Positions 1 through 49,073 of a stretch of 49,073 nt of DNA are shown piece by piece. The notes under the pieces were generated by a model. It was not told the origin of the DNA. It saw only the letters and a list, made by a program, of their open reading frames with translations, and did not search any database. The stretch lies in NCBI GenBank assembly GCA_003577145.1, contig QEUP01000030.1, forward strand, positions 1 to 49,073, written 5' to 3'. Source of the DNA: Acidobacteriota bacterium (lineage in GTDB: Bacteria > Actinomycetota > Acidimicrobiia > Acidimicrobiales > Microtrichaceae). Within the stretch, counting starts at the first letter, position 1, and every line of letters begins with the position of its first letter. The position numbers and the translations under genes were made by a program.

Positions 1-2
1 GG

Positions 3-107
3 AACGATCTCGTGCGGGAATCCCAGCTGCCGAATCGGAACGATGTCCCGCTGCCAACCTGCCTGGGCAACGACCGGAACGATGTCCTGTCGGCCAAGAA
101 CTAGGCC
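3..107 (+). other. Relic reading frame with NDV repeats
   Basis: An open frame enters from the left edge and ends at a TAG at 105-107. It contains three spaced NDL/NDV units (NDLV, NDVP, NDVL) that reflect a GGAACGATGTC-like sequence occurring three times. There is no start codon inside the window, so it is either the 3' end of a gene or part of the decayed DNA that continues into the HyuB fragment just downstream. I do not recognise the family. Confidence 0.25.
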
Positions 108-139
108 GCTCAGCGAGCGGAATCCCTCATCACTCGGTA

Positions 140-532
140 GGCAAACCTACGAAGTTCACCAATACGAAGAACACGCCCATCGAGGCGCTCGAGCGGGTGT
201 TCCTGTTGCGGGTGCTGCGGCAGCGGTTGCGGCGTGGGAGTGGTGGCGCCGGCTCGGCGCCGGGCGGCGAGGGGATCGAGCGGGACCTCCAGGTGCTGAC
301 CGACGCGACGGTGTCGCTGATCACGGAGCGGCGCGTGTCGCAGCCGTGGGGGCTCGCCGGCGGAGAGCCTGGCGCTGTGGGGGAGAACTGGCTCCTGCCC
401 GGCGGGGACGAGAGCCGGGCCGAGCGCCTGCCCGACAAGTGCACGATCCAGCTCAAGGCTGGCGACGTCCTGAGAATGCTGACACCGGGCGGCGGCGGCT
501 GGGGGACCCCTCCAAGTGACGACGGCGACTAA
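140..532 (+). pseudogene. Hydantoinase B / oxoprolinase (HyuB) C-terminal fragment, copy 1
   Basis: The frame reads TNTKNTPIEALE at about 163-198, then SGGAG, GIERDLQVL, a VSLITERR segment, GLAGGEPGA and a final TPGGGGWG. These are the ordered C-terminal motifs of the hydantoinase B/N-methylhydantoinase/5-oxoprolinase B subunit. Only about 110-130 residues remain of a family normally over 500 residues long, and no start or N-terminal catalytic part is present. An internal ATG at 197 would give 111 residues, but nothing suggests a functional protein. It is best read as a 5'-truncated remnant. A second, more decayed copy lies at 6013-6228 and a third scrap at 6997-7027, so remnants bracket the toxin-antitoxin and helical-repeat region. 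Confidence 0.7.
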
Positions 533-1188
533 CCGTCAAAGCGTGCGACCCACTGTCGCATCGGGAGGTCGACGTCCCCCGCCTTGGCAGCGGTGAAGAA
601 CTCTCGGACGGCGTCGATCGAACATTCGAGGCGGCGGGCGAACTTCCACTGCGTGTAGCTCTCCTCGTCCGTCACGAACGCGGGCGCGGCGACAAGGTCA
701 TGGCCGCGACGAACGAGAGCATCCACCACCTCGGCGTAGGCCGAGTCCGACAGTTCCCCGCGGGGCCACTCGACACCGCTGCCCATTCCGGCGTCGGACC
801 ACCCCCTCGCAGCCATGTCCATGGCGACAATCCGAGGAGGGACCGGACACCACACGCGGTCGATGGACTTGTGCAGAAGGAAGACATCGGCCCACCGGCC
901 GGATCTCTTGGCCTTCGTGCATCCCGCCCCGGGAAGGAGGAAGAAGTCGAAGTTGTCCTCGAGCGGCAACACGTGCGACTCCCAGTGATCGCGGGCGGCC
1001 TCCCGGTGCCCGGGTTCCCGAGGCGACCTGGTCTGCCCGCACAACTCGCACATCACCGTGGAGAAGTGGCCCTCGACTGCCTCGGGCGCGCCCAGCACCG
1101 CTCCATCGTCCCCGACGCACAGCCAGGCGCCAGGCGATCCGCCGGCGTAGACCCACGCTGGGTCGATGCTCCGAGCCACGTCAGCCAA
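529..1188 (-). CDS. Hypothetical protein with CxxC...H motif
   Basis: 219 residues, starting at a TTG (1188) or an in-frame GTG nine bases later. I do not recognise the family. A CELC motif is followed by GHREAARDHWESH, so a CxxC...H...H arrangement may bind zinc in a small finger. The C-terminal half is mixed helix (YTQWKFARRLE, AVREFFTAAK) and could contact DNA or protein. It runs opposite to the HyuB remnant, whose 3' end it overlaps by four bases, and is divergent from the small gene at 1231. Codon use is as GC-rich as its surroundings. The coding call rests on length and balanced composition; function is unknown. Confidence 0.55.
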   Translation of the reverse strand: MADVARSIDPAWVYAGGSPGAWLCVGDDGAVLGAPEAVEGHFSTVMCELCGQTRSPREPGHREAARDHWESHVLPLEDNFDFFLLPGAGCTKAKRSGRWADVFLLHKSIDRVWCPVPPRIVAMDMAARGWSDAGMGSGVEWPRGELSDSAYAEVVDALVRRGHDLVAAPAFVTDEESYTQWKFARRLECSIDAVREFFTAAKAGDVDLPMRQWVARFDG

Positions 1189-1230
1189 GCCAAGGCCAGT
1201 CCTCGGCCTTGAGGCGCATAGCGTGTTGTC

Positions 1231-1413
1231 GTGCCTGAGAAGCCTCCCCTTCGGGTGATGAGGAGCGGGGAGTTCAATGAGCTGCTCCGCGAGGCTCCAC
1301 CACCCACGGTCGACGACGTGTCGATCACGGCGGATGGCGAGCGCCTCGACACCAAGGAGAAGGTGCTGGCGTTCTGCGAGCGACTGGCGGCTGAACGAGC
1401 GCAGACCAGCTGA
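1231..1413 (+). CDS. Small acidic hypothetical protein
   Basis: A 60-residue frame with a GTG start at 1231. The second half (VDDVSITADGERLDTKEKVLAFCERL) looks like a compact beta-turn-helix module. No Shine-Dalgarno sequence is evident. It sits alone between a divergent hypothetical gene and the convergent RES toxin in a toxin-antitoxin-rich stretch, so an antitoxin-like or orphan role is possible but not shown. I do not recognise the family. Confidence 0.45.
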   Translation: MPEKPPLRVMRSGEFNELLREAPPPTVDDVSITADGERLDTKEKVLAFCERLAAERAQTS

Positions 1414-1424
1414 CCCATGGTCGC

Positions 1425-2057
1425 CTACGGATCGGATCGACGCCTTCTCCGAATCGCGTCGGCGCCCGCACGTGCGAGTGTGCGATAGAGCCTTCGAACG
1501 GCGTCGGGCACGCGCTCGTGTGGACGGATCAGCGGCAAGAGGTCAGCGAGTCGGGGAGGTGGCTGGCGGATCTCAGACCGCTCGGCCTGGACCGATGGCA
1601 AGGCGTGGGTGAAGACGGCCAGGGTCTCGCGACCTGGGAGCGCGGCAGCTGGGGCGAGGATCCCGTGGAAGCCGGCGTCCCTCGCAGCGGCGGCGATGGC
1701 CTGGGTGATCGAGTAGTCGTCTCCGACGAGGTCGGACTCATCGACACCGAGGTGGGCGCGAACGGCTTCGTCGGTCAGGTCGAGGACCTCGAGCACGACG
1801 TACACCCGGCCGACCCGGCGTCGGAGCTCGAACGGGTCGACGCCGTCGTCGATGAAGTGACGGAACAGCTCGGCCCAGGCCGCCTGCTCCTGACTCGACG
1901 CGTACCAGACGCCTGGCTCGCCGGTGCGGTGGTACCGGCCGGGGCCGCGTGCGGGATCCGCGCACGAGGTGAGCGGGTGTCGGGTCGGACCTTGATGCCA
2001 GAAGCGACTGGAGATCTGCCGGCGCGGTGCGGTGGCGACCGCGTCGGCGAGGTTCAC
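1425..2057 (-). CDS. RES-domain toxin (NAD+ phosphorylase/hydrolase family)
   Basis: 210 residues. The N-terminal third has the RES signature: RYHRTGEPGVWYAS followed by EQAAWAELFRHF, supplying the conserved Arg, Tyr and Glu of the NAD-binding pocket. VYVVLEVLDLTD and a C-terminal helical tail follow. Characterised RES toxins (for example MbcT) degrade cellular NAD+ and are held inactive by an Xre/MbcA/ParS-type antitoxin. Here the antitoxin gene lies immediately upstream with an ATGA overlap (2054-2057), the usual translationally coupled order. The family assignment is secure from motifs and context; activity is inferred. Confidence 0.85.
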   Translation of the reverse strand: MNLADAVATAPRRQISSRFWHQGPTRHPLTSCADPARGPGRYHRTGEPGVWYASSQEQAAWAELFRHFIDDGVDPFELRRRVGRVYVVLEVLDLTDEAVRAHLGVDESDLVGDDYSITQAIAAAARDAGFHGILAPAAALPGRETLAVFTHALPSVQAERSEIRQPPPRLADLLPLIRPHERVPDAVRRLYRTLARAGADAIRRRRRSDP

Positions 2058-2401
2058 ACGTAGGCGCCGTCGATGAAGGCCTCAGCCGCCTCGCGAACGG
2101 TGTCGTACCGACCCTCGGCGAGGAGATCGACCGGTCGTTGGCTCTCGAGGAGCCGGTTCTTCGCGTGGAGCCACTGGCCGACTCCACGGGGCGTCAGCGA
2201 GTCGGACAGCAAGATGACCAGGTCGCGGAGCTGGGCGAGCCGGTCGTAGCGATCGGGACGGATGTCGCTTGTCCGCCATCCCCTCACCGCACGATCGGAG
2301 ACGTGGGTGACCGCAGCGACGTCCCCCTGGGTCACGCCGAAGGGCTTGAGCGCGTCGACGATCTCGCTGGCTTCAACTGCTCGGTCGAGGGTGGGGGCCA
2401 T
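2054..2401 (-). CDS. Xre/MbcA/ParS-type antitoxin
   Basis: 115 residues. An N-terminal helix-turn-helix (about residues 20-50: GVTQGDVAAVTHVSDRAVRGW) is followed by the toxin-binding domain typical of RES partners (LVILLSDSLTPRGVGQWLHAKNRLL and DLLAEGRYDTVREAAEAFIDG), formerly DUF2384. Such proteins neutralise the RES toxin by blocking its active site and repress their own operon. The ATG at 2401 has a purine-rich AGAGGAAG about 4 bases upstream. The leader carries a 12-bp tandem repeat and, further upstream, candidate operator palindromes. Confidence 0.85.
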   Translation of the reverse strand: MAPTLDRAVEASEIVDALKPFGVTQGDVAAVTHVSDRAVRGWRTSDIRPDRYDRLAQLRDLVILLSDSLTPRGVGQWLHAKNRLLESQRPVDLLAEGRYDTVREAAEAFIDGAYV

Positions 2402-2418
2402 AGCGCTTCCTCTTTTAC

Positions 2419-2502
2419 TTCCGCCTCAGCTTCCGCCTCAGCTTCCGCCTCAGCTTCCGCCTCAGCTTCCGCCTCAGCTTCCGCCTCAGCTTCCGCCTCA
2501 GC
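2419..2502. repeat. Seven perfect 12-bp tandem repeats in the res-xre leader
   Basis: The unit TTCCGCCTCAGC (plus strand) occurs seven times without a mismatch, followed by a degenerate part-copy. The array ends 18 bp upstream of the antitoxin start, so on the minus strand it lies in the presumed 5' untranslated leader of the toxin-antitoxin operon. A 12-bp unit keeps frame and helical phase nearly constant, and copy number could vary by slippage. Confidence 0.9.
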
Positions 2503-2536
2503 GTACGCCTGGTCGCCGGCTGGCACAACCATGCTG

Positions 2537-2590
2537 GGAACTCAATGGAAACTCGAGTTCCAGCGGACCGACCCGGCCACAACTCAAGTT
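2537..2590. promoter_or_regulatory. Candidate Xre operator palindromes
   Basis: AACTCGAGTT (2550-2559, perfect palindrome) and AACTCAAGTT (2581-2590, one base off) start 31 bp apart, about three helical turns. A half-site, GGAACTC, lies at 2537-2543 and is mirrored by GAGTTCC at 2555-2561. They sit upstream of the repeat array and the res-xre operon, where an autorepressing Xre-type antitoxin would bind. This is a sequence-based inference. Confidence 0.45.
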
Positions 2591-2607
2591 CGGGGTCGGC
2601 CATGCGG

Positions 2608-5600
2608 CTACTCGACAGCTGCCCAGGCCCGCTTGGCGAGGATGGCGACGTCCTCGACCGGGTGGGATCGGAGCGTGCGGAGCCGGGCCCGCCAGGGTTC
2701 GGGCCAGTCGAATCGGCTTCCGGCCGAGCGCACCAGTTGCAGGGCGAGTGCGCCCGATCCCGATGAGCGGAATCCGGTCAGATGGTCGGCGGCCTCCTCG
2801 AGGGTGAGGAGCCCCCAGGCGGCCTGGTCTCGGCCGAGGGCGTGCGCGAGGGCACTCATCGTTCCCTCGGTGAGCAGTGGGCGGTCATCGAGCCGGACCG
2901 CGAGCGCAGCGACCGTTGGTGTCGGCGCGGTCCAGTCCATCGCCGCGAGGCGGATCACGAACTCGTCTGGCGTGAACTCGGCTCGATCGCCAAGCAGATC
3001 GGCGATGTGGAGCAGCTCCGCCCGATGGTGCGCCCGCGCGTATCTGGGCAGTTCGGCTGCGGCGTGGAGCACTGCGACGAGCCGCTGGGCAGACGGCCGG
3101 TCTCGATCGGGGCCAGCGTTCAGATCGAGGGCGTCGTCTCGATGGGCGAGGGTCTGGACCAGGTCCGATGCCTCGGTCCATCCGACTCTGTCCTGGAGCA
3201 TGGTGGTCAGGGCACCGAGCGCGGCACGCCACTCCGGTCCCGTATCGAGGTCGTCGATCTCGGTACACGCGACCTGTGGGGCGCGGTCGGCCCAGCGGGC
3301 CCAACCGGCCAGGGAGGCGAGGGCCTCGGCTCGGACCCGCTGGGTGTCGGACTGGCACATTTCGAGGACAAGCTCCGCGAATCGCGGACGGTGGCGAGGC
3401 GCGAGCTGGTCTGGAGCCGTTTCGAGGAGGGACCGCGCTTCGTCCTCCGACCTTCCCGGGAACGTCGCAAGGACTCGCCATGCTCGGTCGTCATCGAGGA
3501 AGCCACGAAGCGACCGGCCGATCGCTACCCGAAGGTCGCGATGGACGTGGTCGTCAGCGACGACGGCGAGAAGGAGGTCAAGCGCTCCGAGGGGTCGGTG
3601 GTCACCGAGGAGGCGAGCAGCCTCCTTCTTGGAGGTGACCTTGGCCGTTTCGCTCCGAAGAACGGATTCGAGTGGTTGACGGCGCTCGGCGCGGGGGACG
3701 AAGCGTGCGCACCGGGTTGCTGCATAGACGGCGACGCGGGCCCGATCGGTCCCGGCGTGGGCGAGGAGCTGCTTGAGAGCCCGTCCGGGTTCGTCCGTCC
3801 ACGCCAGACCTCCGGGGCCGCTTCCTGGATCGGCACCTGTTGGCTGGCGAGGTAGGGCTCGAGCGCCGCTGCCCCGATTTCGGGTAGCCGGGCGAGGGTG
3901 CGGACGGCGGCCGTGCGGGACCATTCGGCGGTTCCCGGTGTGGCGATGAGCGCGTCGAGTGCGCCTCGGTACGCCTCGCATTGCCGAGCAAGCCACCGGT
4001 TGAAGCCGCTGTGGATGATGGGGACGAAGCGAACGTCGCCCTTGAGGAATCGCCCCTTCAGCGGTCGGGACCGGAGCAGAACGTCGAGCAGGTCCTGGCG
4101 TGACCGAACGACTGCCGTGAGGACGGTGGGCACGGCGAGGGTCGACTCGTCTGCCGCCAAGACCTGAGCGACACGTGCCGATCGCGTGTGAGGGTCATCC
4201 AACCAATGGGACAGCGCGGTCCGCACCACCGAGTCACTCGCGGCCGTCGTGGCGGCTTCGAGCAGCCGCTGGAGTCCGTCTTGGCGCCACGCCCGCTTCC
4301 CCAACGACTGTGTGAGGGAGAAGGTCAGCTGGTAGCGATCGAGCCTCGCCGCCTCTTCGGGCCGCGGCATCAGTGCCGCTACCAACGAGGTCTCAGCGCC
4401 GCGGGGAAGCACTCGATCCAGTCGAGGGAACGAGATGGAGCCGGTCGGCGCGGCAAGTTGGCTGAGAAGCGCTATGGCGAAATGAAGCCGCTGCGATGCC
4501 GGGTCGCCCGCCGAGTCGGCGAGCAGCTTGAAGGCAGGTCCGTTGAGCTGATGAAGGGTTGCCGGCGACGTGTCGCGGGCCTCCTTCACCGCTTGCGCGA
4601 GCTGCTGGAGTGGGTCGAGAGCGTCGTCCCCGAACAGAGATGCGGGGGAAGCAGCGAGCGCCTGGATCGCCGAGAGACCAACTGGGCCCTGCTCGTTCTG
4701 GAGTCGATCGCACAGCGCGAGCGCTTCGCGCATCACGTCAGGCGACCGGTCACGCCGGGCACAGGCGATCAGCAGGTTGTATCCGATCGCCCGTTCTTCG
4801 GCCTTCGTTCGCCGGGCGTGGGAAGCCAGATGCTCTCGCGCCTCTGCGAACGGCAGGAAGGCGGTGTACTGCAGGGTGAAGGTGTCGGACTCGCGAATCG
4901 AGCGCAGCTCGAGGATCCGTCGGGCTTCAGCATGGCGGAGCTCATGGGGGAGGACGTCGAGGAAGCCTGGTGCCCAGACGCGAGTGGAGGTGTCGAGGTC
5001 TTCGAGTGCGCGAGTGAACACTTCAGTTCGTCGGCTCGGCGCCAGAGAGCCGATCCACCCGAAGAAGAGGCTTTCCTGCTCGCGCAGCGCCCGGGCGACC
5101 GCGACCTGATCGTCAGGCTCGAACCGATCAGCATTCCGGGACAGGACGGTTGGCAGTCGCCACCGCATGGCCTCCCCGAACTCGTCCTTCACGAGAAGTC
5201 GAGCGATCCGAGACGCGTCGAAGCGGATCATCGAGCCGAGAACAGGGCTCAAACCGTGTGGGACGACCCACGACGGGCCCATTTCCTCGACGAGTCGAAG
5301 GAGTCGGTCGGGCTCTGCTAAGGCGAGCCCGGAAACAGCGGCATCCATGCGCGTCCACAGCAGGTCGCGTTGACGCCGAGGAAGCCCTTCGAGCTCTACC
5401 TCCATGAAGTCGAGGAGGACTGCTGGATGGCGCCGGGCGAATGTCCGGAGGTTCGGGATGGTGTACAGCAGCTCGGGAAGCAGTCGGCGGGCCGTTTCCG
5501 GTGTGCAGGTCGCGAGGAGTACGCCTGCCTCCCGGTCACCGAACTCGTCGCGGGTGGTTTCGACTATCGCCTCGGCGACAGAGGTCAGCCCGCGCCGGTT

Positions 5601-5998
5601 GACGAACCGTCGGATGCTGCGGCGATCCTCGGCGCTGCCGTTCCGCATCGTGTCGAGCATGGCCTCGGTGGGGAGGCGCTCAGGATCGAGGTTGGCGAGG
5701 GCGAGCGACCGGATCGTCGGCGAATCGTGGCCGAGGGCGGCAGCGAGTCGCCGGTCATCGCCACGGCAGCGGCGGCGATCAGCGCCAGCTGGTGGTGGTA
5801 GTCGCTCTGGGTGGCCAGGTCGTCGAGCAGCGGTGGCAGCGCCGGGTCACCCGCGTTGTCTCGCCCCAGAAGCGCCACCGTCCGCACCCGATCGGTGTGG
5901 TACGTCCGGTCGAGTTGGTCGAGAAGCCGCCGAAGGCGTGGCGCTCCGGGTCCCTGCTGCACGATCACCGTCGTGCGGCGATGATCGGCGTGCAGCAT
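2608..5998 (-). pseudogene. Long helical-repeat (HEAT-like) protein, split by two frameshifts
   Basis: Three consecutive minus-strand frames join into about 1130 residues of alpha-helical repeats with no recognisable enzyme domain. Frame 1 starts at 5998 and runs through LALIAAAAVAMTGD. The pattern then continues in frame 2 (RRLAAALGHDSPTIRSLALANL), with the switch near 5735-5750. Frame 2 runs to LASQQVPIQEAAPEV, and the sense then moves to frame 3 (LAWTDEPGRALKQLLAH) near 3805-3815, ending at 2608. Repeat periodicity is kept across both junctions, so the breaks are recent mutations or assembly indels. The start is uncertain: there is no clear ribosome site, and a HyuB remnant begins within 15 bases upstream. 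Function is unknown. Confidence 0.6.
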
Positions 5999-6012
5999 TC
6001 ACACGTGCGCCC

Positions 6013-6228
6013 GGGTGGTGAGGGATCGAGCGGGACCTGCGGGTGCTCGAGGATGCGACCGTGTCGCTGATCACCGAGCGGCGCGTTTCGCGGCCCTGAG
6101 GCCTCGCCGGCGGCGAGCCGGGGGCGGTGGGGGAGAACTGGCTGTTGCCCGGTGGGGACGAGGATCGCGCAGAGCGCCTGCCAGAAAAGTGCACGATCCA
6201 GGTCAAAGCCGGTGACGTCTTCCGGAGA
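6013..6228 (+). pseudogene. HyuB C-terminal fragment, copy 2 (nonsense and frameshift)
   Basis: This is a diverged repeat of the remnant at 140-532, with GIERDLRVL, VSLITERRVS, GLAGGEPGAVGENW, LPGGDE, CTIQVKAGDV. An in-frame TGA at 6097-6099 breaks it after RRVSRP, and one G is missing near 6020 compared with copy 1. The final GGGGWG motif is lost. It abuts the start of the helical-repeat gene, suggesting rearrangement at this point. It is not expected to make a protein. Confidence 0.65.
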
Positions 6229-6277
6229 GTACGCCGCTGCCGGACACCCCACACACGGGAAGGTGAAAACGTGTGAA

Positions 6278-6295
6278 CGTACTATCATACGACCA
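6278..6295 (+). promoter_or_regulatory. Leaderless promoter and operator of the vapBC-type pair
   Basis: CGTACTATCATACG (6278-6291) is an imperfect 14-bp palindrome that contains a TATCAT -10-like hexamer (6283-6288). The antitoxin ATG begins six bases later, so transcription would start at or next to the ATG. A ribbon-helix-helix antitoxin binding this palindrome would block the promoter. Inferred from sequence only. Confidence 0.4.
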
Positions 6296-6561
6296 TGCCG
6301 AAGGAGAAGGTGACGCTCACACTCGACACCGAGCAACTCGAGGAGCTCCGCTCGCTCATCGATGCGCGGAGTCTGTCGTCGACGGTCGACCAAGCGGTGG
6401 GTGCCTATCTGTCCCGGCTCCGGCACCTCCGAGCTGTCGACGGGTGGCTCGCCGAGCTCGAGGCCGAGCATGGCCCGGTCGACCCGGAGACGCTCGAGTG
6501 GGCCGCGCGCATCGTGGACGACTGGGCATCCACCGGTGACCGACCGGCGAAGGCCGGTTGA
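6295..6561 (+). CDS. VapB-like ribbon-helix-helix antitoxin
   Basis: 88 residues. The N-terminus (KVTLTLDTEQLEELRSLIDA) is a ribbon-helix-helix DNA-binding start: one beta strand then a helix. A second helix (SLSSTVDQAVGAYLSRLR) and an acidic tail that would wrap the toxin follow. The stop codon directly abuts the GTG of the PIN toxin gene. The ATG has no Shine-Dalgarno but has a TATCAT box six bases upstream, so the mRNA is probably leaderless. CcdA/ParD-like labels would also fit; the antitoxin role comes from context. Confidence 0.75.
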   Translation: MPKEKVTLTLDTEQLEELRSLIDARSLSSTVDQAVGAYLSRLRHLRAVDGWLAELEAEHGPVDPETLEWAARIVDDWASTGDRPAKAG

Positions 6562-6969
6562 GTGCTCCTGCTCGACAGCGAGGCCATCTCGTCGGTTGCC
6601 CACGGGCCGGACCTCCGCCGGGATCGGGTCCGAGCACTCGTGATGGAGATGCGCTCGCGGGACCTGCCGGTCGCAACGGTCGCGGCTGTCCTCGCCGAGG
6701 TGGTCCGCGGTCGACCGGCTGATGCCGGCGTGTTCGCCGGCATGCGACGTGAGCGGGTCGAGGTCCACCCTGTCGACACTCGGACGGGCGTGCGAGCCGG
6801 CCAGCTGCTCGGAACGGCCGGGGCCGGGTCGGAGATGGCGATCGATGCCTTCCTCGTGGCCGACGCGGACCTGCGCGGAGGGGCGGTCATTGCCACATGC
6901 GACACCGGCGACCTGAGACGCCTTGCATCCGTGGCACAGCGCGTTCGAATCGCCGATCTCGATGGGTGA
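6562..6969 (+). CDS. VapC-like PIN-domain toxin
   Basis: 135 residues with the PIN nuclease acidic set: D5 (LLLDSEAIS), E46 (VLAEVV), D95 (MAIDAFLVA) and D114/D117 (TCDTGDL). PIN toxins of the VapC family are Mg2+-dependent RNases that cleave tRNA or rRNA and are inhibited by the cognate antitoxin. The GTG start directly follows the antitoxin TGA, so translation is coupled. Length is normal and all acidic positions are present. Confidence 0.8.
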   Translation: MLLLDSEAISSVAHGPDLRRDRVRALVMEMRSRDLPVATVAAVLAEVVRGRPADAGVFAGMRRERVEVHPVDTRTGVRAGQLLGTAGAGSEMAIDAFLVADADLRGGAVIATCDTGDLRRLASVAQRVRIADLDG

Positions 6970-6996
6970 CCGGAGTGCAAGAGGCTCGGCGGTGTG

Positions 6997-7027
6997 ACCA
7001 ACACGAAGAACACGCGCCCATGGAGGT
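6997..7027 (+). pseudogene. HyuB scrap, copy 3
   Basis: ACCAACACGAAGAACACG encodes TNTKNT and matches the start of the homologous segment in copy 1 (163-180, ACCAATACGAAGAACACG). Reading fails within a few codons at a TGA. It lies just after the PIN toxin, so the VapBC-like pair is bracketed by HyuB scraps. Confidence 0.4.
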
Positions 7028-7094
7028 GATCGGCCAGGACCAGCCGCCGTAGGAGCGATGCCACCGTCGCCCGGTCATGGCCGCAAGGTGCCCA

Positions 7095-7136
7095 TTGACC
7101 CATAACACGGTTTTCCTATAGGATAACCGTGTTATG
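7095..7136 (+). promoter_or_regulatory. Promoter and 36-bp palindromic operator covering the TauE start codon
   Basis: TTGACC (7095-7100), an 18-bp spacer and TAGGAT (7119-7124) form a good sigma-70-type promoter. Positions 7101-7136 form a palindrome of two 18-bp halves with one mismatched pair. It begins with CATAACACGG, has TCCTATAGGA at its centre and ends with CCGTGTTATG, the last three bases being the start codon of the exporter. The spacer, -10 box, transcription start and start codon are thus all inside one operator. The Rrf2 regulator encoded convergently at 8065-8520 is the obvious candidate ligand; that pairing is inference. Confidence 0.8.
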
Positions 7137-8045
7137 GCGGAACTCATCCTCGTCGGCTTGGCCGGCTTCGTGGCGGCGATGGTCGACGGTGCCCTGGGGA
7201 TGGGGTTCGGGCCTACCTCCTCGACGATCCTGTTGAGCACCGGGCTGCCTCCCGCGGCGGTCTCCACGACCGTGAACCTGGCAAAGGTCGTCTCGGGGCT
7301 GGCATCGGGGGTGTCGCACTGGCAGTTCCGCAACATCGACCACGGGCTGGTCCTGCGCCTCGCCGTTCCCGGCGCGCTGGGCGCGCTGATCGGCGTGACG
7401 GTGCTCGCCAACGTCGACGCCGCAACGCTGCGGCCGGTGCTGGCGGTGTTGTTGTTGCTGGTGGGGCTGCGCATGCTCCTGCGCTTCAGCAACCCCCTCC
7501 CGTCCAGACCACCAGACGCCGATGAAGTGACAGCAGACGATCCCGCCGGCGCCTTCGACTTCGACGACCGCGGTGTCACGGTGGCCGCCACCGCAGGCGG
7601 TGTCACCAACGGCCTGATCGGGGCCTGGGGACCCGTCGTGACGCCGTTCCTGTTGCACCGGGGCCTGGCGCCGCGATACGCGATTGGCTCGGTCAACACC
7701 GCGGAGGTGGCCGTGGCGACCGTCGCCGCGGGGTCGCTCATGGCTTCGGTCGGCCGAGGCGGGATCGAGATGGGGGTCGTGCTCGCCATGATGATCGGGG
7801 GCGTCGCTGCTGCGCCGCTGGCGGCTTGGATGATCCGCCACGTCCCGGCGCGGGCCATGGGCCTGGCGGTCGCCGCCCTGCTGCTGGTCACCAACGCACG
7901 CGAGATCATGGGCTGGACCGGCCTCGGGGCGAGCCGCTGGGTGTTCTACTCGCTCATCCCGTTGCTGGTGGCCGCGGCCGCGCTCGCACCGCGGTTCCGC
8001 AACGTCTCCGACGCGCTCGGTGCATCTGAGCCCTCAGTGGGGTGA
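7134..8045 (+). CDS. TauE/SafE-family anion (sulfite/organosulfonate) exporter
   Basis: 303 residues, about eight hydrophobic segments. The N-terminal half begins LVGLAGFVAAMVDGALGMGFG, the TauE/SafE repeat with its glycine-rich re-entrant motif. The second half repeats the fold (VAATAGGVTNGLIGAWGP). A short charged cytoplasmic loop (about 125-145) separates them. Family members export sulfite, sulfoacetate or related small anions across the inner membrane. The ATG at 7134 is the last part of the palindromic operator, so the gene is probably leaderless and tightly repressed. It runs convergent to the Rrf2 regulator gene. Confidence 0.85.
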   Translation: MAELILVGLAGFVAAMVDGALGMGFGPTSSTILLSTGLPPAAVSTTVNLAKVVSGLASGVSHWQFRNIDHGLVLRLAVPGALGALIGVTVLANVDAATLRPVLAVLLLLVGLRMLLRFSNPLPSRPPDADEVTADDPAGAFDFDDRGVTVAATAGGVTNGLIGAWGPVVTPFLLHRGLAPRYAIGSVNTAEVAVATVAAGSLMASVGRGGIEMGVVLAMMIGGVAAAPLAAWMIRHVPARAMGLAVAALLLVTNAREIMGWTGLGASRWVFYSLIPLLVAAAALAPRFRNVSDALGASEPSVG

Positions 8046-8064
8046 CGGCCGGTTGGGGTGACGC

Positions 8065-8520
8065 TCAGTGGGGTAACCAGGCGTCGGGGTTGTCCACCAG
8101 CGCCATGACCTGCGGTGGGAGGTCACCCGAGAGCAGGTCGGCAACCGTGACGTTCTCCATGACCGAGCGGACCGCGGCCCGCAAGCCCACCCAGAGCTTG
8201 TTGAGGTGCCGGCTCGTGCTCCCGTATTCGGTGTCCTCCGGGCGGCGGCCCTGGACGAGCGCCAAGGGCCCATCAACCAGGCGGGACACCTCCGCGACCG
8301 TGATCTGCTCGGCCGGCCGGCCCAGCGAATAGCCCCCCGCAGTACCCCTCTGCCCGACGATCAACCCCGCCTGGCGCAGCGACAGCAGGACGCTCTCGAG
8401 GTACCGAGGGGGGATCCCCTCGGCGGCAGCCAGCTCGTCGCGGGTCAACCGGGCCGGGTCCGCCGCGGCCAGTTGCACCAGGGCTCGCAAGGCGTAGTCG
8501 ACTCTGGCCGTGACCTGCAC
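8065..8520 (-). CDS. Rrf2-family transcriptional regulator
   Basis: 151 residues, GTG start at 8520. The N-terminal winged helix (VTARVDYALRALVQLA, then LTRDELAAAEGIPPRYLESVLLSLRQAGL and GTAGGYSLGRP) matches Rrf2/IscR/CymR proteins. The three-cysteine iron-sulfur motif of IscR/NsrR is absent (no Cys in the protein), so sensing would be CymR-like through a ligand or partner protein. It follows the MFS gene by seven bases and is therefore last in its operon. The neighbouring TauE palindrome is a likely target. Confidence 0.85.
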   Translation of the reverse strand: MQVTARVDYALRALVQLAAADPARLTRDELAAAEGIPPRYLESVLLSLRQAGLIVGQRGTAGGYSLGRPAEQITVAEVSRLVDGPLALVQGRRPEDTEYGSTSRHLNKLWVGLRAAVRSVMENVTVADLLSGDLPPQVMALVDNPDAWLPH

Positions 8521-8527
8521 GAGCCCA

Positions 8528-10279
8528 TCATGTCAGCTCAGGCGGCTCGGTCTCGGGTGGCTCGGTCTCGGGTGGCTCGGTCTCGGGTGGCTCGGTCTCG
8601 GGTGGCTCGGTCTCGGACGGCTCGGTCTCGGACGGCTCGGTCTCGGACGGCTCGGTCTCGGGTGGCTCGGTCTCGGGTGGCTCGGATCCCGCGGTCTCGC
8701 CCCCGGCACGGGCAGGCTCGTGGGGCAGGTCACGGGTGAAGGCGAGCGCCACCAACGAAAGGACCGCCGCGGCCAGCAGCCCGGCCTTGAGCGACTGGAG
8801 CTGGGCGTCCTCGTAGTCCTCGAGGATGGCCGTGCTCGTCGGCTCTTCCAGGCCGGCCTCGTCCAGCGCGGCTACGACCTCGTCGGTCGAGACGAAATCG
8901 ACTCCGGGCTCGGCCGCCACGCTGACCTGCGCGGCCACCTCGTCGTTGATCCGGTCGTCGTCTTGGATCTGGGCCACGAACGTCGAGGTCAGTCCGGCGA
9001 GGACGATGGCGCCGATCAGGGCCACGCCGAGCGACGAGCCGAGTTGCTGCCCGGTGTATTGCAGGCCGCCGGCCTCGCCCCGGCCCGATGAGTCGACCGA
9101 GGACTGGATCACGTTGCCGAGCTGGGAGGCGACCAGGCCCATGCCCACGCCGAGCAGCGCCATCGAGAGCGCGAAGGTCCTGTGAGCGAGCTCGGGTTCG
9201 ATGGTGCTGAGCAGGCCGAGCACCGCAACGCCGATCACGACCAGTCCCGTTCTGATGAGCGAGCGAGCCGAGTAGCGGGCGGCCAGCCGCGACCCCAGCG
9301 CAGAGGCCACGAGCATGGCGACCGACACCGGCAGCATCTTGATGCCCGTATCGAGCGCGTCGAGACCGAGCACCAGCTGCAGATACAGCGGGATGGTGAA
9401 GAAGATCCCCATGAGGATCAGGTTCTGGCTGAGGAGGCCCGCGAGCCCGGACCGCACGGGTGGGATGCCGAGCAGGTCGAGGTGGACCAGCGGGTCGCGA
9501 CCCGCTGCCTCACGGTGGTGCTGCCAGCGGGCGAAGAGCCAGATCACCACACCTCCGGCTGTCACCACGAAGGGAGTCAGCGAGAAGCCGAAGGGGGTGA
9601 TCGGCGAGTCCTTCGGTTGGACCCACCCCCAGGCGCCGGCCTGCAGGACGCCCAGCACGATGGTCCCGATCCCTACTGCGGAGAGGACCGCGCCGACGGC
9701 ATCGAGACGGGGGGGCCGACCCTCCAACGGAGCGTCACCTACGCGTCCGGCGAGGGCGAGGATGGCGAGGACGAGGACGACCTCACCCCAGAAGACGACG
9801 CGCCAGGACACCTCGGTGGTGGCCCACCCGCCGAGGATGGGACCAACGGCGATGCCGGCGCCGGCGACACCACCGATCACCGCGTAGGCGATGCGTCGAG
9901 GCGGCCCCTCGTAGTTGCCCGCGATGAGTGCCGCGAGCGCCGGCAGCACCAGGGCGGCACCGATCCCCTCGAGGACGGACCAACCCAGCGTCAGCACCAA
10001 CACGTTGGGCGCCGCGGCGGTGACGGCCGAGCCGCACCCGTAGATGACGAGGCCGATGACGAAGGTCCGGCGCCGGCCCATGATGTCACCGATCTTGCCG
10101 CCGGTGAGCATGAGCATTGCCATCACGAGGCTGTAGAAGGTGATGACCGCCTGGATGGTCGTCACCGTCGTATCGAAGTCCTCGACGAGCTGGCTGATCG
10201 AGACGTTCATCACGGCCTGGTCCAGCACCATGAGGAACTGGGCGACCGCCAGGGCCAGCAGTGGCCACCATCGCTTCAT
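8528..10279 (-). CDS. DHA2-family MFS drug/H+ antiporter (EmrB/QacA type) with ETEPP-repeat tail
   Basis: 583 residues. The start MKRWWPLLALAVAQFLMVLD and the pattern of about 14 membrane segments are those of the 14-TMS DHA2 drug exporters. GDIMGRRRTFV is the loop 2-3 motif and the VIGGVAGAGIAVGPILGGW region is motif C, diagnostic of antiporters. The last 50 residues are an acidic, proline-rich tail of ETEPP/ETEPS pentapeptides encoded by ten 15-bp repeats; such a tail is unusual in this family and probably disordered and cytoplasmic. It lies between the SulP gene (37 bp upstream) and the Rrf2 gene (7 bp downstream). Confidence 0.88.
   Translation of the reverse strand: MKRWWPLLALAVAQFLMVLDQAVMNVSISQLVEDFDTTVTTIQAVITFYSLVMAMLMLTGGKIGDIMGRRRTFVIGLVIYGCGSAVTAAAPNVLVLTLGWSVLEGIGAALVLPALAALIAGNYEGPPRRIAYAVIGGVAGAGIAVGPILGGWATTEVSWRVVFWGEVVLVLAILALAGRVGDAPLEGRPPRLDAVGAVLSAVGIGTIVLGVLQAGAWGWVQPKDSPITPFGFSLTPFVVTAGGVVIWLFARWQHHREAAGRDPLVHLDLLGIPPVRSGLAGLLSQNLILMGIFFTIPLYLQLVLGLDALDTGIKMLPVSVAMLVASALGSRLAARYSARSLIRTGLVVIGVAVLGLLSTIEPELAHRTFALSMALLGVGMGLVASQLGNVIQSSVDSSGRGEAGGLQYTGQQLGSSLGVALIGAIVLAGLTSTFVAQIQDDDRINDEVAAQVSVAAEPGVDFVSTDEVVAALDEAGLEEPTSTAILEDYEDAQLQSLKAGLLAAAVLSLVALAFTRDLPHEPARAGGETAGSEPPETEPPETEPSETEPSETEPSETEPPETEPPETEPPETEPPETEPPELT
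8541..8690. repeat. Ten 15-bp tandem repeats at the 3' end of the MFS gene
   Basis: The unit GGTGGCTCGGTCTCG, with three consecutive GACGGC variants in the middle, is repeated ten times in frame. On the minus strand it encodes the Glu-Thr-Glu-Pro-Pro/Ser tail of the exporter. Slippage would change tail length without a frameshift. Confidence 0.9.
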
Positions 10280-10316
10280 GGGGGAAAGCCCTCCCGTCTG
10301 TTGACGCTCCCGGTCG

Positions 10317-12005
10317 TCATTGCATGCTCCCGGGCGTGGTTGTGCGGTTCCGGAAGGCCGCCACCGCCTCGTCGAGTGTGGCGAACACGCGGTCGTGCCC
10401 GATCCGTTCCAGGAGTCCGGCCCGCTCGAGCTGTCCGGTGAGGTCGTGCTTGAGCTCGGCTACGGCGAACACGATCCCGCGATCGTCGAGCTCGGTGATC
10501 AGCTCGTCGAGCACCTGGCCGGCGGTGCTGTCGATGCGCCCGACGGCTTCGGCCTGGAGCAGGAACCACTGCGGGTGATCACCCGACCGTTCCAGCTCCA
10601 GGAGAGCGGAGTCCCGGAAGTCGTCTGCGTTGGCGAAGAAGAGAGGAGCGTCGTAGCGGTAGATGAGCAGACCGGGCTCGGTCTCGGCGCCTTCCCAGTC
10701 CTCGATGTCGTGGTAGCCGGCGAGGCCGGGCACCCGCCCGAGCACCGCGTCGTGTGGCCGGGCTATGCGGGCGATGAGGTCGATCACCGAGAGGACGATG
10801 GCGATGACCACACCCACGAGGATGTCGGTGAGGAGCACTCCGACGGTGGTGGCGACGGCGAGCAGGAACTCGGTGCGGCGGAACCGGAACAGGCGCAGGA
10901 ACTCGGGGACATCGATCAGCTTCGTCGCGGCCCAGATCACCAGCGCGCCCAGCGCGGCGTTGGGGAACCGCTCGAGCACCGGGCTCAGGAAGAAGAGGAC
11001 GGCGATCACGCAAGCGAAGGCAACAAGCGAGTAGAGCTGGGACTTCGAACCCACCGAGTCCCCGATGGTCGTGCGGCTGCCGCTGCTGCTGATGGGGAAC
11101 GCCTGGAACAGCCCGCTGCTCACGTTGGCGCAACCCAGCGCCAGGAGCTCCTGGTTGGCGTCGACGCGGGTACCCGAGCGGCCGGCGAACCCGCGGGCGG
11201 TCAACACGTTGTCGGAGTAACCGACCAGGGCTATGCCGATTGCCGCAGGGAGCAGCGACTGCAGGTCGTCAAACCCCACACTGGGGATGGCCGGTCGCGG
11301 CAGGCCCGCAGGGATGGCGCCCACGACCGACACCCCGTGACCCTCGAGGTCGAAGACCACCACCACGACGAGCGCAGCGAGGACGCTGATCAGGGGCCCG
11401 GGGAGCTTGGGGAAGAAGTGCTGGACGGCGAAGAGCAGCGCGAGGACCCCGAGCGAGAGCAGGACCGTAGCTGTGTTGGCCGTGTCGAGCTCGGAGAGGA
11501 ACTCCCCGATCTCGGCGAGGAAGCCGTCGGCCGAGATGTCGATACCGGACACCTTGCCGAGCTGGCCGACGATCATGATGAGCGCGACGCCGGCGAGGTA
11601 GCCCACCAGGATCGGCCGTGAAAGCAGGTTGGCGAGGAAGCCGAGGCGAGCGACGAACGCCAGCACGCAGATCCCGCCGACGAGCAGCGCGGTAGCCGCA
11701 CACAGCGCCGCGTAGTCGCTCCCGTCGGCCGCGGCGAGCGGTGCCACAGCCGACGCGGTCATTATCGCGGTGGTGGACTCGGGACCGACCGAGAGCTGGG
11801 GAGACGAGCCCAACGCGGCGTAGATGACCAGCGGCGGCAGGATCGCCCACAGCCCCACGACCGGGGGGAGCCCGGCGATCTCCGCGTAGGCCATGCACTG
11901 TGGCACCAGGTAGGCGGCCACGGTGACGCCTGCCAGCACGTCGCCACGCAGCCAGGATCGGTCGTATCGGCGGAGCCGGACCAGGCCCGGCGCGAACCTG
12001 CTCAC
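10317..12005 (-). CDS. SulP-family anion permease with STAS domain
   Basis: 562 residues. The N-terminal about 400 residues are the SLC26/SulP membrane domain, including the signature LAGVTVAAYLVPQCMAYAEIAGLPPVVGLW and an inner repeat FPISSSGSRT. The C-terminal about 120 residues are a STAS domain (IYRYDAPLFFANADDF, then FLLQAEAVGRIDSTAGQVLDEL). SulP proteins carry sulfate, bicarbonate or chloride, and the substrate cannot be read here. The GTG start overlaps the TGA of the DUF2252 gene by four bases, so the two are translationally coupled. A link to the sulfur-anion exporter across the cluster is plausible. Confidence 0.88.
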   Translation of the reverse strand: MSRFAPGLVRLRRYDRSWLRGDVLAGVTVAAYLVPQCMAYAEIAGLPPVVGLWAILPPLVIYAALGSSPQLSVGPESTTAIMTASAVAPLAAADGSDYAALCAATALLVGGICVLAFVARLGFLANLLSRPILVGYLAGVALIMIVGQLGKVSGIDISADGFLAEIGEFLSELDTANTATVLLSLGVLALLFAVQHFFPKLPGPLISVLAALVVVVVFDLEGHGVSVVGAIPAGLPRPAIPSVGFDDLQSLLPAAIGIALVGYSDNVLTARGFAGRSGTRVDANQELLALGCANVSSGLFQAFPISSSGSRTTIGDSVGSKSQLYSLVAFACVIAVLFFLSPVLERFPNAALGALVIWAATKLIDVPEFLRLFRFRRTEFLLAVATTVGVLLTDILVGVVIAIVLSVIDLIARIARPHDAVLGRVPGLAGYHDIEDWEGAETEPGLLIYRYDAPLFFANADDFRDSALLELERSGDHPQWFLLQAEAVGRIDSTAGQVLDELITELDDRGIVFAVAELKHDLTGQLERAGLLERIGHDRVFATLDEAVAAFRNRTTTPGSMQ

Positions 12006-13378
12006 GCGTCTTCCGCCACCTCGAGGCGACCGTCGTCGATGGCGCTGTTGAAACGCTGGTAGTCCTCGAGGTTCTGCACCGCGTAGGCCTCGGCGAAAGC
12101 GGTGACGGCGCGGTCGAGGTTGTCCGACTTGCCCATGTAGGAGCTGATCGCCACTGGATCACCAGACCGCGCATGGCCCCGTGCCATGGTCCGGCCGCAG
12201 AGCGAGGCATAGAAGCGCAGCTGGTTGGGCGTGACGGTCTCGACCTCGACCGATCCCTTCCAGTCGCGCAGCTGCCGCAAGTAGAAGTGGACGCCCTCAC
12301 GACCCTCGGTCCAGCCCAGGAAGATGTCGGACTGGGCCTGGATCATGCGCTGGCCCTCGACGACGCGCCGGCCATGGTTGCGGTAAGGGCTCGGCTCGAG
12401 GTGCTCCTCCAGCACCGACGCGGTGGCCTCCTTGGCCTGGAGGAACAACGGATCGTCGCGGTCGCGTCCCTCCAGGAGGATGATCAGGCACCGGGTGCCC
12501 ACACTCCCGACCCCCACGACCTTGATGCCGACATCGACGGGCGTGTAGCGGTTGAGGAGCCAATGCCGGTCGTCGCTCAGGGTGCTCTTGTAGTTGTCGA
12601 AGGCCTCCAAGGCAGCAGCTTCGAGGGCTGGCGCGTCGTACTCCGCCGGCAGGTCACGCAGGGGGAACAGGACCGGGGGGTCGCTGCGGATCTGGTGATG
12701 ACCGTCGACGGGCACCGTCAGCTTGGACAGGGCTTGCAGGCTCGTCTTGGAGCGGGCCCGGCGCTCGAAGCGGTTGAGTCGCTTGGTCAGCTCTGCCGGG
12801 TCGGATTCGGCGGCGGCACGAACCTCGTCGCTGCTGACGTAGTCGTACCAGAGCTTCACGTATCCGGTCCTGGCGAACTCGCCCATTGCTCGGCGGTACG
12901 CCTGCGTGCAGCGGCTGGTGATCTCGGCACAGGCGCGACGGGGGAACCCGAGGTGCCCGCCGGCGATCATGAAGCTCGTCGCCAGCCGCTTCAAGTCCCA
13001 CTCCCAGGGTCCGCGCAGTGTCTCGTCGAAGTCGTTGGCGTCGAACACGAGCTGGCGCTCGGGGGAGGCGTAGGCCCCGAAGTTCGAGAGGTGGGCGTCA
13101 CCGCCGAGTTGCACCGTGAGGCCGCTGGTCGGTGTCGACGCGAGGTCGGCCGCCATGATGCGGGCCGTACCCCGGTAGAAGGTGAAGGGTGAGACCCGCA
13201 TCCGGCCGTGCCGGATGGGGACCAGGAACGGCACGCGGGTCTCGTCCTGCTGCTCGAGCAGCAGTACCGGATCGCGACGATCGGCGGGTGCCGCCCACTC
13301 ACCGTGGGCCGACCTGGGTGACAGCCTCCTGGCCTCGCGGCCGAGCTGTGCGCTCTCCTCGACCGAGAGCTTCTTCAT
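12002..13378 (-). CDS. DUF2252-family protein (kinase-like fold)
   Basis: 458 residues from ATG 13378, chosen because AGGGGGA lies six bases upstream; a TTG six bases earlier is less likely. RVSPFTFYRGTA, the LGGDAHLSNFGAY motif, and FDANDFDETLRGPWEWDLKRLA are characteristic of DUF2252. They resemble the HGDxHxxN and D-containing catalytic and metal sites of aminoglycoside-phosphotransferase-like folds, but no substrate is established. It lies between a diacylglycerol-kinase-like gene (33 bp upstream) and the overlapping SulP gene. Confidence 0.85.
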   Translation of the reverse strand: MKKLSVEESAQLGREARRLSPRSAHGEWAAPADRRDPVLLLEQQDETRVPFLVPIRHGRMRVSPFTFYRGTARIMAADLASTPTSGLTVQLGGDAHLSNFGAYASPERQLVFDANDFDETLRGPWEWDLKRLATSFMIAGGHLGFPRRACAEITSRCTQAYRRAMGEFARTGYVKLWYDYVSSDEVRAAAESDPAELTKRLNRFERRARSKTSLQALSKLTVPVDGHHQIRSDPPVLFPLRDLPAEYDAPALEAAALEAFDNYKSTLSDDRHWLLNRYTPVDVGIKVVGVGSVGTRCLIILLEGRDRDDPLFLQAKEATASVLEEHLEPSPYRNHGRRVVEGQRMIQAQSDIFLGWTEGREGVHFYLRQLRDWKGSVEVETVTPNQLRFYASLCGRTMARGHARSGDPVAISSYMGKSDNLDRAVTAFAEAYAVQNLEDYQRFNSAIDDGRLEVAEDA

Positions 13379-13410
13379 GTGCAATCCCCCTGTTCGTGTG
13401 CATGTCGTGA

Positions 13411-14757
13411 TCAGTCCGGCGCGTGGCCCGTGAGCACCGCGAGGAGGCGCTTGACGCTCACGTCGCGCGCCCGGCGCCGCTCGGCTGCCTCCAGGTTTCC
13501 GGCGGGAACCAATAGTCGTAGGCCCAACGGGTGACTGCGGAACCGCAGGGGTGTCTCCACCTCGATGGCCTCGCCGTCGATGCCGGCGAAAGCCTTACCA
13601 GATCGTGAGCGGATCTCGAATGCCTCCGCAGTGAACTCGTGCCAGTACGGGCTGCGTCGGCGCTGTCCCAGCGCCGAGAGTGCCAGCAGGCGAGCCGCCT
13701 CGGCGCCGGTCTTGGTCGAGACGGCGAACACGCCCAGGCAACCCGAATCGAGGTGCCGTCGCTGGGATGTGTCCGGGGACGCGCCCAGGACGTAGGGGTT
13801 GTTCGACACCTGTACCAGGAAGGCCCCCTCGACCTGGGTGCCGTCGGGGGTTGTGAACTGCAGGTCGAAGGGCTCGGACCGGCGGCCCAGCATCTCGGGG
13901 AGCAGCATCTTGGTCGTGTCGACCTTGGCGTCCCGGTAGCCGTCCTCCTGCACGATCGTGGCGTAGATCCCCAGAGACACGTTGTTGACGAAGAACCGCT
14001 CGCCCGCTGTCGCGTAGTCGATGCGACGCTCGACAGCGTCCCGGAAGGCGTACATGGTCTGGCGCGGGTCGTCCCGATCGAGACCGAGATCGAGTGCGAA
14101 GTGGTTGCGGGTGCCCGCGCTGATGCACACGAAAGGAAGGTCGTGCTCCACCGCGATCGACGCCACCAGTGCCTGTGAACCATCGCCGCCGGCCATACCG
14201 AGGCAGTCAGCCCCGCGAGCCACCGCGTCCCTGGCGAGCTGTTCGAGATCGAGCCCGTGGTCGAGCATCACGGTCTCGACGCCGAGACGTGACGCGAGCT
14301 CGACGAGTCCGAACTTCTCGACCTTTCCCCCACCCGACCAGGGGTTGCAGAGCAGGACGGGACGCACCGGCGGTCTCGGCTCCCGCGCGGTGGGCGTGAT
14401 GCGGTGGATGTCATGGACCAGCGCGGCCCGTGCGGCTGCCATGGCGAGGGCCAGCAGGCCCAGCACCACCACGAGCCGCAGCGCCACCCGGTCGGCCTCG
14501 TGAAGCGCTCGAGTGAGGGCGAGCCCGATGATCACCAAGCCGGCGAGCATGCCGACGGAACCGACGGCGCGGCGCGGCATGCCTTCGGTGACCACCCACC
14601 AGGCGCCTGCCACAGCCACGCCAAGACCGGCCAGGCCGATCACGACATAGGCACCGTTGCGCCACAAGAAGACGACCACCACAGCGATCAACAGGCCGAG
14701 GATGGCCAGCGCGGCACCGGCGGCCACTCGGCGCCGGGCCGGGACTGCACTGCTCAT
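13411..14757 (-). CDS. Membrane-anchored diacylglycerol kinase-family protein
   Basis: 448 residues. Four N-terminal hydrophobic segments (to about residue 115) precede a DAGK/lipid-kinase catalytic domain: VLLCNPWSGGGKVEKF, the nucleotide-binding GGDGS at about 188-192, and SAGTRNHFALDLGL. A C-terminal beta-sandwich with GIDGEAIEVETPLRF follows. Relatives phosphorylate diacylglycerol, sphingoid bases or other lipids, and the membrane anchor places it at the lipid bilayer. ATG 14757 has GGAG 8 bases upstream. It is first in the minus-strand cluster with DUF2252, SulP, MFS and Rrf2. The substrate is unknown. Confidence 0.85.
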   Translation of the reverse strand: MSSAVPARRRVAAGAALAILGLLIAVVVVFLWRNGAYVVIGLAGLGVAVAGAWWVVTEGMPRRAVGSVGMLAGLVIIGLALTRALHEADRVALRLVVVLGLLALAMAAARAALVHDIHRITPTAREPRPPVRPVLLCNPWSGGGKVEKFGLVELASRLGVETVMLDHGLDLEQLARDAVARGADCLGMAGGDGSQALVASIAVEHDLPFVCISAGTRNHFALDLGLDRDDPRQTMYAFRDAVERRIDYATAGERFFVNNVSLGIYATIVQEDGYRDAKVDTTKMLLPEMLGRRSEPFDLQFTTPDGTQVEGAFLVQVSNNPYVLGASPDTSQRRHLDSGCLGVFAVSTKTGAEAARLLALSALGQRRRSPYWHEFTAEAFEIRSRSGKAFAGIDGEAIEVETPLRFRSHPLGLRLLVPAGNLEAAERRRARDVSVKRLLAVLTGHAPD

Positions 14758-14814
14758 CAACTGGGCTCCTGCACGACGTGGCGGAGATGCTAGTGGTACT
14801 GCGGTGCCGAGAGG

Positions 14815-15276
14815 TCAGCCGACGGCGATCGTGCCCACCATCCCCCGGTCCTGATGGAAGCGGCAGATGAACTCGAGGTCACCGGCTTCGTCAGGTGTCT
14901 CGATGCTGACCGTCGTCGAGGCCCCAGGATCGAGCGTGCCGGAATCGACGTCGAGCTCCTCGACGGTGAAGGTGTGTGGCACGCTTCCGGTGTTGGTCAC
15001 CTCCACCGATGCCTCGGTGGCGGCCGTCAACTCGATGACGTCCGGATCGAATGCGAAGCTCGACGATCCGTCATTGGTGGCCTCTACGGTCACGTCGCCC
15101 CCGGGCCCCGATGCCTGTGACGTGCTCGTGTCGCTGTCGGTGCCGTAAGGACTCGACTCGGAGCTCGTGGTCGTCTCGTCGGCGGAATCATTCTCGGCGG
15201 AATCATCATCGGAGCTGGAGCAGGCACCGATGATCACCGCGGCCGCCACCAACAACGCAATGGTCGTTCGTCTCAT
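14815..15276 (-). CDS. Cupredoxin-domain lipoprotein
   Basis: 153 residues from ATG 15276, with GGGGGA 3-8 bases upstream and a TAGCTT box at 15299-15304. The signal peptide ends in VIIGAC, so Cys19 is the likely lipidation site. A low-complexity Ser/Asp/Thr linker follows (20-60), then one cupredoxin domain. Type 1 copper ligands are visible: His101 in PHTF, then Cys138, His141 and Met146 in CRFHQDRGM. It would bind copper and carry electrons or guard copper on the outer face of the membrane. It is divergent from the glycosidase gene. Confidence 0.88.
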   Translation of the reverse strand: MRRTTIALLVAAAVIIGACSSSDDDSAENDSADETTTSSESSPYGTDSDTSTSQASGPGGDVTVEATNDGSSSFAFDPDVIELTAATEASVEVTNTGSVPHTFTVEELDVDSGTLDPGASTTVSIETPDEAGDLEFICRFHQDRGMVGTIAVG

Positions 15277-15367
15277 TGTTCCCCCCTTGTCGATTGGCAA
15301 GCTACCCCCGTTTTTCGCTGTTCGCTTCGATTGCCGGTGCCTGGCCTGTCGCGAGACACTGGGGACC

Positions 15368-17704
15368 ATGCGAGCGATGGCGCGGCTGGTGGCTGCAACG
15401 GCGGTGCTCGCCGGTGCTTTGTGGTCCGGGGCACCCGCCCAGGCCGGCCGGCGTCAGGCAGCGGCAGGTGACTGCTTCCAACTCGCCGAGGGTGCCGAGA
15501 TCTACGGGCCCACCGACGTCAACGCCCAGACCGGGAACGGGGGGCTGTCGGTAGGCCTCAACGAAGCCGGGACCATCTCGGTGTTCAAGTGGCCCTCACC
15601 CTCTTACTACGACCAGGTCAAGTACCACACGACCAGCCGCAGCGAACCTGGCATGGGCGCGGCCGCGAACGCCGGTGCGTTCCTCGGGTTGGTGGTCACG
15701 ACCGCGAACGGCGCTGCGGTGACGTGGCTGCGGGGCTGGGAGCACGAGCAGCACCAGCCCGGCGGCCTCACCGACGAGGTGGTGACCGAGTACCGCGACG
15801 ACGGTCTGGGACTGACGGTCACGGTGAGAGATGTCGTGGCTCACCCCGAGGACGTGCTTGCTCGCCACGTCGAGGTGAGCGCCGACGAGGGCAGCGGCGT
15901 CGAGCAGGCCGACCTGATCGCCTACGAGAACTTCAGCCTCGTCACCTCCAAGATCGAGGCCGTTCCCATACAGGACTGGTGCCTCGAGGAGGAGAACGCC
16001 GACTCGGCGGCTTTCGACGAGGACGCCGATGCCATCGTCCACACCAAAGAGGGAACCGACGCCTCGACCGGCCAGGCGACCTCCGCAGCGGTGGCCATGG
16101 GCTTCGGCGCTGACTCCAACGGCCATCAGGTCGGTTGGGACAGCGAGTTCATCGACGCGAACGAGTCCCCCGATCCACAGTCCGCCGACCCATTGCAGGA
16201 CCTCGCCGATGACGGTGCGCTCACCGGCAACGGGGAGTTCACCGGAGAGACGTCTGCGGCGCTCGCCGTGCCGCTCGATCTGGCGGGAGGCAGTGCCACC
16301 GAGACCCTGTATTTCGCCTCGGCCGCCGGCGGAGCCGACGCGCTCGTCCTGCTCGAAGAGGCGAGGCAGACCGGGTTCGAATCCCTGCTCGACGCCAAGA
16401 ACGGCTGGCTCGATGATCTGCTGGCTGGTGCGCCGATGCCTGCAACCGACGAGGAGGAGGTGCTGGCGCTGGCCGAGCGGGCGCTGGTGACGTTGGTGAC
16501 CGACATCGACCGCGATACCAACGCCGTCGTCGCGTCGATCGCCACCCAGAGCCCCTACGGCGAGGACTGGCCCCGCGACGGTGCCTTCTTCGACTACACC
16601 CTCGACACCATCGGGCTGCACGACATCGTCGCCGAGCGCGAGCAGTTCTACGCCGAAGCCCAGAGCACGCCGGACGACCCGCTGCCCGGCGTCCCCGCAG
16701 GCCACTGGGCGATGAACTACTACGCCGACGGAGTCGTGGGCGGCCCCATCGCCTGGGAGATCGACCAGACCGGCTACGTGTTGTGGAACTTCTGGGAGCA
16801 CTACCGGGCCAGCGGCGATGCCGAGCAACTCGAATCGGTCTACCCGACGGTCCGCCTCGCCGCCGATGCCCTCGCTGCGTGCATCGACGAGGCGACCGGC
16901 CTGCAGTGCGTGGCCCACGAGGACGACAACCCGCAGCAGACCCAGTCCATCGTGGGGGCGGCTACCACGTGGATGGGTCTGGACGCGGCGGCGTCCGCCG
17001 CTGAGGTCCTGGGTGAGGACGACGACGCCCGCCGCTGGGCTGACCGCCGCGACGAGTTGGGGGCCGCCATCGACGAGCACCTCTACGAGGGCGGTTCCTA
17101 CGGCGGCGGTTCGGCCCCCCTCATCTGGCCGGTCTGCTACGAGCCGGGAGACCCGGCCCGGATGGAGAGCCACCTGGAGGCCGCTTGGGAGGGGACGGAG
17201 CCGACCTTCTCCGCACCCTCCGTCGATGCCCCCGACCGGGGCCAGTACGAGGCCAAGGCGCTGCTGGCCCTGGCCAAGTACTGGAAGGACGACGAGGCGA
17301 GGATGGAGGAGGTGCGTGAGGGCCTGCGCTGGCTGGCGGGCGAGCACGCCCAGCCGGGAACCCACGTCATGGGGGAGGCGTGGGCAGTGGCAGACGGCGA
17401 GGTGATCAGCGTGGTGAGCATGCCCCATGCCTGGGAACAGGTGCTGTTCTACCTGGCTTCGCTCGAGGCCTGGCCTCCCGACGAGGTGGCCGACGCCGAC
17501 GCGGGCTGCGACGGCGTGCTCGGCGCGATCAGGTACTCCGGGGAGCCGGGGGTGGATGCGGTCGACCAAGACGACAGCGAAGAAGACCGAGGAGGAGCCT
17601 CCGGTTCGGCGACGATCATCGCCATCCTGCTCCTGGCGGCCGCCACCGCCGCACTGCTGTGGGTGGCATCGCGGGCCGTGAAGCACCGGGTCGGTCGCAG
17701 GTGA
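15368..17704 (+). CDS. Secreted, membrane-anchored GH15-like glucoamylase-type hydrolase
   Basis: 778 residues. A signal peptide (RLVAATAVLAGALWSGAPAQA) and a C-terminal membrane helix (ATIIAILLLAAATAALLWVASRAV) followed by basic residues predict an extracellular enzyme anchored at its C-terminus. An N-terminal beta-sandwich (to about 340) precedes an alpha/alpha six-barrel with YGEDWPRDGAFFDYTLD and WEIDQTGYVLWNFWEHY, as in GH15 glucoamylase and dextranase-like proteins. It probably hydrolyses alpha-glucans, but I cannot fix the substrate or both catalytic acids. The ATG at 15368 precedes the signal peptide directly. It is divergent from the cupredoxin gene. Confidence 0.8.
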   Translation: MRAMARLVAATAVLAGALWSGAPAQAGRRQAAAGDCFQLAEGAEIYGPTDVNAQTGNGGLSVGLNEAGTISVFKWPSPSYYDQVKYHTTSRSEPGMGAAANAGAFLGLVVTTANGAAVTWLRGWEHEQHQPGGLTDEVVTEYRDDGLGLTVTVRDVVAHPEDVLARHVEVSADEGSGVEQADLIAYENFSLVTSKIEAVPIQDWCLEEENADSAAFDEDADAIVHTKEGTDASTGQATSAAVAMGFGADSNGHQVGWDSEFIDANESPDPQSADPLQDLADDGALTGNGEFTGETSAALAVPLDLAGGSATETLYFASAAGGADALVLLEEARQTGFESLLDAKNGWLDDLLAGAPMPATDEEEVLALAERALVTLVTDIDRDTNAVVASIATQSPYGEDWPRDGAFFDYTLDTIGLHDIVAEREQFYAEAQSTPDDPLPGVPAGHWAMNYYADGVVGGPIAWEIDQTGYVLWNFWEHYRASGDAEQLESVYPTVRLAADALAACIDEATGLQCVAHEDDNPQQTQSIVGAATTWMGLDAAASAAEVLGEDDDARRWADRRDELGAAIDEHLYEGGSYGGGSAPLIWPVCYEPGDPARMESHLEAAWEGTEPTFSAPSVDAPDRGQYEAKALLALAKYWKDDEARMEEVREGLRWLAGEHAQPGTHVMGEAWAVADGEVISVVSMPHAWEQVLFYLASLEAWPPDEVADADAGCDGVLGAIRYSGEPGVDAVDQDDSEEDRGGASGSATIIAILLLAAATAALLWVASRAVKHRVGRR

Positions 17705-17750
17705 GACCGCTTTAGCGGGCGCGCACCGTCACCACCTAACCTCGCCCGTC

Positions 17751-18512
17751 ATGGATATCAACGGAGCATCGGCAATCGTCACCGGCGGGGCGTCGGGCAT
17801 GGGCGCGGCGACATCCCGCCTGCTCGCGGAGAACGGCGTCAAGGTCGTCATCGCCGACCTCAACGCCGACAAGGGCGAGGTGCTGGCCAAAGAGATCGAC
17901 GGCGTCTTCGCCCCCTGCAACGTCACCGAGAGCGACGAGGTCGCCGCCGCCGTGGCGGCCGCCAAGGAGCTGGGCCCTGTCCGGGTCTGCGTCAACTGCG
18001 CCGGTATCGGCTGGGCGCAGCGCACGATCGGCAAGGACGGTACTCCACACGACATCGGGGCGTTCAACACGGTGCTGCAGGTGAACGTGGTCGGCACGTT
18101 CAACGGGATCCGCTTGGCGGCCCAGGCGATGGCCGAGACCGAGCCGCTGGCCGACAACGAGCGGGGCGCGATCGTCAACACCTCCTCGGCGGCGGCCTTC
18201 GACGGGCAGATCGGCCAGGCGTCCTATTCGGCTTCCAAGGGGGCCATCGTGGGCATGACCCTGCCGATCGCACGCGACCTGGCTGCGGTCGGGGTGCGCA
18301 TCAACACGATCGCTCCCGGGCTGGTCGACACGCCCCTGCTGGGACTGCTCCCGGATCCGCAGAAGAAGGCGCTGGGCGAAACCGTGCTGTTCCCCAAGCG
18401 GCTGGCCACCCCCGAGGAGTTCGCGCACCTCGCGTTGGAGCTGATCACCAACAGCTACATGAACGGCGAGACGATCCGCATGGATGGCGGTATCCGCATG
18501 CAGCCCAAGTGA
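17751..18512 (+). CDS. SDR oxidoreductase, HSD10-like 3-hydroxyacyl-CoA dehydrogenase type
   Basis: 253 residues. IVTGGASGMGAATSRLL is the TGxxxGxG NAD(P)-binding turn, IADLNAD ends strand beta-2 with the Asp that favours NAD, and the NCAGIG motif follows. The catalytic Ser is in NTSSAAAF, with YSASK supplying Tyr and Lys. The insertion with ETEPLADNERGAIVNTSS and the tail LELITNSYMNGETIRMDGGIRM are typical of HSD17B10/type 2 3-hydroxyacyl-CoA dehydrogenase, which acts in beta-oxidation. A TAACCT box at 17737-17742 ends eight bases before the ATG, so the transcript is probably leaderless. It is convergent with the HAD phosphatase gene. Confidence 0.88.
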   Translation: MDINGASAIVTGGASGMGAATSRLLAENGVKVVIADLNADKGEVLAKEIDGVFAPCNVTESDEVAAAVAAAKELGPVRVCVNCAGIGWAQRTIGKDGTPHDIGAFNTVLQVNVVGTFNGIRLAAQAMAETEPLADNERGAIVNTSSAAAFDGQIGQASYSASKGAIVGMTLPIARDLAAVGVRINTIAPGLVDTPLLGLLPDPQKKALGETVLFPKRLATPEEFAHLALELITNSYMNGETIRMDGGIRMQPK

Positions 18513-18522
18513 GCGTGTGGCT

Positions 18523-19161
18523 TCACGGGTTGCGGGCGATGACGCAGCGGGGTCTGATCCGCACGGCGTGATCTGCCAGCGACAGCATCGCCTCGTCGCC
18601 GGCGGAGTTGCCATAGGCCCACAACTCGGTGGGCTCCCCGCCCAGGTACTCCCTCAACCGCCGCACCTTCTCGTTGCCGCGCACGTTGGGCCTCTTCAAC
18701 TTCCCCGTCAGGCGCCCGTCCTCGCCAACCTCCAACTCGATGCAGATCAGGTGATCGAAGCCGAGCTCCCGGGCGACGTGGCGCAGGTAGCAGTCCAAAG
18801 ACGCCGAGACCATCACCAACTCGTGGTCCTGCTCGCGGTGCCACCGCAAGCGCTCGATGACGTCGCTACGGTACCGGCTCGGTAGCTCCGTCGCGTAGGC
18901 CCGGCCGGCGCGGCTCACCTCTTCGCAGGAGCGACCCGCGAAGATCCTCGCGAGCACCCGTTCCTTGGTTGCGTCACGCTGCTGGTCCCCACCTCGGCGG
19001 GCGATCAGGCGCGGTGACTCCGCCAGCAGGGTGGCGGCGAGGGCTCGCCTACCGGCAACCCGGGCCAGGAAGCCGGCAAGCGTGTCGCGCCTGGTGATGG
19101 TGCCGTCGAAGTCGAAGGCGGCGACGACGCCGGATCTGCGCTGCGCATCGCCACCGGTCAC
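18523..19161 (-). CDS. HAD-IB family phosphatase (SerB-like)
   Basis: 212 residues from GTG 19161, which overlaps the TGA of the SRPBCC gene by four bases; a longer upstream frame is not coding. FDFDGTIT gives the nucleophile Asp17 and the acid Asp19. MVSASLD is motif II and YGNSAGDEAML is motif IV. KRPNVRGNEKVRRLREYLG is motif III with its Lys, in the arrangement of subfamily IB (phosphoserine phosphatase-like and lysophosphatidate-type). The substrate is not determinable. It is last in the cluster with the thioredoxin-like, DprE2-like and SRPBCC genes. Confidence 0.85.
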   Translation of the reverse strand: MTGGDAQRRSGVVAAFDFDGTITRRDTLAGFLARVAGRRALAATLLAESPRLIARRGGDQQRDATKERVLARIFAGRSCEEVSRAGRAYATELPSRYRSDVIERLRWHREQDHELVMVSASLDCYLRHVARELGFDHLICIELEVGEDGRLTGKLKRPNVRGNEKVRRLREYLGGEPTELWAYGNSAGDEAMLSLADHAVRIRPRCVIARNP

Positions 19162-19619
19162 GCAGAACCGGAGGTGACGATCTCGTCGAGGCGCTCCAGC
19201 GTTCGTTCCATCGATTCGGGGTGCTTCTCGGGGTAGCGCATCAGCTCGATGTAGCGGGGCGAGATCGACGTCGACCAGTCGAAGGTCTCGGTGACCTCTG
19301 TGCCGCCTTCGACCGGTTCGAGCCGGTAGCGCCACCGGTGCCGGCCCAGGTGGGCCCAGGCGATCAGCCGGTTCTCGTCGTATTCGACGACCTTGCTGGT
19401 GATGCGGTACGGAATGCCGATCTTCATGTCCATCCGGAACCGGGATCCGAGCTCGAGCTTGGCAGCGTCGGTCTTGCGATTTCCTCGAACCGTTCCCGAT
19501 CCGTCCATCGCTGAGTGCATGGCCGGATCCCGCAGTACGCCGAAGATCGCCTCGGGCCGGGCCGCGATGACCCGGCTCACCGAGACCTGCCGATCCTTGC
19601 TCGCGGTTTGCTCAGCCAT
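19158..19619 (-). CDS. SRPBCC (START-like/polyketide cyclase) family protein
   Basis: 153 residues. VSVSRVIAARPEAIFGVLRDPAMHSAMDGSG is the typical opening strand and helix of SRPBCC lipid-binding folds. FRMDMKIGIPYRITSKVVEYDENRLIAWAH and the final long helix (MERTLERLDEIV) complete the helix-grip shape. Members bind hydrophobic ligands; the ligand is unknown. It is translationally coupled to the downstream HAD gene and lies 12 bp from the SDR gene. Confidence 0.8.
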   Translation of the reverse strand: MAEQTASKDRQVSVSRVIAARPEAIFGVLRDPAMHSAMDGSGTVRGNRKTDAAKLELGSRFRMDMKIGIPYRITSKVVEYDENRLIAWAHLGRHRWRYRLEPVEGGTEVTETFDWSTSISPRYIELMRYPEKHPESMERTLERLDEIVTSGSA

Positions 19620-19631
19620 GCAGCCAGCTTC

Positions 19632-20396
19632 TCACCGGGCCGACACGAGCCGCCACAGCGGGCGGGGTAGGTGGTGGAACACCACGAACACCCACCGCAG
19701 AACCGGCGGCACCCAGACGATCTCGCTTCCGCGGGCGAGGCCTGTGGTGATGGCTGAAGCCACCTGCTCGGGTGTCGTGGCGAAGGGAGCCTCGTCCAAA
19801 CCCTCGGTCATCTTCGAGCGGACGAAGCCGGGCCGGACGATCATCACCCTCGCTCCGCTGCCGCTGAGCGCGTCGCCGAGACCTTGGGCGAAGCCGTCGA
19901 GGCCGGCCTTGGTCGACCCGTAGACGAAGTTGGTCTTCCTGACCCGCTCACCGGCGACTGAGGACAAGAACACGAGCGTGCCGTGGCCCTGGCGGCGGAA
20001 GCGCTCTGCTACTTGCAGGCCCGTGGAGATCGCACCCGCGAAGTTGGTCACGGCGGCCTCCGCTGCCGAGGCCGGATCCTTGTCGAAGGCCTGTTGATCA
20101 CCGAGTACCCCGAAGGCGAACAGCACCAGGTCGATGTCACCGTGACGGTCGAAGATCTCATCTATGAGCTTCTCGTGGGCGGTCAGATCCCGGCTGTCGA
20201 AGCCCACCAGGTCGACGGTCGTGGCCCCTGCCGATCGGAGTCGCTCGGCGTCGTGGGCGAGGTCCTCGGGCTTGCGTGCGGCCAGCACCACTGTCCGGCA
20301 CCGATCGGCGACCATCCGCTGGACAGTCGCGAGGGCGATCTCGGAGCCGCCGCCGAGGACGAGCACAGATTGGACTCCACCTAGGGCGTCGCGCAT
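19632..20396 (-). CDS. SDR oxidoreductase, DprE2-like (decaprenylphosphoryl-keto-ribose reductase type)
   Basis: 254 residues. VLVLGGGSEIALATVQRM is the DprE2-type nucleotide-binding start (GGxSEIA). FAFGVLGDQ, FLSSVAGERVRKTNFVYGSTKAGLDGF (Ser, Tyr, Lys catalytic set) and RPGFVRSKMTEG are close to DprE2. The hydrophobic C-terminal helix (PPVLRWVFVVFHHLPRPLWRLV) also fits. DprE2 reduces the keto intermediate in decaprenylphosphoryl-arabinose synthesis for the actinobacterial wall. DprE1 is not in the window, so an unrelated reduction is possible. Confidence 0.75.
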   Translation of the reverse strand: MRDALGGVQSVLVLGGGSEIALATVQRMVADRCRTVVLAARKPEDLAHDAERLRSAGATTVDLVGFDSRDLTAHEKLIDEIFDRHGDIDLVLFAFGVLGDQQAFDKDPASAAEAAVTNFAGAISTGLQVAERFRRQGHGTLVFLSSVAGERVRKTNFVYGSTKAGLDGFAQGLGDALSGSGARVMIVRPGFVRSKMTEGLDEAPFATTPEQVASAITTGLARGSEIVWVPPVLRWVFVVFHHLPRPLWRLVSAR

Positions 20397-20458
20397 GGCA
20401 TCTGTCTAGCTGATCGGTGAGCGGGGGAGAAGCGGGCCGAGGTGGTCCTCGGGAGTGA

Positions 20459-21115
20459 CTACTGCGACAGCAGGTTCTCGATCTCGCTCTCGAGCCGGTC
20501 TGCCCCGAGCATCGTCACCAGCAGGCGCGAGCGGCCGTCCTGGTTGACGAAGAGCCAGGCGGGCTGGGCGCTCACGCCGAAGCGGGCCCAGAGGCTGTCG
20601 TCGGTGAGATGAGGCATGCCGCCCAGGCCGAACTGCTCGACGAAGGAGGCGTACTCCGAAGTGCTGCTGCCACCGGCCATGCCGATGAAGTTCACCCGAT
20701 CCCCGTAGGTTTGCGTTGCCGCTGCGACCGCAGGGGCTTCTGCGCGGCAGAAGCTTCACCAGGGGGCCCAGAACCACAGGATCGTGTCGGTACCTGCGTA
20801 GTCGGTTCCGGTGAGCGTGCCGCCGTCGAGGGTCGGTCCGCTGAACTCGAGCTCGGGAACAGACGGTGCTGGAGGTGCCGTGGTCGTAGTGGTGGTGGGC
20901 GCCCCGGTCGTGGTGGGTGCGGCCGTGGGCTGGGGGGCAGCGGTCGTCGGGAGGTCCGGGGTGGTCACGGAGCCATCGAGTGTCTGCGAGGAGCTCACGG
21001 TCGAGGCGTCACTGCCGGCGGTCTCGCCGGCACCGGAACCGGTCGCGCAACCGAATGACACCGCGAGGGACGCGGCGGCCAGCAGTCCGGTGACCGATCG
21101 CTGCACCTCACCCAC
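20459..21115 (-). CDS. Probable selenoprotein: MPT53/DsbE-like thioredoxin-fold lipoprotein with UxxC active site
   Basis: 218 codons from GTG 21115 (GTG 21106 also possible) to TAG 20459, with one in-frame TGA at 20756-20758 (codon 120). Before it the frame has a signal peptide with a possible lipidation Cys23, a Thr/Pro linker and the start of a TlpA/DsbE domain ending LWFWAPW. After the TGA it continues SFCRAEAP, then DRVNFIGMAGG, and the cis-proline segment SAQPAWLFVNQDG, to the end of the domain. The TGA therefore replaces exactly the first Cys of WCxxC; MPT53-type proteins read WFWTPWCPFCNAEAP here. A hairpin with a GGUC loop follows (20718-20737). It would act as an extracytoplasmic thiol oxidoreductase. 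A Cys-to-stop mutation is the alternative. Confidence 0.75.
20718..20758 (-). promoter_or_regulatory. Candidate bacterial SECIS element after the in-frame UGA
   Basis: On the minus strand the UGA is followed after 26 nt by the tetraloop GGUC (20726-20729), closed by CUGC/GCAG. Beyond one C-C mismatch, GCC/GGC extends the stem (20718-20737). The E. coli fdhF SECIS also has a GGUC loop bound by SelB. A second perfect hairpin, GCTTCTGC-CGC-GCAGAAGC (20736-20754), lies directly after the UGA and shares two bases with it. Both are seen in the sequence; SelB recognition is inferred. Confidence 0.65.
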
Positions 21116-21185
21116 TCTATGGGCAGGGTCGGGCCTCCGGACCGCGGCCGGCGGGAACCCCGGAGGTCGCCACTACTCTCTTGTC

Positions 21186-21275
21186 GTGGCTACGAGGAAG
21201 CTGATCATCGCCGCGCTGATCGCCGGCCTGGCGATCCTGGTCGCCTTCGCCGTCCTGGTGCTGGTGTCCTACTGA
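21186..21275 (+). CDS. 29-residue single-span membrane protein
   Basis: A GTG at 21186 opens a frame beginning VATRKLIIAALIAGLAIL and ending VLVLVSY before a TGA. Two basic residues precede a hydrophobic stretch of about 23 residues, which is one membrane helix with its N-terminus inside. A TACTCT box ends eight bases before the GTG, suggesting a leaderless transcript. It is divergent from the selenoprotein gene with only 70 bp between, so the two may share control. The coding call rests on the composition and the promoter-like box. Confidence 0.5.
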   Translation: MATRKLIIAALIAGLAILVAFAVLVLVSY

Positions 21276-21387
21276 GCTCTCGGCGGGGGCGGCCAGAGCG
21301 GGATATGGGTGACGCCGAGCGCGGTTTGCGTTTCGCTGGCTACACTTGGCGCGAAGCGGGCGGAGACATCCGACAGAGACGGTCTCC

Positions 21388-22569
21388 ATGCCCGGAAGAG
21401 TCTTCGCAGTGGTGCTGACCCTGGCGCTTCTCTTCGCGCCGGTGGAGGCTTCCCCGCTCGAGGGCGATCTCGATGACAGCCTCGACGAGAACGCGGCCCA
21501 GCAGCAGGCCGCCGAAGACGAGCTGAACGTCCTCGAGGCCTCGGACCTCCAACTCGAGTCCGAGTTGAGCCGGCTAGGCCAACAGATCGAGGACCACCGG
21601 CGCCTCCTGGCCGTGACCTCGTGGGAGATCATGGAAGCCGAGGCCGAGATGGCCCGTCTCAACGACGAGATCCTCGCGGCCGAGCAGGCGGTCGAGGAGG
21701 CCACCGAAGCCGTCAAAGAGCGTGCGATCGACGCCTACATGCAGCCGCAGATGGCTGAGGCGGCCGCGCTGCTCGCCGCCGAGGACATGAACCAGTTCGG
21801 TGAGCGGCTCGTCATGATCGAGCAGCTTCACGAACGGGACCGTGAGATCCTCCTCGCCAAGGAGGAGGCCGAGAGGCGCCTGGGGGAGAAGCGCGCCGAG
21901 GTGGCGGTGGCCGAGGCACACCTGAAGGAGCTGCACGAGCGCACCAACGACGCGCTCGCCGAGATGGAGGCCGATCAGCACCAACAGCTCCTCGTGAAGG
22001 AGACCCTCGACCAGCGCATCGCCGAGCTCGAGGACGAGATAGGCGCGCTCGAGGCCGAGGAGGCCACGATCGCGTCCCTGATAGCCGCCCGTGAATCCGA
22101 GGTCGGGGGTCCGCCCGCGGCGAGGGCACCTGAGGACGAGCCGCCGTCTGCGCCCGCACCGGTCCCGACCACGACGACGACGACGATCGCGAACCCACCC
22201 TCCGACGGGCTGATCTGGCCGACGTCGGGGGTGGTCACCTCCGAGTTCGGGATGCGGTGGGGTCGCATGCACAACGGGATCGACATCGCGGCCCCCCTCG
22301 GCACGTCGATCTGGGCGGCGGCGTCGGGCCAGGTGTTCTTCGTGGGTTACCAGGGCGGCTACGGGAACACCGTCATGATCGACCATGGCAACGGGCTGGT
22401 GACCCTCTACGCACACCAGAGCTCGATGGCCGTGTACAGCGGCCAGTACGTCGACCAGGGTCAGGTGATCGGCTACGTCGGGAGCACCGGCAACTCCACC
22501 GGCCCGCACCTGCACTTCGAGACCCGGGTCAACGGCGCCCCCCAGAACCCCCGCAACCACCTCCCCTAA
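21388..22569 (+). CDS. Secreted M23 (LytM-type) peptidase with N-terminal coiled coil
   Basis: 393 residues from ATG 21388, which directly precedes a signal peptide (RVFAVVLTLALLFAPVEA). Residues about 35-230 form a long Glu/Ala/Leu-rich coiled coil like EnvC/CwlO-type proteins, then a Pro/Thr linker. The M23 domain contains HNGIDIAAP (zinc His and Asp), TLYAHQS and GPHLHFE (HxH), so the zinc site is complete and the enzyme is probably active on peptidoglycan cross-links, or an activator of amidases. Start choice excludes 14 upstream codons with no signal-like character. Confidence 0.85.
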   Translation: MPGRVFAVVLTLALLFAPVEASPLEGDLDDSLDENAAQQQAAEDELNVLEASDLQLESELSRLGQQIEDHRRLLAVTSWEIMEAEAEMARLNDEILAAEQAVEEATEAVKERAIDAYMQPQMAEAAALLAAEDMNQFGERLVMIEQLHERDREILLAKEEAERRLGEKRAEVAVAEAHLKELHERTNDALAEMEADQHQQLLVKETLDQRIAELEDEIGALEAEEATIASLIAARESEVGGPPAARAPEDEPPSAPAPVPTTTTTTIANPPSDGLIWPTSGVVTSEFGMRWGRMHNGIDIAAPLGTSIWAAASGQVFFVGYQGGYGNTVMIDHGNGLVTLYAHQSSMAVYSGQYVDQGQVIGYVGSTGNSTGPHLHFETRVNGAPQNPRNHLP

Positions 22570-22783
22570 GGCTGCGGAGCCTGCGGCGCAGCAGCGGGTA
22601 GGCGAGAACCCGATGGCGAAGCCCGCGCCACCTGCGGTGGCGCCATGTGGCAGGGCTGCGGAGCCTGCGGCGAAGCAGCGGGAACCACAGAACCCGATCG
22701 GCGGAGACGGGTGCTGCGGTAGCAGCACCCAGCGTCAACGGTAGGCTCCAAAACGGACCGAATCCGCGAAAGAGGATGCTTCA
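22570..22783. repeat. Two tandem 84-bp palindromic repeat units (REP-like)
   Basis: GGCTGCGGAGCCTGCGGC... starts at 22570 and again at 22654 (29 bp with one mismatch), and AGAACCCGAT recurs at 22605 and 22689, giving an 84-bp period. Unit 1 contains the hairpin GCGCCACC-TGC-GGTGGCGC (22625-22643). Unit 2 contains GGGTGCTGC-GGTA-GCAGCACCC (22709-22730), which could stop transcription from the M23 gene although no T-run follows. A TAGGCT box (22742-22747) after the repeats is the likely -10 of the dihydrolipoyl dehydrogenase gene, which has AGAGGA at 22770-22775. A related element occurs at 47868-47922. Confidence 0.7.
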
Positions 22784-24205
22784 GTGGCGAAGGAGAGGTC
22801 AACCGAACGGTTCGATGTCGTGGTCATCGGCGCCGGCCCCGGGGGCTATGCCACCGCGCTCTACGGCGCAGCAGCCGGCCTTGACATCGCCCTGGTCGAG
22901 AAGGACAAGGTCGGCGGGACCTGCCTTCACCGGGGTTGCATCCCGGCCAAGGAGCTGCTCGAAACGGCTTCGGTGTACCGGGCCGTGTCGGGGGCCAAGG
23001 AGTTCGGCGTCCTCGCCGACCAGCCTGCGGTCGACTTCGGTGTCACCCAGGCCCGCAAGCAAAAGGTCGTCGACCAGCTCTACCGGGGGCTCAGCGGCCT
23101 TCTCGGGGCCCGCAAGGTGACCGTCCACGAGGGTACGGGAGCCCTTCGCCCCGATAACGTCGTACGAGTGACCGGCGGGCCCTCCGGTGACCTCGAGCTC
23201 AGCGGCGATCACGTCGTGCTCGCCAGCGGCTCAGAGCCGCGGACGATCCCCGGCTTCGAGGTGGACGGCAGGCTGGTCGTCACCAGCGACGAGCTGCTCG
23301 AGATCGACGAGTTGCCCAGCTCCGCGGTTGTCGTGGGCGGTGGGGCCATCGGTTGCGAGTTCGCTTCGATGCTGTGCGATCTCGGGACCACCGTGTCGGT
23401 GTTCGAGGCCCTACCCAAGATCCTGCCGGGTTGTGACCGTGACGTGGCCCGGGTGGTCGAGAGATCCTTCGCCAAGCGTGGCATCGAGGTCAAGACCGGT
23501 GTCGCGGTGAAGGGCCATACGCCGAACGGGTCGGGCCGTGGCACCACCGTGCAGTACGGCGACGGTGAGACCATCGATGTGGACCTCGTCGTCGTGTCCG
23601 TGGGCCGCCGTCCCCTTGCTGGTGACCTCGGGCTCGACGCAACCGCGGTGGTCCTCGATGAGGGTGGCCACGTGGAGGTCGACGATCGCTGCCGCACCGC
23701 CGAGCCCGGCGTCTACGCCATCGGGGATCTGATAGCCACCCCTCAGCTCGCTCACGTCGGCTTCGCCGAGGGGATGCTCGTCGTCAAGGACATCCTCGGT
23801 GAGGATCCCCTCCCCCTCGACTACGGCAAGGTCCCCTGGGCGATCTACTGCCACCCCGAGGTGGCGTTCGCCGGTCACAGCGAGGAGTCCGCCAAGGAGG
23901 CGGGTCTCGACGTCGTCGTCTCCAAGCACCGCTATCAGTCGAACGGGCGAGCGCTCATCCTCGGCGAGCCCGACGGCCTCGTGAAGGTGATCGCAGAGAA
24001 GGATGCCGATGGCCGTGCCGGCCGCCTCCTCGGAGTCCACATGGTCGGGCCCTGGGTGACCGAGCAACTCGGGCAGGGCTATCTGGCGGTCAACTGGGAG
24101 GCAACCGTGGACGAGGTGGCCTCGCTGGTACAGCCCCACCCGACTCTGAGCGAGCTGTTCGGCGAGACGGTCCTGTCCCTGACGGGCAGGGGTCTTCATG
24201 GTTGA
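22784..24205 (+). CDS. lpdA: Dihydrolipoyl dehydrogenase (E3)
   Basis: 473 residues, GTG start with AGAGGA 8 bases upstream. FDVVVIGAGPGGYATAL binds FAD, GGTCLHRGCIPAKELLE holds the redox cysteines Cys47 and Cys52, and VVGGGAIGCEFASML binds NAD. YAIGDLIATPQLAH and the C-terminal HPTLSE with its catalytic His and Glu complete a full-length E3. It reoxidises the lipoyl group of 2-oxoacid dehydrogenase complexes. The E2 gene follows 56 bp downstream and the lipoylation gene after that, so the operon makes the lipoyl carrier, loads it and recycles it. Confidence 0.95.
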   Translation: MAKERSTERFDVVVIGAGPGGYATALYGAAAGLDIALVEKDKVGGTCLHRGCIPAKELLETASVYRAVSGAKEFGVLADQPAVDFGVTQARKQKVVDQLYRGLSGLLGARKVTVHEGTGALRPDNVVRVTGGPSGDLELSGDHVVLASGSEPRTIPGFEVDGRLVVTSDELLEIDELPSSAVVVGGGAIGCEFASMLCDLGTTVSVFEALPKILPGCDRDVARVVERSFAKRGIEVKTGVAVKGHTPNGSGRGTTVQYGDGETIDVDLVVVSVGRRPLAGDLGLDATAVVLDEGGHVEVDDRCRTAEPGVYAIGDLIATPQLAHVGFAEGMLVVKDILGEDPLPLDYGKVPWAIYCHPEVAFAGHSEESAKEAGLDVVVSKHRYQSNGRALILGEPDGLVKVIAEKDADGRAGRLLGVHMVGPWVTEQLGQGYLAVNWEATVDEVASLVQPHPTLSELFGETVLSLTGRGLHG

Positions 24206-24261
24206 GCACCGCGTCCGGAAGCGACCGGGGCGAAAGGGAGCGACGGAGAAAGGACCTGCCA

Positions 24262-25650
24262 TTGGCTGACATCACGCTTCCGGAGCTGGGCGAGACGGTC
24301 ACCGAGGGAACCATCACGAAGTGGTTCAAGCAGGTCGGTGAACGAGTCGAGGAGGACGAGCCGCTCTTCGAGGTGTCGACCGACAAGGTGGACACCGAGG
24401 TGCCCTCTCCCGCCTCCGGGTGGCTGAGCGAGATCCGTGTGGCCGAGGGCGACACCGTCGATGTGGGTACCACGCTCGCCGTTCTCTCCGACAGCGCACC
24501 CGGTGCTGGTGCTGTTGCGCCTGCCGCACAGGAGCCCGCCGCGGAGCCCGAGCCGCTGGTCGAGCCAGAGCCGGTGGCTGTTCCAGCCGCCGAGCCCGAG
24601 CCGCTGGTCGAGCCAGAGCCGGTGGCTGTTCCCGCCGCGGAGCCCGAGCCGCTGGTCGAGCCAGAGCCCGTCGAGGCCGTGGCCGGCGCCGCGCCCCCCG
24701 CCGCTCCTGTGGCTGCTCCCGGCTCGGGAAACGGATCCTCGACAGTGCGGGGCCGGTTGCTGTCGCCCGTCGTGCGGCGGCTGATCGAGGAGCACGACCT
24801 CGATCCCGATCAGATCGACGGCACAGGTGTAGGCGGCCGCATCACCCGTGCCGATGTCCTCGACGCGCTCGATGCGGGGTCGCCGACGGTGGCTCCTGCG
24901 CGGGAGGCGGGGGCTGCCACAGCACCGATCCGCCCCGGTGGCGACACCGTTGTGCCGTTCAGCAACATCCGCCGGCGTACCGCCGAGCACATGGTCGCGT
25001 CGAAGGCGACCTCGGCTCATGTCATCACCGCGATGGCGGTGGACTACGAAGGGCTCGAGCGGGTACGTCTGCCCCGGAGAGAGAGCTGGAAGGCCGACGA
25101 GGGGTTCTCGCTCACCTACCTGCCGTTCATCTCCCGTGCTGTCATCGACGCGCTCGGCGAGTACCCGCAGGTGAACGCCACCGTCGGTGATGACGAGCTG
25201 ATCCTGCACGGGTACGTGAACCTGGGCATCGCCGTCGACTTGGATCACCAGGGTCTGCTGGCCCCCGTCATCCGCTCGGCCGACAGCAAGCGCCTGCGGG
25301 CGATCGCCCGTGAGATCCAAGACCTCGCCGGTCGTGCACGCTCCAAGCAGCTGTCGGCTGACGAGATCACCGGGGGCACCTTCACCATCTCGAACTCGGG
25401 CAACTACGGCACCCTTCTCGTCGCGCCCATCATCAACCAGCCCCAGGTGGCGATCCTCAGCACCGACGGCATCAGCCGTCAGGCCGTCGTGGTCAGCGAC
25501 GCCGAGGGCAACGAGGCCATCGCCATCCACTCGGTGGGCAACCTCACCCTCAGCTGGGATCACCGTGCCTTCGACGGGGCATATGCCGCGGCGTTCATGC
25601 AGCGGCTCAAGCAGATCATCGAGACCCGCGACTGGGAGCAGGAGATGTGA
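24262..25650 (+). CDS. sucB: 2-oxoacid dehydrogenase E2 (dihydrolipoamide succinyl/acyltransferase)
   Basis: 462 residues from TTG 24262, chosen because AAAGGA lies eight bases upstream and the lipoyl domain begins at once (ADITLPELGETVTEG). FEVSTDKVDTEV holds the lipoylated Lys42. A Glu/Pro/Ala linker with three 16-residue repeats, a peripheral subunit-binding domain (SPVVRRLIEEHDLDPDQIDGTG) and the catalytic domain with SWDHRAFDGA (His434, Asp438) follow. There is one lipoyl domain only. SucB-like versus branched-chain or pyruvate E2 is not resolved, so the symbol is provisional. Confidence 0.88.
   Translation: MADITLPELGETVTEGTITKWFKQVGERVEEDEPLFEVSTDKVDTEVPSPASGWLSEIRVAEGDTVDVGTTLAVLSDSAPGAGAVAPAAQEPAAEPEPLVEPEPVAVPAAEPEPLVEPEPVAVPAAEPEPLVEPEPVEAVAGAAPPAAPVAAPGSGNGSSTVRGRLLSPVVRRLIEEHDLDPDQIDGTGVGGRITRADVLDALDAGSPTVAPAREAGAATAPIRPGGDTVVPFSNIRRRTAEHMVASKATSAHVITAMAVDYEGLERVRLPRRESWKADEGFSLTYLPFISRAVIDALGEYPQVNATVGDDELILHGYVNLGIAVDLDHQGLLAPVIRSADSKRLRAIAREIQDLAGRARSKQLSADEITGGTFTISNSGNYGTLLVAPIINQPQVAILSTDGISRQAVVVSDAEGNEAIAIHSVGNLTLSWDHRAFDGAYAAAFMQRLKQIIETRDWEQEM
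24544..24672. repeat. 48-bp repeats encoding the E2 hinge
   Basis: Units start at 24544, 24592 and 24640 (the third incomplete) and encode EPEPLVEPEPVAVPAA. The repeats form the flexible linker after the lipoyl domain and are nearly identical at DNA level, so recent expansion is likely. Confidence 0.85.
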
Positions 25651-25669
25651 ACGCGGGATCTGTGCTGAC

Positions 25670-27277
25670 GTGTTGAGGGTGCGCTGGCTCGGCCGGGTGG
25701 CCTACCGCGACGCCTGGGCGTTGCAGCGGGGCCTGTTCAACAACTCACCCGACGACCACCTGCTGCTGCTCGAGCACCCCCACGTGTACACCCTCGGGGC
25801 CCGTGCCGACACCAGCCATGTCCTGGTTCCTCCGGCGTCGGTGGGTGCCGAACTGGTCCACGCCGACAGGGGGGGCGATGTCACCTATCACGGCCCGGGC
25901 CAGCTTGTCGGCTATCCGATCCTCGACGTGCCGTCGAAAGGCCGCGGCGGCAAGGCCGACACCGTCTCGTACGTGAATGCCGTAGAGCAGTTGGTGATCG
26001 ACGCGTTGATCACCCTCGGTGTGCGCGACGTGGGTCGACTCGCCGGCTACCCCGGTGTCTGGGTCGCACCGGCGTCTGATTCTCCGCGGAAGATCGCAGC
26101 TGTCGGGGTCCGCCTCGACCGGGGGCGCTCGATGCACGGCTTCGCCCTCAACGTCGACCCCGATCTGGGCTACTTCGACCACATCGTCCCCTGCGGGATC
26201 ACCGACAAGGCCGTGACATCGATGGCGGCCGAGGGTCAGAGGGCCGAGATGGAGGCCGTCGTCGATGCAGTCGTCGAGCGCGCGGTGGGGATGTGGGGCC
26301 GGTCCGGATGGGAGCGCGCGGATGTGGCCTGGCGGCACCGGGACCGGGACCTGGCGCCGTTCTCGCGGGGAGCCAGCGATGAGGTGGCCTACGGTGAGCG
26401 CAAGCCGGACTGGATGCGGGTCAAGGTCCGTACGGGCGCGGACTACCTCCGGTTGAAGCGCAGCATGCGCGACCTGAACCTGCGCACCGTGTGTGAGGAG
26501 GCCGGCTGCCCCAACATCTTCGAGTGCTGGAACGACGGCACTGCGACGTTCATGATCAACGGCGAGCGCTGCACGCGAGCGTGTGGGTTCTGCCTTGTCG
26601 ACACCCGCCGGCCCGAAGCCCCCGACGCCGACGAGCCCCGCCGCGTGGCCGAGGCCGTCGAGACGATGCGACTCGACTACGCGGTGATCACCGCGGTAGC
26701 CCGCGACGACCTCCCTGACGGTGGAGCAGGAGGCTTTGCCGATACCGTGCGGGCCATCCGCGCCAAGGGCCGGGGGACACGGGTCGAGGTGCTCATCCCC
26801 GACTGCAAGGGTGACCCCGAGTCGTTGCAGGTGATCTTCGACGCCCGACCCGACGTCTTGAACCACAACGTGGAGACCGTACCCCGCCTCCAGAGGAGGG
26901 CCCGACCGTCAGCCGGCTACGCGCGGAGCCTCGGAGTGCTGGCTGCGGCCAAGGCCGAAGGTCTGGTGACCAAATCGGGGATGGTGCTGGGCCTGGGCGA
27001 AACAGCGTTCGAGATCGAGCAGACACTGGCCGATCTGCGATCGGTCGGCGTCGACATCGTCACCCTGGGGCAGTATCTGAGGCCCACGTCGGGGCATCTC
27101 CCGATCTCGCGGTGGTGGTCACCCGAGGACTTCGAGGAGTTCTCACGCCTCGGGCTCGCGCTGGGCATCGCCCACGTCGAAGCGAGCCCGCTGACCCGCT
27201 CGAGCCATCACGCCCGGCAGGCCTCAGAGGCATCCTCTGTGGTCGGCATCGGCCCGGGTGCGGTGTCGGCGGGCTGA
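25670..27277 (+). CDS. LipB-LipA fusion: octanoyltransferase plus lipoyl synthase
   Basis: 535 residues in one uninterrupted frame from GTG 25670. Residues 1 to about 225 are LipB, which moves octanoyl from acyl carrier protein to a lipoyl domain: DRGGDVTYHGPGQLVGYPI, the catalytic Lys141 (PRKIAAVGV) and Cys175 (PCGITDKAV). After a short linker, LipA begins near 245 (KPDWMRVKV). Its auxiliary cluster uses Cys275, 280 and 286 (CEEAGCPNIFEC), its radical-SAM cluster Cys301, 305 and 308 (CTRACGFC), and RSSHHA at 510 closes the auxiliary site. LipA inserts the two sulfurs. These are normally separate proteins. An internal start at ATG 26412 is possible, but no ribosome site is seen. Confidence 0.9.
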   Translation: MLRVRWLGRVAYRDAWALQRGLFNNSPDDHLLLLEHPHVYTLGARADTSHVLVPPASVGAELVHADRGGDVTYHGPGQLVGYPILDVPSKGRGGKADTVSYVNAVEQLVIDALITLGVRDVGRLAGYPGVWVAPASDSPRKIAAVGVRLDRGRSMHGFALNVDPDLGYFDHIVPCGITDKAVTSMAAEGQRAEMEAVVDAVVERAVGMWGRSGWERADVAWRHRDRDLAPFSRGASDEVAYGERKPDWMRVKVRTGADYLRLKRSMRDLNLRTVCEEAGCPNIFECWNDGTATFMINGERCTRACGFCLVDTRRPEAPDADEPRRVAEAVETMRLDYAVITAVARDDLPDGGAGGFADTVRAIRAKGRGTRVEVLIPDCKGDPESLQVIFDARPDVLNHNVETVPRLQRRARPSAGYARSLGVLAAAKAEGLVTKSGMVLGLGETAFEIEQTLADLRSVGVDIVTLGQYLRPTSGHLPISRWWSPEDFEEFSRLGLALGIAHVEASPLTRSSHHARQASEASSVVGIGPGAVSAG

Positions 27278-27294
27278 TTTGGCAGGATTGGTGG

Positions 27295-27858
27295 ATGGCC
27301 AGGACCTACCCGATGCTGGACCAAAAGCTCACCGAATGGATCGGTGAGCAGCACGTCTACTTCGTTGCTACCGCGCCGATCGGCCCGGGCGGGCACGTGA
27401 ACGTGTCACCGAAGGGCTACGACAGCTTCCGGGTGCTCGGCCCGACGACGGTCGCCTATCTGGATCTCACGGGGAGTGGAGTCGAGACGATCGCTCACAT
27501 CCGCCAGAACGGGCGTGTCACCATCATGTTCTGCGCCTTCGAGGGGCCGCCGCGGGTCCTTCGGCTCTACGGCTCGGGCGAGGTGATCCGTCCCGACGAC
27601 CCGGGCTCGGACGAACTGCTCCGGCTCTTCCCCGGACATGGTGGCGTGAGGGCGGTCATCCGCGTCAACCTCGAGCGGATCTCGACGACGTGCGGTTACG
27701 GGGTGCCGTTCATGGAGTTCGACGAGGAGCGCAAGACGCTGCGGCAGTGGAGCGACCGCAAAGGCCCCGAGGGGATCCGCAAGTACCACCTGGAGGAGAA
27801 CTCGTACTCGGTCGACGGGCTTCCCGGCCTTGCGGGCTTAGGCATCGAAGAAGCGTGA
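27295..27858 (+). CDS. Pyridoxamine 5'-phosphate oxidase-family (split beta-barrel) protein
   Basis: 187 residues from ATG 27295. GHVNVSPKGYDSFRVLGPTTVAYLDLTGSG followed by HIRQNGRVTIMFCAFEGPPRVLRLYGSGEV is the FMN/F420-binding PNPOx-like core. The family includes flavin oxidoreductases and haem-handling proteins, so the reaction is unknown. The TGA overlaps the GTG of the M24 peptidase by four bases, so the two are cotranslated. Confidence 0.82.
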   Translation: MARTYPMLDQKLTEWIGEQHVYFVATAPIGPGGHVNVSPKGYDSFRVLGPTTVAYLDLTGSGVETIAHIRQNGRVTIMFCAFEGPPRVLRLYGSGEVIRPDDPGSDELLRLFPGHGGVRAVIRVNLERISTTCGYGVPFMEFDEERKTLRQWSDRKGPEGIRKYHLEENSYSVDGLPGLAGLGIEEA

Positions 27859-28970
27859 GCGCGGACTTCGCCAGCCGGCTGGAGAGGGCTCGCCGGCGGA
27901 TGACCGACCTGGGGGTCGACGTCCTCCTCCTATCGGTGGGAGCAGACCTGCCGTACTTGACCGGCTACGAGGCGATGCCGCTGGAACGGCTGACGATGCT
28001 GGTCCTGCCCCGTGATGGCGGGGCAACCCTCGTCGTCCCCCGCCTCGAGGCGCCGCGGGTGGTCGAGCGGAGCGACGCCTTCGCGATCCGACCGTGGGCA
28101 GAGACAGAAGACCCCGTCGGAATCGTCGCCGCACTGGCCGGGACACCAGCGGTCGCTGCAATAGGCGACCGTACCTGGGCACGGTTCCTGGTCGAGCTGA
28201 GCGCGGCGATGCCCGGTGTGTCGTTCAGCACCGCGTCGTCGGTGACGGGCCCGATGCGCGCGGTGAAAGATCCCCATGAGATCGACATGCTGCGCCAGGC
28301 GGCGCGCGCGGCAGATGTCGTCGCAAACGAGCTCTTGACCGGCGGGATCGACCTCGTCGGGCGCAGCGAGGCTCACGTCGCCGCGCAGATCGAGGGGCAC
28401 ATGCGAGCGGCGGGCCACGCGCGGGTGAACTTCGTGATCGTCGCTGCGGGGGAGAACGCGGCCAGCCCCCACCACGAGCCGGGCGACCGGGTCATCGAAC
28501 CCGGTGAGGTGGTCCTGTGCGACCTCGGAGGATCCGTCGTCGATGAAGACGGGATCGGCTACTGCTCCGACATGACCCGTTGCATCTGGCTGGGCACCCC
28601 ACCCCCGGAGGCGGCTGAGATCTACGCCGTCGTGCAGCGCGCCAACGAGGCGTCCACGGCGGCGGTGGCGGTGGATGTCACATGTGAGTCCATCGACGCC
28701 GCCGCACGTGGCGCGATCACCGACGCCGGCTACGGCGAGTACTTCGTGCATCGCACCGGGCACGGTATCGGCATCGAAGAGCACGAGGAGCCCTACCTCG
28801 TCGCCGGCAACCTGCAGCGACTCGTCGCCGGCAACGCCTTTTCGATCGAGCCCGGCGTCTACCTGCCGGGCCGCTTCGGGTTCAGGCTCGAGGACATCGT
28901 CGTGCTCACCGAAGCCGGACCCGACGTCTTGACCGGCACCGACCGTGCGTTGGCAGTGCTAGAGCCCTAG
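27855..28970 (+). CDS. M24-family Xaa-Pro dipeptidase/aminopeptidase
   Basis: 371 residues from GTG 27855, overlapping the previous stop. The N-terminal creatinase-like domain (to about 135) precedes a pita-bread domain with the metal ligands Asp223 (CDLGG), Asp239 (SDMTR), His303 (TGHGIG), Glu332 (IEPG) and Glu346 (RLED). The two-metal site is complete. It probably cleaves an N-terminal residue before proline or a Xaa-Pro dipeptide; prolidase and aminopeptidase P forms are not separable here. Confidence 0.9.
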   Translation: MSADFASRLERARRRMTDLGVDVLLLSVGADLPYLTGYEAMPLERLTMLVLPRDGGATLVVPRLEAPRVVERSDAFAIRPWAETEDPVGIVAALAGTPAVAAIGDRTWARFLVELSAAMPGVSFSTASSVTGPMRAVKDPHEIDMLRQAARAADVVANELLTGGIDLVGRSEAHVAAQIEGHMRAAGHARVNFVIVAAGENAASPHHEPGDRVIEPGEVVLCDLGGSVVDEDGIGYCSDMTRCIWLGTPPPEAAEIYAVVQRANEASTAAVAVDVTCESIDAAARGAITDAGYGEYFVHRTGHGIGIEEHEEPYLVAGNLQRLVAGNAFSIEPGVYLPGRFGFRLEDIVVLTEAGPDVLTGTDRALAVLEP

Positions 28971-28981
28971 GGAGCCGGTTG

Positions 28982-29833
28982 ATGCGCCTCGATGCCGCGA
29001 CGGTCCTGCTCCAGTGGGCGACCGGTGGGCTGTTGTTCTGTTGGGTGACGACGCGGCGGCGTCAGGTCGGAATCGGCTACGGCTGGCTCCTGCGCGGCAC
29101 CTACGGTCTCATGGCTGTTGCGGCAGCCGTTGTCGGCTTCGTCTACCAGCCGGTTGTGGCGCGCGACGTGGCCGCGATCGGTGTCGCAGCTTCAGCGCTC
29201 GGGGTGCTCGCCGTGTCGGTTGTGCGACGCCGGGCCGGCGTTGCCCGCGAGCGCGAGATCGTCGAGGCGAGGAGGGCCCGAGTCGCCGAGATGACCGGGA
29301 TCGATCACCAACGGCGCGGTCCTGACCCGTCGGTACCGGAGTTCCCCCCGTCCTTGGATCTGGTGGCTCCTGCCATCGGGCTGGTGGGTCTGGTCGCAGC
29401 CGGCCTCGACGCGGGCGCGCCGGTCTGGCTGGCCGTTGCCCGTACGTTGGCCGGCGCAGCGTTCCTGGGCTGTGCCACCGACGCCATGCTGCTCGGCCAC
29501 TGGTACCTGGTACAGCCGGGACTCACGCGGGGGCCCCTGCTCGAGTTGGTCCGCTGGCTGGCGATCGTCTGGCCGTTCGAGGTCGGCTTGCTGCTGGTGC
29601 CCACCGGCATGATCTCGGTGCTCGACGGCTCGATCGACGACGGCTACAACGGCCTGCTGGGCTGGTTCTGGGTGGCGTGCGCGCTGGCCACGATCGGGTT
29701 GACGGCCGTCACCCGTGCAGCCCTGAAGGAGCGCCAGTACTCCGCGGTGATGGCGGCGACCGGCCTTTTGTACCTGGCGATACTCACCGCGTTCGGCACC
29801 GATCTCATCGCCCGCGCCCTCCTCGCCAGCTGA
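28982..29833 (+). CDS. Polytopic membrane protein of unknown function
   Basis: 283 residues with about eight hydrophobic segments. A cytoplasmic charged loop (about 80-115, rich in Arg and Glu, with REREIVEARRARVAEM) splits the protein into three N-terminal helices and a C-terminal bundle with DAMLLGHWYLVQPGL. The ATG has GGGAG 6-7 bases upstream. I do not recognise the family. It lies 11 bp after the M24 peptidase gene and before the palindromes upstream of Ku, so it may end the lipoate-to-M24 transcript. Confidence 0.75.
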   Translation: MRLDAATVLLQWATGGLLFCWVTTRRRQVGIGYGWLLRGTYGLMAVAAAVVGFVYQPVVARDVAAIGVAASALGVLAVSVVRRRAGVAREREIVEARRARVAEMTGIDHQRRGPDPSVPEFPPSLDLVAPAIGLVGLVAAGLDAGAPVWLAVARTLAGAAFLGCATDAMLLGHWYLVQPGLTRGPLLELVRWLAIVWPFEVGLLLVPTGMISVLDGSIDDGYNGLLGWFWVACALATIGLTAVTRAALKERQYSAVMAATGLLYLAILTAFGTDLIARALLAS

Positions 29834-29842
29834 GATCCACCC

Positions 29843-29892
29843 GTTTTGTGAACGCGGGTGGCCCCTATAGGGGCGTTTTCGGTTCACAAAAC
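29843..29892. promoter_or_regulatory. Nested symmetric palindromes between the membrane protein and Ku genes
   Basis: GTTTTGTGAAC (29843-29853) and GTTCACAAAAC (29882-29892) are exact inverse complements. Between them, after seven bases on each side, is the perfect 14-bp palindrome GCCCCTATAGGGGC (29861-29874). The total is 50 bp with full mirror spacing. The centre plus the following GTTTTC could be a terminator for the upstream gene; the outer arms could be an operator for Ku-LigD. Alternative local hairpins (ACCCG/CGGGT at 29839-29859 and CGGTT/AACCG at 29880-29894) exclude the long pairing, as an RNA switch would. Confidence 0.65.
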
Positions 29893-29938
29893 CGGTAATA
29901 CTGAATGGGCGGGGTGTCCCTTTATCAAGGAGCTGCCG

Positions 29939-30802
29939 ATGCCTCGGGCGATATGGAGCGGGTCCATCAGCTTCGGGCTGGTGAACATACCCGTGAAGCT
30001 CTTCACTGCCCTCTCGCGCAAGACCGTGCGCTTCAACCAGATAGACCGCAAGTCCGGAACGCGCATACGCCAGAAGCGGGTGGCCGGCGAGGACGGTCAC
30101 GAGGTGCCGTCCGAGGACCTGGCGAAGGGCTATGAGTACACCAAAGGCCAATACGTGATCGTCGACGAGGACGAGTTGGCGGCTCTCGACCCCGAGGCGT
30201 TGCGCACCATCGACATCGAGGAGTTCGTGGACCTCGCCGAGATCGACCCGCTCTTCTACGACAACGCCTACTACCTCGCTCCCGAGCGGGCGGCCAAGCC
30301 CTACACGCTGCTCGCGCGGGCGATGGATAACGCCGGCAAGGTCGCCATCGCCCGGTTCGTCATGCGCTCGAAGCAGTACCTGGCAGCCATCCGCCCCAAA
30401 GACGGGGTGCTCGTGCTGTCGACCATGGTCTACGCCGACGAGATAACCCCTACCTCCGAGATCCCCGAGCTCGAGGAAGCCGCCGCCGTCGAGATCAGCG
30501 AGAAGGAGCTGGCCATGGCCGAGCAGCTCATCGAGACGCTCGAAGCTGACTTCGAGCACGATCGCTTCCACGACACCTACCGCGAGGACCTGTTGGCTCT
30601 GATCGACAGGAAGGTCGCCGGTGAGGAGATCCTCGCCCCCGCGGTCGCCACCCCGACCGCAGAGAAGGTCGTCGACTTGATGGCCGCCCTGGAGGCGAGC
30701 GTGGCCGAGGCCAAAGGCGCGCGCGAGCGCCACCCCAGCGCCGGCCAAGGCGAAGGCCAAGAAGCCCCCGGCCAAGCGCAAGTCCGGCTAACCGGCACGT
30801 GA
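29939..30802 (+). CDS. ku: Bacterial Ku, DNA end-binding protein of NHEJ
   Basis: 287 residues from ATG 29939 with AAGGAG seven bases upstream. RAIWSGSISFGLVNIPVKLF and the following beta-barrel, with YVIVDEDELAALDP and MAEQLIETLEADF, are the Ku core. Ku binds broken ends as a dimer and recruits LigD. The tail is odd. The annotated frame ends GARERHPSAGQGEGQEAP..., but shifting by one base at the AAA of 30713-30715 gives ARASATPAPAKAKAKKPPAKRKSG-like Lys/Pro/Ala residues and a TAA at 30789-30791, typical of Ku tails. So there is an extra base (error or real indel) or slippage. LigD follows with a GTGA overlap. Confidence 0.9.
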   Translation: MPRAIWSGSISFGLVNIPVKLFTALSRKTVRFNQIDRKSGTRIRQKRVAGEDGHEVPSEDLAKGYEYTKGQYVIVDEDELAALDPEALRTIDIEEFVDLAEIDPLFYDNAYYLAPERAAKPYTLLARAMDNAGKVAIARFVMRSKQYLAAIRPKDGVLVLSTMVYADEITPTSEIPELEEAAAVEISEKELAMAEQLIETLEADFEHDRFHDTYREDLLALIDRKVAGEEILAPAVATPTAEKVVDLMAALEASVAEAKGARERHPSAGQGEGQEAPGQAQVRLTGT

Positions 30803-31704
30803 GTGCCGCCACCGAGGTCGAAGTCGACGGTCGGCGCATCCGGCTCACCAACCTCGACAAGGTCCTCTATCCCGAGGTCGGGTACACCAAGGCGGAGGTG
30901 ATCGACTACTACGCCCGCGTCGCCCCGACGATGCTCACCCACCTCGCCGACCGGCTGGTCACCTTCCGGCGGTATCCCGACGGCGTGGAAGGGGAGTCGT
31001 TCTTCGAGAAGCGCTGCCCGTCTCACCGGCCGCCATGGGTCGAGACCGCGACCGGACCCGGGAGCCGAGACGGGCCGGTCGACTACTGCGTGCTCGACGA
31101 GGTGGCCGCGATCGTGTGGGCCGCCAACCTCGCGGCGATCGAGCTCCACACGCCGATGGGTCGCGTGCCCGACCAGCGCGTACCGACGATGGTCGTGTTC
31201 GACCTCGACCCCGGTGCGCCGGCTGCGATGGCCGAGTGCTGCCAGGTCGCCGTCGAGATCAGGTCCGTGCTCGAATCGGTGGGCCTGGAGATGTTCCCCA
31301 AGACGTCGGGGTCGAAGGGTCTTCAGCTCTACGTCCCGCTCAACACCCCCGCCAGCTTCGAGCAGTCCAGCTCCTTTGCCCTCGCCGTCGCTCAACTCCT
31401 CGAAAAGCAGCAGCCCGAGCGGGTGACGAGCACGATGGCCAAGAAGGAGAGAACGGGGAAGGTGTTCATCGACTGGAGCCAGAACTCGTGGTCCAAGACC
31501 ACCGTTTGCGCCTATTCGATGCGGGCACTTCCACGCCCGACGGTGTCGACGCCGGTCACCTGGGAGGAGGTCGACGCGGCCGCCTCGGGCAGGCCACTCA
31601 GCTTCGAGACCGACGAAGTCCTCGATCGCCTAGGGCGCATGGGCGATCTCTTCGAGCCGACGGCGAGCATGGAGCAGCGACTGCCCGCGGCGCGCCGGAG
31701 CTGA
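30799..31704 (+). CDS. ligD: Stand-alone LigD polymerase domain (NHEJ primase-polymerase)
   Basis: 301 residues from GTG 30799, coupled to Ku. IRLTNLDKVLYPEVGYTKAEVIDYYARVAPTML opens the PolDom. VVFDLDPG carries the catalytic Asp pair, FPKTSGSKGLQLYVPL is the nucleotide-binding strand, and VFIDWSQNSWSKTTVCAYSMRALPRPTVSTPV the final motif. It adds nucleotides at broken ends during end joining. No ligase or phosphoesterase domain is fused, so a ligase must come from elsewhere in the genome. Its last 75 bp overlap the antisense end of the epimerase gene. Confidence 0.92.
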   Translation: MSAATEVEVDGRRIRLTNLDKVLYPEVGYTKAEVIDYYARVAPTMLTHLADRLVTFRRYPDGVEGESFFEKRCPSHRPPWVETATGPGSRDGPVDYCVLDEVAAIVWAANLAAIELHTPMGRVPDQRVPTMVVFDLDPGAPAAMAECCQVAVEIRSVLESVGLEMFPKTSGSKGLQLYVPLNTPASFEQSSSFALAVAQLLEKQQPERVTSTMAKKERTGKVFIDWSQNSWSKTTVCAYSMRALPRPTVSTPVTWEEVDAAASGRPLSFETDEVLDRLGRMGDLFEPTASMEQRLPAARRS

Positions 31705-32676
31705 GGCGCTCGCCTCCTGCCACGAGAGCTGTTTCTCGATGCCTCGCAACAGCGTCGTCTGCGGCTCCCAGCCGAGCAGTTGGCGCGCGCGATCGGTACA
31801 GGCGGCGGTGCGATGGACCGCGCCCGGCTCGGCCTCCCGGAGATCGAGCCGGAGCACCTGGCCCGAGAGCTGCTCCACCAGCTCCATCACCTCGGTGAGG
31901 CTGACACAGCGAGCGGCACCCACGTTGATGCTGGTTCCGGCCTCGATGTCGGTGGCTGCCGCTGCCAGTGTGGCGTCGACTACGTCGTCGACGTAGGTGA
32001 ATGCCCGTTGCTGGGTGCCGTCACCGCGCAGGGTGAACGGTCGGCCCTCGAGGACGCCGCGGATCAGGCGATGGATCGCCATGTCGGGGCGCTGTCGCGG
32101 GCCGTACACGGTGAAGTAGCGCAGCGCCACCGTCGGCACCTTCCACTCGGATGCGTACAAGCTGCACAGCGCCTCGGCGGACACCTTCGTCAGCCCGTAA
32201 GGGCTCAGAGGTGCGACGGGGTCGTCCTCCTGGGACGGGTCCTCGACGGTGTCTCCGTACACCGACGAACTGGACGCGAGGACGAAGCGGCCCACGCCCG
32301 CCCGCCTGGCTGCTTCAAGGAGCCGTTGGGTGCTCACCACGTTGCCCTGCACGTAGTCGGGGAACTTCGTCCAGGAGTCGCTCACGCCGGGCTGACCTGC
32401 GAGGTGGAAGATGGTTTCAGCTCCAGCGACCAGCGCGTCGGTCTCGCTGTGCGTGATGTCGGCCGCGACCATCTCGAAGCGGGGATGGGCGAGTGCCTGG
32501 CCGAGGTTGGCCCGCTTCAGTTGCGGGTCGTAGTAGCCGGTGAACGAATCGACCCCGCGCACGTGCCGGCCGGCGGCCAGCAGCCGCTCGACGAGGTGGC
32601 TCCCGATGAAGCCCGCAGCGCCGGTCACCAGCGACAGCGGCCCGGCGGAGGGTCGGTCCGTCAAGGTCCCTCTCAC
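31630..32676 (-). CDS. NAD-dependent epimerase/dehydratase (UDP-glucuronate/glucose epimerase type)
   Basis: 348 residues, GTG start at 32676. LSLVTGAAGFIGSHLVERLL binds NAD, FHLAGQPGV and SSSSVYGDT give the Ser/Thr region, SPYGLTK supplies the Tyr and Lys, and RYFTVYGPRQRPDMAI is the typical sugar-nucleotide motif. It probably makes a UDP-sugar for wall or extracellular polysaccharide. A TAACCT box inside an iron-box-like palindrome lies eight bases before the GTG, so the mRNA is probably leaderless. The C-terminus is antisense to the end of LigD. Confidence 0.85.
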   Translation of the reverse strand: MRGTLTDRPSAGPLSLVTGAAGFIGSHLVERLLAAGRHVRGVDSFTGYYDPQLKRANLGQALAHPRFEMVAADITHSETDALVAGAETIFHLAGQPGVSDSWTKFPDYVQGNVVSTQRLLEAARRAGVGRFVLASSSSVYGDTVEDPSQEDDPVAPLSPYGLTKVSAEALCSLYASEWKVPTVALRYFTVYGPRQRPDMAIHRLIRGVLEGRPFTLRGDGTQQRAFTYVDDVVDATLAAAATDIEAGTSINVGAARCVSLTEVMELVEQLSGQVLRLDLREAEPGAVHRTAACTDRARQLLGWEPQTTLLRGIEKQLSWQEASASAPARRGQSLLHARRRLEEIAHAP

Positions 32677-32682
32677 AAGGTG

Positions 32683-32698
32683 TTAGGTTACCCTAACC
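32683..32698 (-). promoter_or_regulatory. DtxR/IdeR-like box over the epimerase -10 region
   Basis: TTAGGTTACCCTAACC agrees with the DtxR/IdeR consensus (TTAGGTTAGSCTAACCTAA) at 15 of the first 16 positions and then diverges. On the minus strand it contains TAACCT (32685-32690), eight bases from the GTG start. It could also be only a promoter -10 with chance symmetry. Iron or manganese control of a sugar epimerase would be unexpected. Confidence 0.45.
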
Positions 32699-32700
32699 AG

Positions 32701-32718
32701 CGCTGAGCAGCCTCAGCG
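32701..32718 (-). terminator. Hairpin at the metH stop codon
   Basis: CGCTGAG-CAGC-CTCAGCG forms a 7-bp stem that includes the metH TGA (32713-32715). There is no T-run after it, so it may be a weak terminator, a stabilising 3' structure or chance. Confidence 0.35.
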
Positions 32719-35700
32719 GGCGACGAAGTACTTGGCCCTCGGGTGATGGCAGATGAGTGCCGAGGTCGTCTGCTCCGGCTGGTACTGGTAGCCGCTCTCC
32801 TCGCTGACCTCGATCCCGATCCGGTCCGCCCCCAACAGCTCGGCGACCTTGACGTTGTCCTCGAGGTCGGGGCAGGCGGGGTAGCCCCACGAGTAGCGCC
32901 CGCCCCGGTACTGCTGGCGGAACAGGCCCTGCAGGGTCGGCCCGTCCTCCTCGGCGAAGCCCCACTCCTCCCTGATGCGGCGGTGCCAGAGCTCGGCGAG
33001 CGCCTCGGTCATCTCCACGCCCAACCCGTGCAGCAGCATGTAGTCCTGGTACTCGTCGTTGCCGAACAACTCCGCGGTTCGCTGCGACACCCTCGGACCC
33101 ATCGACACTATGTGGAAGGCGGCGTAGTCGGCCTCCCCCGAAGCGGCGGGGCGGAAGAAGTCGGCGATGCAGAGCCAGGGCTCCTGGGTCTGGCGAGGAT
33201 AGGAGAAGCGGGTCCACTCGGCGCTTCGCTCGTCGTCCTTCCAGATGACGAGGTCGTTGCCGTCGCTGTTGGCCGGGAAGTAGCCGTAGACGACCTGGGG
33301 CACGAGCAGGTGCTCGGCTCTGGCCCTCGCCAGCTGGTCGCGCAGTACCGGGCGGATACGAGCCTTGAACTCGTCGTCGTTCTCACCCTTCTCCGGGCGG
33401 TACTGCCACTGGTTCCGGAACAGGGCGGTCTCGTTGAGGTAGGCCGCGATGTCGTCCAGCGAGACCCCTTTGACCACTTTCGACCCGAGGAACGGAGCCT
33501 CGAAGACGCGGTTGTCAGTTGCTGCCTCGGGTGAGCGGGCGGGGACCGCCGTGAGGTCGGGCGCCGGGCTCGATCGCTCGGGTAGCCGGCGCCCGGTCGG
33601 CACGCGACCGAAGTCGGGGTCGTCCTCGCCGGTACGCCTGATCTCTCCCAGGCGGTCCATCACCCGCAGTCCCTCGAAGGCATCCTTGCCGTAGAAGAGG
33701 CGCCCCTCGTAGATCTCCCGCAGGTTTCCCTCGACGTAGGTCCGGGTGAGAGCGGCGCCCCCCAGCAGCACCGGGGTCTCATCGAGCCCACGGTCGCGCA
33801 GTTCCTCGAGGTTGTCGCGCATGATGAGCGTGCTCTTGACGAGCAGGCCGCTCATGCCGATCGCATCGGCCGAGACCTCGGCGGCCTTGTCGATCATCTC
33901 GGCGATGGCGACCTTGGTACCGAGGTTGTGCACCTCGTAGCCGTTGTTCGTCAAGATGATGTCGACGAGGTTCTTGCCGATGTCGTGCACATCGCCTTTG
34001 ACGGTCGCCAGGACGATCCGTCCCTTGCTCTCTCCCTGCACCCGTTCCATGTGAGGCTCGAGGTGAGCAACCGCGGCTTTCATCGTCTCGGCGGACTGGA
34101 GCACGAAGGGCAGCTGCATCTCGCCTGATCCGAAGAGCTCACCTACCACCTTCATGCCCGCGAGCAGCGTCTCGTTGATTATCTGGAGGGGCTCGGTCCC
34201 CTTCGCCATGGCCTCGTCGAGATCGTCGGTGAGGCCGTCACGGTCTCCGTCGATGATGCGCTGCTCGAGCCTCCGCTCCACCGGCCAGTCACTGCGGTCC
34301 TCCTTGACGGTTTCGCTGACCTGCACGTCCTCGAAGATCGTCAGGAGCTTCTGGAGGGGGTCGTAGGCGTCCAGGCCGTCCTCGGCACGACGGCGCCGAT
34401 CGTAGATGAGGTCCACACAGACCTCGCGCTGCTCGTCGGGAATCCGGTTGAGCGGCTCGATCTTGGCGGCATGGACGATCGCGGAATCGAGCCCTGCTGC
34501 TACGCACTCGTGCAGGAAGACGGAGTTGAGCACGTGCCGGGCTGCGGGTTTGAGGCCGAAGGACACGTTGGACACGCCGAGGGTGGTGAAGACCCCCGGC
34601 AGCTCTGCTTTGATACGACGGATCGCCTCGATCGTGGCCATCGCATCGCCGCGCAGGTCCTCGTCACCGGTGGAGAGCGGGAAGGTCAACGCGTCGAACA
34701 ACAGGTCGGAGGGCTCGAGACCGTACCGCTGGGTGGCGAGGTCGTGGATGCGGTGGGCTACCCGCATCTTCCATTCGAGGTCGCGCGCCTGACCTTCCTC
34801 GTCGATGAGCAGGCAGATGACCGCCGCACCGTACTCACTGGCGAGCTTGAAGACACGATCCAACCGGCTGCCTGCAGCATCGCCGTCTTCGAGGTTGGCA
34901 GAGTTCAGGATGGCCCTGCCCCCCAGCCACTGCAGGCCCGCCTCGAGCACCTCTGGTTCGGTCGAGTCGAGGACGAGGGGGACGCTGGATTGGGTGGCGA
35001 AGCGCTCTGCTATCTCGTCCATGTCCTGGGTGCCGTCGCGTCCCACGTAGTCGACGCACACGTCGAGGACGTGAGCCCCCTCCTTGACCTGCTCCTTGGC
35101 CATCTGCACGCAGGTGTCCCAGTCCGCCTCCAGCATCGCTTCGCGGAACTTCTTGGAGCCGTTGGCGTTGGTGCGCTCGCCGATGATGAGAAAGGACGTC
35201 TCCTGCTTGAAGGGTACGAACGAGTAGATCGATGTCGCGCCGGGCTCGTAGGTGACCTGGCGCGGTGCCGGAGACAGATCCCCGACCGCGGTGACCAGGG
35301 CGCTGAGGTGCTCGGGGGTCGTTCCACAGCAGCCCCCGACGACGCTCACCCCCATCTCGGTGATGAAGCGGGTGTGATGCTCGACGAACTGCTCGGGAGT
35401 CAGGTCGTAGTGCATCTCACCATCGACGACCTGAGGCAGACCGGCGTTGGGCAGGCAGGAGATGGGGACCCGGCTGAAGTGCGACAGGTGGCGGAGGTGC
35501 TCGCTCATCTCCGCCGGTCCGGTCGCGCAGTTCAGGCCGATGACGTCGGGACCGAGCGGGTCGAGGGCGCCGAGCGCGGCACCTATCTCGGTTCCCGGGA
35601 GCATGCGGCCGGTGAGCTCCATCGTCACCTGGACCTGGATGGGAACCTCGCGATCCACAGCCGCCATCGCCCGGCGGGAACCGACGATCGCCGCCTTGGC

Positions 35701-36183
35701 CTGCAACAGGTCGAAGCAGGTTTCGATGATGAGCAGGTCGACTCCGCCTTCGAGCAGCGCCCGTGCCTGGAGCTCGTACTGGTCGCGCAACTCGGCGAAG
35801 CGGATCTGACCCAGCGACGGGAACTTGGTGCCCGGACCGATCGAGCCGGCCACCCACCCGCCGTAGCCGTCGGCCACCTCGCGGGCGATGTGGGCAGCTT
35901 TGAGGTTCAGCTCATGAGCTCGCTCGGCGATCCCGTACTCGGCAAGCGGCACACCGAACGCTCCGAAGGTGTCGGTCTCGACCACGTCGACGCCGACCTC
36001 GAAGAAGCTGCGGTGGAGATCGGCGACCACGTCGGGTCTGGTGGCCACCAGGATCTCGTTGCACCCCTCGAACTGGGGCCCACCGAAGTCGTCCGCCGTC
36101 AGCCTTCGTTCCTGGAGGTTGGTGCCGGTGGCGCCGTCGAAGACCACGACGCGTTCCCGAGCGGCTTCGAGGAAGGTCCCCAT
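32713..36183 (-). CDS. metH: Cobalamin-dependent methionine synthase
   Basis: 1156 residues. The four modules appear in order. The homocysteine domain (1 to about 310) has zinc cysteines in GLNCATGP and GGCCGT (about 282-287). The pterin-binding domain spans about 325-600 (ERTNANGSKKFREAM). The cobalamin cap and Rossmann domains follow, with DVHDIGKN near 730, whose His ligates cobalt. The AdoMet activation domain (about 890-1156) has RYSWGYPACPDLEDNVKVAELLGADRIG. It transfers the methyl group of methyltetrahydrofolate to homocysteine. The length is near the E. coli enzyme. A PduO-type cobalamin adenosyltransferase gene lies nearby on the other strand. Confidence 0.97.
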   Translation of the reverse strand: MGTFLEAARERVVVFDGATGTNLQERRLTADDFGGPQFEGCNEILVATRPDVVADLHRSFFEVGVDVVETDTFGAFGVPLAEYGIAERAHELNLKAAHIAREVADGYGGWVAGSIGPGTKFPSLGQIRFAELRDQYELQARALLEGGVDLLIIETCFDLLQAKAAIVGSRRAMAAVDREVPIQVQVTMELTGRMLPGTEIGAALGALDPLGPDVIGLNCATGPAEMSEHLRHLSHFSRVPISCLPNAGLPQVVDGEMHYDLTPEQFVEHHTRFITEMGVSVVGGCCGTTPEHLSALVTAVGDLSPAPRQVTYEPGATSIYSFVPFKQETSFLIIGERTNANGSKKFREAMLEADWDTCVQMAKEQVKEGAHVLDVCVDYVGRDGTQDMDEIAERFATQSSVPLVLDSTEPEVLEAGLQWLGGRAILNSANLEDGDAAGSRLDRVFKLASEYGAAVICLLIDEEGQARDLEWKMRVAHRIHDLATQRYGLEPSDLLFDALTFPLSTGDEDLRGDAMATIEAIRRIKAELPGVFTTLGVSNVSFGLKPAARHVLNSVFLHECVAAGLDSAIVHAAKIEPLNRIPDEQREVCVDLIYDRRRRAEDGLDAYDPLQKLLTIFEDVQVSETVKEDRSDWPVERRLEQRIIDGDRDGLTDDLDEAMAKGTEPLQIINETLLAGMKVVGELFGSGEMQLPFVLQSAETMKAAVAHLEPHMERVQGESKGRIVLATVKGDVHDIGKNLVDIILTNNGYEVHNLGTKVAIAEMIDKAAEVSADAIGMSGLLVKSTLIMRDNLEELRDRGLDETPVLLGGAALTRTYVEGNLREIYEGRLFYGKDAFEGLRVMDRLGEIRRTGEDDPDFGRVPTGRRLPERSSPAPDLTAVPARSPEAATDNRVFEAPFLGSKVVKGVSLDDIAAYLNETALFRNQWQYRPEKGENDDEFKARIRPVLRDQLARARAEHLLVPQVVYGYFPANSDGNDLVIWKDDERSAEWTRFSYPRQTQEPWLCIADFFRPAASGEADYAAFHIVSMGPRVSQRTAELFGNDEYQDYMLLHGLGVEMTEALAELWHRRIREEWGFAEEDGPTLQGLFRQQYRGGRYSWGYPACPDLEDNVKVAELLGADRIGIEVSEESGYQYQPEQTTSALICHHPRAKYFVAR

Positions 36184-36251
36184 GACTGGTCAAGGCTATC
36201 GGCAGGTTGCCCGTAGTCCCCAGTGGGTTTGCCGGAGGGCGCTCGGGGCAG

Positions 36252-36734
36252 TCAGAGTCGCCCGAGCACGGCTCGGGCCATGGTCGTGGCCATCTGCTCG
36301 GAAGCGGGATCGACGGGAATCAACTGGACGGCGATCGAGAAGGTCGTGTCGTCGGCGAGCACGTTGACGCTCTGGAGCTGGCTGTCCCAGTAGGCCGCGT
36401 CACCCAGCCCGGAGATCTCGCTGGTCGCCTCGGGGAAGAGCTCCTGGGCTTGTTCGAAGAGCTCGGCCCCGTTCTCAGGGGTCACCGAGAGGCTGACGCC
36501 GTCGAGTCCGTCCTCGAAGGTGTACTCACACCGTCTCCCGTCGTCGGCGGTATCGGCTCCGGTGACCTCGCTGCCGGTCGCCTCGCTCACCTCCTGCTCG
36601 CTGAGGAGCCCGCACGAGTCGAGCTCGGGCTCGGTGGAAGCGGTCGTCGACGCCGTCTCGCGGTCCTGGCCGTTGCCGCTGCAAGACGACAGCACGACTG
36701 CGGCTACCGCGAGCATCCGCACCCCACGACCCAT
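36252..36734 (-). CDS. DUF3558-like lipoprotein
   Basis: 160 residues from ATG 36734 (ATG 36716 also possible). The signal MLAVAAVVLSSCSG holds the lipidation Cys. A Thr/Glu spacer leads to SCGLLSEQEVSEATGSEVTG and RCEYTFEDGLDGVSLSV, the two-Cys pattern of DUF3558-type actinobacterial lipoproteins. Function is not established for this family. It lies between metH and the divergent PduO-type gene and is probably a separate transcript. Confidence 0.75.
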   Translation of the reverse strand: MGRGVRMLAVAAVVLSSCSGNGQDRETASTTASTEPELDSCGLLSEQEVSEATGSEVTGADTADDGRRCEYTFEDGLDGVSLSVTPENGAELFEQAQELFPEATSEISGLGDAAYWDSQLQSVNVLADDTTFSIAVQLIPVDPASEQMATTMARAVLGRL

Positions 36735-36762
36735 GGGGCCAAGCATGCCAGCTTTCCGAAGA

Positions 36763-36768
36763 TAGGCT
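36763..36768 (+). promoter_or_regulatory. TAGGCT -10 box for the PduO-type gene
   Basis: TAGGCT ends ten bases before ATG 36779. No ribosome site lies between, so the ATG is probably at the transcript 5' end, which decides the start over GTG 36770. Confidence 0.4.
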
Positions 36769-36778
36769 CGTGACACCC

Positions 36779-37333
36779 ATGAGGATCTACACGCGCAAGG
36801 GCGACGACGGGACGACCGGCCTGCTCTACGGCGGCAGGGTTCGCAAGGATTCGGAGCGGCCCAGCGCCTACGGCGACGTCGACGAGGCGCAAGCGGCGCT
36901 GGGCCTTGCCCGGGCCGAGTGCGACCGGAGCAGCGAGCTCGACGAGATCGTGATCGGGCTGCAACGGGACCTGTGGATCGCGATGGCAGAGCTCGCCACC
37001 GCCACCGAGAACCGGGGCAAGCTGGTCGCGGGTGAGAACCTCGTGACGCCCGGCATGGTGGCGAGGTTGGAGGCACTCATCGATCAGCTCCAGGAAGGCC
37101 TCGAGCTGCCGGGCGAGTTCGTCCTGCCGGGCCAGAACCGCATCTCGGCGTGCCTCGACATGGCCCGTGCGGTTGTGCGGCGCGCCGAGCGAGCCGCGTC
37201 CACCGTGTCAGCGGAGGGGTCTTCGGTGGTCCCGTACCTGAACCGGTTGTCGGACCTGCTCTGGATCATGGCGCGGTGGCAAGAGGGGTTGGCGTTGCCG
37301 ACACGAACGACTGACCCGACGACCCAGGGGTAG
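36779..37333 (+). CDS. PduO-type ATP:cob(I)alamin adenosyltransferase
   Basis: 184 residues from ATG 36779. MRIYTRKGDDGTTGLLYGGRVRKDSERPSAYGDVDEAQAALG binds ATP (TRxGDxGTT and the GDVDE motif). PGQNRISACLDMARAVVRRAERA supplies the conserved Arg residues of the trimeric PduO family, and VVPYLNRLSDLLW ends the domain. It makes adenosylcobalamin from cob(I)alamin and ATP. The leucyl aminopeptidase gene follows after three bases. With metH nearby, the region handles both cobalamin cofactor forms, although they are not in one operon. Confidence 0.92.
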   Translation: MRIYTRKGDDGTTGLLYGGRVRKDSERPSAYGDVDEAQAALGLARAECDRSSELDEIVIGLQRDLWIAMAELATATENRGKLVAGENLVTPGMVARLEALIDQLQEGLELPGEFVLPGQNRISACLDMARAVVRRAERAASTVSAEGSSVVPYLNRLSDLLWIMARWQEGLALPTRTTDPTTQG

Positions 37334-37336
37334 CCG

Positions 37337-38788
37337 ATGCCCATCGATTTCGAACTCACCCGCCAGGTGCCGCCCGATGCGGAGGCCGTCGGGATCCCGG
37401 TCGCAGCCGACGCTCTGGGGTCCTCCGACAGCCCGCTGGACCGGTCGTTCCTCGAGAAGAGGGGGTTCAAGGCCAAAGCCGGTGAGGTTATGGCCTGCCC
37501 CGGCGCCGAGGGCGGGTTCTTCGTAGCCGTCGGGGTCGGCGAGGCCGGCAACGTCGACCCCGCCGTCCTGCGTCGTGCCGCTGCCGGTTTCGCCCGGGTC
37601 GCCAGGAGGGAGCAGGTAGTCGCGCTGTGCCTGCTCGACGCCCTTCCCGAAGGAGCCGACAAGGCCCGTGGCGCGCAAGCAGTGGCCGAGGGCGTGGCGC
37701 TCGGTGCCTACGAGTTCGACGAGTACAAGTCAGAATCGGAGCCGAGTGCCATCTCGACGGTGGCCGTCGTCGGAACCGGCGGCAAGCGGATCAAGGCAGC
37801 CCTCGATCGTGGGGCTGCGGTGGCCGATGGAGTGGCTTTCGCCCGCGACCTGGCCAACGAGCCGGGTGGCTCCCTGACACCTCGCAGGCTGGCCGAGGCG
37901 GCGACCGACATGGCCAAGAGGGTGGGGCTGGCCTTCGAGGTGCTGGACGAAAAGCGCATCAGGGCCGAGAAGTTGGGGGCGTTGCTGGGCGTCAACCGAG
38001 GATCGGCCGAGCCGGCACGCTTCGTCAAGCTGGTCTTCGAGCCGCCGAGCGCGCGGAGCTCGCTGGCCCTCGTGGGCAAGGGCATCACCTTCGATGCCGG
38101 CGGGCTGTCGATCAAGACCGCCGAGCAGATGAGCGCGATGAAAGGCGACATGAGCGGCGCGGCAACCGTGATGGGCGCCATGTCGGTGCTGCCCGCGATC
38201 GGTGCCCGTACCGAGGTGACCGCCTACCTGCCCATGACCGACAACATGTTGGGCGGGGACGCCATGCGGCCCGGCGACGTCTTGACGGCCAGGAACGGCA
38301 AGACGATCGAGGTGCTCAACACCGACGCGGAGGGGCGCCTGATCCTCGCCGACGCCTTGGCGCTGGCAAGCGAAGACCGGCCCGACGCCATCGTTGACGT
38401 CGCCACCCTCACCGGCGCGTGCGCGGTGGCGCTCGGCACCAGGATCGCCGGCCTGATGGGCAACGGAACCGGCCTCGTCGAGCAGGTCGAGGCCGCGGCC
38501 GGCCGTGCCGGCGAGCGGGTCTGGCGCCTGCCCCTGCCCGAGGACTATCGCCGCCAGCTCGACTCCAACGTCGCCGATCTCAAGAACGTCGGTACCCGCC
38601 ACGGGGGTGCGTTGACCGCAGCCCTGTTCCTCCGGGAGTTCGTGGCCGAGGGCATTCCCTGGGCTCACCTCGACATCGCCGGGCCTGCTTTCGCCGACGC
38701 GGTGGACGGCGAGAACCCCAAGGGCGCGACGGGTTTCGGGGTGCGCACCCTCATCGAGCTGGTGGCCTCGTTCACCAAGCCGAAGTAG
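37337..38788 (+). CDS. pepA: Leucyl aminopeptidase (M17 family)
   Basis: 483 residues. The N-terminal macro-like domain (to about 165) precedes the dizinc catalytic domain. VGKGITFDAGGLSIK carries the metal-binding Lys and Asp, MKGDMSGAATVMG and LPMTDNMLGGDAM follow, and NTDAEGRLILADAL is the signature with the Asp, Glu and Arg of the active site. It removes N-terminal residues from peptides in the cytoplasm. It begins three bases after the PduO-type stop, so the two genes share a transcript. Confidence 0.95.
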   Translation: MPIDFELTRQVPPDAEAVGIPVAADALGSSDSPLDRSFLEKRGFKAKAGEVMACPGAEGGFFVAVGVGEAGNVDPAVLRRAAAGFARVARREQVVALCLLDALPEGADKARGAQAVAEGVALGAYEFDEYKSESEPSAISTVAVVGTGGKRIKAALDRGAAVADGVAFARDLANEPGGSLTPRRLAEAATDMAKRVGLAFEVLDEKRIRAEKLGALLGVNRGSAEPARFVKLVFEPPSARSSLALVGKGITFDAGGLSIKTAEQMSAMKGDMSGAATVMGAMSVLPAIGARTEVTAYLPMTDNMLGGDAMRPGDVLTARNGKTIEVLNTDAEGRLILADALALASEDRPDAIVDVATLTGACAVALGTRIAGLMGNGTGLVEQVEAAAGRAGERVWRLPLPEDYRRQLDSNVADLKNVGTRHGGALTAALFLREFVAEGIPWAHLDIAGPAFADAVDGENPKGATGFGVRTLIELVASFTKPK

Positions 38789-38849
38789 ACCTGCGACCAC
38801 GGATTCCCGTACGTCGTTCGTCGCTGACCTCTGGCGCAAGCGTTCGTGG

Positions 38850-39488
38850 TCAGGGTGCCTGGACCTTCGACCGACGGGCCTCTTCTATCGCCCAGCGCGC
38901 CGCATGCGAGCTCAGGGCGGCCTCGACGTTCCATCGTTCCAGGGTGACCTCGATCGTGGGTAGGTCCTCGCCGAGTTGGGCGAGGGTGAGCGCCAGCCGG
39001 CGAGCGCGACCGGATTCTGCGTTGTGGCTGCGGCGCAACTCGGCTTCGAGCCAGCGGGCGTGTGACCGCTGCACCGGTTCGGGAAGGCGCTGCACCTGCC
39101 GGCGGGTGAGCGGAGGGACCCGGCGTCTGACCTTGAGCGTCCGGTGGTCGGCGAAGCGGGCCAATCCGAACTGCTCGCTGCGGTGCAGCGCCCGCACGAA
39201 CGGCGAGTTGCGTCCTTCGCGGGGCGCCAGGCCGAGAGCGACCGCGGTGTCGGCGAGGTCGATCGCGAAGCCGTCGCGGTGCTCGTCGAAGCCCCTGGCG
39301 AAGCGGCGGAGCAGCAGCAGCGTGCTGGGGCCGATGACCGAGAGCCAGAAGCGCTCGACGTAGGTGCTGCGTGGGTCGAAGCCCTTGAGGTCGATGACCG
39401 GGTCGCTCCACGGGAGGACGGTGATGACGCTGGTTCCGGAATCGGGGTGCCGCGGTGGGGACCCTCCCGCGGTGTGGCTGCGCGACAT
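38850..39488 (-). CDS. Conserved hypothetical protein, basic and helical
   Basis: 212 residues, ATG 39488 with GGAGG four bases upstream. LKGFDPRSTYVERFWLSVIGPSTLLLLRRFARGF and SPFVRALHRSEQFGLARF look like a winged-helix or small helical domain. The C-terminal half is rich in Arg (KVRRRVPPLTRRQVQRLPEPVQRSHARWLEAEL). Nucleic-acid binding is possible but no family is recognised. It has its own strong promoter inside the 3' end of the upstream flippase-like gene. Confidence 0.7.
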   Translation of the reverse strand: MSRSHTAGGSPPRHPDSGTSVITVLPWSDPVIDLKGFDPRSTYVERFWLSVIGPSTLLLLRRFARGFDEHRDGFAIDLADTAVALGLAPREGRNSPFVRALHRSEQFGLARFADHRTLKVRRRVPPLTRRQVQRLPEPVQRSHARWLEAELRRSHNAESGRARRLALTLAQLGEDLPTIEVTLERWNVEAALSSHAARWAIEEARRSKVQAP

Positions 39489-39530
39489 GAAGCCTCCAGG
39501 AGGCGCTGGCTCGACCGGGGAAGAGGGACT

Positions 39531-40361
39531 TCATGTTATCTCAGTGTATTCAGATGTCAACAGGCTCTGTCCGTGCCTGCCGGCGCCGGTTGAGGCGATT
39601 GGCGGCAAGGCGATGAGCACGCCTTCACGGACCCCGAGTCCTGCGGGCACCGGCAGCGCCAGGAACCCGACCAGCCAGGCCAGCACGAACGACAAGGTCA
39701 CGTGTACCGGGCCCACGTCCGGGGCGAGAGGGTGGAAGACGATGGCGAAGGATGCCCCGTACACCGCCATGTTCAGCAGCCCCCAACCGTAGGCGCGCCA
39801 GATGGCGGCCTGGGAGGGGATCATCTTGCTGGAAGGGATCCGCTTGATGAGCCTGCGGGCGGTGTCGAGCACCCAGCGGGTCAGTGAGCGGATCAGCAAC
39901 AGCGGCGCGAGGAGCCCGAGCAGGAACAACCAACGCAGGCTCCAGGGAAGGTGATCGGCGGTGACGCTGAGGCCCGCTGACAGGGTTGCCGCGGATGCGA
40001 CCGCTGCAAGGGCGAACACCGGGTAGACGATGGCGGCACGCCCCAGGGCGATCTCGTCCTGGCGGGAGAGGCTGACCTGGCCCGCCACCTGGAGTGCTCC
40101 GCCCACCGGCAGGTACTTCGCCACCTGGCTGGTGTAGAAGGCGCCGGCGAGGATCCGGTGATCGCCGAGCCCATCGAACAAGGCGATCCACATGCGTGCG
40201 GCCAGCATGTAGGCGACCAGCGCGACCCCGAAGCCGCCGACGATGTAGCCGAGTGGTGGCAGCACGTTGCCCGACTCGTCGAGTGTGGCGTAGAAGGCCC
40301 AGCCCATGGCGGCGAGGCCGAGCAGGAACAGCGCGGCAGAAAGGATGCGCCACTTGTTCAC
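39531..40361 (-). CDS. Flippase-like/LPG synthase TM-region protein (UPF0104), apparently C-terminally truncated
   Basis: 276 residues from GTG 40361, which overlaps the methyltransferase stop by four bases. AFYTSQVAKYLPVGGALQVAGQVSLSR is the motif of this membrane family (lysyl-PG synthase TM domain, AglD-like), and FLALPVPAGLGVREGVLIAL the last conserved motif. About seven hydrophobic segments are visible. Normally one or two more segments follow GVREG; here the frame runs into STGAGRHGQSLLTSEYTEIT and stops, and a promoter for the next gene overlaps that end. Possible roles are lipid-linked glycan or phospholipid flipping. Confidence 0.75.
   Translation of the reverse strand: MNKWRILSAALFLLGLAAMGWAFYATLDESGNVLPPLGYIVGGFGVALVAYMLAARMWIALFDGLGDHRILAGAFYTSQVAKYLPVGGALQVAGQVSLSRQDEIALGRAAIVYPVFALAAVASAATLSAGLSVTADHLPWSLRWLFLLGLLAPLLLIRSLTRWVLDTARRLIKRIPSSKMIPSQAAIWRAYGWGLLNMAVYGASFAIVFHPLAPDVGPVHVTLSFVLAWLVGFLALPVPAGLGVREGVLIALPPIASTGAGRHGQSLLTSEYTEIT
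39533..39560 (-). promoter_or_regulatory. Consensus-like sigma-70 promoter for the hypothetical gene
   Basis: On the minus strand TTGACA (39555-39560), a 16-bp spacer and TAACAT (39533-39538) form the best -35/-10 pair in the window. Transcription would start about 40 bases before the ATG at 39488. It lies within the last codons of the flippase-like frame. Confidence 0.65.
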
Positions 40362-41095
40362 GGGCGGTCGGGTGAGCCGGGCTTTCGCCCCGCCAGCACT
40401 GCGCCCACACCCCGGCTGTGCCGGAAGGGGCGTTGTATGAGGCGAAATGGCGCGGCTGTCGCCTGGTAGAGCCACGAAAGCGAGTCGGGGGGTTGCATCA
40501 CCAGAGCACTCTCGCTGGTCCGCTCCTCGATCGTCTCACCACCCCGATCCCGCAGGGCAGCTCGATCGCGGTACCAGTCCATCGGGATCTTGACGGGGAA
40601 GCCGTACTGATCGACCTCGACACCGACCAGTCCCACGTGCAGAGCCAGGTCCGTCAGACCCTGCGGCGTGTACCGCCGGAAATGGCCGACCCGCTCGTCC
40701 CACGGGCCGAACCTCTCGGGTCGGGTGGGCACGGAGAGGATCAGCAGGCCGCCGGGATGCAACAAAGCCGTCCAGGCGTGCAGCGCGGCAGCGTCGTCCT
40801 CGATGTGCTCGAGCACCTCGAAGGCGCAGACGACGTCGAACTGCTCGCCTTCGACCTCGTCGAGCGAAGCGAGCAGCCGGGCCTTCTCGGGAAGGCGTTG
40901 GCGGGCTATGTCACGAGAAGCGACGGTGGGTTCGACGCCCGTGTAGTCGCCCAGCTCGGCGAGCCTGGTGCCGATGCTGCCGATCCCGATGCCGATCTCG
41001 AGGATGGCTCGGGGTGGTGGGATCTCCCGTACGCGCGGTATGACGCTGTCGTATCTGAGCCAGGTTCCGAAGCTGAGCGCAGGGCGGATGATCAG
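40358..41095 (-). CDS. Class I SAM-dependent methyltransferase with non-standard start
   Basis: 245 residues if started at CTG 41095, which has AGGAG six bases upstream. The frame stops at a TGA directly before and has no ATG, GTG or TTG until GTG 40816, well inside the fold. AILEIGIGIGSIGTRLAELGDYTGVEPT is the SAM-binding motif I, FDVVCAFEVLEHIEDDAAAL is motif II, and GGLLILSVPTRPERFGPWDERVGHFRRYTPQGL is the usual later part. A GTG at 41099 in another frame would work if one base were missing. The gene is coupled to the flippase-like gene and follows a glycosyltransferase gene. Confidence 0.82.
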   Translation of the reverse strand: MIIRPALSFGTWLRYDSVIPRVREIPPPRAILEIGIGIGSIGTRLAELGDYTGVEPTVASRDIARQRLPEKARLLASLDEVEGEQFDVVCAFEVLEHIEDDAAALHAWTALLHPGGLLILSVPTRPERFGPWDERVGHFRRYTPQGLTDLALHVGLVGVEVDQYGFPVKIPMDWYRDRAALRDRGGETIEERTSESALVMQPPDSLSWLYQATAAPFRLIQRPFRHSRGVGAVLAGRKPGSPDRP

Positions 41096-41129
41096 TCACC
41101 TCTCCTCAGGGGCTCCGCGATAGTAGGTT

Positions 41130-42386
41130 TCAACGGGCTCCGCCCTCCAAGCGCCTCCCAGCGGTGACGGCGTCGTTGTAGGCGCGGGTGAAGGCGTCGG
41201 TCACGACCTCGTGCGAGAACTTGTCGACACTAGTCGCCCGGGCCCGGAGGCCCATGCGATGCCCGTGCTCTGGATCTGAGAGCAGAGATTCGACCGCGCG
41301 GGCCAGCTGAGCAGGCTCACCCGGTGCTACGAGGACTCCCGTCTCGCCATCGGTGATCGAATCGGCGATCCCACCGAGCCGCGTCGCTATCACCGGCTTG
41401 GCCGCCGCCATCGCCTCGATTATCGACAGCCCCTGCGCCTCGATCCAGCCGTCGGGCGCTGGGCGTGACGGCGCCAGGACGATGTCTGCCGCAGCCAGGT
41501 AGCTGGGCACGACCGAGGCCTCGACCCAGCCCGTCATCCTGACGCGGTCGCCGAGGCCGGCGCGGGCGACGCGTTCCTCGACGAGTGGCCGATCCTGCCC
41601 TTCGCCGATCAGGAGGAGTCGAGCGTCCGTTTGGCGTTCGCGCAGCACTGACATCATCTCGACCAGGTCGAAGATCCCCTTCTCTTCCACGATTCGTCCC
41701 ACGAAGACGAGGAGAGGGCCCTCTGCGGCGTGGGCGGCGCGGATCGACCGGACGACGGCCGGGTCGGCGCGGGTGTTCACGTCGACGCCCATCGGAATCC
41801 GGCGCAGGTCGGTTACTCGCGAGCTGATGCTCCGCACCGCAGCCTCGGTGGCGCTGCTGTTCACCGTGACGATGCTCGCCTTCTCCAGGGCGAGCCGCTT
41901 GAAGACGGTGATGACCCCCGAACCGAGGGCGAATACGTCTCCACCATGAACGGTCACAACTGAGGGGAGGCCCAACATCCGAGCCACCGTCGTCGCTACG
42001 AAGCCCTGCGGGACCGACCAGTGGGCGTGAATCAGGTCGACCCGCTCCTTGACCGCGTACCGAAGCGTGGCGGCGAGCTCGGCAGCCACCAGCGCAGGGA
42101 GCTTGAAATAGTTCGACGGTTTCTTTCGCAGGTTGACCAGCGCTCCACCGCCATAGCACACGGTCTCGGCCGACTCGGGCCAGAAGTACCTGAACCGCGA
42201 CACCGGGACTCCGTCGAGAACCTCGTGACGAGCGGCGCCAGGGGCATGGGGTGCCAGCACGTGGCTCAGCCAGCCGCGTGAGTGGAGATGCGCGGTGAGG
42301 GCGAGGACGAAAGGGGTCGTGCTGTCCCCAGGCCACCGCGGGTAGTTCGATGTCAGAACGAGCGCGCGTCCAGCCTGCGGCGACAC
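41130..42386 (-). CDS. GT4-family glycosyltransferase (GT-B fold)
   Basis: 418 residues. VLTSNYPRWPGDSTTPFV and HVLAPHAPGA open the N-terminal domain. VDLIHAHWSVPQGFVA and VTVHGGDVFAL are acceptor-side motifs. LVFVGRIVEEKGIFDLVEMM starts the donor domain, and APDGWIEAQGLSIIEAMAAAKPVIATRLGGIAD holds the EX7E-type motif (E...E). It transfers a sugar from a nucleotide donor to a lipid or glycan. Downstream lie the methyltransferase and flippase-like genes, so a lipid-linked glycan pathway is plausible. Confidence 0.9.
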   Translation of the reverse strand: MSPQAGRALVLTSNYPRWPGDSTTPFVLALTAHLHSRGWLSHVLAPHAPGAARHEVLDGVPVSRFRYFWPESAETVCYGGGALVNLRKKPSNYFKLPALVAAELAATLRYAVKERVDLIHAHWSVPQGFVATTVARMLGLPSVVTVHGGDVFALGSGVITVFKRLALEKASIVTVNSSATEAAVRSISSRVTDLRRIPMGVDVNTRADPAVVRSIRAAHAAEGPLLVFVGRIVEEKGIFDLVEMMSVLRERQTDARLLLIGEGQDRPLVEERVARAGLGDRVRMTGWVEASVVPSYLAAADIVLAPSRPAPDGWIEAQGLSIIEAMAAAKPVIATRLGGIADSITDGETGVLVAPGEPAQLARAVESLLSDPEHGHRMGLRARATSVDKFSHEVVTDAFTRAYNDAVTAGRRLEGGAR

Positions 42387-42464
42387 GGCAGGCTCGCCTC
42401 CTTGGGTGTGCGGGCGAGACGATGCTAGCCGTGTGGGACGGGGCCGCCCTGTAACCTGCGTGCA

Positions 42465-43253
42465 ATGAGCGCAGGAGCCACAGGAGCCGCCCGTGACGAG
42501 GCCCTGGAACTGGCCCGCTCTCTCATCGACGCCGCCGACCGGATCGTTGTGCTCACCGGTGCGGGCATCTCCACCGACAGCGGCATACCCGACTTCCGCG
42601 GGCCGCAGGGGGTGTGGACCAAGAACCCCGACGCCGAGAAGATGGCCACCCTCGACAACTACCTGAACGATCCCGAGCTACGGGTGCGGGCCTGGCGCAG
42701 CCGCATCGAGTGGACCGGCCGGGAGCCGACGCCCAACCGGGGCCATGAAGCCCTCGTCGAACTCGAGCGTCGCGGCAAGCTCCACACGCTCATCACCCAG
42801 AACATCGACGGGTTGCACCAACAGGCGGGAACCGACCCGTCCCTCGTCGTCGAGATCCACGGCACCATGACCGAGGTCATGTGCATGTCCTGCGGGGACC
42901 GCCGGCCGATGCAGCACGCGATCGACCGGGTCGAGGCTGGTGAGGAGGACCCGTCATGCCAGCTGTGCGGCGGGATCCTGAAATCGGCGACCATCTCGTT
43001 CGGCCAGAACCTCGTCAGCGAGGACCTGGCGCGTTCGGAGGCCGCCGCTGTGGCGTGTGACCTCCTGTTGGCGGTGGGATCGTCCTTGTCGGTGTACCCG
43101 ATCGCCGCTGTCGTTCCCCTTGCCGTGCAGTCCGGCGCCCGGCTGGTGATCGTCAACGCTCAGCCGACCCAGTTCGACGATCTGGCGGACGTCGTGCTCC
43201 AGGCCTCACTCAGCGAGACCTTGCCCAGGATCGTGGCGATGGATCCGGGTTGA
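42465..43253 (+). CDS. NAD-dependent protein deacylase (sirtuin)
   Basis: 262 residues. VVLTGAGISTDSGIPDFRG is the NAD-binding GAGxS motif, ITQNIDGLHQQAG the second, and His132 (EIHGT) the catalytic base. Zinc cysteines are Cys140, 143, 165 and 168 (CMSC and CQLC). Sirtuins remove acyl groups from lysine, consuming NAD+. A TAACCT box (42452-42457) ends seven bases before the ATG, so the mRNA is probably leaderless. It is divergent from the glycosyltransferase gene. Confidence 0.93.
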   Translation: MSAGATGAARDEALELARSLIDAADRIVVLTGAGISTDSGIPDFRGPQGVWTKNPDAEKMATLDNYLNDPELRVRAWRSRIEWTGREPTPNRGHEALVELERRGKLHTLITQNIDGLHQQAGTDPSLVVEIHGTMTEVMCMSCGDRRPMQHAIDRVEAGEEDPSCQLCGGILKSATISFGQNLVSEDLARSEAAAVACDLLLAVGSSLSVYPIAAVVPLAVQSGARLVIVNAQPTQFDDLADVVLQASLSETLPRIVAMDPG

Positions 43254-43270
43254 GCGCACGGCCGCGCTGT

Positions 43271-44236
43271 TCAGGCGGCGCGGTACACCCGCACCCAGTC
43301 CACCTCGTACAGCGCCGGGAAAACGGCGCGCTCGATGCCCTCCGACGAACATGCCGGGTAGGTGCCTTGTTGGGCGCAGCGTTCGATGTCGGAGAGCAGG
43401 CCCAATGGATCGTCGGGGTGGCCGACCCAGTTGCCGCCTACTGCCAGGTTCACCGCGATGTCCCAGCTGGCGTCAGGTGGCGCCGAGGTGGCCCAGGTCG
43501 GGTTGGTGTCGAGGTAGCTGAGCGATTCGACACCATCGGTGAAGTAGGTGAAGCGGATGGCTCCGTCGGCGGCGGGCGTTATCTCGACCGCCCAGGTGTG
43601 CCAGCCCGGGGTGGTCGTCGGTGTCTCGAACGGGCTGTGCGCTTGGGCGACGTTGTAACGGACGGTCCTGGGGAGGTGCAGGGCCTGGCTGGTACGGCCG
43701 GGTCGTTGCGAGTGGAAGTACTCCATCACGTCGACCTCGGCGGTGGATGAGCCGGTCCGGTGGCGCAGCCAGAAGGCGGGCCAGAGACCTTGACCGTGGG
43801 GCAGGCGGGCCCGGATCTCGTAGCGGCCGTACAGCGGGTAGTAGCTGCCCGTCTCCCGCGAGCCGATGAAGCCCGAGCTGAACTCGCGGCTGGAGCCGTT
43901 GGGGCATGTCAGCTGCTCGCGTCGAGCGGAGATGACCAGGCTGCCTCCGGCCAGGGCGACGTTGCCGGGGGTGAGGCAGGCCAGTTCGTGGTTCCCGTCG
44001 CCGTAGGTGTTGTGGTATGGCTTCCAGCGGCTGGTGTCGAGTGTGCCCGAGTCGAAGTCCTCTTCGTACAGCAGGATCCAGTCGAGGGGGGGCTCGGCAG
44101 GGGGAGTGCTCGGTGGCGGCACCGGGGACGGCGGCTGGGGCGGACGGGGCAGGAAAAGCGCGCACGACCCTGCGAGAAGGGCCACCAGCGCCAGGATCGC
44201 ACCCCAGCGGGCTCGTGACAACAAGCGGTGCACCAT
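43271..44236 (-). CDS. GH16-family glycan hydrolase lipoprotein
   Basis: 321 residues from ATG 44236 (GTG 44242 also possible). The signal ends in LLAGSC, a lipobox, and a Pro-rich spacer follows. The beta-jelly-roll has the catalytic ExDxxE in EVDVME (Glu167, Asp169, Glu172), preceded by LWPAFWLRH and followed by WHTWAVEI and YEVDWVRVY. GH16 enzymes cut beta-1,3-, 1,3-1,4-glucans, agar or carrageenan, and the substrate is not resolvable. It would be tethered outside the membrane. Confidence 0.9.
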   Translation of the reverse strand: MVHRLLSRARWGAILALVALLAGSCALFLPRPPQPPSPVPPPSTPPAEPPLDWILLYEEDFDSGTLDTSRWKPYHNTYGDGNHELACLTPGNVALAGGSLVISARREQLTCPNGSSREFSSGFIGSRETGSYYPLYGRYEIRARLPHGQGLWPAFWLRHRTGSSTAEVDVMEYFHSQRPGRTSQALHLPRTVRYNVAQAHSPFETPTTTPGWHTWAVEITPAADGAIRFTYFTDGVESLSYLDTNPTWATSAPPDASWDIAVNLAVGGNWVGHPDDPLGLLSDIERCAQQGTYPACSSEGIERAVFPALYEVDWVRVYRAA

Positions 44237-44305
44237 GGTCACCCTTGGAGATCGACCGCACGGCGCCTGCGCTGAACAGGTTTCGCTGAGCCGTGTCCTC
44301 TCGCC

Positions 44306-44334
44306 TTGGTAATTGTTGACCTCTTAGGTAGGCT
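44306..44334 (+). promoter_or_regulatory. Promoter of the rhodanese-MoeB gene
   Basis: TTGGTA (44306-44311), a 17-bp spacer and TAGGCT (44329-44334). Transcription would start near 44341, leaving about 100 bases of leader before ATG 44442. Confidence 0.5.
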
Positions 44335-44363
44335 TTTGAGGACGGGTCGGGAGCGCGGTGTGC

Positions 44364-44409
44364 AGCCGTGCCCCCGGCTCGTGGCATCACCCCAACCGGT
44401 GAAGCCACG
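44364..44409 (+). ncRNA. Structured 5' leader upstream of the rhodanese-MoeB gene
   Basis: Two adjacent hairpins occupy the leader: AGCCG/CGGCT (44364-44379) and a longer one in which CGTGGC/GCCACG (44380-44409) encloses, after an A-A mismatch, TCACC/GGTGA with loop CCAACC. An elongated stem of this kind in a 100-base leader suggests a regulatory RNA or attenuator. I do not recognise a known riboswitch class. GH16 and MoeB-type genes are divergent around it. Confidence 0.4.
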
Positions 44410-44441
44410 AAACACAGACGCCACCTCCCTCGGGACCGACC

Positions 44442-45620
44442 ATGCCCAACTTCCGTGACCTGTTGACCAAGACCAAGGCCGAGATACGAGAGGTCGATAC
44501 CGCGACCGCCGACTCGATGCGCCACGAGCCGGGTTCGGTCGTCCTAGACGTCCGCGAGGCCGACGAGTACGAGCAGGGCGCCATCCCCGGGTCGGTCTTC
44601 CTCCCCCGCGGTCACCTCGAATCGCAGATCGAGAACCGGGTCGCCGACAAGGATGCCTCCCTCATCGTCGTGTGCGCGGCCGGGGTGCGGTCGGCCTTTG
44701 CCGCCAAGACGCTCGAGGAGCTCGGCTACACCGACGTGGTCTCGGTGGCCGGTGGCTTCAACCGCTGGAAGGACGAGGGCCGTGACTGGTCCGTGCCCCA
44801 GACCCTCAGCCCCGACCAGCGCAACCGTTACCAGCGCCACCTCCTCCTGCCCGAGGTGGGAGACGACGGCCAACGCAAGCTTCTCGAGAGCAAGGTCCTG
44901 CTACTGGGAGCAGGCGGCCTCGGATCTCCTGCGGCTCTCTACCTCGCCGCGGCGGGAGTGGGGACGCTGGGCGTGGTCGACATGGATGTCGTCGACGAGT
45001 CCAACCTCCAGCGCCAGATCCTCCACAACCAGGAACGGCTCGGCGAGCGCAAGGTCGACTCGGCCAAGAAGACCCTCACCGCGCTCAACCCCGACGTAAA
45101 CGTCGTCACCTACGACACACGCCTCGGGGCCGACAACATCGAGGAGATCATCGCCGGCTTCGACGTCGTGGTCGACGGGGCCGACAACTTCCCTGTCCGC
45201 TACATGCTCAACGACGCCTCCGTGAAACTCGGGGTGCCGGTGGTGCACGGCTCGATCTTCCGCTTCGAGGGGCAGGTCACTGTGTTCGATCCCAGGGTCG
45301 GGCCGACCTATCGCGACATGCTCCCCGAACCACCGCCCGCCGAGCTGGCCCCGAGCTGCGCCGAAGCCGGCGTGCTCGGGGTCCTGCCGGGCATAGTCGG
45401 GTCGATACAGGCACTGGAGGCCATCAAGCTGCTGCTGGGCCTCGGCGACCTGCTCATCGGCCGCTACCTGACCTTCGACGCGCTGGAGATGTCGTTCCGG
45501 GAGTACAAGATCCGCCGGGACCCTGCCAACGAGATCACCTGGGACAACCGCGATCGCATCCAGGTCGTCGAACTGGACGGGCTCTGCATGCCCGCGCCCC
45601 TGGAGGCCCCACCGGGCTGA
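44442..45620 (+). CDS. Rhodanese-MoeB/ThiF fusion sulfurtransferase/adenylyltransferase (reversed MoeZ)
   Basis: 392 residues. Residues about 18-120 are a rhodanese domain with persulfide Cys78 (VCAAGVRS). Residues about 128-370 are an E1-like ThiF/MoeB domain: VLLLGAGGLGSPAALYLAAAGVGTLGVVD (ATP), SNLQRQILH, DGADNFPVRYMLND, and Cys306 in SCAEAGVLGVLPG. The usual zinc CxxC pairs are absent, as in MoeZ-type proteins. MoeZ normally places rhodanese at the C-terminus; here it is first. The enzyme would adenylate and thiolate a sulfur-carrier protein for molybdopterin, cysteine, thiamine or thio-tRNA work. It stands alone with a structured leader. Confidence 0.88.
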   Translation: MPNFRDLLTKTKAEIREVDTATADSMRHEPGSVVLDVREADEYEQGAIPGSVFLPRGHLESQIENRVADKDASLIVVCAAGVRSAFAAKTLEELGYTDVVSVAGGFNRWKDEGRDWSVPQTLSPDQRNRYQRHLLLPEVGDDGQRKLLESKVLLLGAGGLGSPAALYLAAAGVGTLGVVDMDVVDESNLQRQILHNQERLGERKVDSAKKTLTALNPDVNVVTYDTRLGADNIEEIIAGFDVVVDGADNFPVRYMLNDASVKLGVPVVHGSIFRFEGQVTVFDPRVGPTYRDMLPEPPPAELAPSCAEAGVLGVLPGIVGSIQALEAIKLLLGLGDLLIGRYLTFDALEMSFREYKIRRDPANEITWDNRDRIQVVELDGLCMPAPLEAPPG

Positions 45621-45744
45621 GCGTTCCCGACCTCTGCTCGATGTGAGTCGCCGGCTCTTGCCGTCCTAGGCTGGCCGGGCTCGGGCCCTGCGAATCGCGA
45701 TCCGCACCGCCCCGACGCCTATCGTTGCCCGAAACCCATGGATC

Positions 45745-47094
45745 GTGGCCGAAGCACCAACGAGGGCTAGCACCATCCGTCTCCAGTCACTGATCGACCG
45801 TGCCGACAAGGCGCTGCCCGAGGGCGCCATCCGAGTAGGCGTCGGGCTCGTGATCAACGGGCTCGCCCTCTACGGCTTCGTGGCCATCGCCACCCGCGCC
45901 CTCGACCAGACGGCCTACGCCACGGTGTCGGTCCTTCTCGCCGCGGTCGTGATAGTCGGGCCCGGCATCTTCCAGCCGCTCGAGCAGGAGGTGAGCCGGG
46001 CGATCGCCAACCGCCGGGCGCATGATCTCGGTGGCGGTCCTGTCGTCAAGAAGGCGGGGATGCTGGGGTTCGGGCTGGCCTCCCTCCTCGTGGTGGCCAG
46101 CCTCGTCGCGCTACCGCTGGTGCTCGACCGCCTCTTCGACGGCGTGGTCCCCGTCTACGTCGGCTTCCTGGTGGCGCTTTACGGGTTCTGCCTCGGCCAT
46201 CTGACCAGGGGCACGCTTTCGGGGAACGGGCGGTTCCCCTCCTACGCCATCTACTTCGGTGCGGAGGGGACGGTGCGGGTGCTGGGGGCGGTCCTGCTGG
46301 TGGCCCTCGGCGTGGCGACAGCGGGACGCTTCGGTCTCATCATCGGGCTGGCACCGTTCGCGGCCACCGCCATCGCATTGTGGGGCCAGAAGGGCCTGAT
46401 CAAGCCCGGGCCCGAGGCACGGTGGAGTGAGGTGACCACTGCGCTGGGGTGGCTGCTGATGGGGTCGCTTCTCACCGGGTTCATGGTGGGTGTGGGCCCC
46501 CTCGCGGTGCGGATCCTCGCGCCGGAGGACCAGCTCGTGGCACCGGGGATCTTCCTGAACGGCCTGATCCTCGCCCGGGTCCCGCTGTTCTGCTTCCAGG
46601 CCATCCAGGCCACCCTGTTGCCGAAGCTGTCCGGTCTCGCCAGCGCGGGCAGGATCGGGGAGTTCAAGGCAGGGCTGCGCCGGCTGCTGCTCCTGCTCGG
46701 GATGGTGGCGATCATCGGCACCGGTCTGGCGGCGCTGCTCGGCCCGTGGGCCATGCGGATCGTCTTCGGGCCCGCCTACGAGATGAGCTCTCGAGACCTC
46801 GGGCTGCTCGCCGCAGCCAGCACCATGACGATGATCGCCATCGCCTTGGATCAGTCACTCATCGCCCTCAAGGGCCACCGCTACATGGCCCTGGGGTGGT
46901 TGATCGGCTCCAGCACCTTCGTGGTCGTCACCGCGCTCGGCCACGACCTGTTCCTGCGGGTCGAGGTGGGGCTGTTGGCCGGGGCCACCGCGTCTGCCTG
47001 CGCCATGGCGACGTTCCTGACCGCCCGGCTGGGGCGGGTCGCCCGGGCCGAAGTCGACGTCATCGACGTCAGAAGCGTCCCGGCGTCGGCCTAG
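45745..47094 (+). CDS. Polysaccharide flippase-like membrane protein (Wzx/MOP type)
   Basis: 449 residues, GTG start at 45745. About twelve hydrophobic segments are visible. RVGVGLVINGLALYGFVAIATRALDQTAYATVSVL and GPGIFQPLEQEVSRAIANRRAH are typical of the MOP/polysaccharide-export family, and LFCFQAIQATLLPKLSGL recurs in the centre. It would flip lipid-linked oligosaccharide. A TAGGCT box lies at 45667-45672. The long-form RmlA gene 860 bp downstream fits surface-glycan assembly. Confidence 0.78.
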   Translation: MAEAPTRASTIRLQSLIDRADKALPEGAIRVGVGLVINGLALYGFVAIATRALDQTAYATVSVLLAAVVIVGPGIFQPLEQEVSRAIANRRAHDLGGGPVVKKAGMLGFGLASLLVVASLVALPLVLDRLFDGVVPVYVGFLVALYGFCLGHLTRGTLSGNGRFPSYAIYFGAEGTVRVLGAVLLVALGVATAGRFGLIIGLAPFAATAIALWGQKGLIKPGPEARWSEVTTALGWLLMGSLLTGFMVGVGPLAVRILAPEDQLVAPGIFLNGLILARVPLFCFQAIQATLLPKLSGLASAGRIGEFKAGLRRLLLLLGMVAIIGTGLAALLGPWAMRIVFGPAYEMSSRDLGLLAAASTMTMIAIALDQSLIALKGHRYMALGWLIGSSTFVVVTALGHDLFLRVEVGLLAGATASACAMATFLTARLGRVARAEVDVIDVRSVPASA

Positions 47095-47172
47095 GCTCAG
47101 GCGGGTCGAGGCATGTCAGCTCTGGTGGTAGCCCATCCGGCCCGGCGATGGTTGCGGGGGGCGATGCCGCGA

Positions 47173-47201
47173 TATCCTTTACTTCTATGGCAGATGTAAA
47201 G
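47173..47201 (+). promoter_or_regulatory. Leaderless promoter/operator of the AbrB-PIN pair
   Basis: TATCCT (47173-47178) ends eight bases before ATG 47187. The inverted repeat CTTTAC (47177-47182) and GTAAAG (47196-47201) straddles the start codon, so the antitoxin may repress itself here. Confidence 0.4.
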
Positions 47202-47432
47202 AATCGTCGCAGAGGCACCACCCGGGTCAGTTCGAAGCACCAGGTGACCATTCCGGCCGACGCCCTGCGGGCAGCCGGTCTCGAGGTCGGCGAACGCCTC
47301 GTCGCGCATGCCGAGGGTCCCGGACGGGTCGTGTTCGAGCGTGAGGTCGACGTCCTCGCGGAGCTCGCGGGAGTGCTGACGGGCGTCTACGAAACCGACG
47401 AGCTCTCCGGGCTGCGTGACGAATGGGGCTGA
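47187..47432 (+). CDS. AbrB/SpoVT-type antitoxin
   Basis: 81 residues from ATG 47187. TTRVSSKHQVTIPADALRAAGLEVGERLVAHAEGPGRVVFER is the swapped-hairpin AbrB/MazE DNA-binding fold. The acidic tail (VDVLAELAGVLTGVYETDELSG) would bind the toxin. It overlaps the PIN gene by ten bases. An ATG start without a Shine-Dalgarno and a TATCCT box suggest a leaderless mRNA. Confidence 0.85.
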   Translation: MADVKNRRRGTTRVSSKHQVTIPADALRAAGLEVGERLVAHAEGPGRVVFEREVDVLAELAGVLTGVYETDELSGLRDEWG

Positions 47433-47836
47433 CGGTTCTCGATGCCGGGGTGATCATCGGCTTCCTCGACGCCCATGACGCCCACCACCGCGCCGCCCAC
47501 TCTGCACTCGATGATGCTTGCGCCCGGAACGACCGCCTCATCATCCCTGCGTCGGCGTTCGCCGAGATCCTGGTCGGGCCGTCACGCAAGGGCGTGGCCG
47601 GCGTCGCTGCAGTGCTCGATCTCGTAGATCGGGTGCCGCTCTACATCGAGCCGCTCGACGCTGAGATCGCCATCGCTGCGGCTGCTATCCGGGCTCGGCA
47701 TCGCTCACTGAAGCTTCCGGACGCGCTGGTTATCGCAACCGCCGGCCACCTCGACGCCGATAACCTCATCACAACCGACCGCGGGTGGCCGAGCGGGTCC
47801 AAGCTCCAGATCAGGGCCTCGATCAGCGAGATCTGA
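47423..47836 (+). CDS. PIN-domain toxin (VapC family)
   Basis: 137 residues. The acidic set is complete: Asp7 (VLDAGVIIG), Glu48 (FAEILVG), Asp100 (LPDALVIA) and Asp119 (ITTDR). PIN toxins cleave structured RNA. The start lies ten bases inside the antitoxin gene, so expression is coupled. Sequence divergence from the first PIN toxin (6562) indicates a separate system with its own antitoxin class. Confidence 0.87.
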   Translation: MGLTVLDAGVIIGFLDAHDAHHRAAHSALDDACARNDRLIIPASAFAEILVGPSRKGVAGVAAVLDLVDRVPLYIEPLDAEIAIAAAAIRARHRSLKLPDALVIATAGHLDADNLITTDRGWPSGSKLQIRASISEI

Positions 47837-47867
47837 TCGGTTGCACCCTCTCTCGACCCCAGAGCCG

Positions 47868-47922
47868 GATGGCGAAGCCCGCGCTACCACAGGGAGTTGC
47901 CTGCGGTAGCGCCATGTGGCAG
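47868..47922. repeat. Palindromic dispersed repeat, second location
   Basis: GATGGCGAAGCCCGCG and GCGCCATGTGGCAG match 22612-22653. The stem here is GCGCTACC/GGTAGCGC (47881-47888, 47905-47912), against GCGCCACC/GGTGGCGC there: one base pair has changed on both sides. The loop is longer (16 versus 3 bases). It lies between the PIN toxin and the RmlA gene. Confidence 0.7.
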
Positions 47923-47954
47923 CGCAAGAGCATTACTGCTACAAATCGAGCGTT

Positions 47955-49061
47955 GTGAAGGGGCTCATTCTCTCAGGCGGGGCGGGGACCAGGCTCAGGC
48001 CCATCACCCATACCAGTGCCAAGCAACTGGTGCCGGTTGCCAACAAGCCGATCCTGTTCTACGGCATCGAGGACATGGCCGAAGCGGGCATCAAAGAGAT
48101 AGGCATCATCGTGGGAGAGACCCGCGAGGAGATCATGGAGGCGGTGGGCGACGGCGCGCGTTGGGGGGTCGAGGTCACCTACATCCCTCAGGACGAGCCC
48201 CTCGGGCTGGCTCATTGCGTGATGATCGCCGAGGAGTTCCTGGGTTCGGACGACTTCGTGATGTACCTGGGTGACAACCTCCTGCGGCAGGGGATCCGCG
48301 AGTTCGTCGACAGCTTCGAGGACGATCGCCAGGCGACGCGCGCGCCGACCCTCGACGAGGAATCGCGCCCACCGTCCGCTCAGATCCTGCTGGCCCACGT
48401 TCCCGATCCGCAGCGCTTCGGCGTGGCCGACGTCGACTCCGAGGGTCACGTGGTCCAGCTCGTCGAGAAGCCCGAGGACCCGCCTTCGAATCTGGCGCTG
48501 GTCGGCGTGTACCTGTTCGACGAGTCGATCCACGAAGCGGTGCGGGCGATCGAACCCTCACCCCGGGGAGAGCTGGAGATCACCGACGCCATCCAGTGGC
48601 TCATAGACCAGGGGCACCGGGTGCGCCACGAGGTTCTCGACGGCTGGTGGAAGGACACCGGGAAGCTCGATCCTTTGCTCGAGGGCAACCGCCTGATCCT
48701 CGAGACGCTCGAACCGGTGGTCGCAGGGTCCGTCGATGAAGCCTCCAGAGTCGAGGGGCGTGTGGTCATAGAGAAGGGTGCGCAGATCATCAACTCCCAT
48801 GTCCGGGGACCCGCCATAATCGGCGAGCGGACCAGGGTCGTCGACAGCTACATAGGTCCCTACACATCCGTCTACTACGACTGTGAGATCCGCGAGACCG
48901 AGATCGAGCACTCAGTCGTTCTCGAGGAGAGCTCCATCGTCGGCATACCCAGAGTCGCCGACTCTCTCATCGGGAAGCAGGTGGAGGTGCGGCGCTCGGA
49001 TATCCGGCCGAGAGCGATCCGGCTGATGTTGGGCGACCACTCGAAGGTCGAAGTCGAGTAG
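47955..49061 (+). CDS. Glucose-1-phosphate thymidylyltransferase, long form (RmlA-like)
   Basis: 368 residues from GTG 47955, at the start of the fold. GLILSGGAGTRLRPITHTSAKQLVPVANKPI is the nucleotidyltransferase signature. YLGDNLL, LVEKPEDPPSNLALVGVYLF and WWKDTGK complete the catalytic part. The C-terminal about 110 residues form a left-handed beta-helix (VEGRVVIEKGAQIINSHVRGPAIIGERTRVVDSYIG), seen in the long form linked to deoxysugar synthesis. It makes dTDP-glucose. TACAAA about 10 bases before the GTG may be the -10 box. The other Rml genes are not in the window. Confidence 0.92.
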   Translation: MKGLILSGGAGTRLRPITHTSAKQLVPVANKPILFYGIEDMAEAGIKEIGIIVGETREEIMEAVGDGARWGVEVTYIPQDEPLGLAHCVMIAEEFLGSDDFVMYLGDNLLRQGIREFVDSFEDDRQATRAPTLDEESRPPSAQILLAHVPDPQRFGVADVDSEGHVVQLVEKPEDPPSNLALVGVYLFDESIHEAVRAIEPSPRGELEITDAIQWLIDQGHRVRHEVLDGWWKDTGKLDPLLEGNRLILETLEPVVAGSVDEASRVEGRVVIEKGAQIINSHVRGPAIIGERTRVVDSYIGPYTSVYYDCEIRETEIEHSVVLEESSIVGIPRVADSLIGKQVEVRRSDIRPRAIRLMLGDHSKVEVE

Positions 49062-49073
49062 GCACGAACGTGG

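Follow-up and report, generated by a model that had tools for sequence, protein, structure and literature searches.

A near-perfect palindrome over a tauE promoter: candidate operator of a convergently encoded, CymR-like Rrf2 regulator

What is a long, near-perfect palindrome doing across the promoter and start codon of a permease gene? The question is posed by the tauE gene of the window, that is, of the whole 49,073-nucleotide stretch of DNA analysed here. The first-pass annotation had described a 36-bp element of two 18-bp half-sites with one mismatch, running from TTGACC to the third base of the start codon. A repeat search recovered this element in a slightly longer form, 38 bp with zero spacer (arms 7100-7118 and 7119-7137; CCATAACACGGTTTTCCTA / TAGGATAACCGTGTTATGG), in which 18 of 19 pairs are complementary (95%) and T7113/T7124 is the sole mispair. 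It extends from the final base of TTGACC to the first base past the tauE ATG (7134-7136); the 36-bp form, 7101-7136, ends on the G of that codon, in agreement with the original description. It is the best ungapped palindrome of the window, scoring 16.5 as compared with 10.0 for the next and no more than 12 in eight mononucleotide-shuffled windows. A genome search for the site, suggested along with it, found this single copy at up to three mismatches in the 4.05-Mb, 68-contig assembly. We consider it likely, from the sequence comparisons that follow, that the palindrome is the operator of a convergently encoded, CymR-like Rrf2 regulator, and that tauE would be repressed through it.

Table 1. 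Positions of the promoter, operator and gene features of the window, and of dyads in related loci.
Feature	Position	Strand	Basis and remarks
-35-like box TTGACC	7095..7100	+	read from the sequence; a TTG-type box is similarly placed in 7 of 9 promoters of this operator type, window counted
Operator copy 1, conserved orientation	7098..7125	+	24.3 bits, matrix without the window
Palindrome, 38 bp, 18/19 pairs, no spacer	7100..7137		repeat search and palindrome scoring
Operator copy 2, inverted, 14-bp overlap with copy 1	7112..7139	-	25.8 bits, matrix without the window; second copy not established in other orthologues
-10 box TAGGAT, within both operator copies, 9 nt upstream of the start codon	7119..7124	+	sequence and promoter statistics
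tauE, TauE/SafE (TSUP) permease, 303 aa	7134..8045	+	Pfam PF01925, E 6.9e-34
rrf2, CymR-like Rrf2 regulator, 151 aa, GTG start, no cysteine	8065..8520	-	Pfam PF02082, E 1.1e-31
Dyad, 17-bp arms, 16 paired, around 5 nt	within L109:515-622		rrf2-tauE gap
Dyad, 12/12 paired	within L103:1301-1419		rrf2-tauE gap
Dyad, 10/10 paired	within L126:5860-6001		rrf2-tauE gap
Dyad, 9/9 paired	within L082:914-1060		rrf2-tauE gap

Two -10 candidates follow TTGACC, TAGGAT at 7119-7124 (18-bp spacer) and TATAGG at 7117-7122 (16-bp spacer). A TAGNNT motif lies 6-10 nt upstream of the start codon in 23 of 36 tauE promoters (against a mean of 1.0 and a maximum of 5 in shuffles); 4 of the 36 have a Shine-Dalgarno-like run. 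Most of these tauE-type genes are probably leaderless, and the window promoter is probably of the same kind. The nine promoters of the convergent type (the window, seven convergent loci and L081, whose contig stops inside tauE) have a common layout: besides the TTG box, an A-C-C/G-G element in the spacer (8/9) and a TAGGAW -10 box 7-9 nt upstream of the start (9/9). The palindrome had been said to cover the -10 box, the transcription start and the ATG. The first and last of these are evident in the sequence, and the element presumably overlies the transcription start as well.

A symmetric element that includes a start codon could also act in RNA, and a possible block of translation had been put forward. 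In such a mechanism, a hairpin in a transcript arriving from upstream, for example by read-through of the small gene pair at 6295-6969, would hide the start codon. The hairpin of the window is very stable (-34.8 kcal/mol, z -6.07). However, z lay between -0.60 and +0.94 in all seven orthologues that were folded, so the hairpin potential is not conserved as a regulatory hairpin would be, and at a promoter that looks leaderless the arms preceding the ATG would not normally be transcribed. A translational block would therefore need read-through RNA. The RNA mechanism was rejected as highly improbable.

Conservation of the whole palindrome was likewise rejected. Its 24-bp core, at up to three mismatches, occurs in 1 of 298 genomes of the order, the window's own, and the reversed control pattern matched in one genome (G123). 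No comparable palindrome was seen upstream of 15 other tauE-family matches. What is conserved is an operator within it. A matrix was derived from eight orthologous tauE promoters (near kin among them: L069, L070 and L081), with sites chosen by eye and the window left out. Scored with this matrix, the two strands of the palindrome take the first two places among 98,092 window positions (25.8 and 24.3 bits), the next reaching 5.5 bits, which places the window among the Rrf2-tauE operators. In leave-one-out scoring, with the matrix for each site built on the remaining eight, none of the eight relatives had a position in its locus that outscored the true operator. A lack of conservation upstream of orthologous exporters had been named as grounds for abandoning the palindrome; this applies to the 36-bp whole, whereas the inner operator is kept. 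Because the conserved right half and the -10 box share bases, some of the constraint on this half may belong to the promoter. Four later tauE-bearing loci (L135-L138) proved, by identical promoters or coordinates, to be the genomes of L077, L081, L070 and L069 again and are therefore no independent test of the operator.

As both strands of the palindrome stand at the top of the ranking, it can be read as two inverted operator copies, offset by 14 bp around a common -10 box. Copy 1 would be the inherited, conserved one, and in this lineage its right flank would have turned into its mirror image, so that copy 2 overlaps copy 1 and shares its -10 box. In the window the mirrored half reaches 10.5 bits (shuffle p 0.0005), a score that one of 16 other tauE promoters also attains. 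Its counterpart in the eight relatives is less pronounced (shuffle p 0.019-0.225, below 0.05 in four), being matched by between 1 and 9 of the same 16 promoters; conservation of the second copy in relatives is not shown by these values.

Quasi-palindrome correction by template switching is a known mutational mechanism, and the symmetry may have arisen through it: the ancestral operator would have held an imperfect inverted repeat that was then perfected, leaving copy 1 as the operator and no second functional one. This is consistent with the full mirrored half being found only in the window and with the central CCTATAGG being symmetric already in the near relative L061. Selection for symmetry would instead fit L109 and L103, which have symmetric sites of comparable length and other sequence. 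We regard this account, a compatible variant of the Rrf2 operator explanation, as a substantial possibility that falls short of an even chance.

Dyads of other sequence than the window's lie in the rrf2-tauE gap of four of the eight loci in which both genes are on the same strand (L109, L103, L126 and L082). Among 15 tauE upstream regions (eight same-strand, six divergent and the window), five including the window reached p ≤0.02 under a Markov null, and ten, including all six divergent ones, had no dyad at p 0.05. L103, L109 and L126 are close on the Rrf2 tree, so the independent dyad cases are few. In a dyad scan of 36 orthologue promoters, nine fell below p 0.05 and the combined p was 5e-5, a result on which we place little weight because the promoter rows are related and the window is among them. 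Long symmetry that recurs with different letters would fit operators that follow their regulator.

The partner of such an operator was sought in the gene neighbourhood of tauE. Loci were collected by a contig scan with a six-protein tauE alignment, and the best 80 of 275 were used; 32 are from Staphylococcus or other Bacillales, and the other 48 are mostly Actinomycetota by their titles, many of them Acidimicrobiia or Acidimicrobiales. In tblastn searches of these best 80 of 275, Rrf2 adjoins tauE in at least 21 loci, seven convergent as in the window, six divergent and eight with rrf2 upstream in the same orientation, all outside Bacillales; the figure is a lower bound because some contigs end near tauE. 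Such an Rrf2 match was absent from the available DNA at the other 59 of the best 80, including all 32 Bacillales loci. The Rrf2 tree groups by arrangement (convergent including the window, 99/98; divergent, 81/76; same-strand, weakly, 77/41), with operator types that vary from one Rrf2 lineage to another. Six genomes with an Rrf2 of at least 63% identity all have tauE adjoining it, in G180 as only the 3' part of tauE at a contig end. As expected, the end of a different contig of the L081 genome has a 65%-identical Rrf2 gene convergent to the 3' remainder of a tauE, the part that is missing from the first contig. Three of the records with Acidimicrobiia-type tauE loci (L053, L054 and L064) are titled Bifidobacterium breve, and these titles look misassigned.

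The derived operator pattern, at up to one mismatch, found the tauE site in 4/4 whole genomes, with one extra match (in G320); the reversed control gave one match in the same four (in G000). Going by this search, the window Rrf2 apparently has one local target and not a regulon. Autoregulation of rrf2 through the same site was rejected, since no operator-type site was seen upstream of rrf2.

Long near-perfect palindromes suit many regulator families, and the operator could belong to a TetR, GntR, ArsR or similar protein encoded elsewhere, the Rrf2 neighbour being incidental. Consistent with this, L064 (near 5960-6001) and L066 (near 1500-1541) have a convergent-type operator (26.4 and 25.5 bits) and no Rrf2 adjoining tauE. 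In searches of these two genomes for a closely matching Rrf2 at E 1e-25, L064 yielded only a 46%-identical one elsewhere and L066 none. The recurrence of Rrf2 beside tauE in three arrangements, with an operator type that tracks the Rrf2 lineage, argues against an incidental neighbour. So do 13 Rrf2 loci of 46-52% identity that lack tauE and have no site scoring over 7.7 bits within 1.1-1.5 kb on each side, a pattern that is not general for this identity range, as divergent-type Rrf2 proteins of 43-50% do adjoin tauE. We consider a regulator of another family quite improbable. The block of transcription initiation that had been claimed for the palindrome thus gains support on two counts: the operator overlies the core promoter, and Rrf2 is likely to bind it.

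The regulator gene is convergent with tauE, 19 bp separating the two stop codons. It had been annotated as an Rrf2 protein without iron-sulfur cysteines, and this was borne out. PF02082 matches residues 4-130 with 110.2 bits (cut-off 30) and TIGR00738 matches with 111.4 bits (cut-off 73.3), and the 151 residues include no cysteine, unlike the Fe-S-type proteins IscR, NsrR and RirA. Cysteine is absent from 18 of 22 aligned Rrf2 proteins, the window's counted, and the remaining four each contain one or two, at positions that are not shared.

CymR of Bacillus subtilis and Staphylococcus aureus, a member of the same family, is described as a repressor of sulfur metabolism that controls sulfur transporters (PMC5480029, PMC2940859), and its signal in Bacillales as O-acetylserine acting via CysK (PMC2940859). 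CymR structures are the second and fifth PDB sequence matches of the window Rrf2 (3t8r and 2y75; S. aureus and B. subtilis). The CymR model NF047409 is its best NCBIfam equivalog, though at 72.8 bits, well below the cut-off of 195; a further difference from CymR is the apparent absence of a regulon beyond the local target. A CymR-like Rrf2 protein has been noted in Rhodococcus (PMC8557817). For another actinobacterial Rrf2 protein, RsrR of Streptomyces venezuelae, repression by a block of the polymerase site, through two neighbouring 11-3-11 inverted-repeat sites, has been suggested (PMC5015018). RsrR is a [2Fe-2S] protein with a single base pair between its two sites, whereas the window copies overlap around one -10 box.

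The direction of transport was also considered, as the palindrome had been taken to control export of a sulfur anion. TauE belongs to the TauE/SafE family (PF01925, 118 bits, cut-off 32.6); no NCBIfam family matched at E 0.001. No PDB entry matched the TauE alignment at E 0.01, which leaves no solved relative from which to read the direction of transport. Exporters are known among TauE proteins. In Bacillales, 24 of 32 tauE loci (within the best 80 of 275) also have homologues of cysJ, cysI, sirA, sat and cysC, and in L085 tauE sits directly between siroheme genes and sat; these names are our reading of the L085 sequences and not family-search calls. When five assimilation proteins of Staphylococcus were used as tblastn queries against the Actinomycetota tauE loci, the sole matches were to cysC, in L055 and L113, and weakly to cysI, in L102; SulP as a query had a single homologue, in L076. 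The context there is therefore nearly silent on direction.

The kin of the regulator offer a second view. The same thirteen loci of Rrf2 kin without tauE were viewed, and ten neighbouring ORFs from seven of them were searched against NCBIfam. Sulfate/sulfonate-type ABC transporter genes adjoin Rrf2 kin of about 47-52% identity in five of the seven checked loci (L020, L022, L023, L026 and L142, all from the same order). In L142 these are a sulfate-binding protein above cut-off and a CysT fragment, and in L022 an SsuA above cut-off. The remaining matches are all below cut-offs: an SsuA fragment in L020, a CysA-like fragment in L026, and an SsuC/TauC/SaoP-like permease with an ATPase in L023. The neighbours in L141 are of phosphate type, PstB (above cut-off) and a fragment of PstS, and in L027 the neighbour is a glycolate-oxidase-like gene. 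Inspection by eye of the other six loci (L139, L140, L143, L021, L024 and L025) revealed no sulfur transporter.

A detoxification switch, in which TauE exports sulfite or sulfonate and Rrf2 senses it, would have a precedent in the cst cluster of S. aureus, where tauE is described as a putative sulfonate/thiosulfate efflux gene, 43-fold up in a cstR mutant (PMC5480029). The rarity of assimilation genes in the Actinomycetota tauE loci is also compatible with it. The assimilation context of tauE in Bacillales and the ABC transporters beside Rrf2 kin point the other way, and sulfate importers of the TSUP/TauE family have been reported. Two of these, CysZ of Corynebacterium glutamicum and TK06_RS10770 of Pseudomonas fluorescens, take up sulfate (PMC5840216, PMC11535334); they are comparable with the window TauE by family only, and the available descriptions of them mention no Rrf2 pairing. 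TauE of Cupriavidus necator, a sulfite exporter (PMC5840216), is comparable by name only. We judge a detoxification switch unlikely, and the export claim doubtful. Sulfate or another oxyanion of sulfur is the probable substrate of the window TauE, and transport may well be inward, not outward. Uptake under sulfur limitation, with repression when sulfur is ample, would be the more likely logic, which calls into question the direction implied by the annotation 'sulfite exporter'.

Taken as an Rrf2 operator, the palindrome would be bound by one or more Rrf2 dimers spanning the promoter from the -35 box to the start codon, and RNA polymerase would thereby be stopped. By analogy with CymR in Bacillales, a change in a sulfur signal would release Rrf2 and allow tauE to be made. 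The locus is probably a dedicated, CymR-like sulfur-source switch. Control of sulfur transport by CymR is known in Bacillales; the Rrf2-tauE pairing appears new, for a known kind of switch. We recognised no report of this pairing in Actinomycetota among open-licence papers; both words, Rrf2 and tauE, occur in PMC5480029, PMC6299908 and PMC3877243. A mostly cysteine-free Rrf2 lineage would thus gain a concrete operator and target across Actinomycetota, and the natural operator variants, which differ by regulator lineage, make Rrf2 operator specificity testable by swapping.

A bolder view, which we hold to be rather unlikely, is that of a family of one-target Rrf2 switches whose operators drift by lineage yet settle on long near-perfect dyads. 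Here, two dimers on two overlapping copies with one -10 box would lock the promoter, start point and start codon of this leaderless gene, and the symmetry would also silence read-through RNA through a start-codon hairpin.

Other features of the window lie close by. The two adjacent small genes at 6295-6969, just upstream (88 and 135 aa), are toxin-antitoxin-like in size and layout, with no Pfam or NCBIfam match at E 0.001. Beyond rrf2, the second gene, after a gene for an MFS transporter, encodes a SulP-type permease (10317-12005; TIGR00815, 455.6 bits, above cut-off). The MFS gene ends 7 bp before rrf2, and tandem repeats at 8555-8690 encode its C-terminus, a Glu-Thr-Glu-Pro-Pro/Ser tail.
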